DNA from: Longimicrobiaceae bacterium
GTDB taxonomy: Bacteria > Gemmatimonadota > Gemmatimonadetes > Longimicrobiales > Longimicrobiaceae
Length of the DNA stretch: 64,000 nucleotides
Direction: 5' to 3'
Assembly: GCA_036375715.1 (NCBI GenBank)
Contig: DASVBS010000034.1
Location: 62,001 to 126,000 of the forward strand
Part shown: one piece after another, positions 1 through 64,000 of the stretch
Layout of the letters: each line of letters begins with the position of its first letter
How positions within the stretch are numbered: position 1 is the stretch's first letter
Notes under the pieces: generated by a model
What the model was told of the DNA's origin: nothing
The model's database searches: none
What the model saw: only the letters and a program-made list of their open reading frames with translations
Position numbers and translations under genes: made by a program

Positions 1-1
1 C

Positions 2-412
2 GCCAACATGTTCCTGCCCGAGGGCACGCCGGAGCAGATGGCCTGGTTCAGCGACCTGCAGAGGATCAGCGCGTCCCCCGAACAGGGGGTGAAGCTCTGG
101 CTCGCGTCGGCGAGCATCGACGTGACGGAGGTCGCTCCGCTGGTGCATACGCCCACTCTGGTCCTCCACGTGAAGCAGGACGCCGTCGTCCCGTTCGAGC
201 AGGGGCGCTTCCTGGCCCGTCTCATCCCCGGCGCGCGCTTCGTCCCGCTGGAAGGGCGCAACCACGTGTTGCTGGAGACGGAGCCTGCCTGGCCCAGGTT
301 CCTGGCCGAGGTGCGCGCCTTTCTGGCGGAGGACCCCATGGAGGAGACGCGCTCCAACGATGCCGAAAGACCGGTTCTTCAAGCGGTGGCAGGGGGACGA
401 GTGATCGCGTAG
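2..412 (+). CDS. alpha/beta hydrolase, C-terminal part (5' end outside window)
   Basis: The reading frame is open to the left edge, so only the last ~136 residues are present. They show the end of an alpha/beta-hydrolase fold: a strand PTLVLHVKQDAVVPFEQG, which carries the usual acid-residue Asp, and GRNHVLLE, which carries the catalytic His. The nucleophile elbow would lie upstream, outside the window. Proteins with this tail (FLPEGTPEQMAWFSDLQ...) are often hydrolase domains fused to a regulatory domain such as a winged helix or adenylate cyclase, but that part cannot be seen. The ~23 residues after the fold (EETRSNDAERP...) look unstructured. The substrate is unknown. Confidence 0.75.
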   Translation, partial: ANMFLPEGTPEQMAWFSDLQRISASPEQGVKLWLASASIDVTEVAPLVHTPTLVLHVKQDAVVPFEQGRFLARLIPGARFVPLEGRNHVLLETEPAWPRFLAEVRAFLAEDPMEETRSNDAERPVLQAVAGGRVIA

Positions 413-450
413 ACTGTAGGCCATTCGCAATCCCGACCCTGGAGGCTCGG

Positions 451-2646
451 ATGCCGTCCTCGAAACGCCTCGCATTCACCGCGGTCCTGTTGATGTCGAG
501 CTCGTCCTGTACTCCCTCCGGCGTAGACCCTGCGCCCGCACCGGCGTCCACCGCCGCTTCCACCATGGAAGCAGGCGGTGCGTCGGCGCCTGTAGGCCCC
601 TCGGCACGGATCCCCGACGCCCGGACTGATGACGATCCCTTCCTCTGGCTGGAGGAGGTCGAGGGGGAGCAGGCGCTCGCCTGGGTCGAGGAGCACAACG
701 CGAGCACGGTCGCCGAGCTCTCCGCGACCCCTGTCTATCAGCCGATCTTCCAGCGCACCCTCGAGATCCTGGACTCGGAAGACCGCATCCCCTATCCCAG
801 CATCCTCGGAGACCGCCTCTACAACTTCTGGCAGGATGCCGAGAATCCGCGGGGCGTCTGGCGGCGGATCACCTGGGAGGCATACCTCGCCGGAGATCCG
901 GCGTGGGAGGTGGTGCTGGACGTGGACAGGCTCGCCGCAGAGGAAGACGTACCCTGGAGCTTCGGCGGAGCGAGCTGCCTGGCACCCGAGTATCGCCGCT
1001 GCCTGGTGCAGCTCTCGCGCGGCGGCTCGGACGCGGTGGAGGTGCGGGAGTTCGACCTGGAGACTCTCGAATTTATTCCGGACGGGTTCAACCTTCCCGA
1101 GGCGAAGCTGAGTATCGCCTGGGTGAACCAGGATGCGATCCTGGTGAGCACCGACTTCGGTGAGGGAAGCCTGACCACCTCGGGATATCCTCGCGTCGGC
1201 AAGCTTTGGCGGCGCGGGACCCCGTTGGCCGAAGCCCGGACGCTCTTCACCGGTGAGGAAAGCGACGTCGGGGTCTATGTGGGGACATGGATGGTGGGCG
1301 ACGAGCGCATCAACGTCGTCTATCACAGTCCGCGATTCTTCGAGGCCGCCATCCACGTCCTGCGCGACGGCGAGCTGGTGAAGCTGGACATCCCGCTGGA
1401 CGCCGACGCCGAGCTCGTGGGCGACCGGCTGGTCGTCTACCTCCGCTCCGCCTGGGAGGTCGGCGGCAAGAGCTTCCCCGCGGGCTCGCTCGTCCACACC
1501 TCCTACGCGAGTTTCCTCGCCGGAGAGCGGGAGTTCGAGTTGCTGTTGGAGCCGGGCGAGCGCCAGACCATCAGCGGCACCTCGACGACCCGCGACTTCC
1601 TGCTCGTGCAGCTGCTCGACAACGTGAGCGGGGAACTGCGCCGCTACACCTATGCGGACGGACAGTGGAGCTACGAGCCGGTTCCCGTGCCTCCCATGGG
1701 CAATGTGGGTGTCGCCGCCACCTCCCCCTTCGAGAACCGCTTCTTCTTCAGCTACAGCGGCTTCACGCAGCCTTCCACCCTGTACCTGGTCCGGGAAGAT
1801 GGAGAGGTGCAGGAAGTCCGACGTCTGCCGGCGATGTTCACGGCGGACGACCTGGTGGTGGAGCAGCACGAGGCCACCTCGAAGGACGGCACCCGCATAC
1901 CGTACTTCGTGGTTCGTCACCAGGACACGCGGATGGACGGTTCCAACCCGACGCTCCTCTACGCCTACGGCGGCTTCGAGGTGGCGATGACCCCGTCGTA
2001 CAGCCCGGTCACCGGTGCCGCCTGGCTGGAGCGCGGTGGGGTGTACGTCCTCGCCAATATCCGAGGTGGCGGTGAGTTCGGACCGAGCTGGCACCGGGCG
2101 GCGCAGCTCGAGAATCGGCAGCGGGCATACGACGACTTCTTCGCCGTAGCCGAAGACCTGATTGCGCGGGGCCTCACCAGCCCTCAGCACCTGGGGATCA
2201 TGGGCGGAAGCAACGGCGGATTGCTGATGGGCGTCGCGCTCACGCAGCGCCCGGAGCTGTTCGGGGCGATCGTGATCCAGGTGCCGCTGCTGGATATGCG
2301 CCGCTATCACCTGCTCCTGGCCGGAGCAAGCTGGATGGCCGAATACGGCAACCCCGACGACCCCGAGCAGTGGGCCTTCATCAGCCGTTACTCGCCGTAT
2401 CAGAACGTGCGGTCGGGAAAGGAGTACCCGCGCGTCCTGTTCACCACCACCACCCGCGACGACCGCGTCCATCCGGGGCACGCTCGTAAGATGGCTGCCC
2501 GGATGGAATCGCTGGGCTACCCGGTCCTGTACTTCGAGAACACCGAAGGCGGGCACGGCGCGGGCGTCACCAATGAGCAGCGCGCCAAGATGCAAGCGCT
2601 AACTTACGCCTACCTGTGGAAGCAGCTCGCCGGCGAGGAGGGGTGA
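451..2646 (+). CDS. prolyl oligopeptidase family (S9) serine peptidase, exported lipoprotein
   Basis: 731 residues, the normal size for an S9A peptidase. The N-terminus is a short hydrophobic signal ending in LMSSSSC, so it is probably a lipoprotein. Residues ~50-430 form the seven-bladed propeller that gates access and begin with DDPFLWLEEVEG, typical of the family. The catalytic alpha/beta hydrolase domain follows: Ser587 in GGSNGG, an Asp at ~670/671 in RDDRVHPGH and His702 in EGGHGAG. It should cleave short proline-containing peptides outside the cytoplasm. The start is supported by a GGAGG-like site 8-10 bases upstream. It stands alone and faces the PfkB operon tail to tail. Confidence 0.93.
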   Translation: MPSSKRLAFTAVLLMSSSSCTPSGVDPAPAPASTAASTMEAGGASAPVGPSARIPDARTDDDPFLWLEEVEGEQALAWVEEHNASTVAELSATPVYQPIFQRTLEILDSEDRIPYPSILGDRLYNFWQDAENPRGVWRRITWEAYLAGDPAWEVVLDVDRLAAEEDVPWSFGGASCLAPEYRRCLVQLSRGGSDAVEVREFDLETLEFIPDGFNLPEAKLSIAWVNQDAILVSTDFGEGSLTTSGYPRVGKLWRRGTPLAEARTLFTGEESDVGVYVGTWMVGDERINVVYHSPRFFEAAIHVLRDGELVKLDIPLDADAELVGDRLVVYLRSAWEVGGKSFPAGSLVHTSYASFLAGEREFELLLEPGERQTISGTSTTRDFLLVQLLDNVSGELRRYTYADGQWSYEPVPVPPMGNVGVAATSPFENRFFFSYSGFTQPSTLYLVREDGEVQEVRRLPAMFTADDLVVEQHEATSKDGTRIPYFVVRHQDTRMDGSNPTLLYAYGGFEVAMTPSYSPVTGAAWLERGGVYVLANIRGGGEFGPSWHRAAQLENRQRAYDDFFAVAEDLIARGLTSPQHLGIMGGSNGGLLMGVALTQRPELFGAIVIQVPLLDMRRYHLLLAGASWMAEYGNPDDPEQWAFISRYSPYQNVRSGKEYPRVLFTTTTRDDRVHPGHARKMAARMESLGYPVLYFENTEGGHGAGVTNEQRAKMQALTYAYLWKQLAGEEG

Positions 2647-2750
2647 ACCAACACCACCGTCTGTGTTCCTCGGGGCGACCCTCCGCGATCGTCTGCGGCT
2701 AGTTCACAGTGCACGTACAACCGTTGGTGATCGCGAAATGGGGCGGCGGG

Positions 2751-3644
2751 TCAATGCGACCCACCGCCCCGAATCGATTTCATCGTCTCTCCGTCATGGG
2801 GCGGGATCGCCCCGGCCCGGCTCGCCACGAAGGCGCCGAGCAGGTTCGCCTCCTCGAGTAACACGTGGTCCGGCGCGCCCTCTAGGTAGCCTTTGAGAAA
2901 ACCGGCGAGGAAGGCATCGCCGGCTCCCACCGTATCGACCACCTGCACCCGGTAGCCGGGGTGCTCCGTCCACCGACCCTCGCGCAGCAGCACGGCGCCG
3001 CAGCCACCGCGGGTAACGCAGACAGCTTTGAACCCGAAGCGATCGGCCAGTGCTTCCGCGGCAGGGCGTAGTTCCTCCGGCAGGCTCAGCCACCGACCCA
3101 GGGTCGCCATCTCCCCCTCGTTGAGCTTCACCACCTCGGCTCGCTCCAGCGATGAGAGCACGACATCCCGATCGTCGTAGGGCGGGCGGAGATTCAGGTC
3201 CAGTACCTTGACGAGCGGGTAGTCGAGAAGGGAGCCCAGGGTGGTTCGGCTCGCCTCCGATCTTTGCGCCAGGGTCCCGAACACCAGCGCCCGCGCGCCG
3301 GCGGCTCGCTCCGCCACGGATGCGGTCAGCTCGATGTTGTCCCAGGCCGCCGGGCTGAGGAACTCGTAGTGCGGGGAGCCCGCTTCGTCCAGCTCGACCG
3401 ACACGAACCCCGTCGCCAGGTGACGATCGAGTTGGATCAGATCGACGGGCACGCCGAGACGGGCTGCGCGCCGGATCGCTTCGTGACCCAGCTGATCGTC
3501 ACCGACACGGCTAACGATTGCGCCCGGCAGACCCAGCGCTCGCAGGTGCCCGGCGACGTTGAAGGGCGCCCCGCCGAGGAAGAGCCCCGCGGGAAGGGAG
3601 TCCCACAGGATCTCTCCCACGCAGAGGATCTCGTCGGCCGCCAC
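2751..3644 (-). CDS. PfkB-family carbohydrate kinase (fructokinase-like)
   Basis: 297 residues from a GTG codon placed one base after the stop of the upstream phosphodiesterase; a longer frame exists but overlaps that gene and has no homology-like content. The N-terminus CVGEILWDSLP with GGAPFNVAGHLRALG is the sugar-binding PfkB signature 1. The C-terminal VDTVGAGDAFLAGFLKGY is signature 2, with the catalytic base Asp in GAGD. The closest family by pattern is fructokinase/ribokinase, which phosphorylates a free sugar with ATP. It is the last gene of a three-gene operon with a phosphodiesterase and a glycosylasparaginase, so the sugar could come from glycoconjugate turnover; that link is an inference. 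Confidence 0.87.
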   Translation of the reverse strand: MAADEILCVGEILWDSLPAGLFLGGAPFNVAGHLRALGLPGAIVSRVGDDQLGHEAIRRAARLGVPVDLIQLDRHLATGFVSVELDEAGSPHYEFLSPAAWDNIELTASVAERAAGARALVFGTLAQRSEASRTTLGSLLDYPLVKVLDLNLRPPYDDRDVVLSSLERAEVVKLNEGEMATLGRWLSLPEELRPAAEALADRFGFKAVCVTRGGCGAVLLREGRWTEHPGYRVQVVDTVGAGDAFLAGFLKGYLEGAPDHVLLEEANLLGAFVASRAGAIPPHDGETMKSIRGGGSH

Positions 3645-3645
3645 G

Positions 3646-4641
3646 TTAGCGTTCGAGGTTGGCGACCGGCCTGCCGTCCAGGCCCCACGTGGGGTCGGGG
3701 CCGATCCCCAGGTAGGCCAGGGCGGTTGCGGCGACGTCCACGATGTTGGGCGGGGTGTCGATCGATCCCGGTCGGATGCGCGGGCCGTTCGCAAGGAAGA
3801 AGATCGTCCGCTCCTCCGGGGTGTCCCCGCCGTGTCCACCGTCCGTCGTCCGGCCGTGGTCGGTGGAAACGAGGATCAGCCAGTCTTCCTGTTCGTAGTT
3901 GGGGCGAGCGCGAATGGCCGCCACCAGGCGCCCGACCTGGCGATCGGCCCGCGCGATGGCCGCCATGTACTCGTCCTCGATGGAGCCGGTGTGGTGGCTC
4001 ACCTCATCGGGGTTGCCGAGGTAGACGAACATGGCGTCCGGATCGTTGTTCAGCAGCTCCGCCTCCGCCGCCGCAACCGAGAGCTCGTCCGCCGCACCCC
4101 AACCAAGACGGCCGCCGTCGTACGAGACGCGCGCATCGATCGCCTGTCCCAGCACCGGACCAGCCGTACCCCGCTCCTCGGACGTCTGGGGTTCGATCAA
4201 CGGCGGCCAGTCCGCCACGGCAAAGGTGCGCAGCTGCGGCCGCGTCCTCTCGATACGGGTGAGAAAGTCGGGGTAGCGATCCAGCCCGTTGTCCGGGAAG
4301 GGGAAGTCGTTGCTGAGGATCCCGTGCTTCTCCTTCCATACCCCGGTGAGCATACTGGCCCAGCCCGGCCCGCTGATCGTGGGTAGTCCCGTCTGGGCGC
4401 GATCGCTATAGGCGCCGGTGCGGATCAGGGAGTCCAGGTTCGGCGTGGGCACCGACCGCAGCACGTCAGGGCGGACGCCGTCGATGCCGATCAGGATCAC
4501 TTTGGGGGTGCGACTGTTTTCCTGCGCAGCGCCGTCGAGCGGCATCGCCAGGAGGCCGGACAGGGCGAGCAGAGCAAGCCTCGAGATCACCCGAAGAACA
4601 GGTTGGTGGCGAGGCGGGATCGAAGTCAGGCGCATGACCAT
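3646..4641 (-). CDS. alkaline phosphatase-fold phosphodiesterase (NPP-like), exported
   Basis: 331 residues. The ATG overlaps the stop of the upstream gene by one base (TGATG); a second ATG two codons later is equally possible. A hydrophobic signal peptide (LALLALSGLLAMPL) ends near DGAAQ. The mature part starts with KVILIGIDGVRPD, the first metal site of the type I phosphodiesterase/nucleotide pyrophosphatase family. GLPTISGPGWASMLTG carries the nucleophile position. NPDEVSHHTG and STDHGRTTDGGHGG provide the remaining Asp/His zinc ligands. It should hydrolyse a phosphate ester or diester in the periplasm. Coupling to the glycosylasparaginase and the PfkB kinase suggests one catabolic route, with unknown substrate. 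Confidence 0.85.
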   Translation of the reverse strand: MVMRLTSIPPRHQPVLRVISRLALLALSGLLAMPLDGAAQENSRTPKVILIGIDGVRPDVLRSVPTPNLDSLIRTGAYSDRAQTGLPTISGPGWASMLTGVWKEKHGILSNDFPFPDNGLDRYPDFLTRIERTRPQLRTFAVADWPPLIEPQTSEERGTAGPVLGQAIDARVSYDGGRLGWGAADELSVAAAEAELLNNDPDAMFVYLGNPDEVSHHTGSIEDEYMAAIARADRQVGRLVAAIRARPNYEQEDWLILVSTDHGRTTDGGHGGDTPEERTIFFLANGPRIRPGSIDTPPNIVDVAATALAYLGIGPDPTWGLDGRPVANLER

Positions 4642-5705
4642 CACCAGGGACGCTCCGAGCGAGAGTAGAGGTAGGCGAAATCGACGAGTCGCGCACCTGA
4701 GGCGTCGGCAACGGCGTACTGGCCGCCCTCGTAGAGGGAGGCACCGCCGACGCGTCCATCCTTGGCAATCGCGTAGTAACTGAGGCCGAACCGAGGCCGC
4801 CCCCGGTCGTCGAGCAGGCGGCGCTCGGTCATCTGCACCACTCGCTCGAGGGTGCGCAGGCAGGCCTCCTCCGGGCTGGCGCCCTGCCGCATGAATTCCA
4901 CCGTCAGGAACGCTCCGCACACCTTGATGTTGGCCTCGCCTCGACCGGTGGATCCGGCGGCCCCAACCGAGTTGTCGCAGTACTGGCCCGCGCCGATGAT
5001 GGGACTGTCGCCCACCCGGCCAGGGATCTTCCACGACAGCCCGCTGGTGGAGGTCACCGAGGCGATGTCACCCGCGGCGTTCACCGCGTTCATGTTGATC
5101 GTTCCGGTGGTGAACCGAACCGCCACTTCATCGGCCGGATCGAGCCAGTTGTCCGAGGGGTTCAGCCGCGCCCTCCAGCGCAGCCAGTCCTGGCGCGACT
5201 TTTCGGTGAGCAGCTCCTGCTCCTCGAAGCCCATGTCGAGAGCGAAGCGCTTGGCTCCTTCCCCGACCAGCAAGATGTGATCGGTGTGATCCATGATCGC
5301 CTTAGCCACCAGTGACGGGGTGGCGATCCCTTCGAGCGCTGCCACGGCTCCAGCGCGGTTGGTGGGGCCGTGCATGCAGGAGGCATCGAGCTGCACCACC
5401 CCGTCTGCGTTGGGGAGGCCGCCCAGACCCACCGACTGATCCTCTGGATCCAGCTCCTGGATGTTGACGCCCGCGATGACCGCGTCGAGAGGATCTGCGC
5501 CCTGCTGGATCATCTCGTACGCGCGGGCCACTCCGCGCAGCCCGTTAGCGGATGCAATGACCACGGGAGTAGCCAGCGGGCGATCGGGCGGTGGCAGTGG
5601 GTGACGCAGGGTGGGAAGGAGGCGGGCCTGCAGCTCCGCGGGAAGCAACGCACCGGCGGCGCTCGACGCGGCCAGACCGAAGAACGCGCGACGCGAGACG
5701 GACAT
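4641..5705 (-). CDS. N4-(beta-N-acetylglucosaminyl)-L-asparaginase (glycosylasparaginase), Tat-exported
   Basis: 354 residues. I chose the ATG at 5705 because it gives a twin-arginine signal (SRRAFFGLAASSAAGALL) and follows AGGAG at a good distance. The protein is an Ntn hydrolase: a central FTTGTINMNAV segment supplies the Thr that becomes the nucleophile after autocleavage. TSTSGLSWKIPGRVGDSP and GAGQYCDNSVGAAGSTGRG match the glycosylasparaginase substrate pocket. NADGVVQLDASCMHG near residue ~100 belongs to the alpha subunit. It should release aspartate from GlcNAc-Asn in the periplasm, or act as a related beta-aspartyl peptidase. It is the first gene of the operon running to 2751. Confidence 0.9.
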   Translation of the reverse strand: MSVSRRAFFGLAASSAAGALLPAELQARLLPTLRHPLPPPDRPLATPVVIASANGLRGVARAYEMIQQGADPLDAVIAGVNIQELDPEDQSVGLGGLPNADGVVQLDASCMHGPTNRAGAVAALEGIATPSLVAKAIMDHTDHILLVGEGAKRFALDMGFEEQELLTEKSRQDWLRWRARLNPSDNWLDPADEVAVRFTTGTINMNAVNAAGDIASVTSTSGLSWKIPGRVGDSPIIGAGQYCDNSVGAAGSTGRGEANIKVCGAFLTVEFMRQGASPEEACLRTLERVVQMTERRLLDDRGRPRFGLSYYAIAKDGRVGGASLYEGGQYAVADASGARLVDFAYLYSRSERPW

Positions 5706-5820
5706 GTTGCGGGCTCCTGGCGTGGGAAGAAGGGAAGAAGCCAATCTCCCGCAATTGTACGCCCCGCCAGGCGCGACGGCGAGGGGGATGGGCCGCCGCG
5801 CCGGAGCCCGTAGCGCGATG

Positions 5821-6027
5821 CTACCGGTATGGGTGGCGCTGGGCGTACCGGTAGGCCGTGTATCCCGCGATCAGGTGACAGACCCAACCGAGAAGGCCGC
5901 CGGTGCCAAGCCACAGTCCCGGCGTGATGATCAGCCAGAAGATGCCCCGGATCCACGTGCCGTTGTAGATCTGGCCAACGCCGGGGATGATCAGGCTGAG
6001 CAGCCCGGCCGCGACGGGATCCCGCAT
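5821..6027 (-). CDS. small two-helix membrane protein, TM2-like
   Basis: 68 residues. The ATG at 6027 follows GGAGG with six intervening bases, which settles the start. The sequence begins MRDPVAAGLLSLIIPGVGQIYNG, the first helix with the PGxGQxYxG turn typical of TM2-domain proteins. A second hydrophobic stretch IFWLIITPGLWLGTGGLLGW and a third short one follow. The cytoplasmic tail is basic (RYAQRHPYR). The function of such small proteins in bacteria is not known. It lies alone between the glycosylasparaginase operon and a gene on the opposite strand. Confidence 0.75.
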   Translation of the reverse strand: MRDPVAAGLLSLIIPGVGQIYNGTWIRGIFWLIITPGLWLGTGGLLGWVCHLIAGYTAYRYAQRHPYR

Positions 6028-6196
6028 CGTAATCCTCCATCTGGTCAGGTGAAAGGAGCGGACGGTTCCGCGCCCTGAGCGCTCTACGGACAGAGTCGGT
6101 CGAAGGTTGCATCGTGCATACGGGCGCGAGTGGCACGGACGGCGCAGTAAGCCCGAGCCAATGACCGGATTTGAGCCTCTCACCTGGACGGGACCG

Positions 6197-6487
6197 ATGG
6201 ACGAGACACCGCGGCAGCCAGAGGAGCAACGAGAGGTGGTCGAGCGACGCGAGACGGTGCACCGCACGACCGGGTCGGGTCCGGCGGCGACCGACCGCGG
6301 CCGCAGGTCGAGCGCAGGGATCTGGGTCCTCCTGCTGGCCCTGGTCGTCGCGGCGCTGGCCTGGTACGCCCTCTCCCGCGGCGAACCCGCCGAAGTCGAC
6401 ATGCCCGAAGTCGAAGCCCCGGACGTAGATCTCCCGGAGGACGAACCGAACATCGAGGTGAACGTTGATGATGGCGGGGAAGAGTAG
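6197..6487 (+). CDS. hypothetical single-pass membrane protein with acidic tail
   Basis: 96 residues from the ATG at 6197, which follows GGACGGGA; an ATG at 6161 would add 12 residues. The N-terminal ~45 residues are charged and probably cytoplasmic. One membrane segment (AGIWVLLLALVVAALAWYAL) follows. The tail of ~35 residues is strongly acidic and proline-containing (VDMPEVEAPDVDLPEDEPNIEVNVDD), with a loose repeat of D/E-hydrophobic-P. I do not recognise the family. Such acidic tails can bind cations or basic partners, but nothing here shows which. Confidence 0.55.
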   Translation: MDETPRQPEEQREVVERRETVHRTTGSGPAATDRGRRSSAGIWVLLLALVVAALAWYALSRGEPAEVDMPEVEAPDVDLPEDEPNIEVNVDDGGEE

Positions 6488-6606
6488 GAGGAGCGCCCCC
6501 GCAGCTCGCTTGGGTTTGGGCGCACGACTACGGGGGCGGTAAGCAGGACTGTCTCGCGGTAGGAAGGGCTACGGGATGATAAGCAGGATATGAGGGAACA
6601 TGACGA

Positions 6607-6636
6607 AGGGGCCGGCACCCGGTGGTGTCGGCCCCT
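6607..6636. terminator. GC-rich hairpin between converging genes
   Basis: Arms AGGGGCCGGCACC and GGTGTCGGCCCCT pair over 13 bases with one G-T mismatch around the loop CGGT. It sits between the ends of the plus-strand membrane protein gene and the minus-strand LVIVD gene, so it could stop transcription from both sides. Neither side carries a long T run. Confidence 0.6.
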
Positions 6637-6662
6637 GAAGCGTCCCGCGGCTGTTGGCGAGC

Positions 6663-8675
6663 TCAACTCGCCCCGACGAGATCGCGGACGGCCTTGGCCA
6701 CCAGGCGCACCTTGGCGGCGTCGCGCGCCCCGCCGGCGTCCTGCTCGAGCCGATCGGCCAGCGCCGTCAAAGCCGACTGCCTCGCCTGCCCGCCCGTACT
6801 CTCGGCCCGCACCAACTCCTGCCGCGCCGTTTCGATGCGGGAGGCAGCGAGACCATCGTTGCGCTCGAGCTGGTCGAGGTAGGCCCGGGCGAGAGCGAAG
6901 CTCGGCGGCCAGACGTACTGCGGCTGCCCCTGCGCGTTCAGGTACTCGAGCCGCACCGTGTTGGCAGCGTCGATCTCGTTCTGCGTCAGGTACTCGCTGG
7001 GCACCAGCTCGAAGATGTCGAGTCCGCGCGCGATCTCGGAGCTGACGATGGCGCCATTGTACCAGTAGACCGACCAGGAACCGCCCATCCTCATCCGCTG
7101 CGGGTCGATCGGTCCGCGGTCGTGGTAGGCGATCTCCACCGGGTTCTGCGGATCGGTCCAATCGAAGACCGAGATGCCGCCCTGGTACCAGGCCTGGACC
7201 ATCACGTCGCGTCCGGGAATGGGGATCAGGGACCCGTTGTGGGCGACGCAGTTCTCCTGCACCGTCTGCGGCGCCGGGAGCTTGTAGTAGCTCTGGAACT
7301 TCAGCTCGCGATTCTCGATGGTGAAGATGGCGTCCGCGCCCCACTCCTTGGGATCACTCGCGCGGCACTTGGGAGCTCCGCCGCCACCCCATTCGTCGGT
7401 GAAGAGGACCTTCGTCCCGTCGTTGTTGAAGGTCGCCGAGTGCCAGTAGGAGAAGTTCGAGTCCGCGACGGCCGTGATCCGAACCGGCTCCACCGGGTTG
7501 CTGATGTCGATCAGCAGGCCGTAACCCTCACAGGCGCCGCCAGCCAACCCGATCGCCGGGTACACGGTGATGTCGTGGCACTGCGTGGGGCCGCTTCCCG
7601 GTCCCCGCTGCGCCTCGATCATCTGCTGGATCATCGCCGGCAGCCTCGCGCGCAGTGTCGCCGAGTCCGCCGCGGTTGGCTCTCCAGTGCCGCCTCGGGC
7701 GGCCACGATCCCCGCCAGCATCTGGGAGAGCGCCTGCGGTGGGACCTCCATGAGCTGCTCACCGACCGCCACCACCCATTCGCCGCGCGCCTGCGCGGCC
7801 TCGAGCTCCGCCTGCTCCTCCGGGGCGAGCCCGTGGCTGGGCGGGGCCACCAGGCCGCTGAAGATGCGCGGCGAGCTGACGATTGCCGCCGCACCGGGGT
7901 TGGCCAGGGGGACCTTGATCACCTCGATGCGGAAGAGCGCGGTATTCGGATCCTCCTCCGGCGGCGCATCGCTGCACCCGGGCAACTCCTCCGCCGGGCG
8001 CACCACCGACGAGCCCGAGATGTAGATGTAGACGTTCTCCGGGTCATCCGGGTCCACCACAACCGTGTGGGTGTGGGAGCCGCGGCACGTCTGCACGTTG
8101 CCCACGTTCACCGGATTGCGGATGTCGCTGATGTCGAAGATCCGCAGGCCGCGGAGCCGGTCGGGGCTCGCCGCCGCCTCTACACCCTGCGTTCCGCAAT
8201 CCAGTCGGCCGCTCAGGCCCTCGCCCGAGACGAACAGCAGGTTCTGGTACACGGAGACGTCGCTCTGCGAGGCAGGGCAGACGAAGCCGGTCACCAGCTG
8301 CGGGTTCGCCCGGTCGCTGATGTCCCAGATCTGGAAGCCGTTGTAGTTGCCCTGAAAGACGTAGTTGTCCTTGAAGGCCAGGTCGGAGTTGGTGACGCCC
8401 ACAAAGTCACGCGGCGGCGGGACGCTCGCCAGCTTGCGAAGATTCCAGATCGCCTCCTCCGCGTCCAACAGCCCCGCTCCCAGGCCGACGCGGGGATCGG
8501 ACCCGGGCGAGGCGGCGGGCGAAGCTGCCGCCGGCCCGCCCGCGGCGGCGCCCGAGGACGAAGAGGCGCATCCTGCGAGCCCGAGCGCGCCACCGAGCAG
8601 CGTCGCCGCCGCCAGCCGCATCCTTCCCGCTCCGCCGGAGCGCACTCGCCGAGCGAGCGCGAGCATTGTTCTCAT
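6663..8675 (-). CDS. LVIVD-repeat lipoprotein
   Basis: 670 residues. A lipoprotein signal ends at LGLAGC near residue 35; an internal Met at ~19 would give a shorter signal and could be the true start. The body carries repeated LVIVD-type beta-propeller blades, recognisable as GFQIWDISDRANPQLV, GLRIFDISDIRNPVNVG, LLIDISNPVEPVRI and ISVFDWTDPQNPVEIAYHD. A helical insertion rich in Glu and Ala sits near residues 260-350, and the last ~80 residues are also helical. The repeats fold into a surface propeller of unknown ligand. The next upstream gene encodes a DUF305 protein, and the 40-base gap suggests co-transcription. Confidence 0.85.
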   Translation of the reverse strand: MRTMLALARRVRSGGAGRMRLAAATLLGGALGLAGCASSSSGAAAGGPAAASPAASPGSDPRVGLGAGLLDAEEAIWNLRKLASVPPPRDFVGVTNSDLAFKDNYVFQGNYNGFQIWDISDRANPQLVTGFVCPASQSDVSVYQNLLFVSGEGLSGRLDCGTQGVEAAASPDRLRGLRIFDISDIRNPVNVGNVQTCRGSHTHTVVVDPDDPENVYIYISGSSVVRPAEELPGCSDAPPEEDPNTALFRIEVIKVPLANPGAAAIVSSPRIFSGLVAPPSHGLAPEEQAELEAAQARGEWVVAVGEQLMEVPPQALSQMLAGIVAARGGTGEPTAADSATLRARLPAMIQQMIEAQRGPGSGPTQCHDITVYPAIGLAGGACEGYGLLIDISNPVEPVRITAVADSNFSYWHSATFNNDGTKVLFTDEWGGGGAPKCRASDPKEWGADAIFTIENRELKFQSYYKLPAPQTVQENCVAHNGSLIPIPGRDVMVQAWYQGGISVFDWTDPQNPVEIAYHDRGPIDPQRMRMGGSWSVYWYNGAIVSSEIARGLDIFELVPSEYLTQNEIDAANTVRLEYLNAQGQPQYVWPPSFALARAYLDQLERNDGLAASRIETARQELVRAESTGGQARQSALTALADRLEQDAGGARDAAKVRLVAKAVRDLVGAS

Positions 8676-8715
8676 GATTCGATCGATTCTGGACCCGTGG
8701 AATGGAGGGGAGGGC

Positions 8716-9420
8716 CTACTGCCCGCCCACCGGCTGCGGTAGCTGCGCTAGCATCGATTGCATGCGCGCGACTTCGGTGGTCTGATCTACCTGAACGTCG
8801 GACGCGAACTTGAACACCTGCTCGTCCTGTGCGGCCCCGTCCGTTGCGAAGAGCTCCTGCACCATGGTGACCGCGCCCTGGTGGTGTCGGATCATGCCGG
8901 TGAGGAAGAGCCGGTCGAACTCGTCCCCGCGTGCCTGCTCGAGCTGCCGGATCTCCTCCGGCGAGAGCATTCCCGGCATCTGCCTCATCGAGTGCTGGGA
9001 GTGATCGATCCCGCCATGCGCACCGTGCGCACCTGCCCCCATGGCCACCTCCGGCACGGGCTGCCTGCGATCCTGCAACCAGCGCCGCATGATGGCGATC
9101 TCGTCGTTCTGCGCATTGATGATGCGCCCCGCCAGGGTATGGATACGAGGATTCTCCGTGCGCTCCGGCACCATCTCCGACATCTCGATGGCCTGCGCGT
9201 GGTGGTGGATCATGTCTGTCATGAAGCGCACGTCCGCCGCGGTGTAGCGGGTCTGCGCGCTGTCCAGACGGGCGTAGTAGAGCTCCTCGTACTCTGCGGT
9301 GGAGGAAGGCGCGGTCCCGGTGCTGGGGCCCGCAGGGGTGCGGCTTGCCGCGGCGCACGCGCTCGCCGCCAGCGTCAGCGCCACCAGCAGGACACGCCTC
9401 GCGATCTGTGATACGGTCAT
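8716..9420 (-). CDS. DUF305 domain protein, exported, probably metal-binding
   Basis: 234 residues from the ATG at 9420, which follows GGAAAG; an ATG six codons upstream lacks such a site. An N-terminal hydrophobic signal ends at LAASAC, possibly a lipidation site. The body is a four-helix DUF305 (ferritin-like) domain with two halves, each carrying His and Met: MIHHHAQAIEMSEM and MIRHHQGAVTMVQEL. A Met/His-rich linker (HGAHGGIDHSQHSMRQMPGM) lies between them. Related proteins bind copper in the periplasm; that role is an inference here. It precedes the LVIVD lipoprotein gene on the same strand. Confidence 0.86.
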   Translation of the reverse strand: MTVSQIARRVLLVALTLAASACAAASRTPAGPSTGTAPSSTAEYEELYYARLDSAQTRYTAADVRFMTDMIHHHAQAIEMSEMVPERTENPRIHTLAGRIINAQNDEIAIMRRWLQDRRQPVPEVAMGAGAHGAHGGIDHSQHSMRQMPGMLSPEEIRQLEQARGDEFDRLFLTGMIRHHQGAVTMVQELFATDGAAQDEQVFKFASDVQVDQTTEVARMQSMLAQLPQPVGGQ

Positions 9421-9786
9421 GCGAACTTTCCGGGACATCGGTGAGGCGACTTCGTACGCCGCGCCCTTGGGCCTGCAATCTGGTGTGCCACAGCGGGTAA
9501 GCGCAATGAGAAGGGCCCGGCGGAGGAAGTTACGGGGCAGGCAGCAGCAGTGGGGGGACAGGCTCGGGATCGCACCCGGGCGTTTCCGCCAAGGCCGAGA
9601 GCAGACCGCGCTGAACCGGCCCTTGGAGACTGAGGCCCAACGTGCCCGCCAAGTCCCTGCTAAGCACTGGCCGGGGAGAGGGGTACAGGACGGAAGGCAG
9701 CTGGCTTCTGCGGGGAGCATGTTCCAGGGCAGCCTCGAGGGGCGGGACGGCGAGTCGAGCCATCGGTGACCCGCCGTCCACCGAAG
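9421..9786. other. intergenic region, 366 bases
   Basis: This gap lies between the start of the DUF305 gene and the end of the aspartokinase/homoserine dehydrogenase gene, both on the minus strand. It should hold the DUF305 promoter, but I see no convincing sigma-70-like pair, repeat or terminator. Open frames inside it have no recognisable content. Confidence 0.4.
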
Positions 9787-12270
9787 TTACAGCGGCGCCC
9801 CCAAGTAAGCCGCGAGGCGCAGGAGGTCCGCGAACACGCCCCCGGCGGTCACGTCCGGTCCCGCGCCCGGCCCCTGCACGATCAGTGGGTTCTCGTGATA
9901 CCGCCGCGTCCGGAAGAGGACGATGTTGTCGGTGAGCTGGATGCGCGCAAAGGGGTGATCCTCGGGATAGGTACGCAGGGTCGCGCTGGCTCGCCCCTCC
10001 CGGTCCACGGAACCGACGAAGCGGAGCACCTCGCCTCTGGCCTCCGCCTGCCGCCGCAGATCCTCCATGGCGGCGTCCTCGTGGTGCAGGCTCCCCATGA
10101 ACTCCTCCAGGGTGCCGGCGCGCAGCTCCGCGGGAACCAGGCTCTCCACCCGCACGTCCGCGAGCTCCAGCGGGAGGCCCATCTCGCGCCCGAGAATCGC
10201 CACCTTCCGCGCCACGTCCATCCCCGAAAGGTCGTCGCGTGGATCAGGCTCGGTATACCCCTTCGCGCGCGCGTCGAGAACGATCTCCGAGAAGGTCCTC
10301 GATCCGTCGAACGCGTTGAAGAGGTAGGAAAGCGTCCCGGAGAAGATCCCCTCGATCTGGAGTACCTCGTCTCCGGTCTGGATCAGGTCGCGCAGGGTCT
10401 GGATGATCGGCAGGCCCGCTCCGACGGTCGTCTCGTAGAAATAGCGCGCGCCCGAGCCGCGGCCGGCCTCCCGTAGCTTACGGTAGAAATCCAGCGGAGC
10501 GGTGTTGGCTCGCTTGTTGGGCGTGATGATGCTGATCCCGCGGCGCAGCCAATCCACGTAGTTGCTGGCGACCACCTCGCTCGCGGTGCAATCGATCAGG
10601 ACCGAATGCGGCAGGTGGTCGGAGTGCACGTGGCGCACGAGGCGGTCCGGATCCACTGGCTCGCGCTCCTGCTCGAAGAGCCTCCGCCACCGGGTGAGAT
10701 CGATCTGCCGATCGTCCAGCAGCATGTATCGCGAGGTCGCAATGGCCCGCACCCGCAGGTCGATGTTGAGCTCCTCCTTCAGCCTTCCCACCTGATCGGC
10801 GAGCTGGTCGAGCAGGGTGCTACCGACCACACCCGGGCCGATCACGCCGATCGAGAGCGTCTGCGGCGAGAGGTAGAAGCTCGAATGGACCGCGCGCAGC
10901 GCCCGACTCGCCTCCGCCTGGTCGATGACCGCGGAGATATTCCGCTCGGACGAGCCCTGGGCGATCGCGCGGATGTTGATACCGGCTTTGCCCAGCGCGC
11001 CGAAGAAGTTGGCCGCCACACCGGGCTGGCCGGTCATGCCGTCGCCGACCGCCGCCAGCACGCAGCAGTCGTTCACCAGCTCGATCTTTTCGATCTGCTT
11101 CTGGTGGCGCTCGGCGAAGAACGCGCGCTCGGTAGCCCGGAGCGCCGCCTCGCCATCCTCCGCGGGCACCGCGTAACAGATCGAGTGCTCGGAGCTCGCC
11201 TGCGAGATCATGACGACCGAAATCCCCGCCTCACGCAGCGCCCCGAAGAGCCGCTGGGCCGTCCCGGGCACGCCGATCATCCCCGTTCCTTCGACGTTGA
11301 TCAGCGCGACCGATTCGACGGTGGCAAAGCCCTTTACTGCGAACTCCGAGCTCCCCTGCAGGTGAATGCGCGTCCCGGGGAAGGTCGGGTTGAACGTGTT
11401 CCGGATGTAGATGGGGATCGCCCGGTCGACCGCCGGCGCCATCGTATACGGATGGATCACCTTCGCACCGAAGTAGGCGAGCTCCATCGCCTCGTCGTAG
11501 GAGAGGGCGGTCAGCAGCACCGCGTCGGGGACCAGCCGCGGATTGGCGCTCATCACGCCGTCCACGTCGGTCCAGATGTGGATCTCCGAGGCTTCGAAGA
11601 GGGATCCGAAGATGGCGGCGGAGAAGTCGCTGCCGTTGCGTCCCAGCGTCGTTGGCACCCCGTCGGGGCTCGCGGCCACGTATCCGGTGATCACCAGCGT
11701 GGGCGGAAGCGGGCCCCGCTCCTCTATCCAGGCAGCGAGGCGCGCACGGCTCGCCTCCCAGTGGATGGTCGGTCCCGCAGGCCCCCATTCCGATACGAGC
11801 ACCTCCCGGGCGTCCATCCAGGTCACCGGCTCGCCCCGGGCAAGCAGATGACCGGCGAGTATCTGCGCGGACCAGACTTCGCCGTAGCCGGAGACCAGCT
11901 CCACCACGCTGCGCGAGTGCGAGCGCAGGAGCCAGGTCGCGTGGAGGACGTCCGCGATGTCCGTCAGATCACGGTCGAAGCGCTCGAGCAGCGCCTTGGC
12001 CTGGTCGAGCGGCATCAGCTCGGAGATGGCAGCCCGGTGCTGCTGGCGGATGACCTCCATCTCCTCGCGATAGTGCGGATCGCGCGCGCCGGCGCGCTCC
12101 ACCGCACGGATCAGTGTATTGGTTACCCCGCTCATCGCCGAGACCACCACGACCTTGCGCGGCTCGGGACGCTCCGAGAGGACGCGCGCCACGTGACGGT
12201 AGCGCTCCGCCGTGGCGAGGCTCGTCCCCCCGAACTTGTGAATGATGACGGGGTCGGATCGGTGAGGCAT
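9787..12270 (-). CDS. thrA: bifunctional aspartokinase / homoserine dehydrogenase
   Basis: 827 residues from the ATG at 12270; a TTG three codons upstream is possible. It catalyses the first and third steps from aspartate to threonine and methionine. The kinase domain starts with VIIHKFGGTS and holds the GRNGSDFSAAIFG segment near residue 220. Two regulatory ACT domains follow around residues 310-460 (VALINVEGTGMIGVPG and CCVLAAVGDGMTGQPGVAANFFGAL). The NADP-dependent homoserine dehydrogenase begins with SIGVIGPGVVGSTLLDQL near 470 and contains GTLSYLF and YTEPDPRDDLSGMDVARK. Length and order match E. coli ThrA/MetL. The ACT domains imply end-product inhibition. It is monocistronic. Confidence 0.95.
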   Translation of the reverse strand: MPHRSDPVIIHKFGGTSLATAERYRHVARVLSERPEPRKVVVVSAMSGVTNTLIRAVERAGARDPHYREEMEVIRQQHRAAISELMPLDQAKALLERFDRDLTDIADVLHATWLLRSHSRSVVELVSGYGEVWSAQILAGHLLARGEPVTWMDAREVLVSEWGPAGPTIHWEASRARLAAWIEERGPLPPTLVITGYVAASPDGVPTTLGRNGSDFSAAIFGSLFEASEIHIWTDVDGVMSANPRLVPDAVLLTALSYDEAMELAYFGAKVIHPYTMAPAVDRAIPIYIRNTFNPTFPGTRIHLQGSSEFAVKGFATVESVALINVEGTGMIGVPGTAQRLFGALREAGISVVMISQASSEHSICYAVPAEDGEAALRATERAFFAERHQKQIEKIELVNDCCVLAAVGDGMTGQPGVAANFFGALGKAGINIRAIAQGSSERNISAVIDQAEASRALRAVHSSFYLSPQTLSIGVIGPGVVGSTLLDQLADQVGRLKEELNIDLRVRAIATSRYMLLDDRQIDLTRWRRLFEQEREPVDPDRLVRHVHSDHLPHSVLIDCTASEVVASNYVDWLRRGISIITPNKRANTAPLDFYRKLREAGRGSGARYFYETTVGAGLPIIQTLRDLIQTGDEVLQIEGIFSGTLSYLFNAFDGSRTFSEIVLDARAKGYTEPDPRDDLSGMDVARKVAILGREMGLPLELADVRVESLVPAELRAGTLEEFMGSLHHEDAAMEDLRRQAEARGEVLRFVGSVDREGRASATLRTYPEDHPFARIQLTDNIVLFRTRRYHENPLIVQGPGAGPDVTAGGVFADLLRLAAYLGAPL

Positions 12271-12404
12271 GGTTGACAACTCGGTTACCGCCAGAGCGCC
12301 CGCCGCTCCGACGCTATGAAGCGCCGGAAACTATGATCGGCGGCGGGGTGGGGGAAGATGGCGCGCGCGGGCTAGAGGGAGGAAGGAGGCGGGCAGCAAT
12401 GAAA

Positions 12405-12426
12405 CGGGCGGCTCGAAGGCCGCCCG
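12405..12426 (-). terminator. rho-independent terminator after the GMC oxidoreductase pair
   Basis: Eight-base perfect arms CGGGCGGC and GCCGCCCG enclose the loop TCGAAG. Read on the minus strand the stem is followed by TTTCATTG, a short T run. It lies 34 bases past the stop of the small-subunit gene. Confidence 0.65.
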
Positions 12427-12459
12427 CAGCTCCCCGGGTGGAACCTCGATTCGCGCTGA

Positions 12460-13071
12460 TCAGCCCGCGCTCAACCCCAGCTTCTTCAGCGCCTCGGGCG
12501 GGCACCCCTGCCACTGGACGGCGGTGTTGCCCATGTACTGCAGATCTTTGATCCCCATTTCGCTCGACCAGAAGCCGGAGGCCACCATGTCGCGGAAGAG
12601 GTTGAAGAAGGTGACGCCGTGGCTCATCTCGGGGCGCGCGCGCTCGGGCCAGGCAATGTCGTCGACGATCGCGGTCCGCTCGGCTTCGGACAACTCGACG
12701 AACGGACGCTGATAGCGACGGCGCGACTCGGCGTCGAGCCAGGCCAGGCCACCCCGCATGCGCAACGGCAGATTCTCGTCGCGCGTGTCGGTCATCATGA
12801 AGTCGATGAACTCCGGCACGCCCGCGTCTGTCGCGCTGCCGGAGCGGTCGTCCGCGGGGATCACCATATCAGCGAGCACCGCCACGGTGACCATCTCGTG
12901 GGGGGTGAAGAACCGGGGCTCCTGGCCACGCGTAGCCGCCGCCCGCGCGTGCTCGGGAGGGGTAGGGATGGTAGGCGCAGGCGCGGGTGCGGGCGCCGTT
13001 TTCGCGGTCGCAGGAGCGAAGGGCGCCAGCGCGATCAGACCCAAAGCCTCGCGGCGATTCATCGAGCTCAT
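12460..13071 (-). CDS. gluconate 2-dehydrogenase subunit 3 family protein
   Basis: 203 residues. The ATG overlaps the stop of the upstream GMC oxidoreductase by four bases (ATGA) and follows GGGGGAG, so the two are translationally coupled. The N-terminus MNRREALGLIALAPFAPA is a Tat-like signal, followed by a Pro/Ala linker. The body (FTPHEMVTVAVLADMVIPADD, GVPEFIDFMM) is the Gluconate_2-dh3 fold, the small partner of periplasmic GMC dehydrogenases. It has no cofactor motif and probably helps export and stabilise the flavoprotein, which has no signal of its own. No cytochrome subunit is encoded next to it. Confidence 0.9.
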   Translation of the reverse strand: MSSMNRREALGLIALAPFAPATAKTAPAPAPAPTIPTPPEHARAAATRGQEPRFFTPHEMVTVAVLADMVIPADDRSGSATDAGVPEFIDFMMTDTRDENLPLRMRGGLAWLDAESRRRYQRPFVELSEAERTAIVDDIAWPERARPEMSHGVTFFNLFRDMVASGFWSSEMGIKDLQYMGNTAVQWQGCPPEALKKLGLSAG

Positions 13072-14759
13072 ATCTCCCCCGCTTTCCGCATGCGTACGAT
13101 CTCGTCGCTGGTACGCCAGGCGAGCGCCAGAATCGTCCAGGTCGGGTTCTTGTCGGCCTGGGAGACGAACGGCCCCCCGTCAGCGACGAAGAGGTTGGGT
13201 ACGTCGTGGGCCTGACAGCTCGAGTTGAGGACCGAGGTGGACGGATCTGACCCCATGCGGGTGCACCCCAGCTCGTGGATGATGCGCCCGCCAGTCGCGA
13301 TCCCGTAGCCATCCTCGGGCCCGGGCATGTCGCCCCAGGGCTTTCCTCCCATCTCCTCGATCAAAGCCCGGAAGGTCTCCTGCATGTGCTTGGCCTGCTT
13401 GTACTCGTAATCGCTCCACTTCCAGTGGAAGCGCAACACCGGGATCCCCCACCTGTCAACCACATTCGGGTCGATCTCGCAATAGGAGTCGTCGTTGGGG
13501 ACCATCTCGCCCCGGCCGGAGAAGCCGACCGTCGAGCCGTAGTAGCGCCGGTACTGGTCCTTGAGGCCCTTGCCGTAGCCGCCTCCCTCATAGCGCTGAA
13601 TGCCGCCCATGAACCCGTACGACGGCATCTGCCGTCCCCCCCAGACCTCGATGTGGTAGCCGCGAGGGAAGTCGAGCTTGGAGTTGTCCAGCCACCAGGG
13701 CATGTAGATGTGGGCGCCGCCGACGCCGTCCTCGTTGTGCGGCACCTGGTCGACGAGGCTGGGGATGAACCCGGACACGTCCACGCCGACCGTGTCGGTG
13801 AGGTACTTTCCGACCGTTCCGCTGGAGTTGGCGAGGCCCTGGGGGAAGAGGCTGGACCGGGAGTTGAGCAGGAGACGCGCCGTCTCGCATGCGCTCGCCG
13901 CGAGCACGACGATGCGCGCGGAAACGTGCTTGTCCTCGCCCGTGGTCTTGTCGATGTAGTTCACGCCCGTGACGCGACCGTCCTTCCCGACGGTGACCTC
14001 ACGGGCCATCGCCTGGGTGATCAGCGTCAGCCGTCCCGTCTCCAGCGCGGGGCGAATCAGGACCCCCGGGCTGGAGAAATTGGAGTTGGTCCTGCACCCG
14101 CGGTAGCACTGTCCGCAGTAGTGACAGGGGGCGCGGCCGTTATGCGGCCGCGTGATGATCGACAGGCGCGAAGGAATGCAGGTGATATTGAGCCGGTCGG
14201 CTGCCTGCTTCACCAGCTTCTCGTAGCAGCGGGGCTCCGGCGGAGGGAGGAAGATACCGTCCGGGTGGTTGCGAAGCCCCTCGACGCTCCCGAAGATGCC
14301 GACCAACCGATCGACCCGGTCGTAGTAGGGGGCCAGGTCGTCATAGCCAATCGGCCAGTCCTCCCCGAGCCCGTCGATCGACTTGCGGCGGAAGTCGTCG
14401 GGACCGAAGCGAAGGGAGATGCGGCCCCAGTGGTTGGTGCGCCCGCCCAGCATGCGTCCGCGCCACCAGTCGAAGCGGGTCCCGGGCGCTCGCGTGTACG
14501 GCTCGCCCTCGATCTCCCATCCCCCGTCGCAGGCGTCGAACTCGCCAAACTGTCGTTCGCGGGTCGATGCCCCGCGCCGCGGGGACTGGTAGGGCCACTG
14601 GAGCATTTTGGCGTCCCGCTCGGGGAACCACTCCCCACCGGCTTCCAGCATGAGGACCCGGGCACCCGCGGTGGTCAGCGCGTACGCAGCCATACCGCCG
14701 CCGGCCCCGGATCCCACGATGATCACGTCGTGCGTGTCCTGCGAGGATCTGATCGGCAT
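13068..14759 (-). CDS. GMC-family FAD oxidoreductase (sugar/glycoside dehydrogenase type)
   Basis: 563 residues. The FAD-binding motif DVIIVGSGAGGGMAAYAL is near residue 12 and EAGGEWFPERD follows at the end of the second strand. GGRTNHWGRISLRFGPDDF and HYCGQCYRGC are typical of the gluconate/glucoside dehydrogenase branch; the Cys-rich segment near residue 215 is a feature of that branch. The C-terminal GGRIIHELGCTRMGSDP and NLFVADGGPFVSQADKNPT provide the catalytic His region. It is probably exported with its coupled small subunit and oxidises a sugar hydroxyl, at C2 or C3, passing electrons to the respiratory chain. The exact substrate is not shown by the sequence. Confidence 0.9.
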   Translation of the reverse strand: MPIRSSQDTHDVIIVGSGAGGGMAAYALTTAGARVLMLEAGGEWFPERDAKMLQWPYQSPRRGASTRERQFGEFDACDGGWEIEGEPYTRAPGTRFDWWRGRMLGGRTNHWGRISLRFGPDDFRRKSIDGLGEDWPIGYDDLAPYYDRVDRLVGIFGSVEGLRNHPDGIFLPPPEPRCYEKLVKQAADRLNITCIPSRLSIITRPHNGRAPCHYCGQCYRGCRTNSNFSSPGVLIRPALETGRLTLITQAMAREVTVGKDGRVTGVNYIDKTTGEDKHVSARIVVLAASACETARLLLNSRSSLFPQGLANSSGTVGKYLTDTVGVDVSGFIPSLVDQVPHNEDGVGGAHIYMPWWLDNSKLDFPRGYHIEVWGGRQMPSYGFMGGIQRYEGGGYGKGLKDQYRRYYGSTVGFSGRGEMVPNDDSYCEIDPNVVDRWGIPVLRFHWKWSDYEYKQAKHMQETFRALIEEMGGKPWGDMPGPEDGYGIATGGRIIHELGCTRMGSDPSTSVLNSSCQAHDVPNLFVADGGPFVSQADKNPTWTILALAWRTSDEIVRMRKAGEI

Positions 14760-15017
14760 CGGACTGGTGGAGGATGGGACGGTTGATGGACCGGCTGCTT
14801 GTTGACCGTAGCCTCGGCGGCTTACGCCGAACGTCGAGCCGGTCGTGGTCTCGAGCCTCGATGGGTGATCTTGCGCGATGCGCAGACCCGCTCGGGTCTA
14901 CTCCATGGCAACTGGACGCGCCGGATACGGGTCAGGCAACGGTCACATCGCCCACGGGTGAGTGCAACGTTTCGACCGTCGCGCACTCATTTTCGGGGAA
15001 GATAGGGTGAAGCCAAT

Positions 15018-15668
15018 ATGAACGCCACGCAAGTCGACGCTGCGCTACGCAGGAGCGGGATCATCGCCATCGTGCGAGGCAACTTTCCGCACGAGACGCT
15101 GCTGCGCATCGGGGAGGCGCTGAGGAAGGGCGGGGTGGCGGCGGTGGAGGTGACGCTGAACAGCGCGGGCGCGCTGGCAGGGATCGAGGCCCTCCGCAGG
15201 CATTTCGGAGAGGAGCTGCTGGTTGGCGCGGGGACCGTCCGCACGGTCGCCGACGTCGACGCGGCGCTGAGCGCGGGCGCCGCCTTCCTGGTCTCCCCCA
15301 ACTTCGATCCTGAGAGCGTCGCCCGCTCGCGCCAGGTCGGCGTGGTGCACCTTCCGGGAGTCTTTACCGCTTCCGAGGCCCAGGCGGCCCACGCGGCGGG
15401 GTGTCGGCTGGTCAAGCTCTTTCCCGCCGACGCGCTCGGCCCCGTTTATCTGCGCGCGCTGCGGGCTCCGCTGGACGACGTGGGATTCGTGCCCACCGGC
15501 GGGATCGACGCGACGAACCTCGCCGAATATGTCAGGGCCGGAGCCGCTGCCTTCGGCGTGGGAGGTGCCCTGGTGCGGAAGGATGAGGATGACATCGAGG
15601 CTCTCGCCACACGCGCACGAGCGCTGGTAGGAGCGCTGCGTCGGGCGAGGGAAGCCTATGGTAGCTGA
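15018..15668 (+). CDS. eda: 2-dehydro-3-deoxyphosphogluconate aldolase (copy 1)
   Basis: 216 residues, the usual length for class I KDPG/KHG aldolases. The Schiff-base lysine is Lys133 in RLVKLFPAD and the catalytic Glu44 sits in VEVTLN. GAGTVRT and FVPTGGID are the phosphate-binding loops. It splits KDPG (or 4-hydroxy-2-oxoglutarate) into pyruvate and an aldehyde. Unlike the copy at 35153 it stands alone, 258 bases from the divergent GMC oxidoreductase gene, with which it could share a control region. A kinase that would produce KDPG is not adjacent here. Confidence 0.92.
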   Translation: MNATQVDAALRRSGIIAIVRGNFPHETLLRIGEALRKGGVAAVEVTLNSAGALAGIEALRRHFGEELLVGAGTVRTVADVDAALSAGAAFLVSPNFDPESVARSRQVGVVHLPGVFTASEAQAAHAAGCRLVKLFPADALGPVYLRALRAPLDDVGFVPTGGIDATNLAEYVRAGAAAFGVGGALVRKDEDDIEALATRARALVGALRRAREAYGS

Positions 15669-15716
15669 TCTGGGTAGTCTTACGTCTGAGCGACGTCGCG
15701 AGGCTTACCCCCACCC

Positions 15717-15755
15717 ACCCTTGCGGCCGGCCAACAGGACGCCCGCCGCAAGGGT
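15717..15755. terminator. hairpin between converging aldolase and PilZ genes
   Basis: Eleven-base perfect arms ACCCTTGCGGC and GCCGCAAGGGT surround a 17-base loop. It lies 48 bases past the aldolase stop, in the gap where two genes converge. A T run is lacking, so factor-independent action is uncertain. Confidence 0.5.
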
Positions 15756-15808
15756 CGTCCCTACTCTGGTGGAGATTGCGTCGCGCGACAGAGCGGAAGA
15801 ATGCAGCC

Positions 15809-15836
15809 GTAATTCGTAATTCGTAATTCGTAGTTC
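15809..15836. repeat. GTAATTC heptamer array, single arm
   Basis: Three perfect GTAATTC units and a fourth with one change (GTAGTTC) run in tandem. The array is far richer in A+T than its surroundings and lies 13 bases beyond the end of the PilZ gene. The inverted partner arm seen at two other sites in the window is absent here. Confidence 0.9.
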
Positions 15837-15849
15837 GCGATCCGCTCCG

Positions 15850-16260
15850 CTACCGATCGCTCCGGCGACGCAGGTGAAGCTGTTCCTGGAAGATCACCGC
15901 GAAGGGGATTCCGCTTCCCTTCAACTCGAGCGATACGCGGTCTTCCGCTACCCGAACGACCTCGCCCCGGAACGGCAGCTCCACCCCGCGAGGAAAGCGA
16001 ATCCGGCCCTCCACGACGTCTCCCACCTCGCCGGGATCGGCTGACGGATGGAAGCTCAGCCCGCGCTCGGAACACTCAATCACCTCCGAGATCGAGGTAC
16101 CCACTACGACCCTCGGGCGCTCACTCTCGGGAAACGGGATCCGATAGTATTCGCGTCGGTTGTCGAAGGCCACTCGTAACTCCCGTCGCAGGCGTTGGTA
16201 CACCAGGCGTCGTCGGTCCACGACGCCACCGTCACGATCGCCCCGATATCGCCGGGACAC
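15850..16260 (-). CDS. PilZ domain protein (c-di-GMP binding)
   Basis: 136 residues from a GTG codon six bases after the stop of the upstream DUF1906 gene. The first ~40 residues are basic. The PilZ domain follows, with the RxxxR-like arginines in DNRREYYRIPF and the second motif as ECSERGLSF, in which Cys replaces the more common Asp/Asn of (D/N)xSxxG. Beta strands of the barrel (VVEGRIRFPRGVELPFRGEVVRV) complete it. Such domains bind cyclic di-GMP and regulate surface or motility functions. Its partner is the co-transcribed lipoprotein or an unlinked protein; the sequence does not say. Confidence 0.82.
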   Translation of the reverse strand: MSRRYRGDRDGGVVDRRRLVYQRLRRELRVAFDNRREYYRIPFPESERPRVVVGTSISEVIECSERGLSFHPSADPGEVGDVVEGRIRFPRGVELPFRGEVVRVAEDRVSLELKGSGIPFAVIFQEQLHLRRRSDR

Positions 16261-16266
16261 GTCCCC

Positions 16267-17097
16267 TCAGGGGTACAGAGGTTCGGAAGGCGACGCAGAG
16301 GTCGCCACGTTCTCATCGATCCGGAGCGTGCGCCCGCCCCAGGTCCGATCCACGTCCAGCGCTCCCTGCCAGATCCTCACGAAGGGAAGCCCGATCGACC
16401 AGGCGGGGCTGTCCAGCGAGAAGTCCCGACCACCGGCTACCCAGAACGGCGGAGTCTCGCTCCGTCCCGCCTCTCGGAACACCGCTTCGGCCAGGGGCCT
16501 CAGCTCCACCGCATTCAGATGGTGTGCGTACGTTCCCGGCAGATAGCGCCCGTCCGCGAGCAGTTCGCGCTGCCATCCCGAATAGTACGCACGCATCGAG
16601 TCGGGGATCACCCGCATGTTCTCGATGTCCTGATAGATGACGCTGCCGCGGGGAAAGCCTTCCCGTTCCGCGGCGTTCGCCGCGTCCAGCGCGTCCTGGC
16701 GCCCCCTTTCTTCCGAGAGTAGTGCACGCGAACAGACGATGGGGCTTCCGGTCACCGCGTCCGACGGAGGGATCCCCTCGAAGGCCTGCTGGCCAACGTA
16801 CAGGATGGCGATCCCCCAGCCCATACTCAACAGCGTCTGGCGCTTGCCGGACCAGGAGGTCTCCCGATGACACGGAGCCGGCAGGTAGAAGCCGATCCAG
16901 TGGTAGGGCGACTCCCTCTTCCAGAGGCGGAGCACCTCGTCACCGGGATAGCGGCTGGTGTCGAATCCCGGCAAAACCCGCTGGGCCGGGCCCGAGGAGC
17001 GACCCGCCGAGGCACATCCCGCCAGCACGCAGATCAACGCCAGCACGGTACGGCGCCAACGCGCGGCACAAGCAAATTCGAAGCCCGGCCGAGGCAT
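16267..17097 (-). CDS. DUF1906 lipoprotein (Rv2525c-like glycoside-hydrolase fold)
   Basis: 276 residues from the ATG at 17097, preceded by GAGGAG at nine bases; upstream extensions of the frame have no domain content. The signal ends at CVLAGC, a clear lipobox. The mature domain opens with GFDTSRYPGDEVLRLW and contains YHWIGFYLPAPC, GIAILYVGQQAF, GSVIYQDIEN and FVRIWQGALDVD, the strand pattern of DUF1906 proteins, which have a GH25-like TIM barrel. Those proteins are thought to act on or bind cell-wall glycans, and the acidic residues in QDIEN and ALDVD fit an active site. It is followed six bases later by a PilZ gene. Confidence 0.8.
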   Translation of the reverse strand: MPRPGFEFACAARWRRTVLALICVLAGCASAGRSSGPAQRVLPGFDTSRYPGDEVLRLWKRESPYHWIGFYLPAPCHRETSWSGKRQTLLSMGWGIAILYVGQQAFEGIPPSDAVTGSPIVCSRALLSEERGRQDALDAANAAEREGFPRGSVIYQDIENMRVIPDSMRAYYSGWQRELLADGRYLPGTYAHHLNAVELRPLAEAVFREAGRSETPPFWVAGGRDFSLDSPAWSIGLPFVRIWQGALDVDRTWGGRTLRIDENVATSASPSEPLYP

Positions 17098-17387
17098 CCA
17101 GCCCGATCTCCTCACAGCCGACCCACCGCTGCCGGAATCTCCGCAAGGCAGAGGGTAGCGTCCGCTCCACGACCGTAGCGGGCCGGCCGCGGGGCCGTGG
17201 AAGCTCGGTGTCCGGTGCACATCTCTGCTTCTGCCTCCGTTTGCGGTGAGGTTATCGGGACCGCGGGGATTGCAGGATCGGGTCCACACGTGCCGCGACC
17301 GCGCGACCGATCGCCCTTGACGGTTGCCGGCACCATGACCGGCTTCTATGTTGGGCCTCCCGCAGACCCTACCCGACTCACGTTCGT

Positions 17388-19286
17388 ATGAAGCTCCAAC
17401 ACGCCCTCGGTCTGGCGGCCGCTGTCGCGCTCGCGGCCAGCGGTCCCCCCGTGCTTCAGGCACAGGCCCCCGCGACGCTCCCGCTCGACAGCATCGCGCT
17501 CAACGACCTCGCCGCCTTCAGCGAGCCACCCGGGAACTGGCGGATCGTCGGCGGCGTCGCCGCCGATCGAGCTCGTAACCTGAGAGTCACGACCTCGCCG
17601 GGGAGCGGAGTCGTGGTCAATACCGCAAAGCCAGGCGACGGGGGCGATCTACGCACCACCTGGGAGCACGGAGACATCGACCTCGAGCTCGAGTTCATGG
17701 TGCCCCGGGCCTCGAACTCGGGAATCTACTTTCAGGGGCGCTACGAGCTGCAACTGCTCGACAGCTGGGGCGTGGAGCACCCGACCTACGGCGATGTGGG
17801 AGGCATTTACGAGCGGTGGGACGAGTCGCGCGGGCCAGGGAACGAAGGGTTCGAGGGTCACGCGCCCCGCTTCAACGCCGCCCGGGCTCCGGGGCTCTGG
17901 CAGACGCTCCGCGTCGAGTTCCGCGCACCGCGCTTCGATGCATCGGGGAATAAGATCGAGAACGCCCGCTTCGTGCGGGTGGAGCTGAACGGAGCGGTCA
18001 TCCACGAGAACGTGGAGCTCAGCGGCCCCACCCGGGGAGCGTTCCTCCCGGGGGAGGCCGCGACCGGGCCGCTCATCATTCAGGGCGATCACGGACCCAT
18101 CGCCTTCCGGAAGATCCGCTTCAAGCGCTACGGCGCCGAGGCGTTGGAGCTCTCCGGACTGACCTTCAAGGCGTACGATGGGAAATTCCAGAGCCTTCCC
18201 GACCTCACCGGCCGCTCTCCCGATCGGAGCGGCGAGTCACCGCGCCTGACGGCGTCGAATGCGGGCGTGGCCGACGCCTTCGCGCTGGTGGAGCAGGGTA
18301 CCATCGAGGTCCCGGTCGCCGGTCGCTACCTCTTCGATCTCCGCCTCGGATGGATCGATGGCGAGGGGGGCAACGGCACGGAGGGTGGCGCACGGCTTCG
18401 GATCGGGGGGCGGGAGGTGCTCGTCCACGACGGAAGGCAACGCTCCGTGACCGCCGAAGCGGACCTCGCCGCGGGTCGGCAGGAGTTCGTGCTCGAGCTC
18501 TTCAAGAACCGGGAAGGTCGGCCCGCCAGCGTGGACCTCTTTGCGGAGGGGCCGGGGGTACGCCGGCAAGCGCTCACGAGCGAGACACGCACCCGCCGGG
18601 GATCGGCGCAGGGCGCCGTCACCGTCGAGCCGGGTAGGGAGCCATACCTGCTTCGCAGCTTCCTCGAGCACGGCGGCGAGAAGCGCACCCACGTGATCTC
18701 GGTGGGGGATCCGTCCGGCGTGCATTACAGCTACGACGCCGAGCTCGGCAACGTCCTGCTGGCGTGGCGCGGCCCCTTCCTGGAGACGAGCCAGATGTGG
18801 GTGGAGCGCGGAGAGCCGCAGCTCGCCGTGCCTCTCGGCAGCGTCGTTCGGTTCGCCCTCGGGCCGGCCCTGGCGACGCTGAACGACGAGAACGCTGCGT
18901 GGCCGGATTCCATCCCGCCTTCGTTCGGCTTCCGCTTCCTCGGCTATGACCTGGACGAGGGTGGCCTTCCGACCTTCCGCTATCGTGCGGGCGAGGCGAC
19001 GGTGGAAGATCGGATTCAGCTGCTCGAGGGGCGGCGGGGGCTGGCGCGTTCGATTCGGATCGACGCTCCCGCGGGGGGTGGAGGCCTCTACCTCCGTCTC
19101 GCCCGGGGCGAATCGATCGAGCGCACGCGCGACGGGGCCTACATCGTCGACGGCCGATTCTACCTGGTGCCGGGCCGCGGCGCCGAAAGGGCTCGACTGC
19201 GTAGCGTCGAGGGCGGCCAGGAACTGATCGTTCCGCTTTCCTTCCGCCGCAATCAATCGACTGCCGAGTACGAGGTGATCTGGTGA
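17388..19286 (+). CDS. DUF1080 (3-keto-disaccharide hydrolase-type) exported protein
   Basis: 632 residues with a cleavable signal ending near VLQAQA. Residues ~30-250 are a DUF1080 jelly roll: WRIVGGVAADRARNLRVT, DIDLELEFMVPRASNSGIYFQGRYELQLLDSW and PLIIQGDHGPIAFRKIRFKRY are its hallmark strands. Residues ~290-400 form a PA14-like beta domain (VAGRYLFDLRLGWIDGEGG). The last ~230 residues form another beta domain (HYSYDAELGNVLLAWRGPF...) that I do not recognise by name. DUF1080 enzymes act on glycosides, in characterised cases 3-keto-glycosides. The gene is translationally coupled to the next one (GTGA overlap), so the two products probably work together in the periplasm. Confidence 0.86.
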   Translation: MKLQHALGLAAAVALAASGPPVLQAQAPATLPLDSIALNDLAAFSEPPGNWRIVGGVAADRARNLRVTTSPGSGVVVNTAKPGDGGDLRTTWEHGDIDLELEFMVPRASNSGIYFQGRYELQLLDSWGVEHPTYGDVGGIYERWDESRGPGNEGFEGHAPRFNAARAPGLWQTLRVEFRAPRFDASGNKIENARFVRVELNGAVIHENVELSGPTRGAFLPGEAATGPLIIQGDHGPIAFRKIRFKRYGAEALELSGLTFKAYDGKFQSLPDLTGRSPDRSGESPRLTASNAGVADAFALVEQGTIEVPVAGRYLFDLRLGWIDGEGGNGTEGGARLRIGGREVLVHDGRQRSVTAEADLAAGRQEFVLELFKNREGRPASVDLFAEGPGVRRQALTSETRTRRGSAQGAVTVEPGREPYLLRSFLEHGGEKRTHVISVGDPSGVHYSYDAELGNVLLAWRGPFLETSQMWVERGEPQLAVPLGSVVRFALGPALATLNDENAAWPDSIPPSFGFRFLGYDLDEGGLPTFRYRAGEATVEDRIQLLEGRRGLARSIRIDAPAGGGGLYLRLARGESIERTRDGAYIVDGRFYLVPGRGAERARLRSVEGGQELIVPLSFRRNQSTAEYEVIW

Positions 19287-21331
19287 GAGCCACGAGCCAC
19301 ATTACCCGAGGGGCGTGCGTCGCCCTCCTGTGCGCCCTCCTAGGGGCGGTGGCGGCCGTTGCCCCCGCGGCGGCCCAGCAGCGCTCCGCCACCTCCTCTC
19401 AGGCCGCCGCCGAGGATCGTTACTACCGGCTGATCACGATCCCCATTCCCGAAGGGGTGGTCCTCGAGGTTGGCGGAATGACCAACCTTCCGGGTGGACA
19501 GCTGGGGATCGCGACCCGCCGCGGGGACGTCTGGATCGTCGACGATCCCTATATGGAGGCCGGTACGCAGCCGCACTTCTCCCGCTTCGCGCGCGGGCTG
19601 CACGAACCCCTCGGCCTCGCCTATCGCGACGGGGCGTTGTACACCGCCCAGCGCGGCGAGCTGACCAGGCTGGTCGACCGCGACGGGGACGGCCGCGCCG
19701 ACCGCTACGAGACCGTGTACTCCTGGCCGCTGTCAGGCAACTACCACGAATACTCGTACGGGCCGGTCTTCACCCCCGATGGAAACATGCTGGTCACGCT
19801 CAACCTGGCCTGGATCGGTTACGGCGCGAGCCTGGCCAAGTGGCGCGGATGGGCCATCGAGATCACGCCGGACGGGCAGATGACGCCGATCGCGACCGGC
19901 CTACGATCGCCCGCCGGCTATGGCTATAACCTCGATGGTGAGCTCTTCTACGCAGAAAACCAGGGGGACTGGGTCGGCTCCGGTGGCATCACCCACCTGG
20001 AGCGCGGCGACTTCGCCGGCAACCCTGCTGGACTGATCTGGACGAACGAGCCGGAGTCACCGCTGCGCCTGCGGCCGGAGGACGTCCCCGACACGGGCGA
20101 GCCCGAGTACGTGGTCGCCCAGCGCGTTCCGGGGCTGAAGCCGCCCGCCGTCTGGTTCCCGCACACCGTGCTGGGGATCTCAACCTCCGACATCCTGGTC
20201 GATTCGACGGGTGGCCGGTTCGGTCCATTCGCCGGGCAGCTCTTCGTCGGCGATCAGGGGCACAGCAAGATCATGCGGGTCTTCCTCGAGAAGGTGGACG
20301 GCGTCTACCAGGGCGTCGTCTTCCCCTTCCGCGAAGGGTTCTCCTCGGGCGTGCTGCGCATGATCTGGGGCACCGACGCCTCCATGTTCGTCGGGATGAC
20401 GAACCGCGGCTGGGCCTCCACCGGCAGGGCGCCTTTCGGATTGCAGAGGCTGGTGTGGACCGGTGAGATGCCCTTCGAGGCGCAGAAGGTCGAGGCGCGG
20501 CCCGACGGCTTCGAGATCACTTTCACCCGCCCGGTGGACCCGGCCAGCGCCGCAGACCCCACTTCGTACGCGATCCAGAGCTTCACCTACCATTACCATC
20601 ACACCTACGGATCGCCGCCGATCGACCAGCAGGTGCACCCGGTCACGGCCGTCGAGGTCTCGGAGGATGGACTGCGGGCGCGCCTCCAGGTGGAGGGGCT
20701 GAGGCAGGGGTACGCCCACGAGATCCGCATGTCCGGGGTGCGGTCGGCAGAGGGTGAGCCGCTGCTCCACGACACCGGCTACTACACGCTGAACCGGATC
20801 CCCGCGGGGGAGCGGATGCGAACCACCTCGACGAGCGAACGGCCCACGGTCGCGGCGGCCGCGAGTCGAAACGAGAGTGGAGGCGGTGGCTCGGTGGCGG
20901 GGGCGGTGGCGACCGGAGCCAAGCGGCAGACGACCATTCCGGTCGGGTGGAACGGCTCAGTCGACCGTACCGTGACGATCCGGACGGTACCCGGGATGCG
21001 GTTCGACCTGGCCGAGGTGACGGTGCAGCCCGGCGAGCGAATTCGCCTGGTGCTGGAGAACCCGGACGACATGCTGCACAACCTTCTCGTAGTCGCCCCG
21101 GGCGCGGCAGATCGAGTGGTGGAGGCGGCAATGAACCTGGGCCTCTCAGGTCAGACGCAGCATTACGTCCCCGACTCGCAGGACGTCCTGTTCCACACCG
21201 CTCTGCTCCAGCCCGGCACCCAGGAGGCGATCTACTTCCAGGCCCCCTCGGAGCCGGGTGAGTACCCGTACGTCTGCACCTTCCCCGGGCACGGAATCAC
21301 GATGCGAGGCGTGTTGCGCGTGGAGGAGTAA
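19283..21331 (+). CDS. exported beta-propeller dehydrogenase-like protein fused to a cupredoxin domain
   Basis: 682 residues from a GTG that overlaps the previous stop. After a signal peptide ending near APAAAQQ, residues ~40-400 form a six-bladed propeller of the sorbosone/glucose-dehydrogenase type (GMTNLPGGQLGIATRRGDVWIVDDPY, GLHEPLGLAYRDGALYTAQRGELTRLVDRDGDGRAD), including an EF-hand-like DRDGDGRAD loop. A beta-sandwich linker spans ~400-510 and a Gly/Ser hinge ~515-550. The C-terminal ~120 residues are a cupredoxin with all type 1 copper ligands: His599 (MLHNLL), Cys665 (YVCTFPGHG), His670 and Met674. It could oxidise a sugar and pass electrons to the attached copper. It ends 27 bases before a convergent gene. 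Confidence 0.85.
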   Translation: MRATSHITRGACVALLCALLGAVAAVAPAAAQQRSATSSQAAAEDRYYRLITIPIPEGVVLEVGGMTNLPGGQLGIATRRGDVWIVDDPYMEAGTQPHFSRFARGLHEPLGLAYRDGALYTAQRGELTRLVDRDGDGRADRYETVYSWPLSGNYHEYSYGPVFTPDGNMLVTLNLAWIGYGASLAKWRGWAIEITPDGQMTPIATGLRSPAGYGYNLDGELFYAENQGDWVGSGGITHLERGDFAGNPAGLIWTNEPESPLRLRPEDVPDTGEPEYVVAQRVPGLKPPAVWFPHTVLGISTSDILVDSTGGRFGPFAGQLFVGDQGHSKIMRVFLEKVDGVYQGVVFPFREGFSSGVLRMIWGTDASMFVGMTNRGWASTGRAPFGLQRLVWTGEMPFEAQKVEARPDGFEITFTRPVDPASAADPTSYAIQSFTYHYHHTYGSPPIDQQVHPVTAVEVSEDGLRARLQVEGLRQGYAHEIRMSGVRSAEGEPLLHDTGYYTLNRIPAGERMRTTSTSERPTVAAAASRNESGGGGSVAGAVATGAKRQTTIPVGWNGSVDRTVTIRTVPGMRFDLAEVTVQPGERIRLVLENPDDMLHNLLVVAPGAADRVVEAAMNLGLSGQTQHYVPDSQDVLFHTALLQPGTQEAIYFQAPSEPGEYPYVCTFPGHGITMRGVLRVEE

Positions 21332-21358
21332 GCCGGGGAATGGCCCCCTCCCGATCCC

Positions 21359-21949
21359 TTACTGCGGGGGCCTACCCCCCTGCGCGCTGTCCGACACCCC
21401 CGCCTCCGGCAAGGGCGGCGCGACCGAATCGGGCCGCACGTACACCTGCGCCCACCGGCTCAGCACCGCCCGATTCTCCTCGGACAGACGCCGGCGCTCC
21501 CACCAACCGGCCCCGCGCACCGCGACGACCACGTCGGGGGCCGAGGCGAGCCGCATCAGCAGCGAATCGGGCGCGGGGTAGCGTGCCTGCTCGCGCACGG
21601 TCGGATCGACCCGCGCCCAGAAGGTGGTGGTCGAGTCGCGCGTGAGGCGCACGGTGTCCCGCCCCAGCACGACCTCGAGCGATTCTCCGTTCTGCACGCG
21701 TAGCCCCTCGGCGCGCACCTCTACCAGCAGCGCATACTCGAAGGGCTCCTCCGGCCGCTCGAGGCGCTCGGCGTTGAGCTCGATGGCGCCGATACCGGTG
21801 GGCGGCGTGGGAAGAACGTTCCCGCGCAGCCTCGTGGCGGTCACCCCCTGGAAGTCGGGGCCGCGCACGTCCACGCGGGTGGGGACCGCGCAGGCGGCAG
21901 CCCCCACCGCCAGCAACAGACCGAGCGGCCTCAAACCCAACTGCCTCAC
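21359..21949 (-). CDS. small exported or lipoprotein, unknown function
   Basis: 196 residues from a GTG that overlaps the uxuA stop (GTGA), so it is translated with uxuA. The N-terminal hydrophobic segment LGLLLAVGAAACAV is a probable lipoprotein signal, though Ala rather than Leu is at position -3. The mature part is mostly beta strands (IELNAERLERPEEPFEYALLVEVRAEGLRVQNG) followed by a helix with MRLASAPDVVVAVRGAGWWERR and a Pro-rich tail. I do not recognise the family. Coupling to mannonate dehydratase does not by itself define a role. Confidence 0.6.
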   Translation of the reverse strand: MRQLGLRPLGLLLAVGAAACAVPTRVDVRGPDFQGVTATRLRGNVLPTPPTGIGAIELNAERLERPEEPFEYALLVEVRAEGLRVQNGESLEVVLGRDTVRLTRDSTTTFWARVDPTVREQARYPAPDSLLMRLASAPDVVVAVRGAGWWERRRLSEENRAVLSRWAQVYVRPDSVAPPLPEAGVSDSAQGGRPPQ

Positions 21950-22989
21950 GCTTGCTCCCCCAATCCCTCCCAGAGGCCGAGCAGGTAGGTGGCGCCCAAC
22001 GCGCGATCGTACAGCCCGTAACCCGGGCGGCCGGTCTCTCCCCAGATCATCCGCCCGTGGTCCGGGCGCATCGGTCCGTCGAATCCCACCTCGCGTAGCG
22101 CTTTCAGCACCTCGCGCATGTCCACGCTGCCGTACTGGGAGGGATGCGGGCTCTCGTGGAACTGCTTCTCCCCGGTACGCAGCACGTTGCGGCAGTGGAC
22201 GAAGTTGATACGCCCACGACCACCGATGTCGCGGATCATGGCGGGGAGATCGTTGTCCGGCCGGGGCCCGAGCGACCCGGTGCAGAAGGTGACTCCGTTG
22301 GAAGGGCTGTCCACCAGCCCGACCAGACGCTGCAGCGCGGGCCCGTCGGTGATGATCCGGGGCAGGCCGAAGATCGACCAGGGCGGATCGTCGGGGTGGA
22401 TCGCCATCTTCACCCCGTACTCCTCGGCCACCGGGACCACCCGCTCGAGGAAATAGGCGAGGTTCTCCCACAGGCGCTCCTCGTCCACCTGCCGATAGGC
22501 CTCCAGCAGCTCCGCGAGCTCTCGCGCATCGTACGCGGTGGCCCAGCCGGGGAGGTCACCCGTCCCCTTGGAAAGGTCGATCCGCTGCAGATCCTGGTGG
22601 TCGTAGGCGAGGGCGGTGGATCCGTCCTCCAGCCGCAGCTCGAGCGAGGTGCGAGTCCAGTCGAAGATCGGCATGAAGTTGTAGCAGAGCACGCCGATCC
22701 CCAGTTCGCCCATGTTCCGGATGCTCTCGCAGTAGTTGTCGATCCAGCGATCTCGCGTGGAGAGCCCGAGCTTGATCTCCTCGTGCACCGGAATGCTCTC
22801 CACCACGGAGAGCTGCAATCCCGCCGCCCCGATCTGCTCCTGCAGGCGGGCGAGGGAGGACTGCGGCCAGACCTCGCCTACCGGTACGTCGTAGAGCGCC
22901 GTCACGATCCCGGATACCCCGGGGATCTGGCGAATATGCTGCAGCGGTATGGCGTCGTCGACGCCATACCAGCGGAAGGTCATGTACAT
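21946..22989 (-). CDS. uxuA: D-mannonate dehydratase
   Basis: 347 residues. It dehydrates D-mannonate to 2-dehydro-3-deoxy-D-gluconate, the KDG made from glucuronate. The start TFRWYGVDDAIPLQHIRQIPGV is the family N-terminus. CYNFMPIFDWTRT, MAIHPDDPPWSIFGLPRI, GVTFCTGSLG, INFVHCRNV and MRPDHGRMIW carry the metal-binding His/Cys and the substrate arginines. The start is the first of two close ATGs. It is 34 bases downstream of xylB. The KDG it makes can be used by KdgK and Eda encoded on the opposite strand at 35-37 kb. Confidence 0.95.
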   Translation of the reverse strand: MYMTFRWYGVDDAIPLQHIRQIPGVSGIVTALYDVPVGEVWPQSSLARLQEQIGAAGLQLSVVESIPVHEEIKLGLSTRDRWIDNYCESIRNMGELGIGVLCYNFMPIFDWTRTSLELRLEDGSTALAYDHQDLQRIDLSKGTGDLPGWATAYDARELAELLEAYRQVDEERLWENLAYFLERVVPVAEEYGVKMAIHPDDPPWSIFGLPRIITDGPALQRLVGLVDSPSNGVTFCTGSLGPRPDNDLPAMIRDIGGRGRINFVHCRNVLRTGEKQFHESPHPSQYGSVDMREVLKALREVGFDGPMRPDHGRMIWGETGRPGYGLYDRALGATYLLGLWEGLGEQA

Positions 22990-23023
22990 GTAGAGCGTTC
23001 TCGTCTGGTGCGGTCTCCTCGGC

Positions 23024-24547
23024 TCAGGAGCTCTGGTTGTCGAGCAGGCGGGCCATCGCGTGGAACTCGTTCGCGAGGGCCGGATAGAGCGCGCGATAGC
23101 GCTCGTAGAAGCGGGCGTAGGTGGCCACGTCGGCCCCCGGGTGGATGTGCTCCACTTCCCGGACCGCGCGATCGCTGGCTGCCTCGACCGAATCGAACAC
23201 CCCGGCGCCGACACCTCCGAGCAGGGCGGCACCGTACGCCGCACCCTCCGTCGCATCCGTCGTTGCCAGCTCGGCGTCGAGCACGTCGGCCAGGATCTGG
23301 CGCCAGAGTGTGCTGCGCGCGCCGCCGCCCGCGATGCGCACGCGTCCCACACTGAGGCCAAGCGGCTTCATCAACTCGACGGAATCCTTAAGACCGAAGA
23401 CCACGCCCTCCATGACCGCCCGGGTCAGGTGGCCGCGGCCGTGGCGCAGGGAGAGCCCCACGAATGCGCCGCGTGCGTCGGGGTCCGGGTGCGGCGTACG
23501 CTCCCCGCTCAGGTAGGGGAGGAAGAGGAGCCCCTCGGAGCCGGCGGGGACACTGCGCGCCTCGTCCACCAACGAATCGAAGGACGGGCTCTCTTCGTTC
23601 TCGCCCGTGATCGCGTCGCGATACCAGCGCAGACTGCCCGCCGCCGACAGCATCACCCCCATGAGGTGCCACTGACCGGGGACCGCGTGACAGAAGGCGT
23701 GCAGCCGCCCCGCGGGTTCCGGCTGGTAGCTCTCGAGCGGCGCGAACACCACGCCGCTGGTGCCCAGCGACGCGGAGATGATGCCAGACCGGATGATCCC
23801 CGTGCCCACCGCGGCCGCAGCGTTGTCGCCGGCGCCGCTGACCACCGGAGTGCCCGCGAGCAGGCCCGTCGCCCGCGCCCCCTCGGCGCTCACACGGGCG
23901 CTCACCTCGGGCGACTCAGTCACCTCCGGCACCCACGAGCGGGGGATCTCCAACGCCTCCAGGATCTCATCTGACCAGGTCCGCCGGCCAACATCGAACA
24001 CGGATGTTCCCGAAGCGTCCGACACGTCACAGACAAGGGCGCCGGTGAGCCGATAGCGCACGTAGTCCTTGGGCAGCAGGAAGCTGGCAACCCGCGCGTA
24101 GACCTGCGGCTCGTTCTCCTTTACCCAGACGATCTTGGGCGCGGTGAAGCCGGGGAGCACCGGGTTGCCCGTGATCTGCAGCACGCGCTCGGGACCGACC
24201 CGCTCGGTGATCGAGGCGCACTGCGCCGCCGTGCGCTGATCGTTCCAGAGGATGGCCGGGCGGAGGACTTCACCGGCCTGGTCCAGCAGCACGAGCCCGT
24301 GCATCTGGCCGGTGAGGCCGATTCCGACCACGTCCGCGGGCTGGACGCCGGCGGCTTCGAGTACCGCCCGGATACTGGCGGTGGAGGCGGTCCACCAGTC
24401 GACGGGGTCCTGCTCCGACCACGCGGGCCGCGGCGTGTACAGAGGGTGCGAATTGGTGGCGGATTGCACCACCCGCCCCTCTTCGTCGATCAACAGTGCC
24501 TTGCTGCCGGTGGTGCTGACATCGAGACCGAGGAGATAGCTGGGCAC
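23024..24547 (-). CDS. xylB: xylulokinase
   Basis: 507 residues from a GTG; the longer frame upstream overlaps a hairpin and has no kinase sequence. It phosphorylates D-xylulose to xylulose 5-phosphate with ATP. The FGGY fold is marked by YLLGLDVSTTGSKALLID (phosphate 1 loop) at the N-terminus, VGIGLTGQMHGLVLLD, the catalytic Asp in VSGAGDNAAAAVGTG near residue 235, and RIAGGGARSTLWRQILADVL near 400. The MHG motif points to xylulose rather than glycerol. It lies between uxuA and the xylose-isomerase-like gene. Confidence 0.93.
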   Translation of the reverse strand: MPSYLLGLDVSTTGSKALLIDEEGRVVQSATNSHPLYTPRPAWSEQDPVDWWTASTASIRAVLEAAGVQPADVVGIGLTGQMHGLVLLDQAGEVLRPAILWNDQRTAAQCASITERVGPERVLQITGNPVLPGFTAPKIVWVKENEPQVYARVASFLLPKDYVRYRLTGALVCDVSDASGTSVFDVGRRTWSDEILEALEIPRSWVPEVTESPEVSARVSAEGARATGLLAGTPVVSGAGDNAAAAVGTGIIRSGIISASLGTSGVVFAPLESYQPEPAGRLHAFCHAVPGQWHLMGVMLSAAGSLRWYRDAITGENEESPSFDSLVDEARSVPAGSEGLLFLPYLSGERTPHPDPDARGAFVGLSLRHGRGHLTRAVMEGVVFGLKDSVELMKPLGLSVGRVRIAGGGARSTLWRQILADVLDAELATTDATEGAAYGAALLGGVGAGVFDSVEAASDRAVREVEHIHPGADVATYARFYERYRALYPALANEFHAMARLLDNQSS

Positions 24548-24587
24548 GGGTCCAGTGCGGGTTCGGGTGACACAGGCAGGTAAGCAA

Positions 24588-24619
24588 CGGAGGATCCCGA
24601 CAGGGTCGGAGATCCTCCG
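24588..24619 (-). terminator. long hairpin between the isomerase-like gene and xylB
   Basis: The stem pairs CGGAGGATC with GATCCTCCG and continues as CCGAC with GTCGG around the loop AGG, with a single bulged A. On the minus strand it is followed by TTGCTTACC. It is in the gap before xylB and could end or attenuate transcription coming from the upstream isomerase gene. Confidence 0.6.
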
Positions 24620-24757
24620 CGACAGCACGATGCTCAATCCTTCATGCGCGACCAGGCAGGGTTCACCGAAGCGGGCTCAGCCTCGGTGCGAGCTCCGCCC
24701 CGGCGCGCGAGGCATGTTCCCGTTCGGGTCAGACCGGCGACTGGGAACGCGCCTCTC

Positions 24758-25909
24758 TTACCGGCCGCTGAGCGGCGGAAGCGGCGCCAGCCGGTCCGGG
24801 TGCGGAGCACGGGCGCGGATGAGATAGGCCTCCAGCCACCCGCGGTTCTCCGCCGGGTTCTCGATGGAATGGAGGATCGCCTCGTGATCCAGCTCGTTGA
24901 TGCGGTCGTTCGCCGCGCGCAGCGCGTCCATCGAATTCTTCAGCGCGACATCCACCGGCATGCGCTCCGGGTTGATGTCGATGCCAAAGTAGCCCTGGTA
25001 GCCGTACATCTTCAGCGTGTACAGGCCCGCTTCCATCTGCTCCGGGGCGATCACGCCGACGTTGAGGTCCTGGTCGTAGTTGCCGAGCGGCTGGCTGTTC
25101 CAGTGCGTATGGGCGAGCCGGCCCTCGGAGAGCGGCCAGGAGAGGGCGTACGGCAGGTCCTCGTAGCCCATGATCACGTGGCCGATCTCGGGGTTCATCG
25201 CAAAGAGCGCGTGCCCCTCGTCCAGGATCCTGCGGTTTTCGGGGTTCCGCAGCATGCCCTCGACCTGGTGCCCGAGCAGCACGCCTTCCGGCGTCAGCCC
25301 GTAGAGGATCCGCCCGCGCGGCTCGTACGGCTTGGGCTCGAAGGCGATACGCACGCCCGGCACCTCGTCCATCGCCTCCGCCAGCCCCTCGGCGAAGCGC
25401 TGCCTCATCCCGACGAAATCCACCCCGAAGCAGTTCTCGTAGCCGTCGATCCCCGGCCACACGACCGCGAAATCGGTGTCCAGCTCCCGGTTCAGACGCA
25501 GTGCGGCCTTGGTGCGGTCGAGCGCCTTGCGACGATGCTTCTCGATCGGGTTCGAGAGCGAGCCCCACTCGAAGTCCTCATCCCAGAAGAGGAGGGGGAT
25601 GACGGTGACCAGTCGGATCCCCGTGTCGCGGGAAAAGGCCTTCCAGACCTCGAGGTTGTCCTCGTTGATCTCGTTCGGGTAGTGGGCTTCCAGCCCGACG
25701 AGGCCGTACTCCTTGAGCCCCGCGGCGATCTCCAGTCGCTGCTCCAGCGCTAGCTCAGCCTTGTACTTGTCGTGGAAGCGGCTGTTGGGCGGGGAAAAGA
25801 ACCAGATCCCGGCCGTGAACCGCAGGTCGAGCTCGAACGTTGACAGGTGACGGATGAGCTCGTCCTTGGAACGGCGGGTGGCCTGGGACCGCAGGTCTTG
25901 GAAAGCCAT
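24758..25909 (-). CDS. xylose isomerase-like TIM-barrel sugar isomerase
   Basis: 383 residues, the length of actinobacterial class I xylose isomerases. FAVVWPGIDGYE, RIAFEPKPYEPRG, MNPEIGHVIMG and NYDQDLNVGVI align by eye with the metal-binding blocks of XylA (the E-P-K-P-E-P-R-G block, the NPExGH block and the YDQDL block). The N-terminal catalytic block differs: where XylA has His-Asp-Asp-Asp this protein reads EAHYPNE, keeping the His but replacing the last Asp by Asn. It is followed by xylB, so conversion of xylose to xylulose is the simplest role, with a related aldose as the alternative. Confidence 0.75.
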   Translation of the reverse strand: MAFQDLRSQATRRSKDELIRHLSTFELDLRFTAGIWFFSPPNSRFHDKYKAELALEQRLEIAAGLKEYGLVGLEAHYPNEINEDNLEVWKAFSRDTGIRLVTVIPLLFWDEDFEWGSLSNPIEKHRRKALDRTKAALRLNRELDTDFAVVWPGIDGYENCFGVDFVGMRQRFAEGLAEAMDEVPGVRIAFEPKPYEPRGRILYGLTPEGVLLGHQVEGMLRNPENRRILDEGHALFAMNPEIGHVIMGYEDLPYALSWPLSEGRLAHTHWNSQPLGNYDQDLNVGVIAPEQMEAGLYTLKMYGYQGYFGIDINPERMPVDVALKNSMDALRAANDRINELDHEAILHSIENPAENRGWLEAYLIRARAPHPDRLAPLPPLSGR

Positions 25910-25952
25910 GTACGTTCAATCTCCTCGGGTGAGTGGGAACACCTGCGTGCTG

Positions 25953-27170
25953 CTAGACGATTTCGGGCGCCGCAAAGAGCGGCGCTACCACCAGTGCCGC
26001 GGCTCCTCGCAGGCGGGGGTGGAGCCGGGCGTCTTCCGTCACGATTGCGGTCTCGGCGGCCGCTGCGGTGAGCGTCCGGGCGCGCGTCGCAGCACGCACC
26101 CGCCGCTCGATCAGATCCCACCCGAGGGTGATCTCACCGCCGATGACGATCCGGGCCGGGTTCAGGGCATTGATGATACCCGCCAGACCCACCCCGAGGT
26201 AGTGCGCCGTGTCTGCCAGCGCCCTCGCGGCAGCCTCGTCCCCGTCGCGCGCGCGGGCGACCAGGTCCACCACCGTCACACCTCGCTGCCGCAGCTTCTC
26301 CGGCGCCTCCGGGTCGGCGAGGTCGAGCCCGAAGTAGCGCGCGAGAGTGGCTACGTTCGAGGTATATGCCTCCCAGCACCCGCGCAACCCGCACAAGCAG
26401 GGAGGCCCCTCGGGGTGCAGCGCGATGTGGCCGAACTCCCCAGCGGTGTCACCATGCCCGCGAACGACCTGGCCCCGCACCACGATGCCGGCGCCCACTC
26501 CATCCGACACCGTGACGTATACGAAATCGTCGCTCCCTTCGCCTCCGCCCGGATTGAGCCAGACCTGGGCGAGCGCGCACGCGATGGGAGCGTTCTCGAG
26601 GTAGACCGGGAGCGCGGTTGCGGCGCGGAGCGCCGGGAGCAGATCGACGTCCCGCCAACCAAGCTGCGGCGCGTTCAGCACCCGACCGCTGGAGCGATCC
26701 ACCATCCCGGGCACGACCACGCCGATCCCTTCGCACCGTGCCACAGCGTGGCGCCTCAAAACCGCCTCTCCCCGACCGGCAATTTCCGCCACCAGCCGAT
26801 CGGGATCGAAAGGGGTAGGGAAGCTCTCGATCGCGACCTCCCGGCCGGCGAAATCCGCCAACATCAAATACGTCCGGCTGAAGCGTACGTCAACCGCGAG
26901 AAGATGGCGATCGTGCGTGCGCAGATAGAGGGGCTTGGGCCGCCGGCCGCGCGGGGAGTCGGCGCTCTCTCCCTCGTAGATCTCGCCAGCGGCGAGCAGC
27001 TCGTCGACCAGCGAGGTCACCATGCCGCGACCCACCCCCATGCGGCGCGCCACCTCGGCCCGCGAGATGGGCTGATGCTCGCGCACGAGGTTCAGCACGA
27101 TCTGCCGATTGATCCGGCGCGGAGTGGCGCGCGTGGCGCGCTGAAAGTTCCGCGTGTCGATCTTTTTCAT
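25953..27170 (-). CDS. ROK-family transcriptional repressor
   Basis: 405 residues from the ATG at 27170, which follows AGGGAGGA. The N-terminal winged helix contains the helix-turn-helix ISRAEVARRMGVGRGMVTSLVDEL. The ROK sugar-binding domain follows with DVRFSRTYLMLADF, the GIGVVVPGMVD motif, TAGEFGHIALHPEGPPCLCGLRGCWEAY (zinc-binding C-x-C-G-x-x-G-C and the sugar-contact GEFGH) and GLAGIINALNPARIVIGG. This is the XylR/NagC architecture: repression released by a sugar. It is divergent from uxaC and precedes the isomerase-like gene and xylB, so it probably controls both directions. The inducer may be xylose or a hexuronate. Confidence 0.92.
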   Translation of the reverse strand: MKKIDTRNFQRATRATPRRINRQIVLNLVREHQPISRAEVARRMGVGRGMVTSLVDELLAAGEIYEGESADSPRGRRPKPLYLRTHDRHLLAVDVRFSRTYLMLADFAGREVAIESFPTPFDPDRLVAEIAGRGEAVLRRHAVARCEGIGVVVPGMVDRSSGRVLNAPQLGWRDVDLLPALRAATALPVYLENAPIACALAQVWLNPGGGEGSDDFVYVTVSDGVGAGIVVRGQVVRGHGDTAGEFGHIALHPEGPPCLCGLRGCWEAYTSNVATLARYFGLDLADPEAPEKLRQRGVTVVDLVARARDGDEAAARALADTAHYLGVGLAGIINALNPARIVIGGEITLGWDLIERRVRAATRARTLTAAAAETAIVTEDARLHPRLRGAAALVVAPLFAAPEIV

Positions 27171-27222
27171 TCCGCCGTTTCCTCCCTGCGCCGGCTGCTT
27201 CCGGAGGATCACTCGCAGAGGC

Positions 27223-27243
27223 TTTGTTCGCCAGGCGGGCAAA
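27223..27243. promoter_or_regulatory. candidate ROK operator 1
   Basis: A 21-base imperfect palindrome: TTTGTTCGCC, one central A, then GGCGGGCAAA, with 8 of 10 arm positions symmetric. It lies 52 bases upstream of the ROK regulator start. XylR-type operators commonly have TTTGTT/AACAAA outer arms, which this matches. Binding by the adjacent regulator is an inference. Confidence 0.55.
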
Positions 27244-27339
27244 TTCGTCTTCACTTCCCAGGGGGGCAAGGGCGAAGAGGTGAGGCGGCCGTGGGGCGGC
27301 GTTGCGTGGACGCTACTCCTGGCTTACTCTTTCCGCCCA

Positions 27340-27360
27340 ATTGTCATTGTGGCGAACAAT
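27340..27360. promoter_or_regulatory. candidate ROK operator 2
   Basis: This site has the same 10+1+10 layout as the site at 27223. Its right half GGCGAACAA is the exact reverse complement of TTGTTCGCC in site 1, and its outer five bases are symmetric (ATTGT/ACAAT). It lies 59 bases upstream of uxaC, close to where its promoter should be, so a bound repressor would block uxaC transcription. Confidence 0.55.
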
Positions 27361-27419
27361 TCTCCGAGCCGCGCCCGTTCGGGTGCCCGCCCGGATCCCA
27401 CTCGCGCCCACCGCTCGCC

Positions 27420-28874
27420 ATGCAATCACCGGTACTCGACTCCGTCCGGACCGCCGACGACGGCGTCCTGAGGCTCGACGACGACCGCTTCTTCGATCCG
27501 GACCCAACGATCCGCGGCATCGCCCGCGAGCTGTACGCGGAGACGCGCGACCTCCCCATCGTGGGTCCGCACGGACACGTCGACCCCTCGCTGCTGGCGG
27601 AGAACCGGCCTTTCCCCGAGCCGACGGCGCTGATCCTGATCCCGGATCACTACATCTTCCGGATGCTCTATTCGCAGGGAATCCGGCTGGAGTCGCTGGG
27701 AATCCCCGCGCGCGACGGGACCATGGTCGAGACGGATCCCCGCAAGATCTGGCAGATCTTCGGCGAGCACTGGTACCTGTTCCGAGGAACCCCGACCGGC
27801 GCGTGGCTGGATCACGAGTTCCACGAAGTCTTCGGCATCCGGCGCAAGCTGAACGGCCAGACGGCGCAGCAGATCTATGACGAGATCGCGGAGAAGCTGC
27901 GCACTCCTGAGTTCCTCCCGCGCGCGCTCTTCGAGCGCTTCAACATCGAGGTGCTCTGCACCACCGACGCGGCCACCGATACCCTCGAGCACCACCAGGC
28001 CATCCGGGATTCGGGCTGGGGTGGCCGGGTGATTCCGTGCTTCCGGCCGGACGCGGTTCTTCGGATCTCGCTGCCCGGCTGGCGGGCGGAGATAGAGAAG
28101 CTATCGGAGGTCTGCGGATACGAAGTAGCGGATTATCGCTCGTTCATCCGGGCACTCGAGGATCGGCGGACCTACTTCCGGTCGCTGGGCGCCACCGCCA
28201 CCGATCATGCGGTCCTGGAGCCGTACACGGAGCGTCTTCCGGACGCGGAGGCGGATACCCTCTTCCAACGTGCCCTGCGCGGCCAGGCGACGGAGGAGGA
28301 TCAGCGGCGCTTCGAAGCGCACATGCTCATGGAGATGGCCCGGATGTCCACCGAGGATGGCATGGTGATGCAGATCCACGCGGGCTCACTCCGTGACCAC
28401 AACCAGGCGATCTTCGAGCGCTTCGGGCAGGACAAGGGAGCCGACATCCCGATTCGCACCGAGTACACCCGTAACCTGCGGGCGCTGCTCAACGCCTACG
28501 GGAACGACCCGAATTTCCGGCTCGTGCTATTCACCCTGGACGAATCCACCTACTCGCGCGAACTGGCGCCGCTCGCGGGGCATTATCCGGCGGTGCGCCT
28601 GGGCCCGGCCTGGTGGTTCCACGACTCCATCGAGGGGATGACCCGGTACCGTCAGCTCACGACGGAGACGGCCGGTATCTACAACACCGCCGGGTTCAAC
28701 GACGATACCCGCGCCTTCTGCTCGATCCCCGCGCGTCACGATCTCTCGCGGAGAGTGGACGCCAACTTCCTGGCGGGGCTGGTCGCGCGGCACATCGTCG
28801 ACATGAGCGACGCTCGCGAAATGGCCCGCGCCCTGGCCTACGATCTCGCGAAGGAAACGTATCGGCTCGCGTAG
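27420..28874 (+). CDS. uxaC: glucuronate/galacturonate isomerase
   Basis: 484 residues from the ATG at 27420; the frame is open far upstream but that part is antisense to the ROK gene. It isomerises D-galacturonate to tagaturonate and D-glucuronate to fructuronate, the first step of hexuronate breakdown. LPIVGPHGHVDPSLLAENRPF holds the metal-site His51 and His53. FNIEVLCTTDAATDTLEHH, MQIHAGSLRDHNQ and WWFHDSIEGMTRYR are further family blocks. The order and length agree with UxaC (about 470 residues) with a ~20-residue N-terminal extension. It is the first gene of the plus-strand hexuronate genes and is divergent from the ROK repressor. Confidence 0.95.
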   Translation: MQSPVLDSVRTADDGVLRLDDDRFFDPDPTIRGIARELYAETRDLPIVGPHGHVDPSLLAENRPFPEPTALILIPDHYIFRMLYSQGIRLESLGIPARDGTMVETDPRKIWQIFGEHWYLFRGTPTGAWLDHEFHEVFGIRRKLNGQTAQQIYDEIAEKLRTPEFLPRALFERFNIEVLCTTDAATDTLEHHQAIRDSGWGGRVIPCFRPDAVLRISLPGWRAEIEKLSEVCGYEVADYRSFIRALEDRRTYFRSLGATATDHAVLEPYTERLPDAEADTLFQRALRGQATEEDQRRFEAHMLMEMARMSTEDGMVMQIHAGSLRDHNQAIFERFGQDKGADIPIRTEYTRNLRALLNAYGNDPNFRLVLFTLDESTYSRELAPLAGHYPAVRLGPAWWFHDSIEGMTRYRQLTTETAGIYNTAGFNDDTRAFCSIPARHDLSRRVDANFLAGLVARHIVDMSDAREMARALAYDLAKETYRLA

Positions 28875-28889
28875 GGTTCTCATCTGATA

Positions 28890-28914
28890 GGGGCGCCGCA
28901 TACCACGGCGCCCC
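28890..28914 (+). promoter_or_regulatory. intercistronic hairpin after uxaC
   Basis: Perfect nine-base arms GGGGCGCCG and CGGCGCCCC with a seven-base loop, between the uxaC stop and the next start. There is no T run, so it is more likely an mRNA-stability or partial attenuation element than a full terminator. Confidence 0.45.
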
Positions 28915-28931
28915 ACCTCCCGGACTGCGAG

Positions 28932-31900
28932 ATGAAAGCATCTCTCATCATCGGCACCACCTTCGGCCTGGCGGTCGTCTCTGCCTTCGCCGCCGAGCAG
29001 CTCCGTCCCCGCGCCGCGGAGCTCGAAGGAATCGAGGTAGCCAGCGGTCTCGAGGCGACGCTCTTCGCGGAGTCGCCGATGCTCACCAACCCCACCAACC
29101 TCGACGTCGACCATCGAGGGCGGGTGTGGGTGGTGGAGGGCTACAACTACCGGAACTCCCTGCACCCCGATCAGCCTGTTCGGGAGGAGGGCGACCGCGT
29201 CGTGATCCTCGAGGATAGCGACGGCGACGGAGCGGCGGACGTCCAGAAGGTCTTCTACCAGGGCCGCGACATCGACGCGGCGATGGGGATCGCGGTCCTC
29301 GGCAACCAGGTGATCGTCTCCTCCTACGGCCAGGTCCTGCGCCTCACCGACACCGACGGGGACGACCGGGCAGATCAGAAGGAAGTGATCTTCCGGCTGA
29401 ACGACGCCGACCACGACCATACCGTCCACGCCTTCGTCTTCGGCCCCGACGGCCGGCTCTACTTCAACGTGGGGGACGAGGGGAAGTTCGTCCTCACGCC
29501 CGCGGGCGACACGATTGTCGACCTGGCCGGGAACAAGGTCACGTCGAATGGCAATCCTTACCGGAAGGGGATGGCATTCCGCGTCGAACCGGACGGCAGC
29601 CGCTTCGAGGTGCTCGGCCACAACTTCCGGAACCCCTACGAGGTTTCGGTCGATGCGTACGGCACGCTCTGGCAGAGCGACAACGACGACGACGGGAACC
29701 GCGCCGTGCGCATCAACTTCGTGATGGAAGGCGGGAACTACGGCTACACCGACGAGATGACCGGGGCTGGCTGGCGCACGCCGCGCACGGGCATGGCGGA
29801 TTCGATTCCTCTGCGCCACTGGCACCTGAACGATCCGGGCGTGGTCCCGAACGTCCTGCAGACGGGAGCCGGCTCGCCGGCGGGAATCATGGTGTACGAG
29901 GGTAGCCTCCTGCCGGAGCGATATCACAACGCCATGATCCACGCCGACGCCGGCGTGCGCGTGGTGCGGGCCTACCCGGTGGAGAAGGACGGCGCCGGCT
30001 ATCGCGGGAGGATCGAACCGATCCTCACCGGGACCGACGATCCGCTCTTCCGCCCGGTCGACGTCGCCGCCGCGCCCGACGGCTCGCTCTTCGTGGCCGA
30101 CTGGTACGATCCCGGAGTCGGCGGCCACAATGTCCGCGATCTGACTTACGGCCGGGTCATCCGGGTCGCTCCTCCGCAACAGGCCTACCGGGTGATGCCG
30201 GCGGACCTCTCGACGGCCGAGGGAGCTGCGCGGGCACTATCCAGCCCGAACCAGGCGACGCGCTACCTCGCCTATCGGCGCCTGGAGTCGCTGGGCGCGG
30301 AGGAAGAAGCCGCCCTCCGGGCGGTGTGGGAGAGTGGGAGCTCCCGCGAGAAGGCGCGCGCCCTATGGCTCCTCGGCCTCCATCCGGAGCGCGGCGAGCG
30401 CTACATCGACGAGGCTCTCTCCAGCGACGATCCCGACCTGCGGATCACAGGATTGCGTGTTGCCCGGCGCGCCGGGCTCGAGATCCTGCCGCTCGCCCGC
30501 CGCCTGGTGCACGACCCCTCACCGCAGGTACGCCGGGAAGTGGCGCTGGCGCTCCGGTATGAAGACGACCCACAGACGGCGGAGGTATGGGCGGAGCTCG
30601 CCCTCCAGCACGACGGACGGGACCGCTGGTACCTCGAGGCGCTGGGAATCGCGGCGGACGGGCGGTGGGACCAGTTCTTTGCCGCATGGGTAGAGCGCGC
30701 GGGCGATCGGTTGAACACGCCGGCAGCTCGCGACGTGGTGTGGAGGGCGCGCACGGACGCAGCACTCCCCCGGCTCGCGGCCTACATCCGTGCGACCGCG
30801 AGCGAGGACGAGGAGCGGTTGCGGTATTTCCGCGCCTTCGACTTCCACCAGGGTGCCGCGCGCGAGCAGACCCTCCTGACGCTGCTCGACGGCGACCATC
30901 CCGATCGCGACGCGATCGCTGCACTGGCCCTCATGCATCTGACGCCGGAAATGGCAGCAGGAGATGGCCGGGTGGCCTCTGCTCTGCGCCGGGCGCTCGA
31001 CGCGGTGCGCGGCACCGAGCGCTTCGTGCAGCTAGCCGAGCGCTACGAGGCTCGAGAGCGCGCCAACGAGCTCGTCGATCTGGCGCTGGCGCAGCCGGAC
31101 AGCTCAGCGGGCATCCAGGCGGCGAGGCTGGCCCTGAATTGGGGAGCGGCGGACGGCTTTGCCAGCGCGCTTGCGGGGGATGACGAAGCGCGGACGGAGC
31201 GGGCGACCCTGGTGCTGGGAGCGGCCGGCAGCACCGAGGCGGTCGAGCTCCTTCAAAACACCGTCACCGCGACGGACCGCCCGCTGTCGCTGCGGCGTGC
31301 GGCGGTTCAAGCCCTCGGGCGTACGCAGTCTGGTGAGCGACAGCTGCTGGAGCTCGTTCGCCAGAGGAGCCTTCCCGCGGACCTGGAGCCAGCGGCCGCC
31401 GCGGTGCTCTTCAGCTCTTTCCGCAGCGGAATCCGGGAGGCCGCGGCGGAGTACCTCACGCCACCGGCTGCCGCCTCTGCGGACGGGGCGCCGCTGCCGC
31501 CCGTAGGCGAGCTGGCGCGGCAGCGCGGCGACGTCGAGGCAGGGCGGGCGGTGTTCGCTCGCGCTTGCGCCGTCTGCCACACCGCCGAGGGCGTGGGGAA
31601 TGACTTCGGGCCAGGCCTCTCCACCATCGGGGCGAAGCTGTCGCGCGGGGCACTGTACACAGCCATCCTGGAGCCGAGCGCGGGTATCAGCTTCAACTAC
31701 CTTGGGGAATCGATCCGGCTCGACGACGGGACCGAAGTGTCGGGAATCGTCGCGGGAGAAACTGAAAACGAACTCACGTTGCGGCTCCCCGGCGGCGTCA
31801 GCGCCCGCTATGCGAAGACACGCGTCGAGGCGCGACAGCGGCTCGACGGGTCCCTCATGCCTGACAACCTGGAGCAGGCGATGACCCGCCAGGAACTGGT

Positions 31901-31934
31901 AGACCTGGTCGAGTACCTGGCCTCGCTCCGTTGA
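28932..31934 (+). CDS. PVC-type haem-binding protein: propeller dehydrogenase, HEAT repeats and cytochrome c domain
   Basis: 1000 residues with an N-terminal signal (SLIIGTTFGLAVVSAFAAEQ). Residues ~40-430 form a membrane-bound-dehydrogenase-type propeller (PTNLDVDHRGRVWVVEGYNYR) carrying two calcium-loop motifs, DSDGDGAAD and DTDGDDRAD. Residues ~430-850 are helical HEAT-like repeats. The C-terminal ~140 residues hold a cytochrome c site, Cys879-x-x-Cys882-His883 (RACAVCHTAEGVG), with a probable Met ligand in GSLMPDNL. This order is the family first noted in Planctomycetes and Verrucomicrobia. It should oxidise a periplasmic sugar-type substrate and pass electrons on. Its place between uxaC and uxaA links it to uronic-acid use. 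Confidence 0.88.
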   Translation: MKASLIIGTTFGLAVVSAFAAEQLRPRAAELEGIEVASGLEATLFAESPMLTNPTNLDVDHRGRVWVVEGYNYRNSLHPDQPVREEGDRVVILEDSDGDGAADVQKVFYQGRDIDAAMGIAVLGNQVIVSSYGQVLRLTDTDGDDRADQKEVIFRLNDADHDHTVHAFVFGPDGRLYFNVGDEGKFVLTPAGDTIVDLAGNKVTSNGNPYRKGMAFRVEPDGSRFEVLGHNFRNPYEVSVDAYGTLWQSDNDDDGNRAVRINFVMEGGNYGYTDEMTGAGWRTPRTGMADSIPLRHWHLNDPGVVPNVLQTGAGSPAGIMVYEGSLLPERYHNAMIHADAGVRVVRAYPVEKDGAGYRGRIEPILTGTDDPLFRPVDVAAAPDGSLFVADWYDPGVGGHNVRDLTYGRVIRVAPPQQAYRVMPADLSTAEGAARALSSPNQATRYLAYRRLESLGAEEEAALRAVWESGSSREKARALWLLGLHPERGERYIDEALSSDDPDLRITGLRVARRAGLEILPLARRLVHDPSPQVRREVALALRYEDDPQTAEVWAELALQHDGRDRWYLEALGIAADGRWDQFFAAWVERAGDRLNTPAARDVVWRARTDAALPRLAAYIRATASEDEERLRYFRAFDFHQGAAREQTLLTLLDGDHPDRDAIAALALMHLTPEMAAGDGRVASALRRALDAVRGTERFVQLAERYEARERANELVDLALAQPDSSAGIQAARLALNWGAADGFASALAGDDEARTERATLVLGAAGSTEAVELLQNTVTATDRPLSLRRAAVQALGRTQSGERQLLELVRQRSLPADLEPAAAAVLFSSFRSGIREAAAEYLTPPAAASADGAPLPPVGELARQRGDVEAGRAVFARACAVCHTAEGVGNDFGPGLSTIGAKLSRGALYTAILEPSAGISFNYLGESIRLDDGTEVSGIVAGETENELTLRLPGGVSARYAKTRVEARQRLDGSLMPDNLEQAMTRQELVDLVEYLASLR

Positions 31935-31945
31935 TAGAAATCGCG

Positions 31946-33442
31946 ATGGAAACCCCTCGGACGGTACAGATCCACCCCGCCGACAACGTGGTTGTGGCGG
32001 TGCGTCCCCTCGCCGCTGGCGAGGAGGTCGAGTTGCCCACGGGCCGGCTCCACCTCGCGCAGGATGTACCCGCCGGCCATAAGATCGCCGTCGTGCCGAT
32101 CGCGGCGGGCGAGGCGGTGGTGAAGTACGGCTTCCCCATCGGGCGGGCCACCGAGTCGATCGAGCCGGGAGCGTGGGTGCACTCTCACAACCTGGCGACC
32201 GCTCTCTCGGGGAAGCAGAGCTACGAGTACCGTCCGGTCCCACCGCCAGCGCCGTACACGGGCCCGGTCCCGACCTTCATGGGGTACCGCCGGGCCGACG
32301 GGCGGGTAGGCGTGCGGAACGAGGTCTGGATCGTCAACACGGTGGGCTGCGTGAATACTGCCGCTGAACGGATCGCCCGCGCCGCTTCGGAGCGCTTCGC
32401 GGATCGCATCGACGGCGTACACGCCTTCGCCCACCCGTACGGCTGCAGCCAGCTCGGCGACGACCTGGTCAACACCCAACGCGTGCTCGCGGGGCTCATG
32501 CGCCATCCGAACGCCGGCGGGGTGCTGGTGCTCGGGCTGGGGTGCGAGAACAACCAGATGGACAGCCTCCTCCGCGTCGCCGGCGACGTGGACCAGAGCC
32601 GTCTCCTCTTCTTCAACACCCAGGACGTGCTGGACGAGGTCGAGGAAGGCCTCGACGCGGTGACGCAGCTGGTCGAGCGCATGGCGGTTGATCGGCGCGT
32701 GGAGTGCCCCGCCTCCGAACTCATCCTGGGGCACAAGTGCGGCGGCTCAGACGGCTTCAGTGGCATCTCGGCCAACGCCCTGGTCGGGCGAATCGCCGAC
32801 CGGCTGTCCGCCATGGGCGGCGGCGTCATCCTCACCGAGGTGCCGGAGATGTTCGGCGCTGAGCAGGTGCTGATGAACCGCGCCGTCGACGAGCAGGTCT
32901 TCGGCCAGGTCGTCACCATGATCGACGACTTCAAGGACTACTTCATCCGGCACGGCCAGCCGATCTATGAGAACCCGTCCCCGGGGAACAAGGCGGGCGG
33001 CCTCACCACCCTGGAGGAGAAATCCCTCGGCGCAATTCAGAAAGGAGGGCAGGCCCCCGTGCGCCGCGTCCTGCGCTACGGCGACCGGGCGGAGACCGGC
33101 GGCCTCTCCCTGCTGGAGGCGCCCGGCAACGACGGGGTCTCGTCCACCGCTATGGTGGCGAGCGGCGCTGTGATCCTGCTCTTCACTACCGGCCGTGGGA
33201 CCCCGCTGGGCTTCCCGGTCCCGACCGTCAAGATCTCCTCGAACACGGCGATCGCGGAGAAGAAGCCGCACTGGATCGACTTCAACGCGGGACGGCTGCT
33301 TGATGGTACGGCAACGATGGAGGAGCTCGCTGACGAGCTGTTCGAGTACATCCTCGACGTCGCCTCGGGACGCGAGATGACGAACAACGAGCGTCACGGG
33401 TACCGAGAGATCGCCATCTGGAAGGAAGGAGTCACTCTCTGA
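31946..33442 (+). CDS. uxaA: altronate dehydratase
   Basis: 498 residues from the ATG at 31946, 12 bases after the previous stop; a TTG at 31931 overlapping that stop is an alternative. It converts D-altronate to 2-dehydro-3-deoxy-D-gluconate. The N-terminal SAF domain runs to ~95 (AGEEVELPTGRLHLAQDVPAGHKIAV). The large domain contains GYRRADGRVGVRNEVWIVNTVGCVN, HAFAHPYGCSQLGDD and GCENNQMD, with Cys residues proposed to bind iron, then LGHKCGGSDGFSGISANALVG and a FTTGRGTPLGFPVPTVKISSN block. Length and order equal E. coli UxaA. uxaB and eda follow. Confidence 0.95.
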   Translation: METPRTVQIHPADNVVVAVRPLAAGEEVELPTGRLHLAQDVPAGHKIAVVPIAAGEAVVKYGFPIGRATESIEPGAWVHSHNLATALSGKQSYEYRPVPPPAPYTGPVPTFMGYRRADGRVGVRNEVWIVNTVGCVNTAAERIARAASERFADRIDGVHAFAHPYGCSQLGDDLVNTQRVLAGLMRHPNAGGVLVLGLGCENNQMDSLLRVAGDVDQSRLLFFNTQDVLDEVEEGLDAVTQLVERMAVDRRVECPASELILGHKCGGSDGFSGISANALVGRIADRLSAMGGGVILTEVPEMFGAEQVLMNRAVDEQVFGQVVTMIDDFKDYFIRHGQPIYENPSPGNKAGGLTTLEEKSLGAIQKGGQAPVRRVLRYGDRAETGGLSLLEAPGNDGVSSTAMVASGAVILLFTTGRGTPLGFPVPTVKISSNTAIAEKKPHWIDFNAGRLLDGTATMEELADELFEYILDVASGREMTNNERHGYREIAIWKEGVTL

Positions 33443-33588
33443 GCCCGGCGGCCCGTCGCCGTCGCTGATGATTGTGCCCGGCTCGGCGTCGTGGTAGCCT
33501 GCGAGCGACACCGGCCCCCAGACCTAATCTTCCCCCGCTCCGCCTCGCCAGAAGGAGCTGGAGGGCGACCGTTTTCCATTGACCCGGC

Positions 33589-35112
33589 ATGCAACCGACA
33601 CTATCCCGCAGGCTGATTCTGGATCCCGAGTTCCGGGCACGAACCGACGTGGTTCTGCCTGACCCCGCGCATTTGGATCTCCCCGAACGGGCGATCCAGT
33701 TCGGCACCGGCGCGTTCCTGCGCGGCTTCGTCGACTACTTTCTGGACCAGGCGAATCGTCAGGGTCGCTTCAACGGCCGGGTGGTGATGGTGGGATCCAC
33801 CGGGAGCGGTCGCGACCGGACGATCAACGAGCAGGACGGCCTGTACACCCTGTCGATCCAGGGGCTGAAGGAAAGAGAGAGGTTCGAGGAGAACCGGGTG
33901 ATCGGTTCCGTGAGCCGGGCGATCTCGTCGCAGGGCGCCTGGGGCGAGGTGCTGGCCTGCGCGCGCAACCCCGACCTGCGCCTCGTCTTCTCCAATACCA
34001 CGGAGGTCGGAATCACCCTCGACCAGGGGGACGATCCGTCGCTCGAGCCACCGCGCTCGTTCCCTGGCAAGCTGGCGCGCTTCCTCCTCGAGCGGGGCAG
34101 GGCATTCGACTACGCGGAGGAAGCCGGGGTGGTGGTGATTCCCTGCGAGCTGATCGAGGACAACGGCGATCGGCTGCGCCAGATCGTGCTCGATCTCGCC
34201 GCGCGCTGGGGCGTGGAGGAGGCCTTCGGGCGCTGGATCGAGAGCTCGGTGCCCTTCTGCAACACCCTCGTGGACCGCATCGTCCCGGGTAAGCCCACGG
34301 AGGAGCGCGCCCGAGAGCTGCGCGAACGCCTCGGCTACCAGGACGAGATGCTCACCGCCTGCGAGGTCTACCGGCTCTTCGCCATACAGGGAGACTCTGC
34401 GCTGGAGCAGAGGCTCGAGTTCGCTCAGGCCGACCCGGGGGTGATCGTCACGTCCGACGTCACCCCGTATCGGGAGCGCAAGGTGCGCTTGCTGAACGGC
34501 ACGCACACGGCAATGGTTCCCGCCGCCCTGCTGTGCGGGCACGAGAGCGTTCGGGCGGCGGTGGAGGACGATCTGGTCGGCGCCTTCGTCCGGAAGCTGA
34601 TGTTCGACGAGATCGTTCCCACGCTCGAGGCGGAGGGTGCCGAGCAGTTTGCGCGCGACGTCATCGACCGGTTCTCCAACCCGTTCATCCGCCACGCGCT
34701 GCTCGACATCACGCTGCAGGGAACGATGAAGATGCGGGTGCGCAACGTTCCCACCATCCGCCGATATGCGCAGCGCTTCGGCCGGGCTCCGAGCGCCTTT
34801 TCCTTCGGGCTCGCCGCCTTCCTCGTCTTCATGCGGGGAGAGCTGCAGGCATCCGCCCGAGAGCGCGGCCTCCGCGTACCTCCGGACGATCAGTCGGATC
34901 GGCTGCGTGAGCACTGGGAGGCGCTCCCCGACCGGACCGACGAGGCGCTACGCGAGCTGGCCGCTACCACTCTCTCCGATCAAGTGCTCTGGGAGGACGA
35001 CCTCACCTCCATTCCGGGATTGCTCACGGCGGTCTCGGAGAGCTTGATCCGGATCGAGGGGCAGGGAGCCGAGCCAGCCCTCGCGGCGCTCCTCGAGAAA
35101 GACGCCGCGTGA
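33589..35112 (+). CDS. uxaB: tagaturonate reductase (altronate oxidoreductase)
   Basis: 507 residues of the polyol-dehydrogenase superfamily. RAIQFGTGAFLRGFVDYFLDQA is the NAD-binding N-terminus, lacking the classical GxGxxG as usual for this family. SSVPFCNTLVDRIVPGKP and RKVRLLNGTHTAMVPAALLCG are the catalytic Lys/Asn/His region. NPFIRHALLDITLQGTMKMRVRN belongs to the C-terminal helical domain. It reduces tagaturonate to altronate, the substrate of UxaA. No separate fructuronate reductase (UxuB) is encoded in the window although uxuA is present, so this enzyme may serve both branches. Confidence 0.92.
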   Translation: MQPTLSRRLILDPEFRARTDVVLPDPAHLDLPERAIQFGTGAFLRGFVDYFLDQANRQGRFNGRVVMVGSTGSGRDRTINEQDGLYTLSIQGLKERERFEENRVIGSVSRAISSQGAWGEVLACARNPDLRLVFSNTTEVGITLDQGDDPSLEPPRSFPGKLARFLLERGRAFDYAEEAGVVVIPCELIEDNGDRLRQIVLDLAARWGVEEAFGRWIESSVPFCNTLVDRIVPGKPTEERARELRERLGYQDEMLTACEVYRLFAIQGDSALEQRLEFAQADPGVIVTSDVTPYRERKVRLLNGTHTAMVPAALLCGHESVRAAVEDDLVGAFVRKLMFDEIVPTLEAEGAEQFARDVIDRFSNPFIRHALLDITLQGTMKMRVRNVPTIRRYAQRFGRAPSAFSFGLAAFLVFMRGELQASARERGLRVPPDDQSDRLREHWEALPDRTDEALRELAATTLSDQVLWEDDLTSIPGLLTAVSESLIRIEGQGAEPALAALLEKDAA

Positions 35113-35152
35113 TGAACGCGGCCGCCATAGCAAACCTCATACGATCGACTTT

Positions 35153-35800
35153 ATGCAAGATGCGCTCGAACGGCTGAGGCAGTTGCGACTCGCACCGGTG
35201 ATCGTCATCGACGATCCCGCCGACGCCGAACCGCTCGCTGAAGCCCTGGTGGCCGGTGGCCTCCCCTGCGCGGAAGTGACCTTCCGGACCGCCGCGGCGG
35301 CGGAGGCGATCCGCCGTATGACGAAGGCGCAGCCGGAGATGCTGGTGGGGGCGGGCACCGTTCTCACCACCGAGCAGGCCGCCCAGGCGCGGGAGGCAGG
35401 AGCGCAGTTCATCGTGAGCCCGGGGTTCAACCCGGTCGTCGTGGATTACTGCCTCGAGCGGGGGATTCCCATCTTCCCGGGGGTCTGCACGCCGACCGAG
35501 ATCGAGGCGGGGCTGCAGCGTGGCCTCAAGGTCCTCAAGTTCTTCCCTGCGGAGCCGGCGGGAGGGCTGTCGTACCTGAAGGCGATCTCGGCTCCCTATT
35601 CGATGGTGGAGTTCATCCCCACGGGTGGGATCAACGCGGAGAAGCTGCCCGCGTACCTTTCCTTCCGCAGCGTGGTGGCCTGCGGAGGGTCCTGGATGGC
35701 ACCGAGCGACTGGATCCGCGCGGGACAGTTCGACAGGATCCGCGAGGAGACCGCGAAGGCCGTTGAAGCAATCAGACAGACGACCGGGGAAAGAACATGA
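35153..35800 (+). CDS. eda: 2-dehydro-3-deoxyphosphogluconate aldolase (copy 2, in hexuronate cluster)
   Basis: 215 residues. The Schiff-base Lys129 is in KVLKFFPAE and the catalytic Glu41 in [21 protein letters not shown] and FIPTGGIN complete the barrel. It cleaves KDPG to pyruvate and glyceraldehyde 3-phosphate, the last step of hexuronate breakdown. The ATGA overlap with kdgK means the kinase that makes its substrate is translated from the same coupled message. It is clearly a paralogue of, not a recent duplicate of, the aldolase at 15018: the motifs differ (KFFPAE versus KLFPAD). Confidence 0.94.
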
Positions 35801-36825
35801 AGCGTGTGGTGACGTTCGGGGAGATCATGCTGCGGCTGAAATCCCCGGGGCACGAGAGGCTCTTCCAGTCGCCAGTGCTCGAGGCGACCTTCGGTGGGGG
35901 CGAGTGCAACGTGGCGGTCTCGCTCGCCAACTTCGGTGTTCCGGCCTCCTTCGTCACCGCGGTGCCGGACAACAACCTGGGAGACGCGGCGATCGCCGAG
36001 GCACGGCGCTTCGGGGTGGACACCACCTTCATCCGGCGGCAGGGTGAGCGGCTGGGGATCTACTTCCTCGAGACCGGCTCGAACCAGCGACCCTCCAAGG
36101 TGACGTACGACCGGGCGCACTCCTCCATCGCCACCGCCCGCCCGGGGGACTTCGACTGGGACGCAATCCTGGCTGACGCGGGGTGGTTCCACATCACCGG
36201 CATCACGCCCGCGCTGAGCCAGAGCGCGGCGGACCTGGCGCTCGAGGCGGTGCAGCAGGCCCGGGCCAAAGGGATCCCCGTGTCGTGCGATTACAACTAT
36301 CGCAAGAACCTCTGGAAGTACGGCAAGTCGGCTCCCGAGGTCATGCGGGAGCTGGTCAAGCACGTGACCGTGGGGATCGCGAACGAGGAGGACTGCCAGA
36401 AGTCGCTCGGCATCGAGGTCGACGTGGATGTCCAGTCGGGCGAGCTGGAGACGGAGAAGTACCGGCAGATGGCCGAGCGCGTGATGCGCGAGTTTCCCAA
36501 TCTCGAGAAGCAGGCGATCACCCTGCGCGAGAGCCGCAGCGCCGATCGCAACGGCTGGGGGGCTTGCCTGCACAATGGCACCGACTTCCTGGTCAGCCGC
36601 AAGTACGAGATCACCGATATCGTGGACCGAGTGGGCGGCGGCGATTCGTTCGCCGCCGGGCTGATCTACGGTCTGCTGAGCTACGATGACGACCAGCAAG
36701 CGCTCGAGTTCGCGACCGCAGCCTCGTGTCTGAAGCACACGATTCCCGGTGACTTCAACCGTGTCAGCGTGGCCGAGGTGCAGGCCCTGATGAAAGGCGA
36801 TGCCAGCGGCCGCGTCCAGCGATAG
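35797..36825 (+). CDS. kdgK: 2-dehydro-3-deoxygluconate kinase
   Basis: 342 residues, PfkB fold. [24 protein letters not shown] with [18 protein letters not shown] is the KDG-kinase form of the substrate end. [16 protein letters not shown] is typical of this subfamily. The ATP end has [16 protein letters not shown] and [19 protein letters not shown] with the catalytic Asp in GGGDSF. It phosphorylates KDG from UxaA and UxuA to KDPG for Eda. Its ATG lies inside the eda stop (ATGA). Confidence 0.95.
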
Positions 36826-36836
36826 ACGACATTCCG

Positions 36837-36869
36837 CGCAGCGGGCGACCTCCGCGATCGCCCGCTGCG
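36837..36869 (+). promoter_or_regulatory. intercistronic hairpin between kdgK and the transporter gene
   Basis: Perfect twelve-base arms CGCAGCGGGCGA and TCGCCCGCTGCG with a nine-base loop, 40 bases before the transporter start. No T run follows. It may set the relative level of transporter and enzyme messages. Confidence 0.5.
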
Positions 36870-36909
36870 ATTCCCGTACGCCCCCCTTCCACGCGGCAAA
36901 GGAGTTTGA

Positions 36910-38289
36910 ATGGATTCGAAAGAGAGAAACCCGGGCACGGAGTCGGTCGAGCTCGATGCGGCCAATGCCGGGAGCGCCGGGGCATCCGCAATCGCGCAAG
37001 CCGCCGAAGGCGTTCCGGGAGCGATCAAGGGGAAGCGCACCGGTTATCGGTGGGTAATCTGCGGTATGATCTTCCTGGCGACGACGATCAACTACATCGA
37101 TCGCCAGGTGATCAGCATCCTGGCTCCCTACCTCACCGACCTGTTCAACTGGTCGGAGGTGGATTACGCCACGATCGTACAGGCGTTCAGCATCTCATAC
37201 GGCTTCGGCTACCTGTTGATGGGTCGCCTGAGCGATATCATCGGCGTGAAGCGGGGCTACTCTCTCTTCATCGGCGGGTGGAGCCTCGCCGCGATGGCGC
37301 ACGCGGTGGCGCGCACGGTGCCGGGCTTCGCCTTTGCGCGCGGCCTGCTCGGCATCAGTGAGGGCGGAAACTTCCCGGTCGCCATCAAGGCGGTCGCCGA
37401 GTGGTTCCCCAAGAACGAGCGGGCGTTCGCGACCGGGATCTTCAATGCGGGCACGAACGTCGGGGCGATGCTGGCGCCCGTGCTGGTCCCGATGATCACC
37501 CTCACGCTCGGATGGCAGTGGGCCTTCATCCTGACCGGCCTGCTCGGCTTCGTCTGGATCATCGCCTGGTGGGCGATCTACCGCTCTCCGGAGGATCACC
37601 CGAGGGTGTCAGCCGCGGAGCTGGCGTACATCCGGAGCGATCCGCCCGAGCCCACGCATAAGGTGGGCTGGGGGAAGCTGCTCACCTACAAGCAGACCTG
37701 GGCGTTCGTGGGGGCGAAGTTCTTCACCGACCCGATCTGGTGGTTCTATCTGTTCTGGATGCCGAAATTCCTCGATACGAACTTCGGCCTCTCCCTGAGC
37801 GAGTTGGTCTGGCCGCTGCTGACGATCTACGTCGTGGCCGACGTCGGGTCAGTGGCGGGTGGATACGTTTCCGGCGCGCTCATGAACCGCGGTTGGTCGG
37901 TGAACATGGGGCGTAAGATCGCGATGCTGATTCCCGCCCTGTTGATCGTCTTCACCGTCTTCGCCCCGCTGGCAACCACCATGTGGATGGCGGTCGCGTT
38001 CGTGAGCATGGCGGCCGCCTCGCACCAGTGGTGGTCGGCCAACCTGTTCACGACCGCCAGCGACATGTTCCCGCGGTGGGCCACCGCTTCGGTGGTGGGG
38101 CTCGGCGGGTTCGCCGGATCGATGGGAGGGTTCCTCTTCCAGTGGCTCACCGGGCAGATCCTGGAGGCCACGGACAGCAACTACACCGTCATCTTCATCA
38201 TCTGCGGCCTGGCCTACGTCACTGCGCTGGGGATCTTCCACATCATCGTGCCGAACCTGGAGCCGGCGAAGATCGAGAAGCCGGCCTGA
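36910..38289 (+). CDS. exuT: hexuronate MFS transporter, ExuT-like
   Basis: 459 residues with ~12 membrane segments after a ~45-residue polar N-terminal extension. MIFLATTINYIDRQVISILAPYL and GRLSDIIGVKRGY (the MFS motif A loop) mark the anion:cation symporter branch that includes ExuT. RGLLGISEGGNFPVAIKAVAEWFPKNERAFATGIFNAGTNVGAMLAP is highly characteristic of hexuronate carriers. It should import galacturonate and glucuronate by proton symport. It ends the hexuronate gene run and is followed by a strong hairpin. Confidence 0.92.
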   Translation: MDSKERNPGTESVELDAANAGSAGASAIAQAAEGVPGAIKGKRTGYRWVICGMIFLATTINYIDRQVISILAPYLTDLFNWSEVDYATIVQAFSISYGFGYLLMGRLSDIIGVKRGYSLFIGGWSLAAMAHAVARTVPGFAFARGLLGISEGGNFPVAIKAVAEWFPKNERAFATGIFNAGTNVGAMLAPVLVPMITLTLGWQWAFILTGLLGFVWIIAWWAIYRSPEDHPRVSAAELAYIRSDPPEPTHKVGWGKLLTYKQTWAFVGAKFFTDPIWWFYLFWMPKFLDTNFGLSLSELVWPLLTIYVVADVGSVAGGYVSGALMNRGWSVNMGRKIAMLIPALLIVFTVFAPLATTMWMAVAFVSMAAASHQWWSANLFTTASDMFPRWATASVVGLGGFAGSMGGFLFQWLTGQILEATDSNYTVIFIICGLAYVTALGIFHIIVPNLEPAKIEKPA

Positions 38290-38357
38290 GCACCGGCCTG
38301 AGCACCTGGCGTGGAGGAGACTCCGCATCCTGGGTCATAATCCTCTGGCCTACGACA

Positions 38358-38387
38358 GAACCCCCGGGGTTGGGGCCCCGGGGGTTC
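38358..38387 (+). terminator. terminator hairpin after the hexuronate genes
   Basis: Perfect twelve-base arms GAACCCCCGGGG and CCCCGGGGGTTC with loop TTGGGG, 68 bases past the transporter stop. Only a weak T-rich tail (GTTGT) follows. It separates this operon from the convergent six-gene operon ending at 38536. Confidence 0.65.
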
Positions 38388-38535
38388 GTTGTAGCTCCCT
38401 GCCAGCGGATTACCCCCGGCCGTTGCATCAGCAATCGGCGTCAGCCCCCGGCCGACGTATCGACCCCCCGCTATCGCACCGACTCCCAGCCGTCGCTTCA
38501 GCTCCCAGCCATGACTCCAGCTCGCGGCCAACCCA

Positions 38536-39372
38536 TCAACCAGCTGCCGACGCAGCCGCCTGCAATCGCTCGAATGCGACCTGCGCCGCGGCGGGTGCCG
38601 CGTGGCTGTGCCGGGAGAGCTCCACCGAAGCGACTCCCTGGTAATTCACTTCGCGCAACGCTTCCAGGATCGCCCGAAAATCCAGCTCGCCCTCGCCGAT
38701 CTGGAGATGGTCGTGGATCCGCCCGCGCATATCGTCGAGGTGCACGTTGCGCAGGTCGTCAGCGTAGCGGCGGATCGCCTCCCCGGGGCCGTAGTCCTCG
38801 GTGCAGCGCACGTGACCGACGTCCAGTGTGAGGCCCAGGGCGGGATGGGAGACGGCGTCGCGCAGCCGCTCCCAACCCTCCATCGACTCGACGAACATAC
38901 CCGGCTCCGGCTCGAACGCGACACCCACCCCCAGGGTTGCAGCACGCTCACAGAGCTCGTGAACCGCGGGAACGAGCCGCCCCCAGCCCTCCTCCTCGGT
39001 TACTCCCGCCGGTAACCCGCCGGACCAGATCGAGAGCTGAGGCGCGCCGATCTCCGCTGCGATCTCCAGGCAGCGGCCCAGCATCTCGAACCGCTGACGG
39101 CGCTCGCCGGGATCCGCCTCCAGCAGCGTAGGCCGGTGCTTGCGGCGAGGGTCCAGAACGAACCTGGCCCCGGCCTCGACGACGGGGGCCAGGTTCAGTT
39201 CCTCCAGGCGCCGCCGCAGGCGGCGCATATCGGCAGTGGTGGACGAGAAGGGCGGGAGGTGGTGGACATCGGGAGTGAGCGCGACCGCCTGGTAGCCGAT
39301 CGCGGCCAGGATCTCCAGCGCATCGTCCAGCCGGTGATGAGCGAACCCGTTGGTGTTGTAGCCGAGACGCAT
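38536..39372 (-). CDS. TIM-barrel sugar isomerase/epimerase-like protein (EboE-like)
   Basis: 278 residues of the AP-endonuclease-2/xylose-isomerase-like barrel. Metal ligands are visible as Glu in VAFEPEPG, Asp/His in LTLDVGHVRC, His in NVHLDDMRGRIHDH and Glu in ASVELSRHSH. MRLGYNTNGFAHHRLDDALEILAAIGYQAV is the barrel start. It is the last gene of a six-gene minus-strand operon, two bases after inositol-3-phosphate synthase. By position and fold it corresponds to EboE of ebo clusters, whose reaction is unknown. An isomerase or epimerase acting on a cyclitol or sugar is the likely activity. Confidence 0.82.
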   Translation of the reverse strand: MRLGYNTNGFAHHRLDDALEILAAIGYQAVALTPDVHHLPPFSSTTADMRRLRRRLEELNLAPVVEAGARFVLDPRRKHRPTLLEADPGERRQRFEMLGRCLEIAAEIGAPQLSIWSGGLPAGVTEEEGWGRLVPAVHELCERAATLGVGVAFEPEPGMFVESMEGWERLRDAVSHPALGLTLDVGHVRCTEDYGPGEAIRRYADDLRNVHLDDMRGRIHDHLQIGEGELDFRAILEALREVNYQGVASVELSRHSHAAPAAAQVAFERLQAAASAAG

Positions 39373-39374
39373 GC

Positions 39375-40592
39375 TCAGGAGCCGCCCCCGGCGGCCCGCA
39401 GCGTTCCTCGCCTACCCCCGGTATCCTTCGCCGCCCACTCGAGAAGCGCATCGTACTGCCGGTGCAGATTCATCTCTTCGGTTCCCTCGGGTGTCTTGAA
39501 GAAGGCCGCGAGCGCCGCAATCTGACCCGCTTCTCCCCGGTGCTTGGCCACCGTAATCAGCCTGGCGAGGTCCAGCACCAGAGGCGCCGCCAGGACTGCG
39601 TCGGTGCCTTCCCAGGTGAACTGCATCCGCATCCGGTGACCGCCCCAGCCGCGGAACTGGATGAAGTCCCAGGCAACCTTGTGGTCGGCCAGGGGAGGGA
39701 AGTAGTCGATCCGTACGTCACCAGCCGGACTGTAACCGAGGCACCGCTCCAGGACTCCCTGCTTGGACGCCACCTTGCTCGCCGCGTTCTCGGCGTAGGA
39801 GAGGACCTGACCGTCGGTGTTTCCGAGGATGTTCGTGCCGTACCAGCCCTCCACCTTCAGGCCGCGGATGGCGAACATGGGAGCCAGGGTGGTCTTCACC
39901 AGTGTCTCGCCGGTCTTGCCATCGCGCCCGGCCACGGGGAGGCCGCGAGTCTGGGCCATCTCCACCAGGGCGGGCAGGCTGGCACCGGTGGAAGGAGTGA
40001 AGTTGACGTACGGCATCCCCAGCGAGAGCGCCGCGTAGGCATAGAGGGTGGAGGCCGGGATGCGCGGGTCGTCCTCCTCGATCCCGCGCTCGAAGCGGGC
40101 CAGCGACCATTCGAAGAGGGAGGGATCGCAGAGCGGCTCTGTGGAGGCGACGTTCACCACCACGGTCTGCTCGCCGTCGGCGAAGCGCTCGAGATCGGCG
40201 GTCACCCGTGCGATGGCATCGCGCGCTGATTCCTGGAACAGCTCGAGCGATTCGGCGCCACCGAGAGCTTCCACGGCAGCACCGGCGCGACGCAGGATTC
40301 CCACGGTGAGGGGCGCCTGCCGCAGGACGGGAAGCACCCCCTCCAGTACCGAGGGCGCAAAGACCGCGCGCGTGGAAGCGCTATCGGCGGCCGCCTCCGC
40401 CACCGTCCCCGCCCGGATGTCGCAGCCGCCGAAGGCGATCTCCTCGACCGGCGGCAACCCGGGAAGCGTATCGAAGGGGGGCCGCGTAGTGATCACTCCC
40501 TCGAGCGGCAGGAGTTCCTTCTGCGCAGCAACGGTACCGACGGCCGTGGCGGTCGCGATGGTGCCACGGGCGCCGATCATCCAGATCTTCAA
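39375..40592 (-). CDS. inositol-3-phosphate synthase family protein
   Basis: 405 residues. The NAD-binding start IWMIGARGTIATATAVG, the central YVNFTPSTGASLPAL and the block GRDGKTGETLVKTTLAPMFAIRGLKVEGWYGTNILGN (here read in parts) define the myo-inositol-1-phosphate synthase family. VRIDYFPPLADHKVAWDFIQF is the lid region. The family turns glucose 6-phosphate into inositol 3-phosphate by an NAD-dependent oxidation, aldol closure and reduction. In ebo clusters this position is held by a dehydroquinate-synthase-type sugar-phosphate cyclase, so this is a different cyclitol-forming enzyme in the same slot. It sits between a UbiA prenyltransferase and a TIM-barrel gene. Confidence 0.88.
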   Translation of the reverse strand: MKIWMIGARGTIATATAVGTVAAQKELLPLEGVITTRPPFDTLPGLPPVEEIAFGGCDIRAGTVAEAAADSASTRAVFAPSVLEGVLPVLRQAPLTVGILRRAGAAVEALGGAESLELFQESARDAIARVTADLERFADGEQTVVVNVASTEPLCDPSLFEWSLARFERGIEEDDPRIPASTLYAYAALSLGMPYVNFTPSTGASLPALVEMAQTRGLPVAGRDGKTGETLVKTTLAPMFAIRGLKVEGWYGTNILGNTDGQVLSYAENAASKVASKQGVLERCLGYSPAGDVRIDYFPPLADHKVAWDFIQFRGWGGHRMRMQFTWEGTDAVLAAPLVLDLARLITVAKHRGEAGQIAALAAFFKTPEGTEEMNLHRQYDALLEWAAKDTGGRRGTLRAAGGGS

Positions 40593-40644
40593 AGTCTGTC
40601 TCCAATCGAAAAGGTAGGCCCGCGCCTGCCCGTTCCCGCTCCGA

Positions 40645-41505
40645 TCAGCTGATGGGGATCAGCTTCCGCCCCCAGCGAACGAGCGCGAGTAGCGGCGGGA
40701 AGATGAGCGCGCTTCGGCCAGGAGAACGCGGCGCGGCCAGCGCGGCGTCCAGCGCGGGAATGGCGCGGATCATGGACCCGACTGCAGGGCCGACGGCGGC
40801 CGGGCCTGGCTCGGCGACGGCGCGGCGCACGGCCCCTCCCGCCAGTGCCGCAGCGGCGATCGTCCAGGGAAGCGCACGGCGCCCGCCGCGCACGGCCGCA
40901 GCTGCCAGCGCGGCGCCACCGACTACGACACCCGGGAGCGGCGTCCTGTTCCCGGTTTCCTCCGTTTCACCGCGCGCGAGTACGGTCAGGCCCGCCACGT
41001 AGCCTCCCAGGATCGCCGCAGCTCCGAGCCCTCTTCGCAGGCCGCCGCCCCGCGCGGCCGCTTCCGCGCCGGTGAGCAGGGAAAGGGCGCGACACGCCCC
41101 CATCGCCGCTGGCCCAAGCGTCGTCCGTTTGAGCGCGAAGTTGTAGGCGAGCACGGACGCCGCCAGCGCGGGTCCGGTGCGGCGCGCGCCGGCGCTGCGA
41201 GCGAGCATCAATCCCAGCCCCAGCAGCCCGGCGCCGAGCGCGGCCGCCTGACCTACCCCGACGGCACCGGAAGGGATGGGCCGCTCGGGACGCTCGCGCG
41301 CATCCTCCTCCCGATCGGCAACGTCGTTCAACGCCATGCCGGCCAGATAGGTGGAGGCGGAGGCCAGCACCACCCCCGCCGCACGGCCCACGCTCAGCCG
41401 ACCGCTGGCGACCAACATGCCCGTGAGCGGATCGCCCACCGCGGAAAAGACCGCCGGAGCCCGCACCAGTCGCAGGTACGGGAGAAGGCGCTCAGAGATC
41501 TTCAT
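40645..41505 (-). CDS. UbiA-family prenyltransferase (EboC-like)
   Basis: 286 residues, mostly hydrophobic with about eight membrane helices. The first Asp-rich motif is N60-D61-x-x-D64-x-x-x-D68 in LNDVADREEDARERPERPIPSG, and YNFALKRTTLGPAAMGACRALS is the second conserved region with a reduced Asp motif, as is usual in the SCO1461/EboC branch. Such enzymes transfer a prenyl chain to an acceptor at the membrane. The next gene in the operon makes an inositol phosphate, so a prenylated cyclitol product is possible (inference). The start lies eight bases after the phosphatase-like gene. Confidence 0.87.
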   Translation of the reverse strand: MKISERLLPYLRLVRAPAVFSAVGDPLTGMLVASGRLSVGRAAGVVLASASTYLAGMALNDVADREEDARERPERPIPSGAVGVGQAAALGAGLLGLGLMLARSAGARRTGPALAASVLAYNFALKRTTLGPAAMGACRALSLLTGAEAAARGGGLRRGLGAAAILGGYVAGLTVLARGETEETGNRTPLPGVVVGGAALAAAAVRGGRRALPWTIAAAALAGGAVRRAVAEPGPAAVGPAVGSMIRAIPALDAALAAPRSPGRSALIFPPLLALVRWGRKLIPIS

Positions 41506-41513
41506 CGTCGTGG

Positions 41514-42896
41514 TCAGGGAGAATCGGTGAAGACGTGGCGCAGGATGATTTCCCGCACCGTGGTCGCCTCCACCGGTCCATCTGGAAGCAGCTCGGGTGC
41601 GTTCGACATGATCAGGGGACCGACCTGTGGATCGTCGACCGGTCGTCCGTGCGAGCCCTTCACCAGGGAGGCATCGAGCGGCACCACCTCCAGCAGGTAG
41701 CGGAAGCCGAGCGCCTTCTTCGCCAGCGTCAGCCCTACTTTCAGCGGCAGGGCGCGGATCTCGGGATCGGTGAACAACTCGACCGGGTCGTAACCAGGCT
41801 TCCTGTGGATGTCTACGGTGCGCGCATAGTCAGGCGCGCGATCGTCATCGAGCCAGAAGTAGTAGCTGAACCACCGATCGGGACGGGAGATGGCCACCAG
41901 CTCTCCCGAGCGCGGGTGATCGAGCCCTCGCTCGGCTTTCCCGGCGTCGTCGAGGACTACCTCGATCCCCTCCTGCGCTTCGAGCAGGGCCTTGACCTCA
42001 GCGACGCGCTCCGGCCGCCGCACGTACACGTGCGCGATCTGGTGATCCGCCACCGCAAAGGCCTCGGACGCACCCGCGTCCAGCTTTTCGCTGCCCAGCT
42101 CCTCCCGCACACGGATCAGCCCGGCGCGGCGGAGCACCCGGTTGATGTGCACGGCGCCGCGCACCGGGGTGATTCCGTACTCGGATAGGACCACCACGTG
42201 GGCCCCGTCCCGCTCGAAATGCTCGATCAGTTCACCGCAGACGCCATCGATCTGGCGGAGATCGCGCACGATGGCCGGGTCTTCCGGGCCTATCCGCTGC
42301 AGGTTGTAGTCGAGGTGCGGGAGATAGACGAGGGTGAGGGTCGGCCGCCTGGTGTCGTATACGTACCGGCTGGCATCCGCCACCCACTGGGTCGAGCGGA
42401 TGTCGGCGTTGGGCCCCCAGAAGTGAAAGAGGGGGAAGATCCCGAACTTCTCGGTCAGCTCCGCCCGCAGCTCGGGTGGCTCTGTGTAGACGTCCGGTAG
42501 CTTGCGACCGTCGGCGGGGTACATCGGGCGGGGCGTCGCGGAGAACTCGACGTCCGCGTACATGTTGTACCACCAGAACATCTGGGCGCAGGTGAAGTGT
42601 GGATCCCTGCGCCGCGCCTCGTGCCACAGCTTCTCGCCCTGCACCAGGTGGTTGCTCTGGCGCCACAGCCAGACTTCCGCCAGGTCGCGGAAATACCACC
42701 CGTTGGCGACCACTCCGTGATCCCGCGGGAGCGCGCCGGTAGTGAAGGTCGCGTGCGCTGTCGTGGTGACTGCCGGAAGTACTTCGCGGAGGGCGCGAAC
42801 CGCCCCCCGCGATGCGAAAGCCTGCAGATTGGGTGTGTGTTCTCCGAGCAGTGCCGGCGTCAGCCCAACAACGTCGAGGACGACCGTCCTGCGCAT
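41514..42896 (-). CDS. alkaline phosphatase-fold phosphodiesterase/phosphatase (EboF-like)
   Basis: 460 residues from the ATG at 42896, which overlaps the TatD-gene stop (TGATG). TVVLDVVGLTPALLGEHTPNLQAF is the first metal site; PAVTTTAHATFTTGALPRDHGVVANGW carries the Thr nucleophile. LTLVYLPHLDYNLQRIGPED and VVVLSEYGITPV provide more metal ligands, with Glu in place of the usual Asp-His in the second, a feature of this branch. There is no signal peptide, so it is cytoplasmic. It probably removes phosphate from, or splits a diester of, an intermediate of the operon's pathway. Confidence 0.87.
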   Translation of the reverse strand: MRRTVVLDVVGLTPALLGEHTPNLQAFASRGAVRALREVLPAVTTTAHATFTTGALPRDHGVVANGWYFRDLAEVWLWRQSNHLVQGEKLWHEARRRDPHFTCAQMFWWYNMYADVEFSATPRPMYPADGRKLPDVYTEPPELRAELTEKFGIFPLFHFWGPNADIRSTQWVADASRYVYDTRRPTLTLVYLPHLDYNLQRIGPEDPAIVRDLRQIDGVCGELIEHFERDGAHVVVLSEYGITPVRGAVHINRVLRRAGLIRVREELGSEKLDAGASEAFAVADHQIAHVYVRRPERVAEVKALLEAQEGIEVVLDDAGKAERGLDHPRSGELVAISRPDRWFSYYFWLDDDRAPDYARTVDIHRKPGYDPVELFTDPEIRALPLKVGLTLAKKALGFRYLLEVVPLDASLVKGSHGRPVDDPQVGPLIMSNAPELLPDGPVEATTVREIILRHVFTDSP

Positions 42897-43732
42897 CACG
42901 CGTTCGCCACCACCGCCTCCTGACCGCGGGCGGGGAGCCGGAACTTCGGCGACTGCCCCAGGAAGGCCGCCGGGTTGCTGTAGATCACCTGCCGGATCAG
43001 CTCCTCCGAGTGTCCCCGCCGGCGCATCGCCAGAGCGAACTGAGGCACGGCAACCGGCACGCTGGGTCCCCAGTCGCAGGCCGAGGCGACGCAGATGCGC
43101 TCGGGGCCGTGCTCCTCGATGATGTCGATCGCGCGCTCGGGGGAAACCTTCGTCTGCGGATAGAGTGTGAGCCCGGTCCAGAAGCCATTGTCGAGGATCA
43201 TCTCAACGGTGTGCTCCTCGGCGTGATCCACCATGACCCGGCTGGGGTCGAGGTCGGGGAACTCGAGCAGCACGTCGATGGTGGCGCGCGTCCCCTTGTA
43301 CTTGTCCTCGAGGTGCGGGGTGTGGATGTGGATCATCTGGTGTTGCTCGAGGGCGAACGCGACGTGATCGCGGAACGTCTCGATCTCATTGCGCGTCACC
43401 CGATTCATCCCGATCTCGCCGATGCCGAGCACGTTGGGTCGGTCGAGGTACTTGGGGATGCGCCGCAATACCTCCCGCGCGAGCTCCCGGTCCTCTCCCT
43501 CCTTCGGGTTCAGGCAGAGCCAGGTGTAGTGCTGGATGCCGTACTGGGCGGCGCGGGCGGGCTCGAAGGTGGTGAGCTGCCGGAAGTAGTCCTCGAAGCC
43601 GTCTGCCGAGGAGCGATCCCAGCCTGCCCAGAAAGCCGGTTCAGTCACGGCCACGCAACCCGTCAGCGCCATCTGCTGATAGTCGTCGGTGGTCCGCGAG
43701 ACCATGTGGGCGTGCAGGTCGATGTATTCCAT
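42896..43732 (-). CDS. TatD-family metal-dependent hydrolase (EboB-like)
   Basis: 278 residues, amidohydrolase-type TIM barrel. Metal ligands are His7 and His9 (YIDLHAH), Glu in GIGEIGMNR, His in IHIHTPH, His in VMVDHAEEH and Asp in ASACDWG. The ATG overlaps the stop of the preceding small gene by one base (TGATG), and its own stop overlaps the next start, so the block is tightly coupled. The fold matches EboB of ebo clusters. The substrate is unknown; unlike DNase TatD proteins, it is unlikely to act on DNA given this context. Confidence 0.87.
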
Positions 43733-44037
43733 CAGGGTTGCTCCTTCCAGCGGTCGTACGCCCCTTTGGCCCCTTTCTGATCGAGCGCGGCGCGGGGCTC
43801 GGTGGTGGGGTCGCTGAAGATCATCTGTATCCGCTTTACCCGCCCGGGTTCATCGGAGCACAGGACCTCGAGCGCTTCCCGGAAGGCCCGCATGCGAAAG
43901 TCAGTGCGGACCGCGGGGTCGCCGCTGCGATCGAGCCGATCGAGGTAGGCGGCCACGTCGAGCAACCGGGTCCGGTTTTCGATGAAGTACTCGTCGATCA
44001 GCCCGGTTCCTGACCTGGGCGATGGGATGGCGGACAC
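43732..44037 (-). CDS. small unassigned protein heading the ebo-like operon
   Basis: 101 residues from a GTG that follows AGGAGG, which fixes the start. It is predicted to be largely helical and soluble ([26 protein letters not shown]), with a conserved-looking tail [23 protein letters not shown]. It has no membrane segment, signal or metal motif. In ebo clusters this place is taken by EboA, a helical protein about twice as long; I see no clear match and do not assign it. The one-base overlap with the TatD gene shows it belongs to the operon. Confidence 0.6.
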
Positions 44038-44133
44038 GAACCCTCCTGGTGCATGAGGTGGGAGCCCGGGCGTCCGGTCACCCGGTGAGTTTTCCCTGGC
44101 TGAGCATAGCTTTTCGAGGGGCCGGAAGCAACC

Positions 44134-44164
44134 GCGCGCCGCCGGTGAAACACCGACGGCGCGC
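44134..44164 (-). terminator. hairpin separating the TIM-barrel gene from the ebo-like operon
   Basis: Arms GCGCGCCG and CGGCGCGC pair over eight bases, then CGGTG with CACCG around AAA, with one unpaired base on each side. An outer CGAGGGG/CCCCTCG pairing (44115 and 44164 onwards) can extend it. It lies just after the stop at 44186 and before the six-gene operon, so it probably ends the upstream unit. No T run is present. Confidence 0.55.
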
Positions 44165-44185
44165 CCCTCGGACGGTGGCGTGGAA

Positions 44186-45196
44186 TCAGGCCTGCGCGTC
44201 GCGTGCGAAAGCGGCGTCGAATGCAACCCCCGAGGCGGGGAAGTCCACTGAGCGCACGAAGCCGCACGCCTCCTCCGCGCCGTGCTCGCGGTCCATCCCG
44301 ATGTCCTCCCACTCGATCGAGAGCGGACCATCGTACCCTGCGCGGTTGAGCGCCCGGATCACCTCCTCGAAATCGATGCTTCCGCGCCCCAGCGAGCGGA
44401 AATCCCAGTACCGGTCGCGGTGCCCGAACGGGAGGTGACCACCGAAGACGCCCGAGGGCTTCGGGTGCTCCGACCACCAGACGTCCTTCATATGGACGTG
44501 GTAGATGCGGTCGGCGAAGCGAGTAATGAAGGCGGCGTAGTCCACCCCCTGGTAACCGAGGTGGCTGGGATCGTAGTTGAAGCCGAAGGCCTCACGCCGA
44601 CCCACTGCCTCGAGCGCCCTCTCCGCGGATGAGATGTCGAAGGCGATTTCGGTCGGGTGCACCTCGAGCGCGAAGCGCACACCCACCTCGTCGAAGACAT
44701 CCAGGATCGGGTTCCAGCGATCGGCGAAATCCTGATACCCGGCATCGATCATGGAGTCCGGCACCGGCGGGAAGCTGTAGAGCAGGTGCCAGATCGACGA
44801 GCCGGTGAAGCCGGGCACCACCTTCACGCCGAGCTTGGCCGCGGCGCGGGCGGTGTTCTTCATCTCCTCCGCCGCCCGCTGGCGCACCCCCTCCGGATCG
44901 CCGTCGCCCCACACCCGCTCCGGCAGGATGGCCTTGTGCCGCTCGTCGATCCGGTCGCACACCGCCTGCCCGACCAGGTGATTGCTGATCGCATACACCT
45001 CCAGGTCGTAGCGGGCGAGCAGGTCACGGCGCCCCTGGCAGTAGTCGTCCTCCGAGAGCGCCCGCTCCACGTCGAAGTGGTCGCCCCAGCACGCCAGCTC
45101 GAGCCCATCGAATCCCCACGAGGAGGCCTTCTGTGCAAGCTCCTCCAAGGGAAGATCGGCCCACTGTCCGGTGAAAAGTGTGACTGGTCGGGACAT
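44186..45196 (-). CDS. sugar phosphate isomerase/epimerase family TIM-barrel protein
   Basis: 336 residues. The barrel starts with [39 protein letters not shown]. Metal ligands: Glu in [10 protein letters not shown], Asp/His in [11 protein letters not shown], His in [11 protein letters not shown] and Glu in [11 protein letters not shown]. Proteins of this type, next to Gfo/Idh/MocA oxidoreductases as here, are common in catabolism of keto-sugars and inositols. The downstream hairpin separates it from the ebo-like operon, and an AT-rich repeat pair separates it from the oxidoreductase upstream. Confidence 0.84.
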
Positions 45197-45233
45197 AACG
45201 CAGATTGGTTTGAGTTTGCAAAGTGAAAGCGGA

Positions 45234-45329
45234 AATTACGAATTACGAATTATGAATTACGAATTGGAAGTCAGAAAGTCTGCCGCGAAAACGGAAAACC
45301 GCGAAGCAGTAATTCGTAATTCGTAATTA
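45234..45329. repeat. inverted pair of GAATTAC/GTAATTC heptamer arrays
   Basis: Left arm 45234-45265 has four AATTACG-type units (the third reads AATTATG) and part of a fifth. Right arm 45309-45329 has GTAATTC twice and GTAATTA. The arms are reverse complements and enclose 43 bases rich in A and G. The right arm reaches into the stop codon of the oxidoreductase gene at 45327. Confidence 0.92.
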
Positions 45330-46490
45330 AAGCTTTATGTCCACCCAGGTGCGCGATTCATTGCTCTTGAGCACCGCCTCCACCACCTTCACCTCGACGT
45401 GGCCGTCCTCGAAGGTCGGGAAGCCGAGCGGGTCGGGGCGGTTGCCGACACCGGCGCGGATTGCCTTATAGAAGTTCAGGAACAGGTTGCGCGGGCCGTC
45501 GGGGTAGCCCTCCGGGTGGCCGCCGGGATAGTGGGCGTAAGTGCGCGCGTTGGCGTCGAGCAGCGACGGGTCCTTGATGAGGACCTCGTTGGGTTGGTCG
45601 CGGTAGCCGATCCAGAGCTGGTTGGGCTCCTCCTGATTCCAGGCGATCGCCCGCTTGCTGCCGTCGATCTCGAACCACTGCCGGTTCTTCCGCCCGGCGC
45701 TCACCTGCGAGACCGTCAACGAGCCGCGCAACCCGCCGGAGAACTCCAGCAGCAGGAAGCCTCCGTCCTCAGTGTCGATGGCGACCTCGTCGTACTCCTG
45801 CGGGGCGCCCAGCTCCTTCCCCTTGTAGGTCTCCACCTCCTGGCGCGGCTTCTTGCGGGTCTCATGCACGCGGAAGAGCTGCGCGAAGACACGCTCGATC
45901 TTACGGCCGGTGACGAACTGCATCAGGTCGCACCAGTGGGAGCCGATGTCCGCAATGGCGCGGGAAGCGCCGCTGATCTTCGACTCCAGCCGCCAGTTGT
46001 AATCGGTGTCGTGCAGCAGCCAGTCCTGCAGGTAGTGCCCCTGCACGAGGTGCAGGTCGCCGAGCTCGCCTCGCTCCACCATCCCCCGCGCGTGCTGGAT
46101 GATGGGGTAACCGCGGTAATTGAAGTTGATCGCGGTGAGGACCCCCTTCTCCCGCGCCAAGCGCACGAGGTCCGCCGATTCCTCCGAAGTCAGCGTCAGC
46201 GGCTTCTCCGAGAGGACGTGCTTGCCGGCCGCGATCAACTCCCGGTTCACCTCGTAGTGGAGGTTGTTCGGCGTGCAGTTGTGCACCGCGGTGATATCCG
46301 GGTGCCGCAGGATGTCACGCCAGTCGTCGTAGACGTGGGGGATGGCGAAGTTGGCGGCCAGCTCCTCCGCGCGCGGGCGATCGATCGAGGAGATCGCCAC
46401 CACGTTCACCCCCGGCACACGCCGGAGCCCGTCCACGTGGGCCGCTCCCATGAAGCCGGACCCGATGACCGCAACATTAATCGGTTCCAT
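45327..46490 (-). CDS. Gfo/Idh/MocA family oxidoreductase (1)
   Basis: 387 residues. The Rossmann start INVAVIGSGFMGAAHVDGL binds NAD(P), and the family motif is Glu95-Lys96-Pro97 in VLSEKPLTL. NWRLESKISGASRAIADIGSHWCDLMQFVTG is the substrate-binding region with the catalytic Asp/His in DIGSHWCD. Members oxidise or reduce a sugar or cyclitol hydroxyl. The sequence differs from its neighbour at 46621 (EKP versus DKP) but the order of blocks is the same, so the two are paralogues. They are probably successive or alternative dehydrogenases of one pathway. Confidence 0.9.
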   Translation of the reverse strand: MEPINVAVIGSGFMGAAHVDGLRRVPGVNVVAISSIDRPRAEELAANFAIPHVYDDWRDILRHPDITAVHNCTPNNLHYEVNRELIAAGKHVLSEKPLTLTSEESADLVRLAREKGVLTAINFNYRGYPIIQHARGMVERGELGDLHLVQGHYLQDWLLHDTDYNWRLESKISGASRAIADIGSHWCDLMQFVTGRKIERVFAQLFRVHETRKKPRQEVETYKGKELGAPQEYDEVAIDTEDGGFLLLEFSGGLRGSLTVSQVSAGRKNRQWFEIDGSKRAIAWNQEEPNQLWIGYRDQPNEVLIKDPSLLDANARTYAHYPGGHPEGYPDGPRNLFLNFYKAIRAGVGNRPDPLGFPTFEDGHVEVKVVEAVLKSNESRTWVDIKL

Positions 46491-46522
46491 TGAGTCGAAC
46501 CTTAGAGATTAGTGTGAAATTC

Positions 46523-46607
46523 TGAATTTTGAAGTATGAATTTTGAATTAAGGCCGAGATATGCGCCCCGCAATCAATTCAAAATCAAAAATTCAAAGTT
46601 CAAAATC
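46523..46607. repeat. AT-rich inverted repeat with GAATTTT units
   Basis: Left arm 46523-46549 contains TGAATTTTGAA twice-like units; right arm 46576-46607 has AATTCAAAATC and related units in inverse orientation. Twenty-six G+C-richer bases lie between. The unit differs from the GAATTAC heptamer but the layout is the same, in the gap between two oxidoreductase genes on the minus strand. Confidence 0.85.
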
Positions 46608-46620
46608 ATGAACGCTATTT

Positions 46621-47781
46621 TCACCCGCCCGGGGGCGTATATCTCGCCTCTACCCAGCCTCCCTCACGTCCGCTGCGGATGGCGGTCTCGATGAAGTGCA
46701 CGCCGCGCGCGCCCTCCTGCACGGTGGGGAAGTCGGTGTCGAACTCACCCGGCTGCTCTCCCGCGATACGGGCGGCGATGGTGCGGGCGGCGTTGCGGTA
46801 GATGTTCGCGAAGGCTTCGATGAAGGCTTCGTGATGCCCGAAGGGGATGCGCGAGTTGTGGCGAACGATGGGGTCGAGGTAGTCGTTGCCGCGCTTGTAG
46901 ACTCGTTCGGGCTGGTCGACGTACATCACGCGGAGGTAGTTGGGATTCTCCTGCCGCCAGTCGAGGCCCGCTTCGGTGCCGTAGATCCGCACGCGCAGCC
47001 CGTTCTCCTCACCGACGGAAATCTGCGAGGAGTAGATGATGCCGCGGGCGCCCCCCTGGTAATGAACCAGGAGGTTGGCGTCGTCCTCCAGCTCGTATCC
47101 GGAGCCGAAGGTGGTGGTGTCGGCGCAGACCGCCTCCAGCTCCAGACCGGTGATGTAGCGCGCCAGGTGCCACGCGTGCAGCCCGATGTCACCGACGGCC
47201 GAGGAAATCCCGGCGATCTTGGGGTCGAGACGCCACATGTTGATGCCGGCCGCCTTCGCCAGCCATCCCTGAGGGTACTCCGCCACGATCTTGCGAATCG
47301 TCCCGAGCTTCCCCTGGCGCACCAGCTCGCGCGCCTGCTTGACCATGGGAAAGCCGGTGTAGTTGTGGGTGAGGACGAAGACAGCCTGCTTCTGCTCCAC
47401 CAGCCGGCAGAGCTCCTCGGCGTCCTCCAGGGTGGTCGTCATCGGCTTGTCGCAGACGACGTGGAAGCCCGCCTCGAGAAAGGCGCGAGCAATCTGGAAA
47501 TGGGAGACATTGGGTGTTACAATGGAGACGAAGTCGATTCGCTCGCCCTCCGGGAGTCGACTCTCCCTCTCCACCATCTGCTCCCAGGAGTCGTACACGC
47601 GGGACGGATCCAGGAAGAGCTCCCGCCCTTGCTGACGTGATTTCTCGGCCGACGACGAGAAGGCGCCCGCCACGAGCTCGATCTCTCCGTCCAGGGCGGC
47701 CGCCTTACGATGTACCCCGCCGATGAAGGCGCCAGGACCTCCTCCTACCATCCCGTAGCGAATCTTTCGATCCAGAGGCAT
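46621..47781 (-). CDS. Gfo/Idh/MocA family oxidoreductase (2)
   Basis: 386 residues from the ATG giving MPLDRKIRYGMVGGGPGAFIGGVH, the NAD(P)-binding start. VVCDKPMTTTLEDAEELC has Asp-Lys-Pro for the usual Glu-Lys-Pro. NMWRLDPKIAGISSAVGDIGLHAWHLARYITG carries the Asp and His expected at the active site. This subfamily (with GGGPGAFIG) is typically encoded beside TIM-barrel sugar isomerases and a second oxidoreductase, as here. The substrate is not determined; a keto-glucoside or inositol is most likely. Confidence 0.9.
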   Translation of the reverse strand: MPLDRKIRYGMVGGGPGAFIGGVHRKAAALDGEIELVAGAFSSSAEKSRQQGRELFLDPSRVYDSWEQMVERESRLPEGERIDFVSIVTPNVSHFQIARAFLEAGFHVVCDKPMTTTLEDAEELCRLVEQKQAVFVLTHNYTGFPMVKQARELVRQGKLGTIRKIVAEYPQGWLAKAAGINMWRLDPKIAGISSAVGDIGLHAWHLARYITGLELEAVCADTTTFGSGYELEDDANLLVHYQGGARGIIYSSQISVGEENGLRVRIYGTEAGLDWRQENPNYLRVMYVDQPERVYKRGNDYLDPIVRHNSRIPFGHHEAFIEAFANIYRNAARTIAARIAGEQPGEFDTDFPTVQEGARGVHFIETAIRSGREGGWVEARYTPPGG

Positions 47782-48086
47782 TGTCGCGTGTGGTCTGTGG
47801 TGGGGTTGCGGAGTGGTGTCGTGTCGCGGGGCAAGGTACGTGGCCTCGAGTGTGGTTTCAAGGCATCCCCCAAACGGCCTCCGCGCGGTTTTTGTAACCA
47901 TCTGTAGGCGCAGTGGCTTGGGACTCGTAATTGCAGCGTTTCTCGAGCAGCCCGACGAAGCGACGGTACGGGGCCGCTTCAAATCATCTGCAGAATTCCT
48001 GGCGCCTCCTCCCGTACTGTGACGAGACGAGCCAGGAACCCCGATCTCCTCGGGGCACGCCGGGTCACCTGCCAGGGGAGGGGAGC

Positions 48087-48593
48087 ATGCATCATCGCGA
48101 TCGGTCCCGCCTCGCGCGGAAGGTCACACTGGCGCTCCTGGCCGTCGGATCGACGGCTTGCGCCGGTAACGGGTTCCGGCCACCCACGGAATCCGATCCC
48201 GACGAGCAGGTGCGTGTCGGTTACGACACGCAGGATCGGGAGGATGTGACCGGTTCGGTGGGGTCGGTCACGGCGGAAGACATCGCGGGGCAGAAGGTCA
48301 CCCGCGTGGAGGAGATGATCGAGGGTCGCTTCGCCGGCGTCCAGGTCATCCGCAACCGCAACGGAGAGTTCACGCTCCGCATCCGCGGAGTCTCGACCTT
48401 CATGGGCAGCTCCGAGCCGCTCTTCGTGATCGACGGCATGCCGGTCCACACCGCCCCCGGTCGCGCCCTCATCGGCCTCAACCCGGCCGACATTGCCCGC
48501 ATCGACATCCTCAAGGATGCGGGCGCCACCGCCATCTACGGCAGCCGCGGCGCGAACGGAGTGGTGCTGATCACGACCAAGCGGGCGAGGTAA
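48087..48593 (+). CDS. stand-alone TonB plug-domain lipoprotein
   Basis: 168 residues from the ATG at 48087, which follows GGGGAGGGGAG. A short signal ends at VGSTAC. The rest is one plug domain of SusC-type TonB-dependent receptors: VTAEDIAGQKVTRVEEMIEGRFAGVQVI, FTLRIRGVSTFMGSSEPLFVIDGMP and RIDILKDAGATAIYGSRGANGVVLITTK. The frame ends directly after the plug with a normal stop, and no beta-barrel follows. It may be a free plug or protein-protein adaptor; a relic of a larger receptor is less likely because the signal and ribosome site are intact. Confidence 0.85.
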   Translation: MHHRDRSRLARKVTLALLAVGSTACAGNGFRPPTESDPDEQVRVGYDTQDREDVTGSVGSVTAEDIAGQKVTRVEEMIEGRFAGVQVIRNRNGEFTLRIRGVSTFMGSSEPLFVIDGMPVHTAPGRALIGLNPADIARIDILKDAGATAIYGSRGANGVVLITTKRAR

Positions 48594-48599
48594 AGGCTG

Positions 48600-48733
48600 G
48601 AATTACGAATTACGAATTACTGGCGGCTGCCGCTCACGAGATTTCGAGGCCACTCGCGGAGTTGCAGCGCCACCCAGACGTTGGCTGCGACATCCAGGAA
48701 CCGGTGCCCCCCGTAATTCGTAATTCGTAATTC
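48600..48733. repeat. inverted pair of GAATTAC/GTAATTC heptamer arrays
   Basis: Left arm 48600-48620 is three perfect GAATTAC units; right arm 48713-48733 is three perfect GTAATTC units, its exact reverse complement. Ninety-two G+C-rich bases lie between. The element starts seven bases after the stop of the plug lipoprotein and ends 15 bases before the end of the convergent 6-phosphofructokinase gene, filling the gap. Confidence 0.93.
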
Positions 48734-48747
48734 GGCCGGAGGCCGCG

Positions 48748-49848
48748 TCAGTCCCCGAAGCATATCCCCAGCCGCCGCGCCGTCAGCACGAGCTCGCCGT
48801 CCATGGGGACGCGCTTGATGTCCTGGATGGCGTCGCCGAGCGGGACGGCGCGGATGCTGTTCCCCTGCAGCGCGACCATGCAGCCGTAGTTGCCGCGCTC
48901 CACACAGCGGACGGCGGCGGCGCCGAAGCGGAGCGCCAGGTTGCGGTCATAGGGGATCGGCGAACCACCCCGCTGGATGTGCCCCAGCACCAGCGTCCGC
49001 GTCTCCTTCCCGCTCCTCTCCTCGATCTCGCTGGCCAGCCGCTCGGCGATGCCACCGTAGCGCTTGGTGTCGCCCACGAAGCTCGGCTCGCCCCCCACCG
49101 GCCGCGCCCCCTCCGCCACCACCACGATGCTGAAGCGCCGACCACTCCGCTCCCGCTCCCGGATCTTATCTACGATCGCGTCGACGGAGTAAGGGATCTC
49201 GGGGATCAGAATCACGTCCGCTCCACCCGCCAGACCCGACTCCATGGCAATCCACCCGGTGTGCCGCCCCATCACCTGCACGACCATCACCCGCTGGTGC
49301 GCCTCGGCGGTCGAGTGGAGGCGCCCGATGGCGTCGGTCGCCACCTCCACCGCGGTCTGGAAGCCAAACGTCACGTCGGTGGCGGCGAGGTCGTTGTCGA
49401 TCGTCTTCGGCACGCCCACCACGCGCAATCCCCGCTGAAACAGGATGTGCGCGATCCGCAGCGATCCGTCACCGCCGATGGCGATGAGCGCATCGATCTG
49501 CGCCTCGCGGAAACGGTCGATGATCTCCTGCGAACGGTCGCCGCTCCCCCAGGTGCCATCGGGAGTGCGAACCTCGAGACCGAAGGGGTTGCCTCGCGTG
49601 GTGGTTCCCAGGATGGTGCCGCCCAGGTGGGTGATGCCGCTGATGATGTCCGCGGTGAGCGGCACCAGCCCGGGCTCGCCGTCGATCTCCGGGACCAGCA
49701 GCCCCATGTATCCCCGCCGGATGCCAACGACCTCCCAGCCATTCTGGAGCGCCGTGAGTGTCGCGGCACGGATCACCGCGTTCAATCCCGGTGCGTCGCC
49801 TCCGCCGGTATTGATGGCGATCCGCCGGATCTGGTTGTAGCTGTTCAT
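48748..49848 (-). CDS. pfkA: 6-phosphofructokinase, group III type
   Basis: 366 residues from the ATG at 49848. It phosphorylates fructose 6-phosphate. The nucleotide loop is GGGDAPGLNAVIR; GGDGS at residues 125-129 has Gly where pyrophosphate-dependent enzymes have Asp, indicating ATP. PKTIDND at 147-153 has Lys at the position that is Gly in classical ATP enzymes, a feature of group III. MGRHTGWIA and LGHIQRGGSP bind the sugar phosphate. The gene is divergent from the TPR gene and converges on the plug lipoprotein gene. Confidence 0.93.
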   Translation of the reverse strand: MNSYNQIRRIAINTGGGDAPGLNAVIRAATLTALQNGWEVVGIRRGYMGLLVPEIDGEPGLVPLTADIISGITHLGGTILGTTTRGNPFGLEVRTPDGTWGSGDRSQEIIDRFREAQIDALIAIGGDGSLRIAHILFQRGLRVVGVPKTIDNDLAATDVTFGFQTAVEVATDAIGRLHSTAEAHQRVMVVQVMGRHTGWIAMESGLAGGADVILIPEIPYSVDAIVDKIRERERSGRRFSIVVVAEGARPVGGEPSFVGDTKRYGGIAERLASEIEERSGKETRTLVLGHIQRGGSPIPYDRNLALRFGAAAVRCVERGNYGCMVALQGNSIRAVPLGDAIQDIKRVPMDGELVLTARRLGICFGD

Positions 49849-50111
49849 CAAATCAGGTGGTGCGAATCTCCTGCTACGCCGTTCGGCGGCCGCACAAGCC
49901 CTCGTGCCGCCGCCTGGTCGAAGCCGGGGATTCTGGCAAGCGTCCCGCCTCCGCACAAGTAAGCCCGGGGGAGCGGCAACCTTCGCGCCCACCGGCACCG
50001 CCCGTAGGCATCGGCCGTGCAGGTCCTCTCGCCACCGTAGCAATACCCCTCTATGTTGTGCGACCTCAGGCCGGCTTCATCCTTCCGGCCTTTTCAGCCA
50101 CACGGGCAAGC

Positions 50112-50993
50112 ATGGCGAAGGAAGCGAACGGCACCGAACAGCAAGCACCCCAGCTCGAGCTGGACCCGCGGCTGCAGGAAGCCTCGCGCCTCACCGACGA
50201 GGAGCGGTGGAGCGAGGCCTTCGAGCTACTGCAGGGAATGGAGTCCGAGTATCCGGACGATCCCATGCTCATGGCCATGCTGGGCACCGTCGCCGGTGAG
50301 ATGGAGGCACGTGGGCTCGCGTACGACTACTTCCGCAAGGGCCTCGCCGCGCAGCCCACGGACCCGGACATCCTGGTGCTCCTGGGCGCCGGGCTCGCCC
50401 GGTTCGACGACCCGGAGGCGGAGGGCGTCCTTCGGTTGGCGGCGCTGACCGCGCCGCACTTCGCCGCCGCACGCTACCAGTACGGCTCGTACCTCGCACG
50501 CGAGGGGATGGTGGAGCTGGCCGTGAGCGAGCTGGTGGCAGCGCGCGACCTCGATCCCGAGGACGCCGCGATCCACCGGGAGCTGGGGCTGGCGTACTGG
50601 CTGGCCGGGGACACCCAGTCCGCCGCGGCAAGCCTCGAGCAGGCCGCCGAGCTCGCCGCCGAAGACGTGGAAGCCCGCCTCCTCGCCGGTTTCATGCGCA
50701 TGCTGTCGGGCGAGGAGGAGGAGGGAGCCGAGGTGGTGGTGCGGACGGCGCCCGAGCTCGAGGAGGAGGGGGAGGTGCAGATCGTCGCGGCGCTCGCAGC
50801 GGGGGCCGAAGGATGGATCGACGAGGCGTGGACCGCCCTGGCCCGCGCCGGGGCCGCCGCCATCCCCGCCGACGAGGCGCTGGTCGTGGAGGTGGAAGAG
50901 GCGTTGGACGCGGGGGCGGAAGCGGCGCGCCGCCTGCTCCTGGAAGAAGTGCTACCGCGGGTCTTCCACGAGCGGATCCTCACCCGGCCGTGA
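50112..50993 (+). CDS. tetratricopeptide-repeat protein
   Basis: 293 residues, acidic and helical. I chose the ATG at 50112 because the frame upstream has no repeat content. TPR-like units are recognisable from LDPRLQEASRLTDEERWSEAFELLQGM through AARDLDPEDAAIHRELGLAYWLAGDTQSAAASLEQAAELA. There is no signal or membrane segment, so it is a cytoplasmic scaffold or assembly protein. The YdcF-like gene starts four bases after its stop, so the two are co-transcribed. No enzymatic motif is seen. Confidence 0.75.
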   Translation: MAKEANGTEQQAPQLELDPRLQEASRLTDEERWSEAFELLQGMESEYPDDPMLMAMLGTVAGEMEARGLAYDYFRKGLAAQPTDPDILVLLGAGLARFDDPEAEGVLRLAALTAPHFAAARYQYGSYLAREGMVELAVSELVAARDLDPEDAAIHRELGLAYWLAGDTQSAAASLEQAAELAAEDVEARLLAGFMRMLSGEEEEGAEVVVRTAPELEEEGEVQIVAALAAGAEGWIDEAWTALARAGAAAIPADEALVVEVEEALDAGAEAARRLLLEEVLPRVFHERILTRP

Positions 50994-50997
50994 GCCG

Positions 50998-51582
50998 ATG
51001 AGGGCAGCCCGCATCCTCGGGTGGACGATCTTCGTGGCCGCGCTGGGTTGGGGTGGATCGGTTTTCGCTATCTATCTGTTCGGCCATCGTGACCAGGCGC
51101 GTCCCGCCGATGCCATCGTCGTGCTCGGAGCTGCCCAGTATCAGGGACGACCGTCGCCAGTGCTGCGCGCGCGGCTGGATCACGCGATCGCCCTCTATCG
51201 GGACTCCATCGCCAGCACGTTGATCCTGACCGGGGGAGTCGGGGTGGGAGACACGATCAGCGAGGCGGAGGTGGGGCGCCGGTATGCGGTAAAGGCGGGT
51301 GTTCCCTCGACCAGTATCCTTGTCGAGCGAACCGGGATCAGCACCGAGCAGTCGCTGCGAGCCGTCGCCCGGTTGATGCGCGAGCGCGGCCTGCACTCGG
51401 CGGTGCTGGTGAGTGATCCCTTTCACATGCTGCGGCTTCGTCTCGTGGCGTCACGCCTGGGGATCAGGCCGTACAGCTCGCCGACCCGGACCAGCCCGAT
51501 TCGCGAGGGATCGGAAACGGAGTGGCGATTCCTGCTGCGCGAGAGCCTGATCCTCCCGTTCGTATTGCTCGGAATCGCCTGA
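50998..51582 (+). CDS. YdcF/SanA-like DUF218 membrane protein
   Basis: 194 residues. An N-terminal membrane anchor (ARILGWTIFVAALGWGGSVFAIYLFG) is followed by the DUF218 domain: ADAIVVLGAAQYQGRPSPVLRARLDHAIALY, LILTGGVGVGDTISEAEVGRRYAV, VERTGISTEQSLRAVARLM and AVLVSDPFHMLRLRLVA. Relatives (SanA, ElyC, YdcF) act in cell-envelope integrity, and some bind a nucleotide-like ligand. The downstream M16 peptidase gene starts 27 bases later in the same direction. Confidence 0.88.
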   Translation: MRAARILGWTIFVAALGWGGSVFAIYLFGHRDQARPADAIVVLGAAQYQGRPSPVLRARLDHAIALYRDSIASTLILTGGVGVGDTISEAEVGRRYAVKAGVPSTSILVERTGISTEQSLRAVARLMRERGLHSAVLVSDPFHMLRLRLVASRLGIRPYSSPTRTSPIREGSETEWRFLLRESLILPFVLLGIA

Positions 51583-51609
51583 GAGCCACCGCAACGAAAC
51601 TGCCGCTGC

Positions 51610-52890
51610 ATGGATTTCCCGGTAGAACCGTACGAGCTGCCCAACGGCCTGAGGGTCGTGCTGTCGGAGGACCACCGTCAGCCCGTGGTGGCGGTGAACC
51701 TCTGGTACAACGTCGGCAGCCGCAACGAGCGGGAAGGGCGCACGGGATTCGCCCACCTGTTCGAGCACATGATGTTCCAGGGCTCGGAGCACGTGCCCGA
51801 CACCGCCCACATCGCTCACATCGAGCGGGTGGGCGGATCGATGAACGGATCCACCTGGCTCGACCGCACGAACTACTTCGAGACGGTCCCGGCCGATTGG
51901 CTGGAGCTCGCCCTGTGGCTGGAGTCCGACCGGATGGGGTTTCTGCTCCCGGCCATGACCCAGGAGAAGCTGGACAACCAGCGCAGCGTCGTGCAGAACG
52001 AGCGGCGCTGGCGGGTCGACAACCAGCCCTACGGTGACTGGGACGAGCGGATCCAGGCGTTGGTGTATCCGGAGGATCATCCCTATCACCATTCGGTAAT
52101 CGGCAGCATGGCCGATCTCGATGCGGCCACGCTCGAGGACGTGCGGGAGTTCTTCCGCACCTACTACGCGCCGAACAACGCCGTGCTCACCATCTGCGGC
52201 GACTTCGATCCGGTTCGTGCGCGGGAGCTGGTTGATCGCTACTTCGGTCCGATCCCCCGCGGTCCCGAGGTTCCGCCAATTCCCGGGCGTACCGCGATCC
52301 CGATCCCCCGACCCGAGCCGGTCCGCGTCACGGTGGAGAGCCAGATCGCCTTGCCGCGCGTGTACCTGGCCTTTCGAACGCCTGCCTACGGGCACGAAGA
52401 CTTCTATCCCGGCGACGTCCTTGCTCACCTCCTGGCCACCGGCAAGTCCTCGCGGCTCTACCGCTCGCTGGTGCGGGAGCGGAAGCTGGCGCAGAGCGTG
52501 GTGGCCTTCGCCTTTCCGATCGTGACCGGGGCGGCGATGATCGTGATCTGGGCCACTGCCCATGCCGGGGTCGACATCGCGGAGCTGGAGGCGGCACTCT
52601 GGACGGAGCTCGAGGCTCTGCATGGCGGGATCCCCGACCACGAACTGGCGCGAGCGCTGACGAGCATCGAGGCCAGGCAGGTGATCGGACTGCAGCAGGT
52701 GGGGGAACGGGCCGACCAGATCTCCATGTACACGACGCTCTTTGGCGACCCGTACCGCATCAACACCGAACTCGATCGCTACCGCGCGGTGACCCCCGAC
52801 GACATCCGGCGCTTCGCACTCGCCTACCTCAGCAGAGGAGGCGCGGTCACGCTCACCTACGTGCCCCGTGCCGGGGGAGGGAACGGCTGA
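51610..52890 (+). CDS. M16 family zinc peptidase, active subunit
   Basis: 426 residues. The inverted zinc motif HLFEH (in RTGFAHLFEHMMFQGSEH) lies near residue 55, with the downstream Glu in the NQRSVVQNERRW region. This is the small two-domain pitrilysin/processing-peptidase type. LATGKSSRLYRSLVRERKLAQSV belongs to the C-terminal domain. It has no signal peptide in the chosen frame. The next gene starts on its last base and encodes the non-catalytic partner. The pair would form a clam-shell protease that degrades peptides. Confidence 0.93.
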   Translation: MDFPVEPYELPNGLRVVLSEDHRQPVVAVNLWYNVGSRNEREGRTGFAHLFEHMMFQGSEHVPDTAHIAHIERVGGSMNGSTWLDRTNYFETVPADWLELALWLESDRMGFLLPAMTQEKLDNQRSVVQNERRWRVDNQPYGDWDERIQALVYPEDHPYHHSVIGSMADLDAATLEDVREFFRTYYAPNNAVLTICGDFDPVRARELVDRYFGPIPRGPEVPPIPGRTAIPIPRPEPVRVTVESQIALPRVYLAFRTPAYGHEDFYPGDVLAHLLATGKSSRLYRSLVRERKLAQSVVAFAFPIVTGAAMIVIWATAHAGVDIAELEAALWTELEALHGGIPDHELARALTSIEARQVIGLQQVGERADQISMYTTLFGDPYRINTELDRYRAVTPDDIRRFALAYLSRGGAVTLTYVPRAGGGNG

Positions 52891-54284
52891 TGGGAACCAA
52901 CGCGACACCCACCCCCGAGCGCGTCGATCGCTCGCAGCCCCCCGGCCCCGGGCCGCGTCGTCCGTTCGCCTTTCCGGTCATCGAGCGGTTCGAGCTGGCG
53001 AACGGCCTTCCGGTGCTCACCGCGAGGACCGAAGGTCTCCCGGTGGCGACCCTGGCGTTGCTCGTCCCCGCTTCGGGCGTCTTCGAGCCGGAGGATCGTG
53101 CCGGCCTCGCTTCGCTTTCCGGGGCTCTCCTCGATTCGGGAACGGATCGGCGGTCAGCGTTCGAGATCGCCGAGACCTTCGAGAGCCTCGGTGCGCATTT
53201 TGGCGTCGGCACCGGCTGGGACACCACGGAGGTGGAGCTGACGGCGCTCACCTCCACGCTCTCCCCCGGCACCGAGCTGATGGCCGAGCTGGTGCGAAGC
53301 CCCTCCTTTCCGGGCGACGAGGTGGATCGGGTGCGCAAGGAGCATATCGCCTCGATCCTGCAACGGCGGGCGGAGCCGCGCGGTCTGGCCAACGAGGTCG
53401 CCGCCCGGTTCTTCTTTGCGCCCGAGAGCCCGTTTTCGCGACCGCTGGGCGGCACCACCCACACCCTGCAAGGGCTCACGCGGCAAGACATCGTCGATTT
53501 CCATCGCGGCCACTACACGCCCTTCGGCGCGACTCTCGTGGTCGCCGGAAACCTCGATCCGGAGGACGTTCGTGACCTCGCCGAAGCGACCTTCGGCGAC
53601 TGGGTCGGCCCCGCCTCGGTGCGTCCAGTGGTCAGCTCGGCGCCCGCGGCGCGCGCGCGTCGAGTGGTGATCGTGGACCGACCCGGGTCGGTACAGTCGG
53701 AGCTGCGGGTGGGACACGTCGGGGTTGCGCGCAGCACCCCCGACTACTTCCCGCTGATCGTGATGAACACGATCCTCGGCGGGGCCTTTACCAGCCGGCT
53801 CAACCTGAACCTGCGGGAGAAGCAGGGCTTCACCTACGGAGTCTCCTCCGGGTTCGCCATGCGTCGCAACCCCGGACCATTCGTGATCTCCACCGCCGTG
53901 CAAAGCGAGGTGACCGCTGCGGCGCTGACCGAGATCTTCCGAGAGGTAGAGGCGATCCGCGATGCTCCGGTGTCCGCCAGCGAGCTGCAGGACGCTCGGA
54001 ACTACATAGCCGGAGTATTCCCGCTTCGGTTGGAGACTACGGAGGGGGTCACGGCCCGACTGGTCGAGCTGGCGCTGCACGGCCTGCCGCTGGACTACTT
54101 CGACGCCTACCGCGACCGGGTGCTCGAGGTGCCGGCGGACGAGGTGCTGCGGGTGGCCCGACAGCACGTGCGGCCGGAGGAGATGTGCGTGGTGATCGTG
54201 GGGGACGCGGCGCAGGTCCGTGGGCCCGTCGAAGCACTCGACCTCGGGCCGGTCGAGGTCGTCAACGTGGAGGATCTGCCGTGA
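52890..54284 (+). CDS. M16 family peptidase, non-catalytic subunit
   Basis: 464 residues. Its ATG overlaps the previous stop (TGATG). The position of the zinc motif reads GLASLSGALLDSGT instead of HxxEH, so it cannot bind zinc there. GGAFTSRLNLNLREKQGFTYGVSSGF, with the Arg/Tyr pair used for substrate binding, is intact. This matches the R/Y partner subunit of bacterial two-chain M16 peptidases. It is followed by a GTGA-coupled NUDIX gene. Confidence 0.92.
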   Translation: MGTNATPTPERVDRSQPPGPGPRRPFAFPVIERFELANGLPVLTARTEGLPVATLALLVPASGVFEPEDRAGLASLSGALLDSGTDRRSAFEIAETFESLGAHFGVGTGWDTTEVELTALTSTLSPGTELMAELVRSPSFPGDEVDRVRKEHIASILQRRAEPRGLANEVAARFFFAPESPFSRPLGGTTHTLQGLTRQDIVDFHRGHYTPFGATLVVAGNLDPEDVRDLAEATFGDWVGPASVRPVVSSAPAARARRVVIVDRPGSVQSELRVGHVGVARSTPDYFPLIVMNTILGGAFTSRLNLNLREKQGFTYGVSSGFAMRRNPGPFVISTAVQSEVTAAALTEIFREVEAIRDAPVSASELQDARNYIAGVFPLRLETTEGVTARLVELALHGLPLDYFDAYRDRVLEVPADEVLRVARQHVRPEEMCVVIVGDAAQVRGPVEALDLGPVEVVNVEDLP

Positions 54285-54871
54285 CGGACCGTACACAGGG
54301 CGGGGAAGCCCCGGTGAAGCTGTCCTCTGTCCCGGTTCACAACGGGCGGATCGTCCACCTGAGCATCGACACCGTCCGCTTTCCGGACGGTAAGGTCGGC
54401 GAGCTGGAGATGATCCGGCATTCCGGTGCGGCGGCCGTGCTGCCCCTGCTGAGCGAGCGCGACGATCCCGACCCGGAAATCGTGCTGATCCGGCAGTACC
54501 GTTATGCCGGCGGCGGGTACATGCTCGAAGTCCCCGCTGGACGGCCCGACCGGCCGGGCGAGGACTGGGAAGTGTGCGCCCGGCGGGAGCTGGAGGAAGA
54601 GACCGGATACACGGCCGACCGCTTCACCCGACTGACGGGAATCCACACCACGCCGGGCTTCACTGACGAGTACATCCACCTGTACCTCGCCGAGGGCCTG
54701 CGCGAGGGAAACACGGCCCACGACCACGACGAGTACATCGAGGTCGAGCGGATGCCCATTTCGCATGCCCTCGACCTGATTCGGCAGGGAGAGATCACCG
54801 ACGCCAAGACCGTAGTCACCCTCCTCTTCGCCTGGACTTACCTCCTGTCGGCGAGCAGACCCGCCCGCTGA
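54281..54871 (+). CDS. NUDIX hydrolase, ADP-ribose pyrophosphatase-like
   Basis: 196 residues from a GTG that overlaps the previous stop (GTGA). The Nudix box is VCARRELEEETGY with the Glu cluster for magnesium. The Gly at the start of the box is six rather than five residues from the first Glu (GRPDRPGE), a one-residue insertion. IVLIRQYRYAGGGYMLEVPAGRPD before the box and TPGFTDEYIHLYLAEGL after it are typical of ADP-ribose pyrophosphatases, which split ADP-ribose to AMP and ribose 5-phosphate. It is the last gene of the M16 operon. Confidence 0.9.
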   Translation: MTDRTQGGEAPVKLSSVPVHNGRIVHLSIDTVRFPDGKVGELEMIRHSGAAAVLPLLSERDDPDPEIVLIRQYRYAGGGYMLEVPAGRPDRPGEDWEVCARRELEEETGYTADRFTRLTGIHTTPGFTDEYIHLYLAEGLREGNTAHDHDEYIEVERMPISHALDLIRQGEITDAKTVVTLLFAWTYLLSASRPAR

Positions 54872-54960
54872 CCCAACGCAATCGGCTTCCCGACCATACG
54901 TTAGAGCAGCAGGGTGGTGCCGGAAGGAAAACCGTCACCCCTTCGCATTCGTAGTGACCA

Positions 54961-55005
54961 GAGCAAAGCGGTGGTCCGAGCGAGCGGACGTGTCCCGCTT
55001 TGCTC
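54961..55005 (+). promoter_or_regulatory. nested hairpin upstream of the sigma factor gene
   Basis: Perfect eleven-base arms GAGCAAAGCGG and CCGCTTTGCTC enclose a 23-base interval that itself contains GTCCG and CGGAC (54974-54978, 54985-54989), giving a two-tier stem. It may terminate the M16-NUDIX transcript or act in the leader of the sigma gene. No T run follows. Confidence 0.55.
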
Positions 55006-55012
55006 ACACGCC

Positions 55013-55030
55013 TGTCCTCACTGAAGGACA
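55013..55030 (+). promoter_or_regulatory. short hairpin upstream of the sigma factor gene
   Basis: Arms TGTCCT and AGGACA of six bases each with a six-base loop, eight bases after the nested hairpin. It is weak alone but adjoins two stronger inverted repeats. Confidence 0.35.
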
Positions 55031-55055
55031 CAGAAGGATACACCCCCAGCTTGGA

Positions 55056-55109
55056 TCCCTGCCTCCGTCGAAGTAAATTCATGCGGAATAGAGGGTTAGG
55101 AGGCAGGGA
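55056..55109 (+). promoter_or_regulatory. wide inverted repeat upstream of the sigma factor gene
   Basis: Perfect eleven-base arms TCCCTGCCTCC and GGAGGCAGGGA, 32 bases apart. The AT-richer interval (AAGTAAATTCATGCGGAATA) is the best place for a promoter in this gap. The arms may be a protein-binding site or pair in the transcript. It is about 115 bases before the sigma start. Confidence 0.5.
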
Positions 55110-55224
55110 ACAGGGGGTGGTACATGGTATGGAATCTGCTCGATCTCGGTCTACGAGCGTCGCTTCGCGGCGCCCGATCCCGGACGGCAATCCCGAATTC
55201 ACGAAGGCAATATCAGGGGGAAAG

Positions 55225-55866
55225 ATGGCCAGATCATCCGCCGTGGACGGGGCCTTTGGGGTGGATCCTCAACCCCCGCGGGACGCGCTGAGCGAAATGG
55301 ACGACAGCGGTCTGGTCGCGGCCTTCCTCGAGGGGGAGAAGCGAGCCTTCAATGTCCTCGTCGACCGCTACCAGGGTCGACTGCTGAACTTTGTGTACCG
55401 CACCACAGGCGATCGGGAGCGCGCAGAAGATCTCGTGCAGGAGACCTTCATCCGCGTCTATCGCCACCTGCATCGTTTCGACCAGTCCAAGAAGTTTTCG
55501 ACCTGGATCTACACGATCGCGTCGAACCTGGCCAAGAACGAGCTGCGCAATCGCTCGCGCAACCCGCTGGTGCTCTTCCAGGCGATCAAGAAGAACTGGG
55601 ACGCGGACCAGAAGCCGCTGGAGTGGGAGGACAACACCTTTCGTCCGGACGACCTCTTCCGTAAGCGCCACCTTCGGCAGATGGTGGAGGCGGCCGTCGA
55701 GGAGCTGCCGGAGCACCACCGCGTGGTCTTCGTCCTGCGCGAGCTCGAGGGGAAGACCTACGAGGAGATCGCGGAGATCACCTCCTGCAACCTCGGCACG
55801 GTGAAGAGCCGCTTGAACCGCGCGCGCAACAACTTCGCGCAGATCATCGCGCCGCTGCTTTCCTGA
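55225..55866 (+). CDS. ECF RNA polymerase sigma factor
   Basis: 213 residues from the ATG at 55225, which follows AGGGGGA; upstream extensions look non-coding. Region 2 spans LVDRYQGRLLNFVYRTTG and RAEDLVQETFIRVYRHLHRFDQSKKFSTWIYTIASN, split here by the 2.2 helix. Region 4 is EELPEHHRVVFVLRELEGKTYEEIAEITSCNLGTVKSRLNRARN, with the DNA-binding helix TVKSRLNRAR. There is no region 1.1 or 3. The next gene encodes a zinc-finger protein with a membrane segment, its probable anti-sigma factor. Confidence 0.93.
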   Translation: MARSSAVDGAFGVDPQPPRDALSEMDDSGLVAAFLEGEKRAFNVLVDRYQGRLLNFVYRTTGDRERAEDLVQETFIRVYRHLHRFDQSKKFSTWIYTIASNLAKNELRNRSRNPLVLFQAIKKNWDADQKPLEWEDNTFRPDDLFRKRHLRQMVEAAVEELPEHHRVVFVLRELEGKTYEEIAEITSCNLGTVKSRLNRARNNFAQIIAPLLS

Positions 55867-55911
55867 GAAGGCACGCCGGGCGGTCGCCGCCCCGAAGGCT
55901 GCGCACGAGAC

Positions 55912-55954
55912 GCGAAAGGCCTCGCTGGACTCCCGGCGGGGTCTTTCGCTCTTT
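55912..55954 (+). terminator. terminator between sigma and anti-sigma genes
   Basis: GCGAAAGGCCTC pairs with GGGGTCTTTCGC over 12 bases allowing two G-T pairs, with a 14-base loop, followed by TCTTT. It is 46 bases past the sigma stop, so read-through would set the amount of anti-sigma relative to sigma. Confidence 0.6.
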
Positions 55955-56091
55955 GAGGGGGGCGGGGGCACAGCATTTCGGCCCGCCGAAAGGGCTCGCC
56001 GAGGCTGGAACTTAGGCCACAGTGGCCGGTAGAAGGGGTGCATGTCACGCGGCCTCCGCGGCCGGTATCTCCTTCACTGGTTGCTGCTCCG

Positions 56092-56625
56092 ATGATCGAT
56101 TGCGCTGAGTTTCTCGAGTCCTACTCCGATTTCCGGGACGGATACGTCTCGGCGGAGCGGAGGGAGGATTTCGAGGCGCACCTTCGGGTGTGCGACTCCT
56201 GCGCCCGGTACGACCGGGTGATCGGGAGTGGGGTTCAGGTCTTTCGATCGCTCCCTCCATTGGCGCCGTCGCCGGACTTCCAGGTTCGACTCCAGGGGCG
56301 CTTGTATGCGTTGGAGCAGGCGAGCGGCAAGCACGGCTCGGGCGCTTCGCTGGCGGTGACCCTCATGATCTGCGCGGCCCTCGGAATCGGTGCGTGGATC
56401 CCGACCCTCCGACCTGCTCCCGCTGACCCCGTGCGGCTGCCGCCGATCGTCGCTCACGCACCCTACCACGACCTGACACCGGTCCTCATGCGGAGCCCGA
56501 CACCCGCGGTGGTGCTGCCGCAGCTGCCCGCCACCGGGTATTACAGTCGGAGTCTGCTGTTCCGGGAAGCGATGGGGCCCACCACCACCCTCGCTTATCG
56601 CCCGGCCAGCCTCTACGGGCATTAG
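56092..56625 (+). CDS. zinc-finger (ZAS) anti-sigma factor with membrane anchor
   Basis: 177 residues. The zinc-binding anti-sigma domain has His30-x3-Cys34-x2-Cys37 (HLRVCDSC) and Cys4 as the likely fourth ligand. A membrane segment (SLAVTLMICAALGIGAWI) follows near residue 85. The ~70-residue periplasmic tail is Pro-rich with no domain recognised. The layout is that of anti-sigma factors which hold an ECF sigma at the membrane and release it on a signal. It is 225 bases after the sigma gene, with a terminator-like hairpin between. Confidence 0.85.
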   Translation: MIDCAEFLESYSDFRDGYVSAERREDFEAHLRVCDSCARYDRVIGSGVQVFRSLPPLAPSPDFQVRLQGRLYALEQASGKHGSGASLAVTLMICAALGIGAWIPTLRPAPADPVRLPPIVAHAPYHDLTPVLMRSPTPAVVLPQLPATGYYSRSLLFREAMGPTTTLAYRPASLYGH

Positions 56626-56642
56626 TCACCGGCTTCGGAGTC

Positions 56643-57659
56643 GTGCCCGTTCTCACCCCCGCACGTTTCGCGCGGCATCTCGAGCAGGAGCAGCCGGCCG
56701 GCGCCTACTTCCTCCACGGGGAGGAGGAGCACCTGCGCGAGGCCGCCGTGCAGCGTGTCGTTGCCGCGGTTCTGGACCCGACGACCCGCGACTTCAACTT
56801 CGACCAGCTCCGCGGTGACGATGTCACGCCGGAGACCCTGGCCTCCATCCTGGCCACCCCGCCGATGATGGCGGAGCACCGCGTGGTCGTCGTACGTGAC
56901 GTGCAGGGGCTCTCCCCGAAGGCTCGCGAGGTGGTGGAATCGGTCGCCGCCTCGCCACCGGCAGGGCTGGTCCTGGTTCTGAGCGGGCAGAAGCCCTCCG
57001 GGAGCCGCGCCAAGTTCTACGACCAGTTGCAGAAGCTGACGATCTCAGTCGAATTCCCCCGCCTCGGGCTGAACGACCTCCCCGGGTGGCTGACGGAGCA
57101 CGCGCGCGAGGAGCACGGCCTCGAGCTGGAGATCGACGCCGCGCGGGCGCTGGTGAGCGCGATCGGCAGTCATCTCGGCGTCCTTTCCACGGAGTTGGAG
57201 AAGCTCGCCTCCTTTGCTTCGGGCAGGAAGACGATCACCCTGGACGACGTGCGCGCGGTAGGCGGCTACATCCCCCGGGTGGATCGCTGGGCCTGGTTTG
57301 ACCTGGTGGGAGAGCGGCGCTTCGAGGAGGCGCTCCGGCTCCTGCCCGAGTTGCTCGAAGCGGGGGAGAGCGCGGTAGGGCTGGTCGCCGGGATGGGCGG
57401 GCACCTCTTACGGGTGGGGATCGCGGTGGCCGGGGGTCCGGCGGCGCTTGAGAAGGAGCTGCCGCCGAACCAGCGCTGGCTGGCGCGACGGGTGGGCGCG
57501 GCGGCCCGCGCCTGGACGGTGGAGGAGCTGGACGCCGCCCTGGCCGACCTGCTCCGCACCGACCGACTCCTCAAGAGCGCGCCGTTGACCGATCGACAGG
57601 CGATCGAGGAGCTGCTGCTAAGGCTGGCCGGTGCGCACTCGGGCGCTGTCGCCGCCTGA
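56643..57659 (+). CDS. holA: DNA polymerase III, delta subunit
   Basis: 338 residues from a GTG, 17 bases after the anti-sigma stop. It is the clamp-loader subunit that opens the sliding clamp. The N-terminal FLHGEEEHLREAAVQRVVAAVL is the degenerate nucleotide-binding start of HolA. The middle AAA+ lid and C-terminal collar domain contain LEKLASFASGRKTITLDDVRAVGGYIP and WFDLVGERRFEEALRLLPELLEAGESAVGL, both characteristic. Sequence is divergent as usual for delta but the length and order agree. It precedes mutS in the same direction. Confidence 0.92.
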   Translation: MPVLTPARFARHLEQEQPAGAYFLHGEEEHLREAAVQRVVAAVLDPTTRDFNFDQLRGDDVTPETLASILATPPMMAEHRVVVVRDVQGLSPKAREVVESVAASPPAGLVLVLSGQKPSGSRAKFYDQLQKLTISVEFPRLGLNDLPGWLTEHAREEHGLELEIDAARALVSAIGSHLGVLSTELEKLASFASGRKTITLDDVRAVGGYIPRVDRWAWFDLVGERRFEEALRLLPELLEAGESAVGLVAGMGGHLLRVGIAVAGGPAALEKELPPNQRWLARRVGAAARAWTVEELDAALADLLRTDRLLKSAPLTDRQAIEELLLRLAGAHSGAVAA

Positions 57660-57814
57660 GCATGGGGGAGCGGCCGTGGTGGCGGCTCTGCTGACTTGGG
57701 GTCAGAACCGGCCGGTTGCCTCCCTCTCCGGGCCGGTCTATCTTCGCCGTTTCATTCTTCTTGCCGATTCCTGCCCCGCGAACGCCTGCAGGGCCCCTCG
57801 CCGAGCGGAACTCG

Positions 57815-60382
57815 ATGGCGGCTGACGACACCCCACTGATGCAGCAGTGGCGGGAGATCAAGTCCCGCCACCAGGACGCCCTGGTCCTTTTCCGCGTGGG
57901 CGACTTCTACGAGATGTTCTACGAGGACGCGGAGGAAGGCGCTCGCCTCCTCGACCTCACCCTCACGTCGCGGAACAACGGCTCCTCCCGCGCCCCGCTG
58001 GCGGGAATCCCGGTGCCGGCGCTGGAGACCTATCTGCAGCGCCTGGTCAAGCTGGGGCGGCGCGTGGCCATCTGCGAACAGGTCGAAGATCCCGCTCAGG
58101 CCAAGGGGATCGTGCGTCGTGCGGTTACGGAGATGGTTACTCCGGGAACAGCACTCAGCGAGGGCCTGCTCGACGCGCGACGCAACAACTTCCTCCTGGC
58201 CATCACCGGCGAGTCCGATCCATCGGGGGAGCTTGCTGTCGCCTGGACGGATCTCTCGACCGGCGAGCTCGGGGTGCAGCCGTCGAACTGGAAAGAGCTC
58301 CCGGATCTCCTGGGGCGGCTGGAACCCTCCGAGATCCTCCTGCCCCGGTCCTGGGAGCTCTTCCCCATCCCGGGCGCGGACCGCGTGGTCTGCACTCATC
58401 GCAGCGACTGGATGTTCGACGCCCCCAGCGGCGAGGAAGAGCTACGCCGGCGCTTCGGCGTGGTCACCCTCGAGGGGTTCGGCTTTGGTCCCGGCGACGG
58501 CCTCCTGGTGGGGGCCACCGGCGCGCTCGTCGCCTACCTCGCCGAGACGCAGCCTGCCGCGGCAGGCGTGCTCCGGCCGCCGCGCATCGAGCGCGGGGGC
58601 ACGGAGATGCAGCTCGACGAGATGACCCGCCGCAACCTCGAGCTGGTCGAACCGCTTGGATCCGCCGACGGGCAGACCCTGCTCGGGGTTCTGGACGAAG
58701 CGCTCACGCCCATGGGCGGTCGACTCCTGCGGCGCTGGCTGCTGTCGCCGCTCATCGACCGCGAGGCGATCGTGGGGAGGCAGGACGCAGTGGAGGAGCT
58801 CGTGGACGACACCTCCATGCGCCGCGAGCTGCGGAAGGAGCTGGGCAGCATCAAGGACCTGGAGCGCCTGGCCGTGCGGGTCGGCTCCGCCCGGTGCACT
58901 CCGCGAGACCTGCTGGCGATCGACGCATCCCTTTCCCATGTCCCGGCCCTGAAGTCCGCGCTGGCGCAGGCCCGCGCTGACGTCCTCGCCCGACATCGCG
59001 AAGCACTCGACCCGCTGGACGACCTACGGGCGCTGGTCGCCGCGGCGATCAGCGACGACCCCCCGCTCAACCTCGCCGACGGGGGCGTGATCCGCCCCGG
59101 ATTCGACCCGCAGCTCGACGAGCTCCGCTCGCTCCGCGAGGGGGCGGTCGAATGGATCGCGCGGCTGCAGGCGCAGGAGCGCGAGCGCACCGGCATCGGG
59201 TCGCTCAAAGTCGGCTACAACAAGGTCTTCGGCTACTACATAGAGGTGACGCGCACGCACCTCGAGCGGGTTCCGGAGGAATACCAGCGCCGGCAAACGC
59301 TCACCAACGCCGAGCGGTACATCACCCCCGAATTGAAGGAGTGGGAGGAGAAGGTCCTCGGCGCGGAGGAGAAGATCCTGGCGCTGGAAAGCAAGCTCTT
59401 CGAGGACGTGCGCCGGCAGGTCGCCGCGCTGGTTCCCAGGCTGCAGGAGCTCACCAGCCACGTGGCGGCGCTCGACGTACTGGCGGCGCTGGCGGAGGTG
59501 GCGGTTCGTCGCGAGTACGTGCGACCCGAGGTCCACGACGGCTACGAGCTGGTCATTCGTGCCGGGCGCCACCCCGTGGTCGAGACGATGATGCCCCGCG
59601 AGGACTTCATCCCCAATGACGTCCGCCTCGATGGAGAGGCGAGGATCATGATCCTCACGGGACCGAACATGGCGGGGAAGTCGACGGTGCTGCGGCAGGT
59701 GGGGCTCATCCAGCTGCTGGCGCAGGTGGGCTCCTTCGTCCCCGCCCGCGAGGCCCGCATCGGGATCTGCGACCGCATCTTCACCCGCGTGGGGGCGTCA
59801 GACAACCTGGTTCGCGGCCAGTCGACCTTCATGGTCGAGATGACGGAAACCGCCGCCATTCTGAACGGCGCGAGCCGCCGGTCGTTGGTGTTGCTGGACG
59901 AGATCGGCCGGGGGACGTCGACCTGGGACGGGATGAGCGTCGCCACGGCCGTCACCGAGTACATTCACGAGCGAGTCGGCGCCAAGACCATCTTCGCCAC
60001 CCACTACCACGAGCTTACCCGCCTGGCGGAGCGGCTGCCCGGCGTGGTCAACTACAGTGTGGCGGTGAAGGAGGATGGCGAGAACATCGTGTTCCTGCGC
60101 TCGCTCGTTGCGGGTGGTGCCGACCGCTCCTATGGTGTCGAAGTTGCGCGTCTGGCTGGCCTTCCCGTCGAGGTGATCGGCCGTGCGCGGACCTTGCTCC
60201 GGGAGCTGGAAGGCGGAATGGCGAACGGATCGACCAGGCCCGCTGCCGACGTGCAGCTCCCCCTCTTCGAAGCCCAGGATCACCCGGTCCTGGAACGCCT
60301 GCGGGGCGTGGACGTAAACCGTCTGACGCCTATCGAAGCGATCGTCCTGCTCGCGGAGCTCTCCGCGCAGGCGAGAAGTTGA
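57815..60382 (+). CDS. mutS: DNA mismatch repair protein MutS
   Basis: 855 residues from the ATG giving MAADDTPLMQQWREIKSRH. The mismatch-binding Phe31-x-Glu33 is in VGDFYEMF. Connector, core and clamp domains follow, then the ATPase: Walker A GPNMAGKST at 616-624, the GASDNLVRGQSTFMVEM signature, Walker B LVLLDEIGRGTSTWDG and FATHYHELT. It recognises base mismatches and recruits MutL. The complete motif set and length show a functional MutS1. The next gene begins inside its stop codon (TTGA). Confidence 0.97.
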   Translation: MAADDTPLMQQWREIKSRHQDALVLFRVGDFYEMFYEDAEEGARLLDLTLTSRNNGSSRAPLAGIPVPALETYLQRLVKLGRRVAICEQVEDPAQAKGIVRRAVTEMVTPGTALSEGLLDARRNNFLLAITGESDPSGELAVAWTDLSTGELGVQPSNWKELPDLLGRLEPSEILLPRSWELFPIPGADRVVCTHRSDWMFDAPSGEEELRRRFGVVTLEGFGFGPGDGLLVGATGALVAYLAETQPAAAGVLRPPRIERGGTEMQLDEMTRRNLELVEPLGSADGQTLLGVLDEALTPMGGRLLRRWLLSPLIDREAIVGRQDAVEELVDDTSMRRELRKELGSIKDLERLAVRVGSARCTPRDLLAIDASLSHVPALKSALAQARADVLARHREALDPLDDLRALVAAAISDDPPLNLADGGVIRPGFDPQLDELRSLREGAVEWIARLQAQERERTGIGSLKVGYNKVFGYYIEVTRTHLERVPEEYQRRQTLTNAERYITPELKEWEEKVLGAEEKILALESKLFEDVRRQVAALVPRLQELTSHVAALDVLAALAEVAVRREYVRPEVHDGYELVIRAGRHPVVETMMPREDFIPNDVRLDGEARIMILTGPNMAGKSTVLRQVGLIQLLAQVGSFVPAREARIGICDRIFTRVGASDNLVRGQSTFMVEMTETAAILNGASRRSLVLLDEIGRGTSTWDGMSVATAVTEYIHERVGAKTIFATHYHELTRLAERLPGVVNYSVAVKEDGENIVFLRSLVAGGADRSYGVEVARLAGLPVEVIGRARTLLRELEGGMANGSTRPAADVQLPLFEAQDHPVLERLRGVDVNRLTPIEAIVLLAELSAQARS

Positions 60383-60774
60383 ACCCTCTCGAGTCGCTCC
60401 ACGTGAGACTTCCGTCAGTTGCGGCGCTCCTGCCGCTTATCGCGACCGCGGTGGTAGGATGTGAGGAGGCCGCGCCGGTCACGCCCCCCCGGCAGCTTCC
60501 GGGCTCCCCCTTTCACTATCCCGAGGAGCTGTGGGACGCGGGGGTGGAGGGCGAGACGATTCTGCGCCTGTGGGTGAACGAGGAAGGCCGGGTGGACACG
60601 GTTCGGGTCGAGAAACCCAGCGAATATCCCGCCTTCGACAGCGCCGCTGTGCACGGCGCCCGCGACCTGCAGTTCGAGCCCGCGCGGCAGAATGACGGAC
60701 CGGTAGGCACGTGGGTACTCCTTCCGGTACAGTTCGACCTTCCGGGGAGCGACAGCGCTGGAGCAGTGCCTTGA
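60379..60774 (+). CDS. lipoprotein with TonB C-terminal domain
   Basis: 131 residues from a TTG overlapping the mutS stop; a GTG at 60403 would give a classical 20-residue lipoprotein signal. The signal ends at TAVVGC. After a short Pro linker comes an ~80-residue TonB_C/energy-transducer domain: GETILRLWVNEEGRVDTVRVEKPSEYPAFDSAAVHGARDLQFEPARQND. It has no membrane helix or Pro-rich arm long enough to reach from the inner membrane, so it cannot work like standard TonB. It may bind receptor TonB boxes or partner proteins in the periplasm. The CBS gene overlaps its stop. Confidence 0.75.
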   Translation: MNPLESLHVRLPSVAALLPLIATAVVGCEEAAPVTPPRQLPGSPFHYPEELWDAGVEGETILRLWVNEEGRVDTVRVEKPSEYPAFDSAAVHGARDLQFEPARQNDGPVGTWVLLPVQFDLPGSDSAGAVP

Positions 60775-62195
60775 GCACCAACCTTCCCTCTGATTCGGAC
60801 CCCCGGGAGGTCCCTCACCGACGGCCGTACGATTCGGTCCTGGATCTCATCGGCTGGACGCCTTTGATCCGCCTGCGGCGCGTCACCGAGGGGATCCGCA
60901 CGCCGGTTTTCGGCAAAGCAGAGTTCATGAACCCCGGCGGCTCGGTGAAGGACCGGATCGGCCCGGCCATCATCGAAGCGGCGGAACGGGAGGGGCTCCT
61001 CAAGCCGGGCGGGACGATCGTCGAGGGGACGAGCGGGAATACCGGGGTCGGTCTGGCGATCGCTGCGGTGCCCAGGGGTTACCGCTGCATCTTTACCATC
61101 CCGGATAAGATGAGCCAGGAGAAGGTGCGGCTGCTGAAGGCCTTCGGGGCCGAGGTAATCATCACCCCCACCGCGGTGCCGCCGGATCACCCCGACAACT
61201 ATGTGGTGATGGCGCGGCGCATCGCCGAAGAAACTCCGAACGCCATCCTCGCCAACCAGTTCTACAACCAGGCGAACCCGGAAGCGCACTACCGGACCAC
61301 CGGCCCCGAGCTGTGGGAGCAGACGGAGGGCAGGATCACCCACTTCGTCGCTGCGGCGGGAACCGGTGGCACCATCACCGGAGTGGGTCGCTACCTGAAA
61401 GAGAAGAACCCCGACATCCGCATCATCGGCGGAGATCCGGTCGGCTCGATCATCCGCGAGTACGCAATGACCGGCAAGAAGGGGGAAGGGACGCCCTACA
61501 AAGTCGAGGGAATCGGCCAGGACAAGATCCCTGGGACTCTCGACCTGACGGTCGTGGACGAATGGCGCAGCGTGGACGACCGGACTGCCTTCGCCATGGC
61601 GCGCCGCCTGACCCGGGAGGAGGGGCTCTTCGTCGGAGGATCGAGCGGGCTGATCACCCATGTGGCGCTCGAGGTGGCCCGGGAGATCGATGATCCGGAC
61701 GCCTGCGTGGTCACCATGCTATGCGATACCGGCGAGCGCTACCTGTCCAAGCTGTACAACGACGAGTGGCTGCGAGAGCACCAGCTGCTGGAGCCCGCGC
61801 GGGTGACGGCTGCCCTGATGATGTCACTCAAGTCGCACGACGTGCCCGAGACGATCGTGTCAGTCGAGCCCGCCACGCCGGTTCGACGCGCGCTCGAGTT
61901 CATGACGAGCCGGAACATCTCACAGCTCCCGGTGATCGCGGAAGGCGACTGCGTGGGGCACGTGACCGACGCCACCTTGATGGCGCGTGTGGTGGAGAAC
62001 CCGAGCGTGCTGGATCTCCCCGTGCAGGAGTTGATGGACCCGCCGCTCCCAGTCATCGACGAGCACATGCCGCTCGAGGCGGTCACCCGCCTGCTCACCC
62101 GTCAGAATCCGGCCGTGCTCGTCCGTCATGAGGGCACGCTCGCGGGGATCATCACGCGCTTCGATGTGCTGAGCTATCTCACGGGGAAGGGATAG
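60771..62195 (+). CDS. cystathionine beta-synthase (PLP enzyme with CBS-pair domains)
   Basis: 474 residues from a TTG overlapping the previous stop, with GGAG upstream. It condenses serine (or an activated serine) with homocysteine or sulfide. Lys60 in NPGGSVKDR forms the Schiff base with pyridoxal phosphate. GTSGNTGVGLA binds the substrate carboxylate and AGTGGTITGVGRYLKE the phosphate. Residues ~350-474 form two CBS domains (DVPETIVSVEPATPVRRALEFM and VQELMDPPLPVIDEHMPLEAVTRLL), which usually sense adenosyl compounds. The CBS domains favour cystathionine synthase over plain cysteine synthase. The gene converges with add and overlaps it by 17 bases. Confidence 0.93.
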   Translation: MSTNLPSDSDPREVPHRRPYDSVLDLIGWTPLIRLRRVTEGIRTPVFGKAEFMNPGGSVKDRIGPAIIEAAEREGLLKPGGTIVEGTSGNTGVGLAIAAVPRGYRCIFTIPDKMSQEKVRLLKAFGAEVIITPTAVPPDHPDNYVVMARRIAEETPNAILANQFYNQANPEAHYRTTGPELWEQTEGRITHFVAAAGTGGTITGVGRYLKEKNPDIRIIGGDPVGSIIREYAMTGKKGEGTPYKVEGIGQDKIPGTLDLTVVDEWRSVDDRTAFAMARRLTREEGLFVGGSSGLITHVALEVAREIDDPDACVVTMLCDTGERYLSKLYNDEWLREHQLLEPARVTAALMMSLKSHDVPETIVSVEPATPVRRALEFMTSRNISQLPVIAEGDCVGHVTDATLMARVVENPSVLDLPVQELMDPPLPVIDEHMPLEAVTRLLTRQNPAVLVRHEGTLAGIITRFDVLSYLTGKG

Positions 62196-63261
62196 CCGCC
62201 ATCTCCTCCTTCACCCTCCCGATTATCCGCTGCTTCTCGTCCCAGGGAAGGAAAGCGGCGTCGAAGGCCATCAGCGCCACCTGCTTCAGCTCCTCCCAGG
62301 AGAAGCCCAGGTGCTCGTGCGCCAGACGGTACTCTTCGGTGAGCGTGGTGCCGCTCATCAGGCGGTTGTCCGTGTTCAGACTCACCACGATTCCCTCATC
62401 GAAATAGCGACGCACGGGGTGATCGGCATAGCTGGCCACCGCGCGCGTCTGCACGTTCGAGCTCAGGCAGATCTCGATGGGGATGCGAAAATCCCGCACG
62501 TAGCGCATCAGGTCGGGATCCTCGTAGAGCCGGGTTCCGTGGCCGATCCGGTTCGCGCGGCAGTAGTGCAGCGCCTGGTGGATCGATTCCGGTCCGTACG
62601 CCTCTCCCGCGTGGATCGTCGTGGCCATGTTGCGGTTGATCACCGTGTAGAAGGCGTCGCGGTGCTTCTTGGCCGGGTAGTTGTACTCGGCGCCGGCCAG
62701 GTCGAAAGCCACCACTCCACGCCCCTTGTAGGCTACCGTGAGGTCCGCCAGGTCGCGCGACGTCGCGGGGTCCATGTTGCGAATCCCGCAGATGATCAGG
62801 GCGGTTCGGATCCCCAGCTCGCGTTCGGCCCTCGCCAGCCCTCGCAGCGGTGCGTCCACCGCCTCGGTCAAGGGCAGGCCCTCGCGCGTATGTAGCAACG
62901 GCGAGTAGCGGATCTCCGCGTAGCGAACGTTCTCGCCCGCGAGGTCCTCCGCCAACTCGTAGGCGATGCGCTCGAGGCTCTCGGCGGTCTGCATCAGCGA
63001 GAGGGTGACCTCGAAGCGTTCGAGGTACTCCACCAAGTTGCGGGCGTCCGTCACGTGCATGTAGTCCCGCAGGCTGCGCGCGTCGGAGCGGGGAAGGGGC
63101 TTTTGCTGCTCGGCCGCGAGCTCCAGCATGGTCGTCGCGCGCAGTGACCCGTCCAGATGCACGTGCAGCTCCGCCTTGGGCATCTGGCGGAGCCGATCGG
63201 GATCGATTGACGGGGGACGAGGCCGTCCCCGCGAACGGTCGGGGAGCGTATCGATCACCAT
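62179..63261 (-). CDS. add: adenosine deaminase
   Basis: 360 residues. Zinc ligands are His33 and His35 in ELHVHLDGSL, His in TTIHAGEAYG, and Asp in VSLNTDNRLMSGT; the catalytic Glu is in HAGEAYG and the His in RIGHGTRL. It deaminates adenosine to inosine in purine salvage. Length agrees with the family (about 330-360). Its start overlaps the end of the upstream rhomboid gene by seven bases, so they are co-transcribed. Its end overlaps the convergent cystathionine beta-synthase gene by 17 bases. Confidence 0.95.
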   Translation of the reverse strand: MVIDTLPDRSRGRPRPPSIDPDRLRQMPKAELHVHLDGSLRATTMLELAAEQQKPLPRSDARSLRDYMHVTDARNLVEYLERFEVTLSLMQTAESLERIAYELAEDLAGENVRYAEIRYSPLLHTREGLPLTEAVDAPLRGLARAERELGIRTALIICGIRNMDPATSRDLADLTVAYKGRGVVAFDLAGAEYNYPAKKHRDAFYTVINRNMATTIHAGEAYGPESIHQALHYCRANRIGHGTRLYEDPDLMRYVRDFRIPIEICLSSNVQTRAVASYADHPVRRYFDEGIVVSLNTDNRLMSGTTLTEEYRLAHEHLGFSWEELKQVALMAFDAAFLPWDEKQRIIGRVKEEMAAIPSP

Positions 63262-63977
63262 TCCAGATCCGCGATCTCGGCGCGCGAGAGCTTCACCTTC
63301 TTTCGCTTGGCCTCGGTCAATCGACGCTTCTCGAACAACCGGATCAACACCACCCCCGCCACGAACCCGCCCACATGAGCCCAGACGGCGACTCCACCCT
63401 GTTCCGCCATGGTGGGCGCCAGACTCGAGAGTCCCATCATCAACTGAATCACGAACCAGTAACCGAGGAAGTACCAGGCAGGCAGGTCGACGAAGAAGAA
63501 CGGCGGCAGCCAGGTGTGGACCCGCACGCGAGGATAGAGAAGGACGTATGCGCCCATGATCCCGCTGATCGCACCGCTAGCCCCGACCATGGGGATCGCG
63601 CTGTTGGGCGCGAAGAGGATGTGCGCGGCCGAGGCGGTGAGGCCGCACACCAGGTAGAAGACGATGAAGCGCAGGTGCCCCATCGAGTCCTCGACGTTGT
63701 TCCCGAACACCCAGAGGAAGACCATGTTGCCGATCAGGTGTCCCCAGCTGCCGTGCATGAAAAGCGAGGTGAGCAGCGCGCTCTGACCCAGCCCGCGCAC
63801 CGGGCACCCCCCGGTGACCTCGCACGGCACACTGCCGAACGCCTCGATGGAGGCCAGCAACACCGGCGGCGAGCCCGCGCCCTGGAGAAGAATCCAGGCC
63901 GCGACATTCAACCCGATCAGGATCATCGAGACGAAGGGTGTCAGCTCGGTCGGATTCTCATCTCGGATGGGGATCAA
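63255..63977 (-). CDS. rhomboid family intramembrane serine protease
   Basis: 240 residues from a TTG preceded by GGAG; the product starts IPIRDENPT, the usual rhomboid N-terminus. Six membrane helices are present. The catalytic Ser134 is in GASGAISG and His201 in WAHVGGF, and HGSWGHLIGNMVFLWVFG is the loop 1/helix 2 signature with the oxyanion His/Asn. It cleaves membrane proteins within or near the bilayer. The C-terminal basic tail is cytoplasmic. No gene start is visible further upstream within the window. Confidence 0.92.
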   Translation of the reverse strand: MIPIRDENPTELTPFVSMILIGLNVAAWILLQGAGSPPVLLASIEAFGSVPCEVTGGCPVRGLGQSALLTSLFMHGSWGHLIGNMVFLWVFGNNVEDSMGHLRFIVFYLVCGLTASAAHILFAPNSAIPMVGASGAISGIMGAYVLLYPRVRVHTWLPPFFFVDLPAWYFLGYWFVIQLMMGLSSLAPTMAEQGGVAVWAHVGGFVAGVVLIRLFEKRRLTEAKRKKVKLSRAEIADLEW

Positions 63978-64000
63978 CGCTCGACTCCGTCGTGTTGGTT

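Follow-up and report, generated by a model that had tools for sequence, protein, structure and literature searches.

A predicted inositol-3-phosphate synthase in the place of EboD in an ebo-type operon of a Gemmatimonadota genome

The evidence that ebo genes act in the export or synthesis of a protective metabolite comes solely from Nostoc and Pseudomonas mutants (PMC6282210), and the proposals made for the product, an isoprenoid-cyclitol (PMC5133447) and a lipid carrier of scytonemin precursors (PMC6282210), are hypotheses. In Deinococcus and other taxa a short gene, eboG, substitutes for eboA (Yurchenko et al. 2016, PMC5133447). The locus described here shares homologues of EboG, EboB, EboF, and EboE, as well as a UbiA prenyltransferase, with this EboG subtype of the operon, but it has no EboD, carries an inositol-3-phosphate synthase (MIPS) and an extra TIM-barrel protein (hereafter T), has a UbiA of another group, and has its EboE outside the operon. 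A second comparable system is an automatically annotated cluster on Streptomyces plasmids (L073, L074, and L097), listed as inositol-3-phosphate synthase, SCO3242 prenyltransferase, sugar phosphate isomerase/epimerase, EboA, TatD, EboE, and phosphodiesterase. MIPS, UbiA, T, EboB, EboE, and EboF are common to that cluster and our locus, whereas the Streptomyces cluster has EboA instead of EboG, holds EboE within the cluster, differs in gene order, and encodes an EboB that is 44% identical. Among single enzymes, the MIPS of Archaeoglobus fulgidus (1u1i) resembles the operon's enzyme over its full length with conserved Asn and Lys residues, though the A. fulgidus gene stands alone rather than in an ebo operon. 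Ubi-297 of marine Flavobacteria (PMC9235831) is also the UbiA prenyltransferase of an ebo cluster, but one described with EboD, and the acceptors tested for Ubi-297 were quinoline-type aromatics.

The window, by which we mean the whole stretch of 64,000 nucleotides that was analysed, belongs to a Gemmatimonadota genome whose closest matches are Gemmatimonadetes MAGs and Gemmatirosa. Six tightly spaced minus-strand open reading frames span 38536-44037, at the coordinates given by the first-pass annotation, and are as follows, in operon order:

43732..44037, minus strand: predicted EboG, 101 aa, GTG start; replaces EboA in the EboG subtype
42896..43732, minus strand: EboB, TatD-like metal hydrolase, 278 aa; TatD_DNase domain, placed in the EboB tree
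41514..42899, minus strand: EboF, alkaline-phosphatase-fold phosphodiesterase/phosphatase, 461 aa, GTG start; PF01663 at 215 bits
40645..41505, minus strand: EboC-like UbiA prenyltransferase of the MIPS-associated group, 286 aa; UbiA Pfam domain, UbiA trees
39375..40592, minus strand: predicted inositol-3-phosphate synthase (MIPS), 405 aa, TTG start; PF07994 and PF01658, in EboD's place
38536..39372, minus strand: T, extra xylose-isomerase-like TIM barrel, 278 aa; PF01261 at 139 bits

The junctions measure, in order, -1, -4, 8, 52, and 2 bases (negative values being overlaps); the 52-base gap had been noted correctly, but the five close junctions of the first-pass annotation are four, out of five in total. 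TatD_DNase, Phosphodiest (PF01663), UbiA, NAD_binding_5 with Inos-1-P_synth, and AP_endonuc_2 each score above their Pfam cut-offs. An equivalent gene set is present in other Gemmatimonadota (L029, L030, and L079), in identical or permuted order, and the order EboG-EboB-EboF-UbiA-MIPS-T is found in two MAGs and plasmid 2 of Gemmatirosa kalamazoonensis, with a divergent EboE adjoining. Together with the retention of EboG in 17 loci (see below), this conserved gene set indicates that the operon is not a chance arrangement. Promoter and terminator scans and an Rfam search of the operon gave results no better than chance. The flanks of the operon (35797-38289 and 44186-47982 of the window) are sugar-related, encoding a 2-keto-3-deoxygluconate-type kinase, an MFS transporter, two Gfo/Idh/MocA oxidoreductases, and another TIM barrel; the Gemmatirosa operon is flanked by similar TIM-barrel and Gfo genes, and a Haladaptatus cluster by Gfo and TIM-barrel genes.

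The 101-residue protein had no Pfam or NCBIfam matches. Its tblastn relatives in the plasmid collection were confined to Gemmatirosa and two Deinococcus plasmids, on which they sit between a gene annotated '3-dehydroquinate synthase' (EboD) and TatD (EboB). The protein is conserved across 17 aligned loci, adjoining EboB, and EboG-like genes of planctomycetes lie directly upstream of EboB. From position and sequence, and independently of any published EboG alignment, we identify it as the predicted EboG, which would fill the place taken by either EboA or EboG in the canonical operon. A remote EboA was also considered, and the comparison of EboG and EboA profiles was negative (probability 0.2%), in agreement with PMC5133447. 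An AlphaFold model built from 4 sequences reached a pLDDT of 61, which was insufficient for searching by fold.

EboB and EboF, the other retained components of the canonical operon, are placed within the Ebo families by phylogeny, bearing out the earlier claim that the operon is ebo-type and has an inositol-phosphate synthase at the EboD position. The window EboB shares 67-71% identity with that of Deinococcus, and its nearest neighbour in the EboB tree comes from a member of the same family whose genome is EboD-type (L090, 81% identity). EboF is 58-61% identical to the EboF of EboD-type clusters in Deinococcus and Alphaproteobacteria and clusters with EboD-type EboF in its tree. A true EboE (TIM barrel NF035939, 461 bits) is encoded on a separate contig of the window genome (G000:C81), outside the operon. 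EboB, EboF, EboG, and EboE of this genome all group with EboD-type ebo operons.

EboD itself is absent from both the operon and the genome. With an EboD query taken from G008, for which the reference match in G002 scores 463 bits, the window genome returned only two cyclase matches, both AroB-like, at 34-36% identity and 144-150 bits; most relatives have a single cyclase match similar to these two. Since EboD, a usual member, was searched for and is lacking, we do not class the locus as a canonical ebo operon. The enzyme in its place contains both MIPS domains at full length and above cut-off (PF07994 and PF01658), aligns with the A. fulgidus MIPS along its whole length at 419 bits, and gives a weak, partial alignment of 89 bits with the five-membered-cyclitol synthase 6k96. 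Residues N254, K273, K277, K305, and K366 are conserved, which we take to correspond to the catalytic N255, K274, K278, K306, and K367 of the A. fulgidus enzyme. By these sequence features it is predicted to be an intact MIPS of the Archaeoglobus type. A further MIPS homologue (C60, 42%) is encoded in the window genome and belongs to a type common to most members of the family, while the operon type is confined within the family to the window genome (G000), G002, and G005, all of which are among the family's four EboE-bearing genomes. A Methanomicrobia archaeon MAG (L031) encodes a MIPS 47% identical to that of the window, with no further ebo gene within 21 kb.

The last gene, T, had been read as EboE, an assignment that fails on three counts: T does not match the EboE model, the 461-bit EboE lies on C81, and in Streptomyces both proteins are encoded within one cluster. 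T is 46% identical to its orthologue, the isomerase of the Streptomyces cluster, and is a xylose-isomerase-like protein that travels with MIPS. The acidic residues and histidines conserved in it are potential ligands of a metal.

The affinities of the UbiA protein differ from those of its operon neighbours. Its best model is NF045897 (SCO3242), where it scores 178 bits and falls short of the 260-bit cut-off; against NF035940 (EboC) it scores 127 bits with a cut-off of 250 bits, a value that the Deinococcus (107) and Azospirillum (89) EboC proteins likewise fail to reach. In trees it groups with MIPS-type UbiAs, with actinomycetes neighbouring (support 93/93), unlike the genome's EboB, EboE, and EboF, which group with EboD-type proteins. 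This suggests that UbiA, MIPS, and T, which adjoin one another in the operon, were imported as a module, although a topology that constrains the Gemmatimonadota UbiA to the EboD type was not rejected (p-AU 0.127), which counts against this model. A strict rule by which UbiA type equals cyclase type had seemed true on 42 rows (100/100), with two long rows dropped and two odd rows (L088 and L089) reassigned, and it broke down once more planctomycetes were added. The exceptions on the MIPS side are the UbiAs of four EboD-type planctomycetes and a long-branched Aureibacter EboC, and two Gemmatimonadota MAG contigs (L088 and L089) have mixed UbiA and cyclase types. The former contig (C585) belongs to G002, a MAG of the window's family with 6% contamination, and places EboD-EboE beside a MIPS-side UbiA, while on a second contig of the same MAG (C223, L024) MIPS and T accompany another UbiA. 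Either one organism has two cyclases or the MAG is contaminated, and the case counts against our model. The two contigs had been considered as a dual-cyclase locus joined within one UbiA gene, but the fragments overlap and differ, and so represent two genes.

MIPS-type clusters were also sought elsewhere, and the operon is not a one-off. EboB was found in 3/249 Gemmatimonadota, 15/296 Actinomycetota, and 192/246 Planctomycetota genomes, the last figure suggesting a widespread, core function in planctomycetes. Actinomycete EboB loci (L075 and L099-L113) have MIPS in the cluster in 13/16 cases and EboD in 0/16. The MIPS type is the ebo form of the sampled actinomycetes and of most sampled planctomycetes. 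Actinomycetes are perhaps not uniform, however, since the published description of Saccharomonospora ebo clusters gives a generic eboA-E gene list, EboD among them (PMC9235831). Haloarchaeal plasmids combine TatD, two TIM barrels, UbiA, MIPS, and phosphodiesterase, and the Haladaptatus cluster has no annotated MIPS nearby. EboD-type clusters occur in Deinococcus, Alphaproteobacteria, Mycetohabitans, and Aureibacter. In planctomycetes (e.g. L122-L161), EboB usually lies beside EboA or EboG and the remaining ebo genes are often dispersed; several planctomycete EboB matches are interrupted by a single in-frame stop (e.g. G624:C1:22615 and G737:C2:1685177). Two actinomycete genomes, G023 and G400, one of them a Microbispora, have two EboB loci each (L075/L104 and L105/L109). 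On two Streptomyces plasmids, a gene of the ScyD/ScyE family, named for the cyanobacterial scytonemin cluster, lies immediately upstream of the MIPS-type ebo cluster (L073, 6514-7716; L074, 6466-7665).

Of the 246 Planctomycetota genomes, many of which are probably incomplete MAGs, 50 had EboD and 137 an ebo-type MIPS, with a single genome containing both (Fisher p 7e-20), at thresholds that we chose ourselves (E up to 1e-90 for EboD and up to 1e-80 for ebo-type MIPS). Restricting the count to the 192 EboB-positive genomes leaves 47 with EboD only, 126 with MIPS only, 1 with both, and 18 with neither cyclase, the last counting against the model. T follows MIPS closely, occurring in 134 of the 246 genomes, 121 of them among the 137 with MIPS and 3 with EboD; in planctomycetes with both EboB and EboE, T accompanies MIPS in 82 and EboD in 0. 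Because Fisher's test is blind to shared ancestry, we used trees alongside it. The cyclase label switches at least 10 times over the 81 rows of the EboB tree. A planctomycete-only tree, with EboD presence and MIPS presence scored separately, has 7 changes, and on its supported branches about 6 independent pairs show the two traits opposed in nearly every case (sign test median p 0.03). Taken together, the exclusion pattern and the repeated switches argue that MIPS with T is a recurrent replacement of EboD. No paper linking MIPS or inositol to ebo genes was found in the open literature searched, a set excluding subscription papers and preprints. In that literature the replacement is thus undescribed, although the Streptomyces genes had already been annotated automatically and the prenyltransferase already has an NCBIfam model.

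The best explanation, and one that we consider probable, is that the locus represents an EboG-subtype ebo operon of the MIPS type, in which a UbiA-MIPS-T module replaced EboD, with EboG, EboB, and EboF retained in place and EboE elsewhere. Its product would be a membrane prenyl-cyclitol. MIPS would convert glucose-6-phosphate to 1D-myo-inositol 3-phosphate, T would isomerise or epimerise the resulting cyclitol (phosphate), and the membrane UbiA would attach a prenyl chain to the remodelled cyclitol. This last role is proposed because the nearest non-ebo models act on a non-aromatic phosphopolyol: geranylgeranylglycerol-phosphate geranylgeranyltransferases, which have an acceptor of that kind, are among the next-best NCBIfam models after the two ebo models. 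EboC has also been placed close to a geranylgeranylglycerol-phosphate geranylgeranyltransferase-type enzyme (Klicki et al., PMC6282210), whereas an EboC relative prenylates quinoline acids rather than cyclitols (PMC9235831), which counts against the model. EboF may remove or exchange the phosphate, EboB and EboE may modify the product, and EboG may be an accessory subunit. The resulting membrane prenyl-cyclitol would serve the function that the EboD-dependent product has elsewhere, such as protection or the carrying of exported metabolites, as proposed for scytonemin precursors. The mutual exclusion with EboD suggests that the two products are functionally equivalent, and the changed UbiA type that the acceptor is chemically different.

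We doubt, but regard as possible, a closer equivalence, in which EboD and MIPS with T make one identical cyclitol headgroup; the substrate of EboD would then be a hexose phosphate, or its product a ring resembling inositol. Exclusion and repeated swaps while EboA/EboG, EboB, EboE, and EboF stay unchanged are consistent with such a headgroup, and the MIPS-side UbiAs of some EboD-type planctomycetes imply that the acceptor may be shared; against it, the change of cyclase is mostly accompanied by a change of UbiA, and EboD is closest to sedoheptulose-7-phosphate cyclases (PMC5133447), whose proposed substrate conflicts. It is unlikely that the MIPS of the operon has diverged to form another ring product, in the manner of the five-membered cyclitol-phosphate synthase of aristeromycin, and begins a dedicated secondary metabolite. 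Such homologues are known, one with a structure (6k96), and the second homologue on C60 could provide ordinary inositol, but the 419-bit full-length match to the A. fulgidus enzyme far exceeds the partial one to 6k96 and every residue checked matches MIPS. Very unlikely, in our judgement, is a mere supply of free inositol by MIPS and T, as osmolyte or for phospholipid, with the ebo genes as neighbours by chance or co-regulation: the sugar-acid catabolism and Gfo/Idh/MocA genes around the operon and the frequent dispersal of the planctomycete genes would fit, but neighbourhood cannot account for the exclusion of EboD and MIPS over 246 genomes or for the tie between T and MIPS.

For the ebo product the papers found offer hypotheses, and for the substrate of EboD a guess. 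The chemistry of MIPS is predictable, and the MIPS-type operon thus offers a defined entry point to the pathway, in a form that is also present in the genetically tractable Streptomyces. More generally, we tentatively hypothesize that EboD and MIPS with T are interchangeable routes into one prenylated-cyclitol membrane-lipid pathway, found in the plastids of some algae as well as in haloarchaea and many bacteria. If this were true, the product of EboD could be worked out from the chemistry of inositol, and most Planctomycetota would have the pathway.
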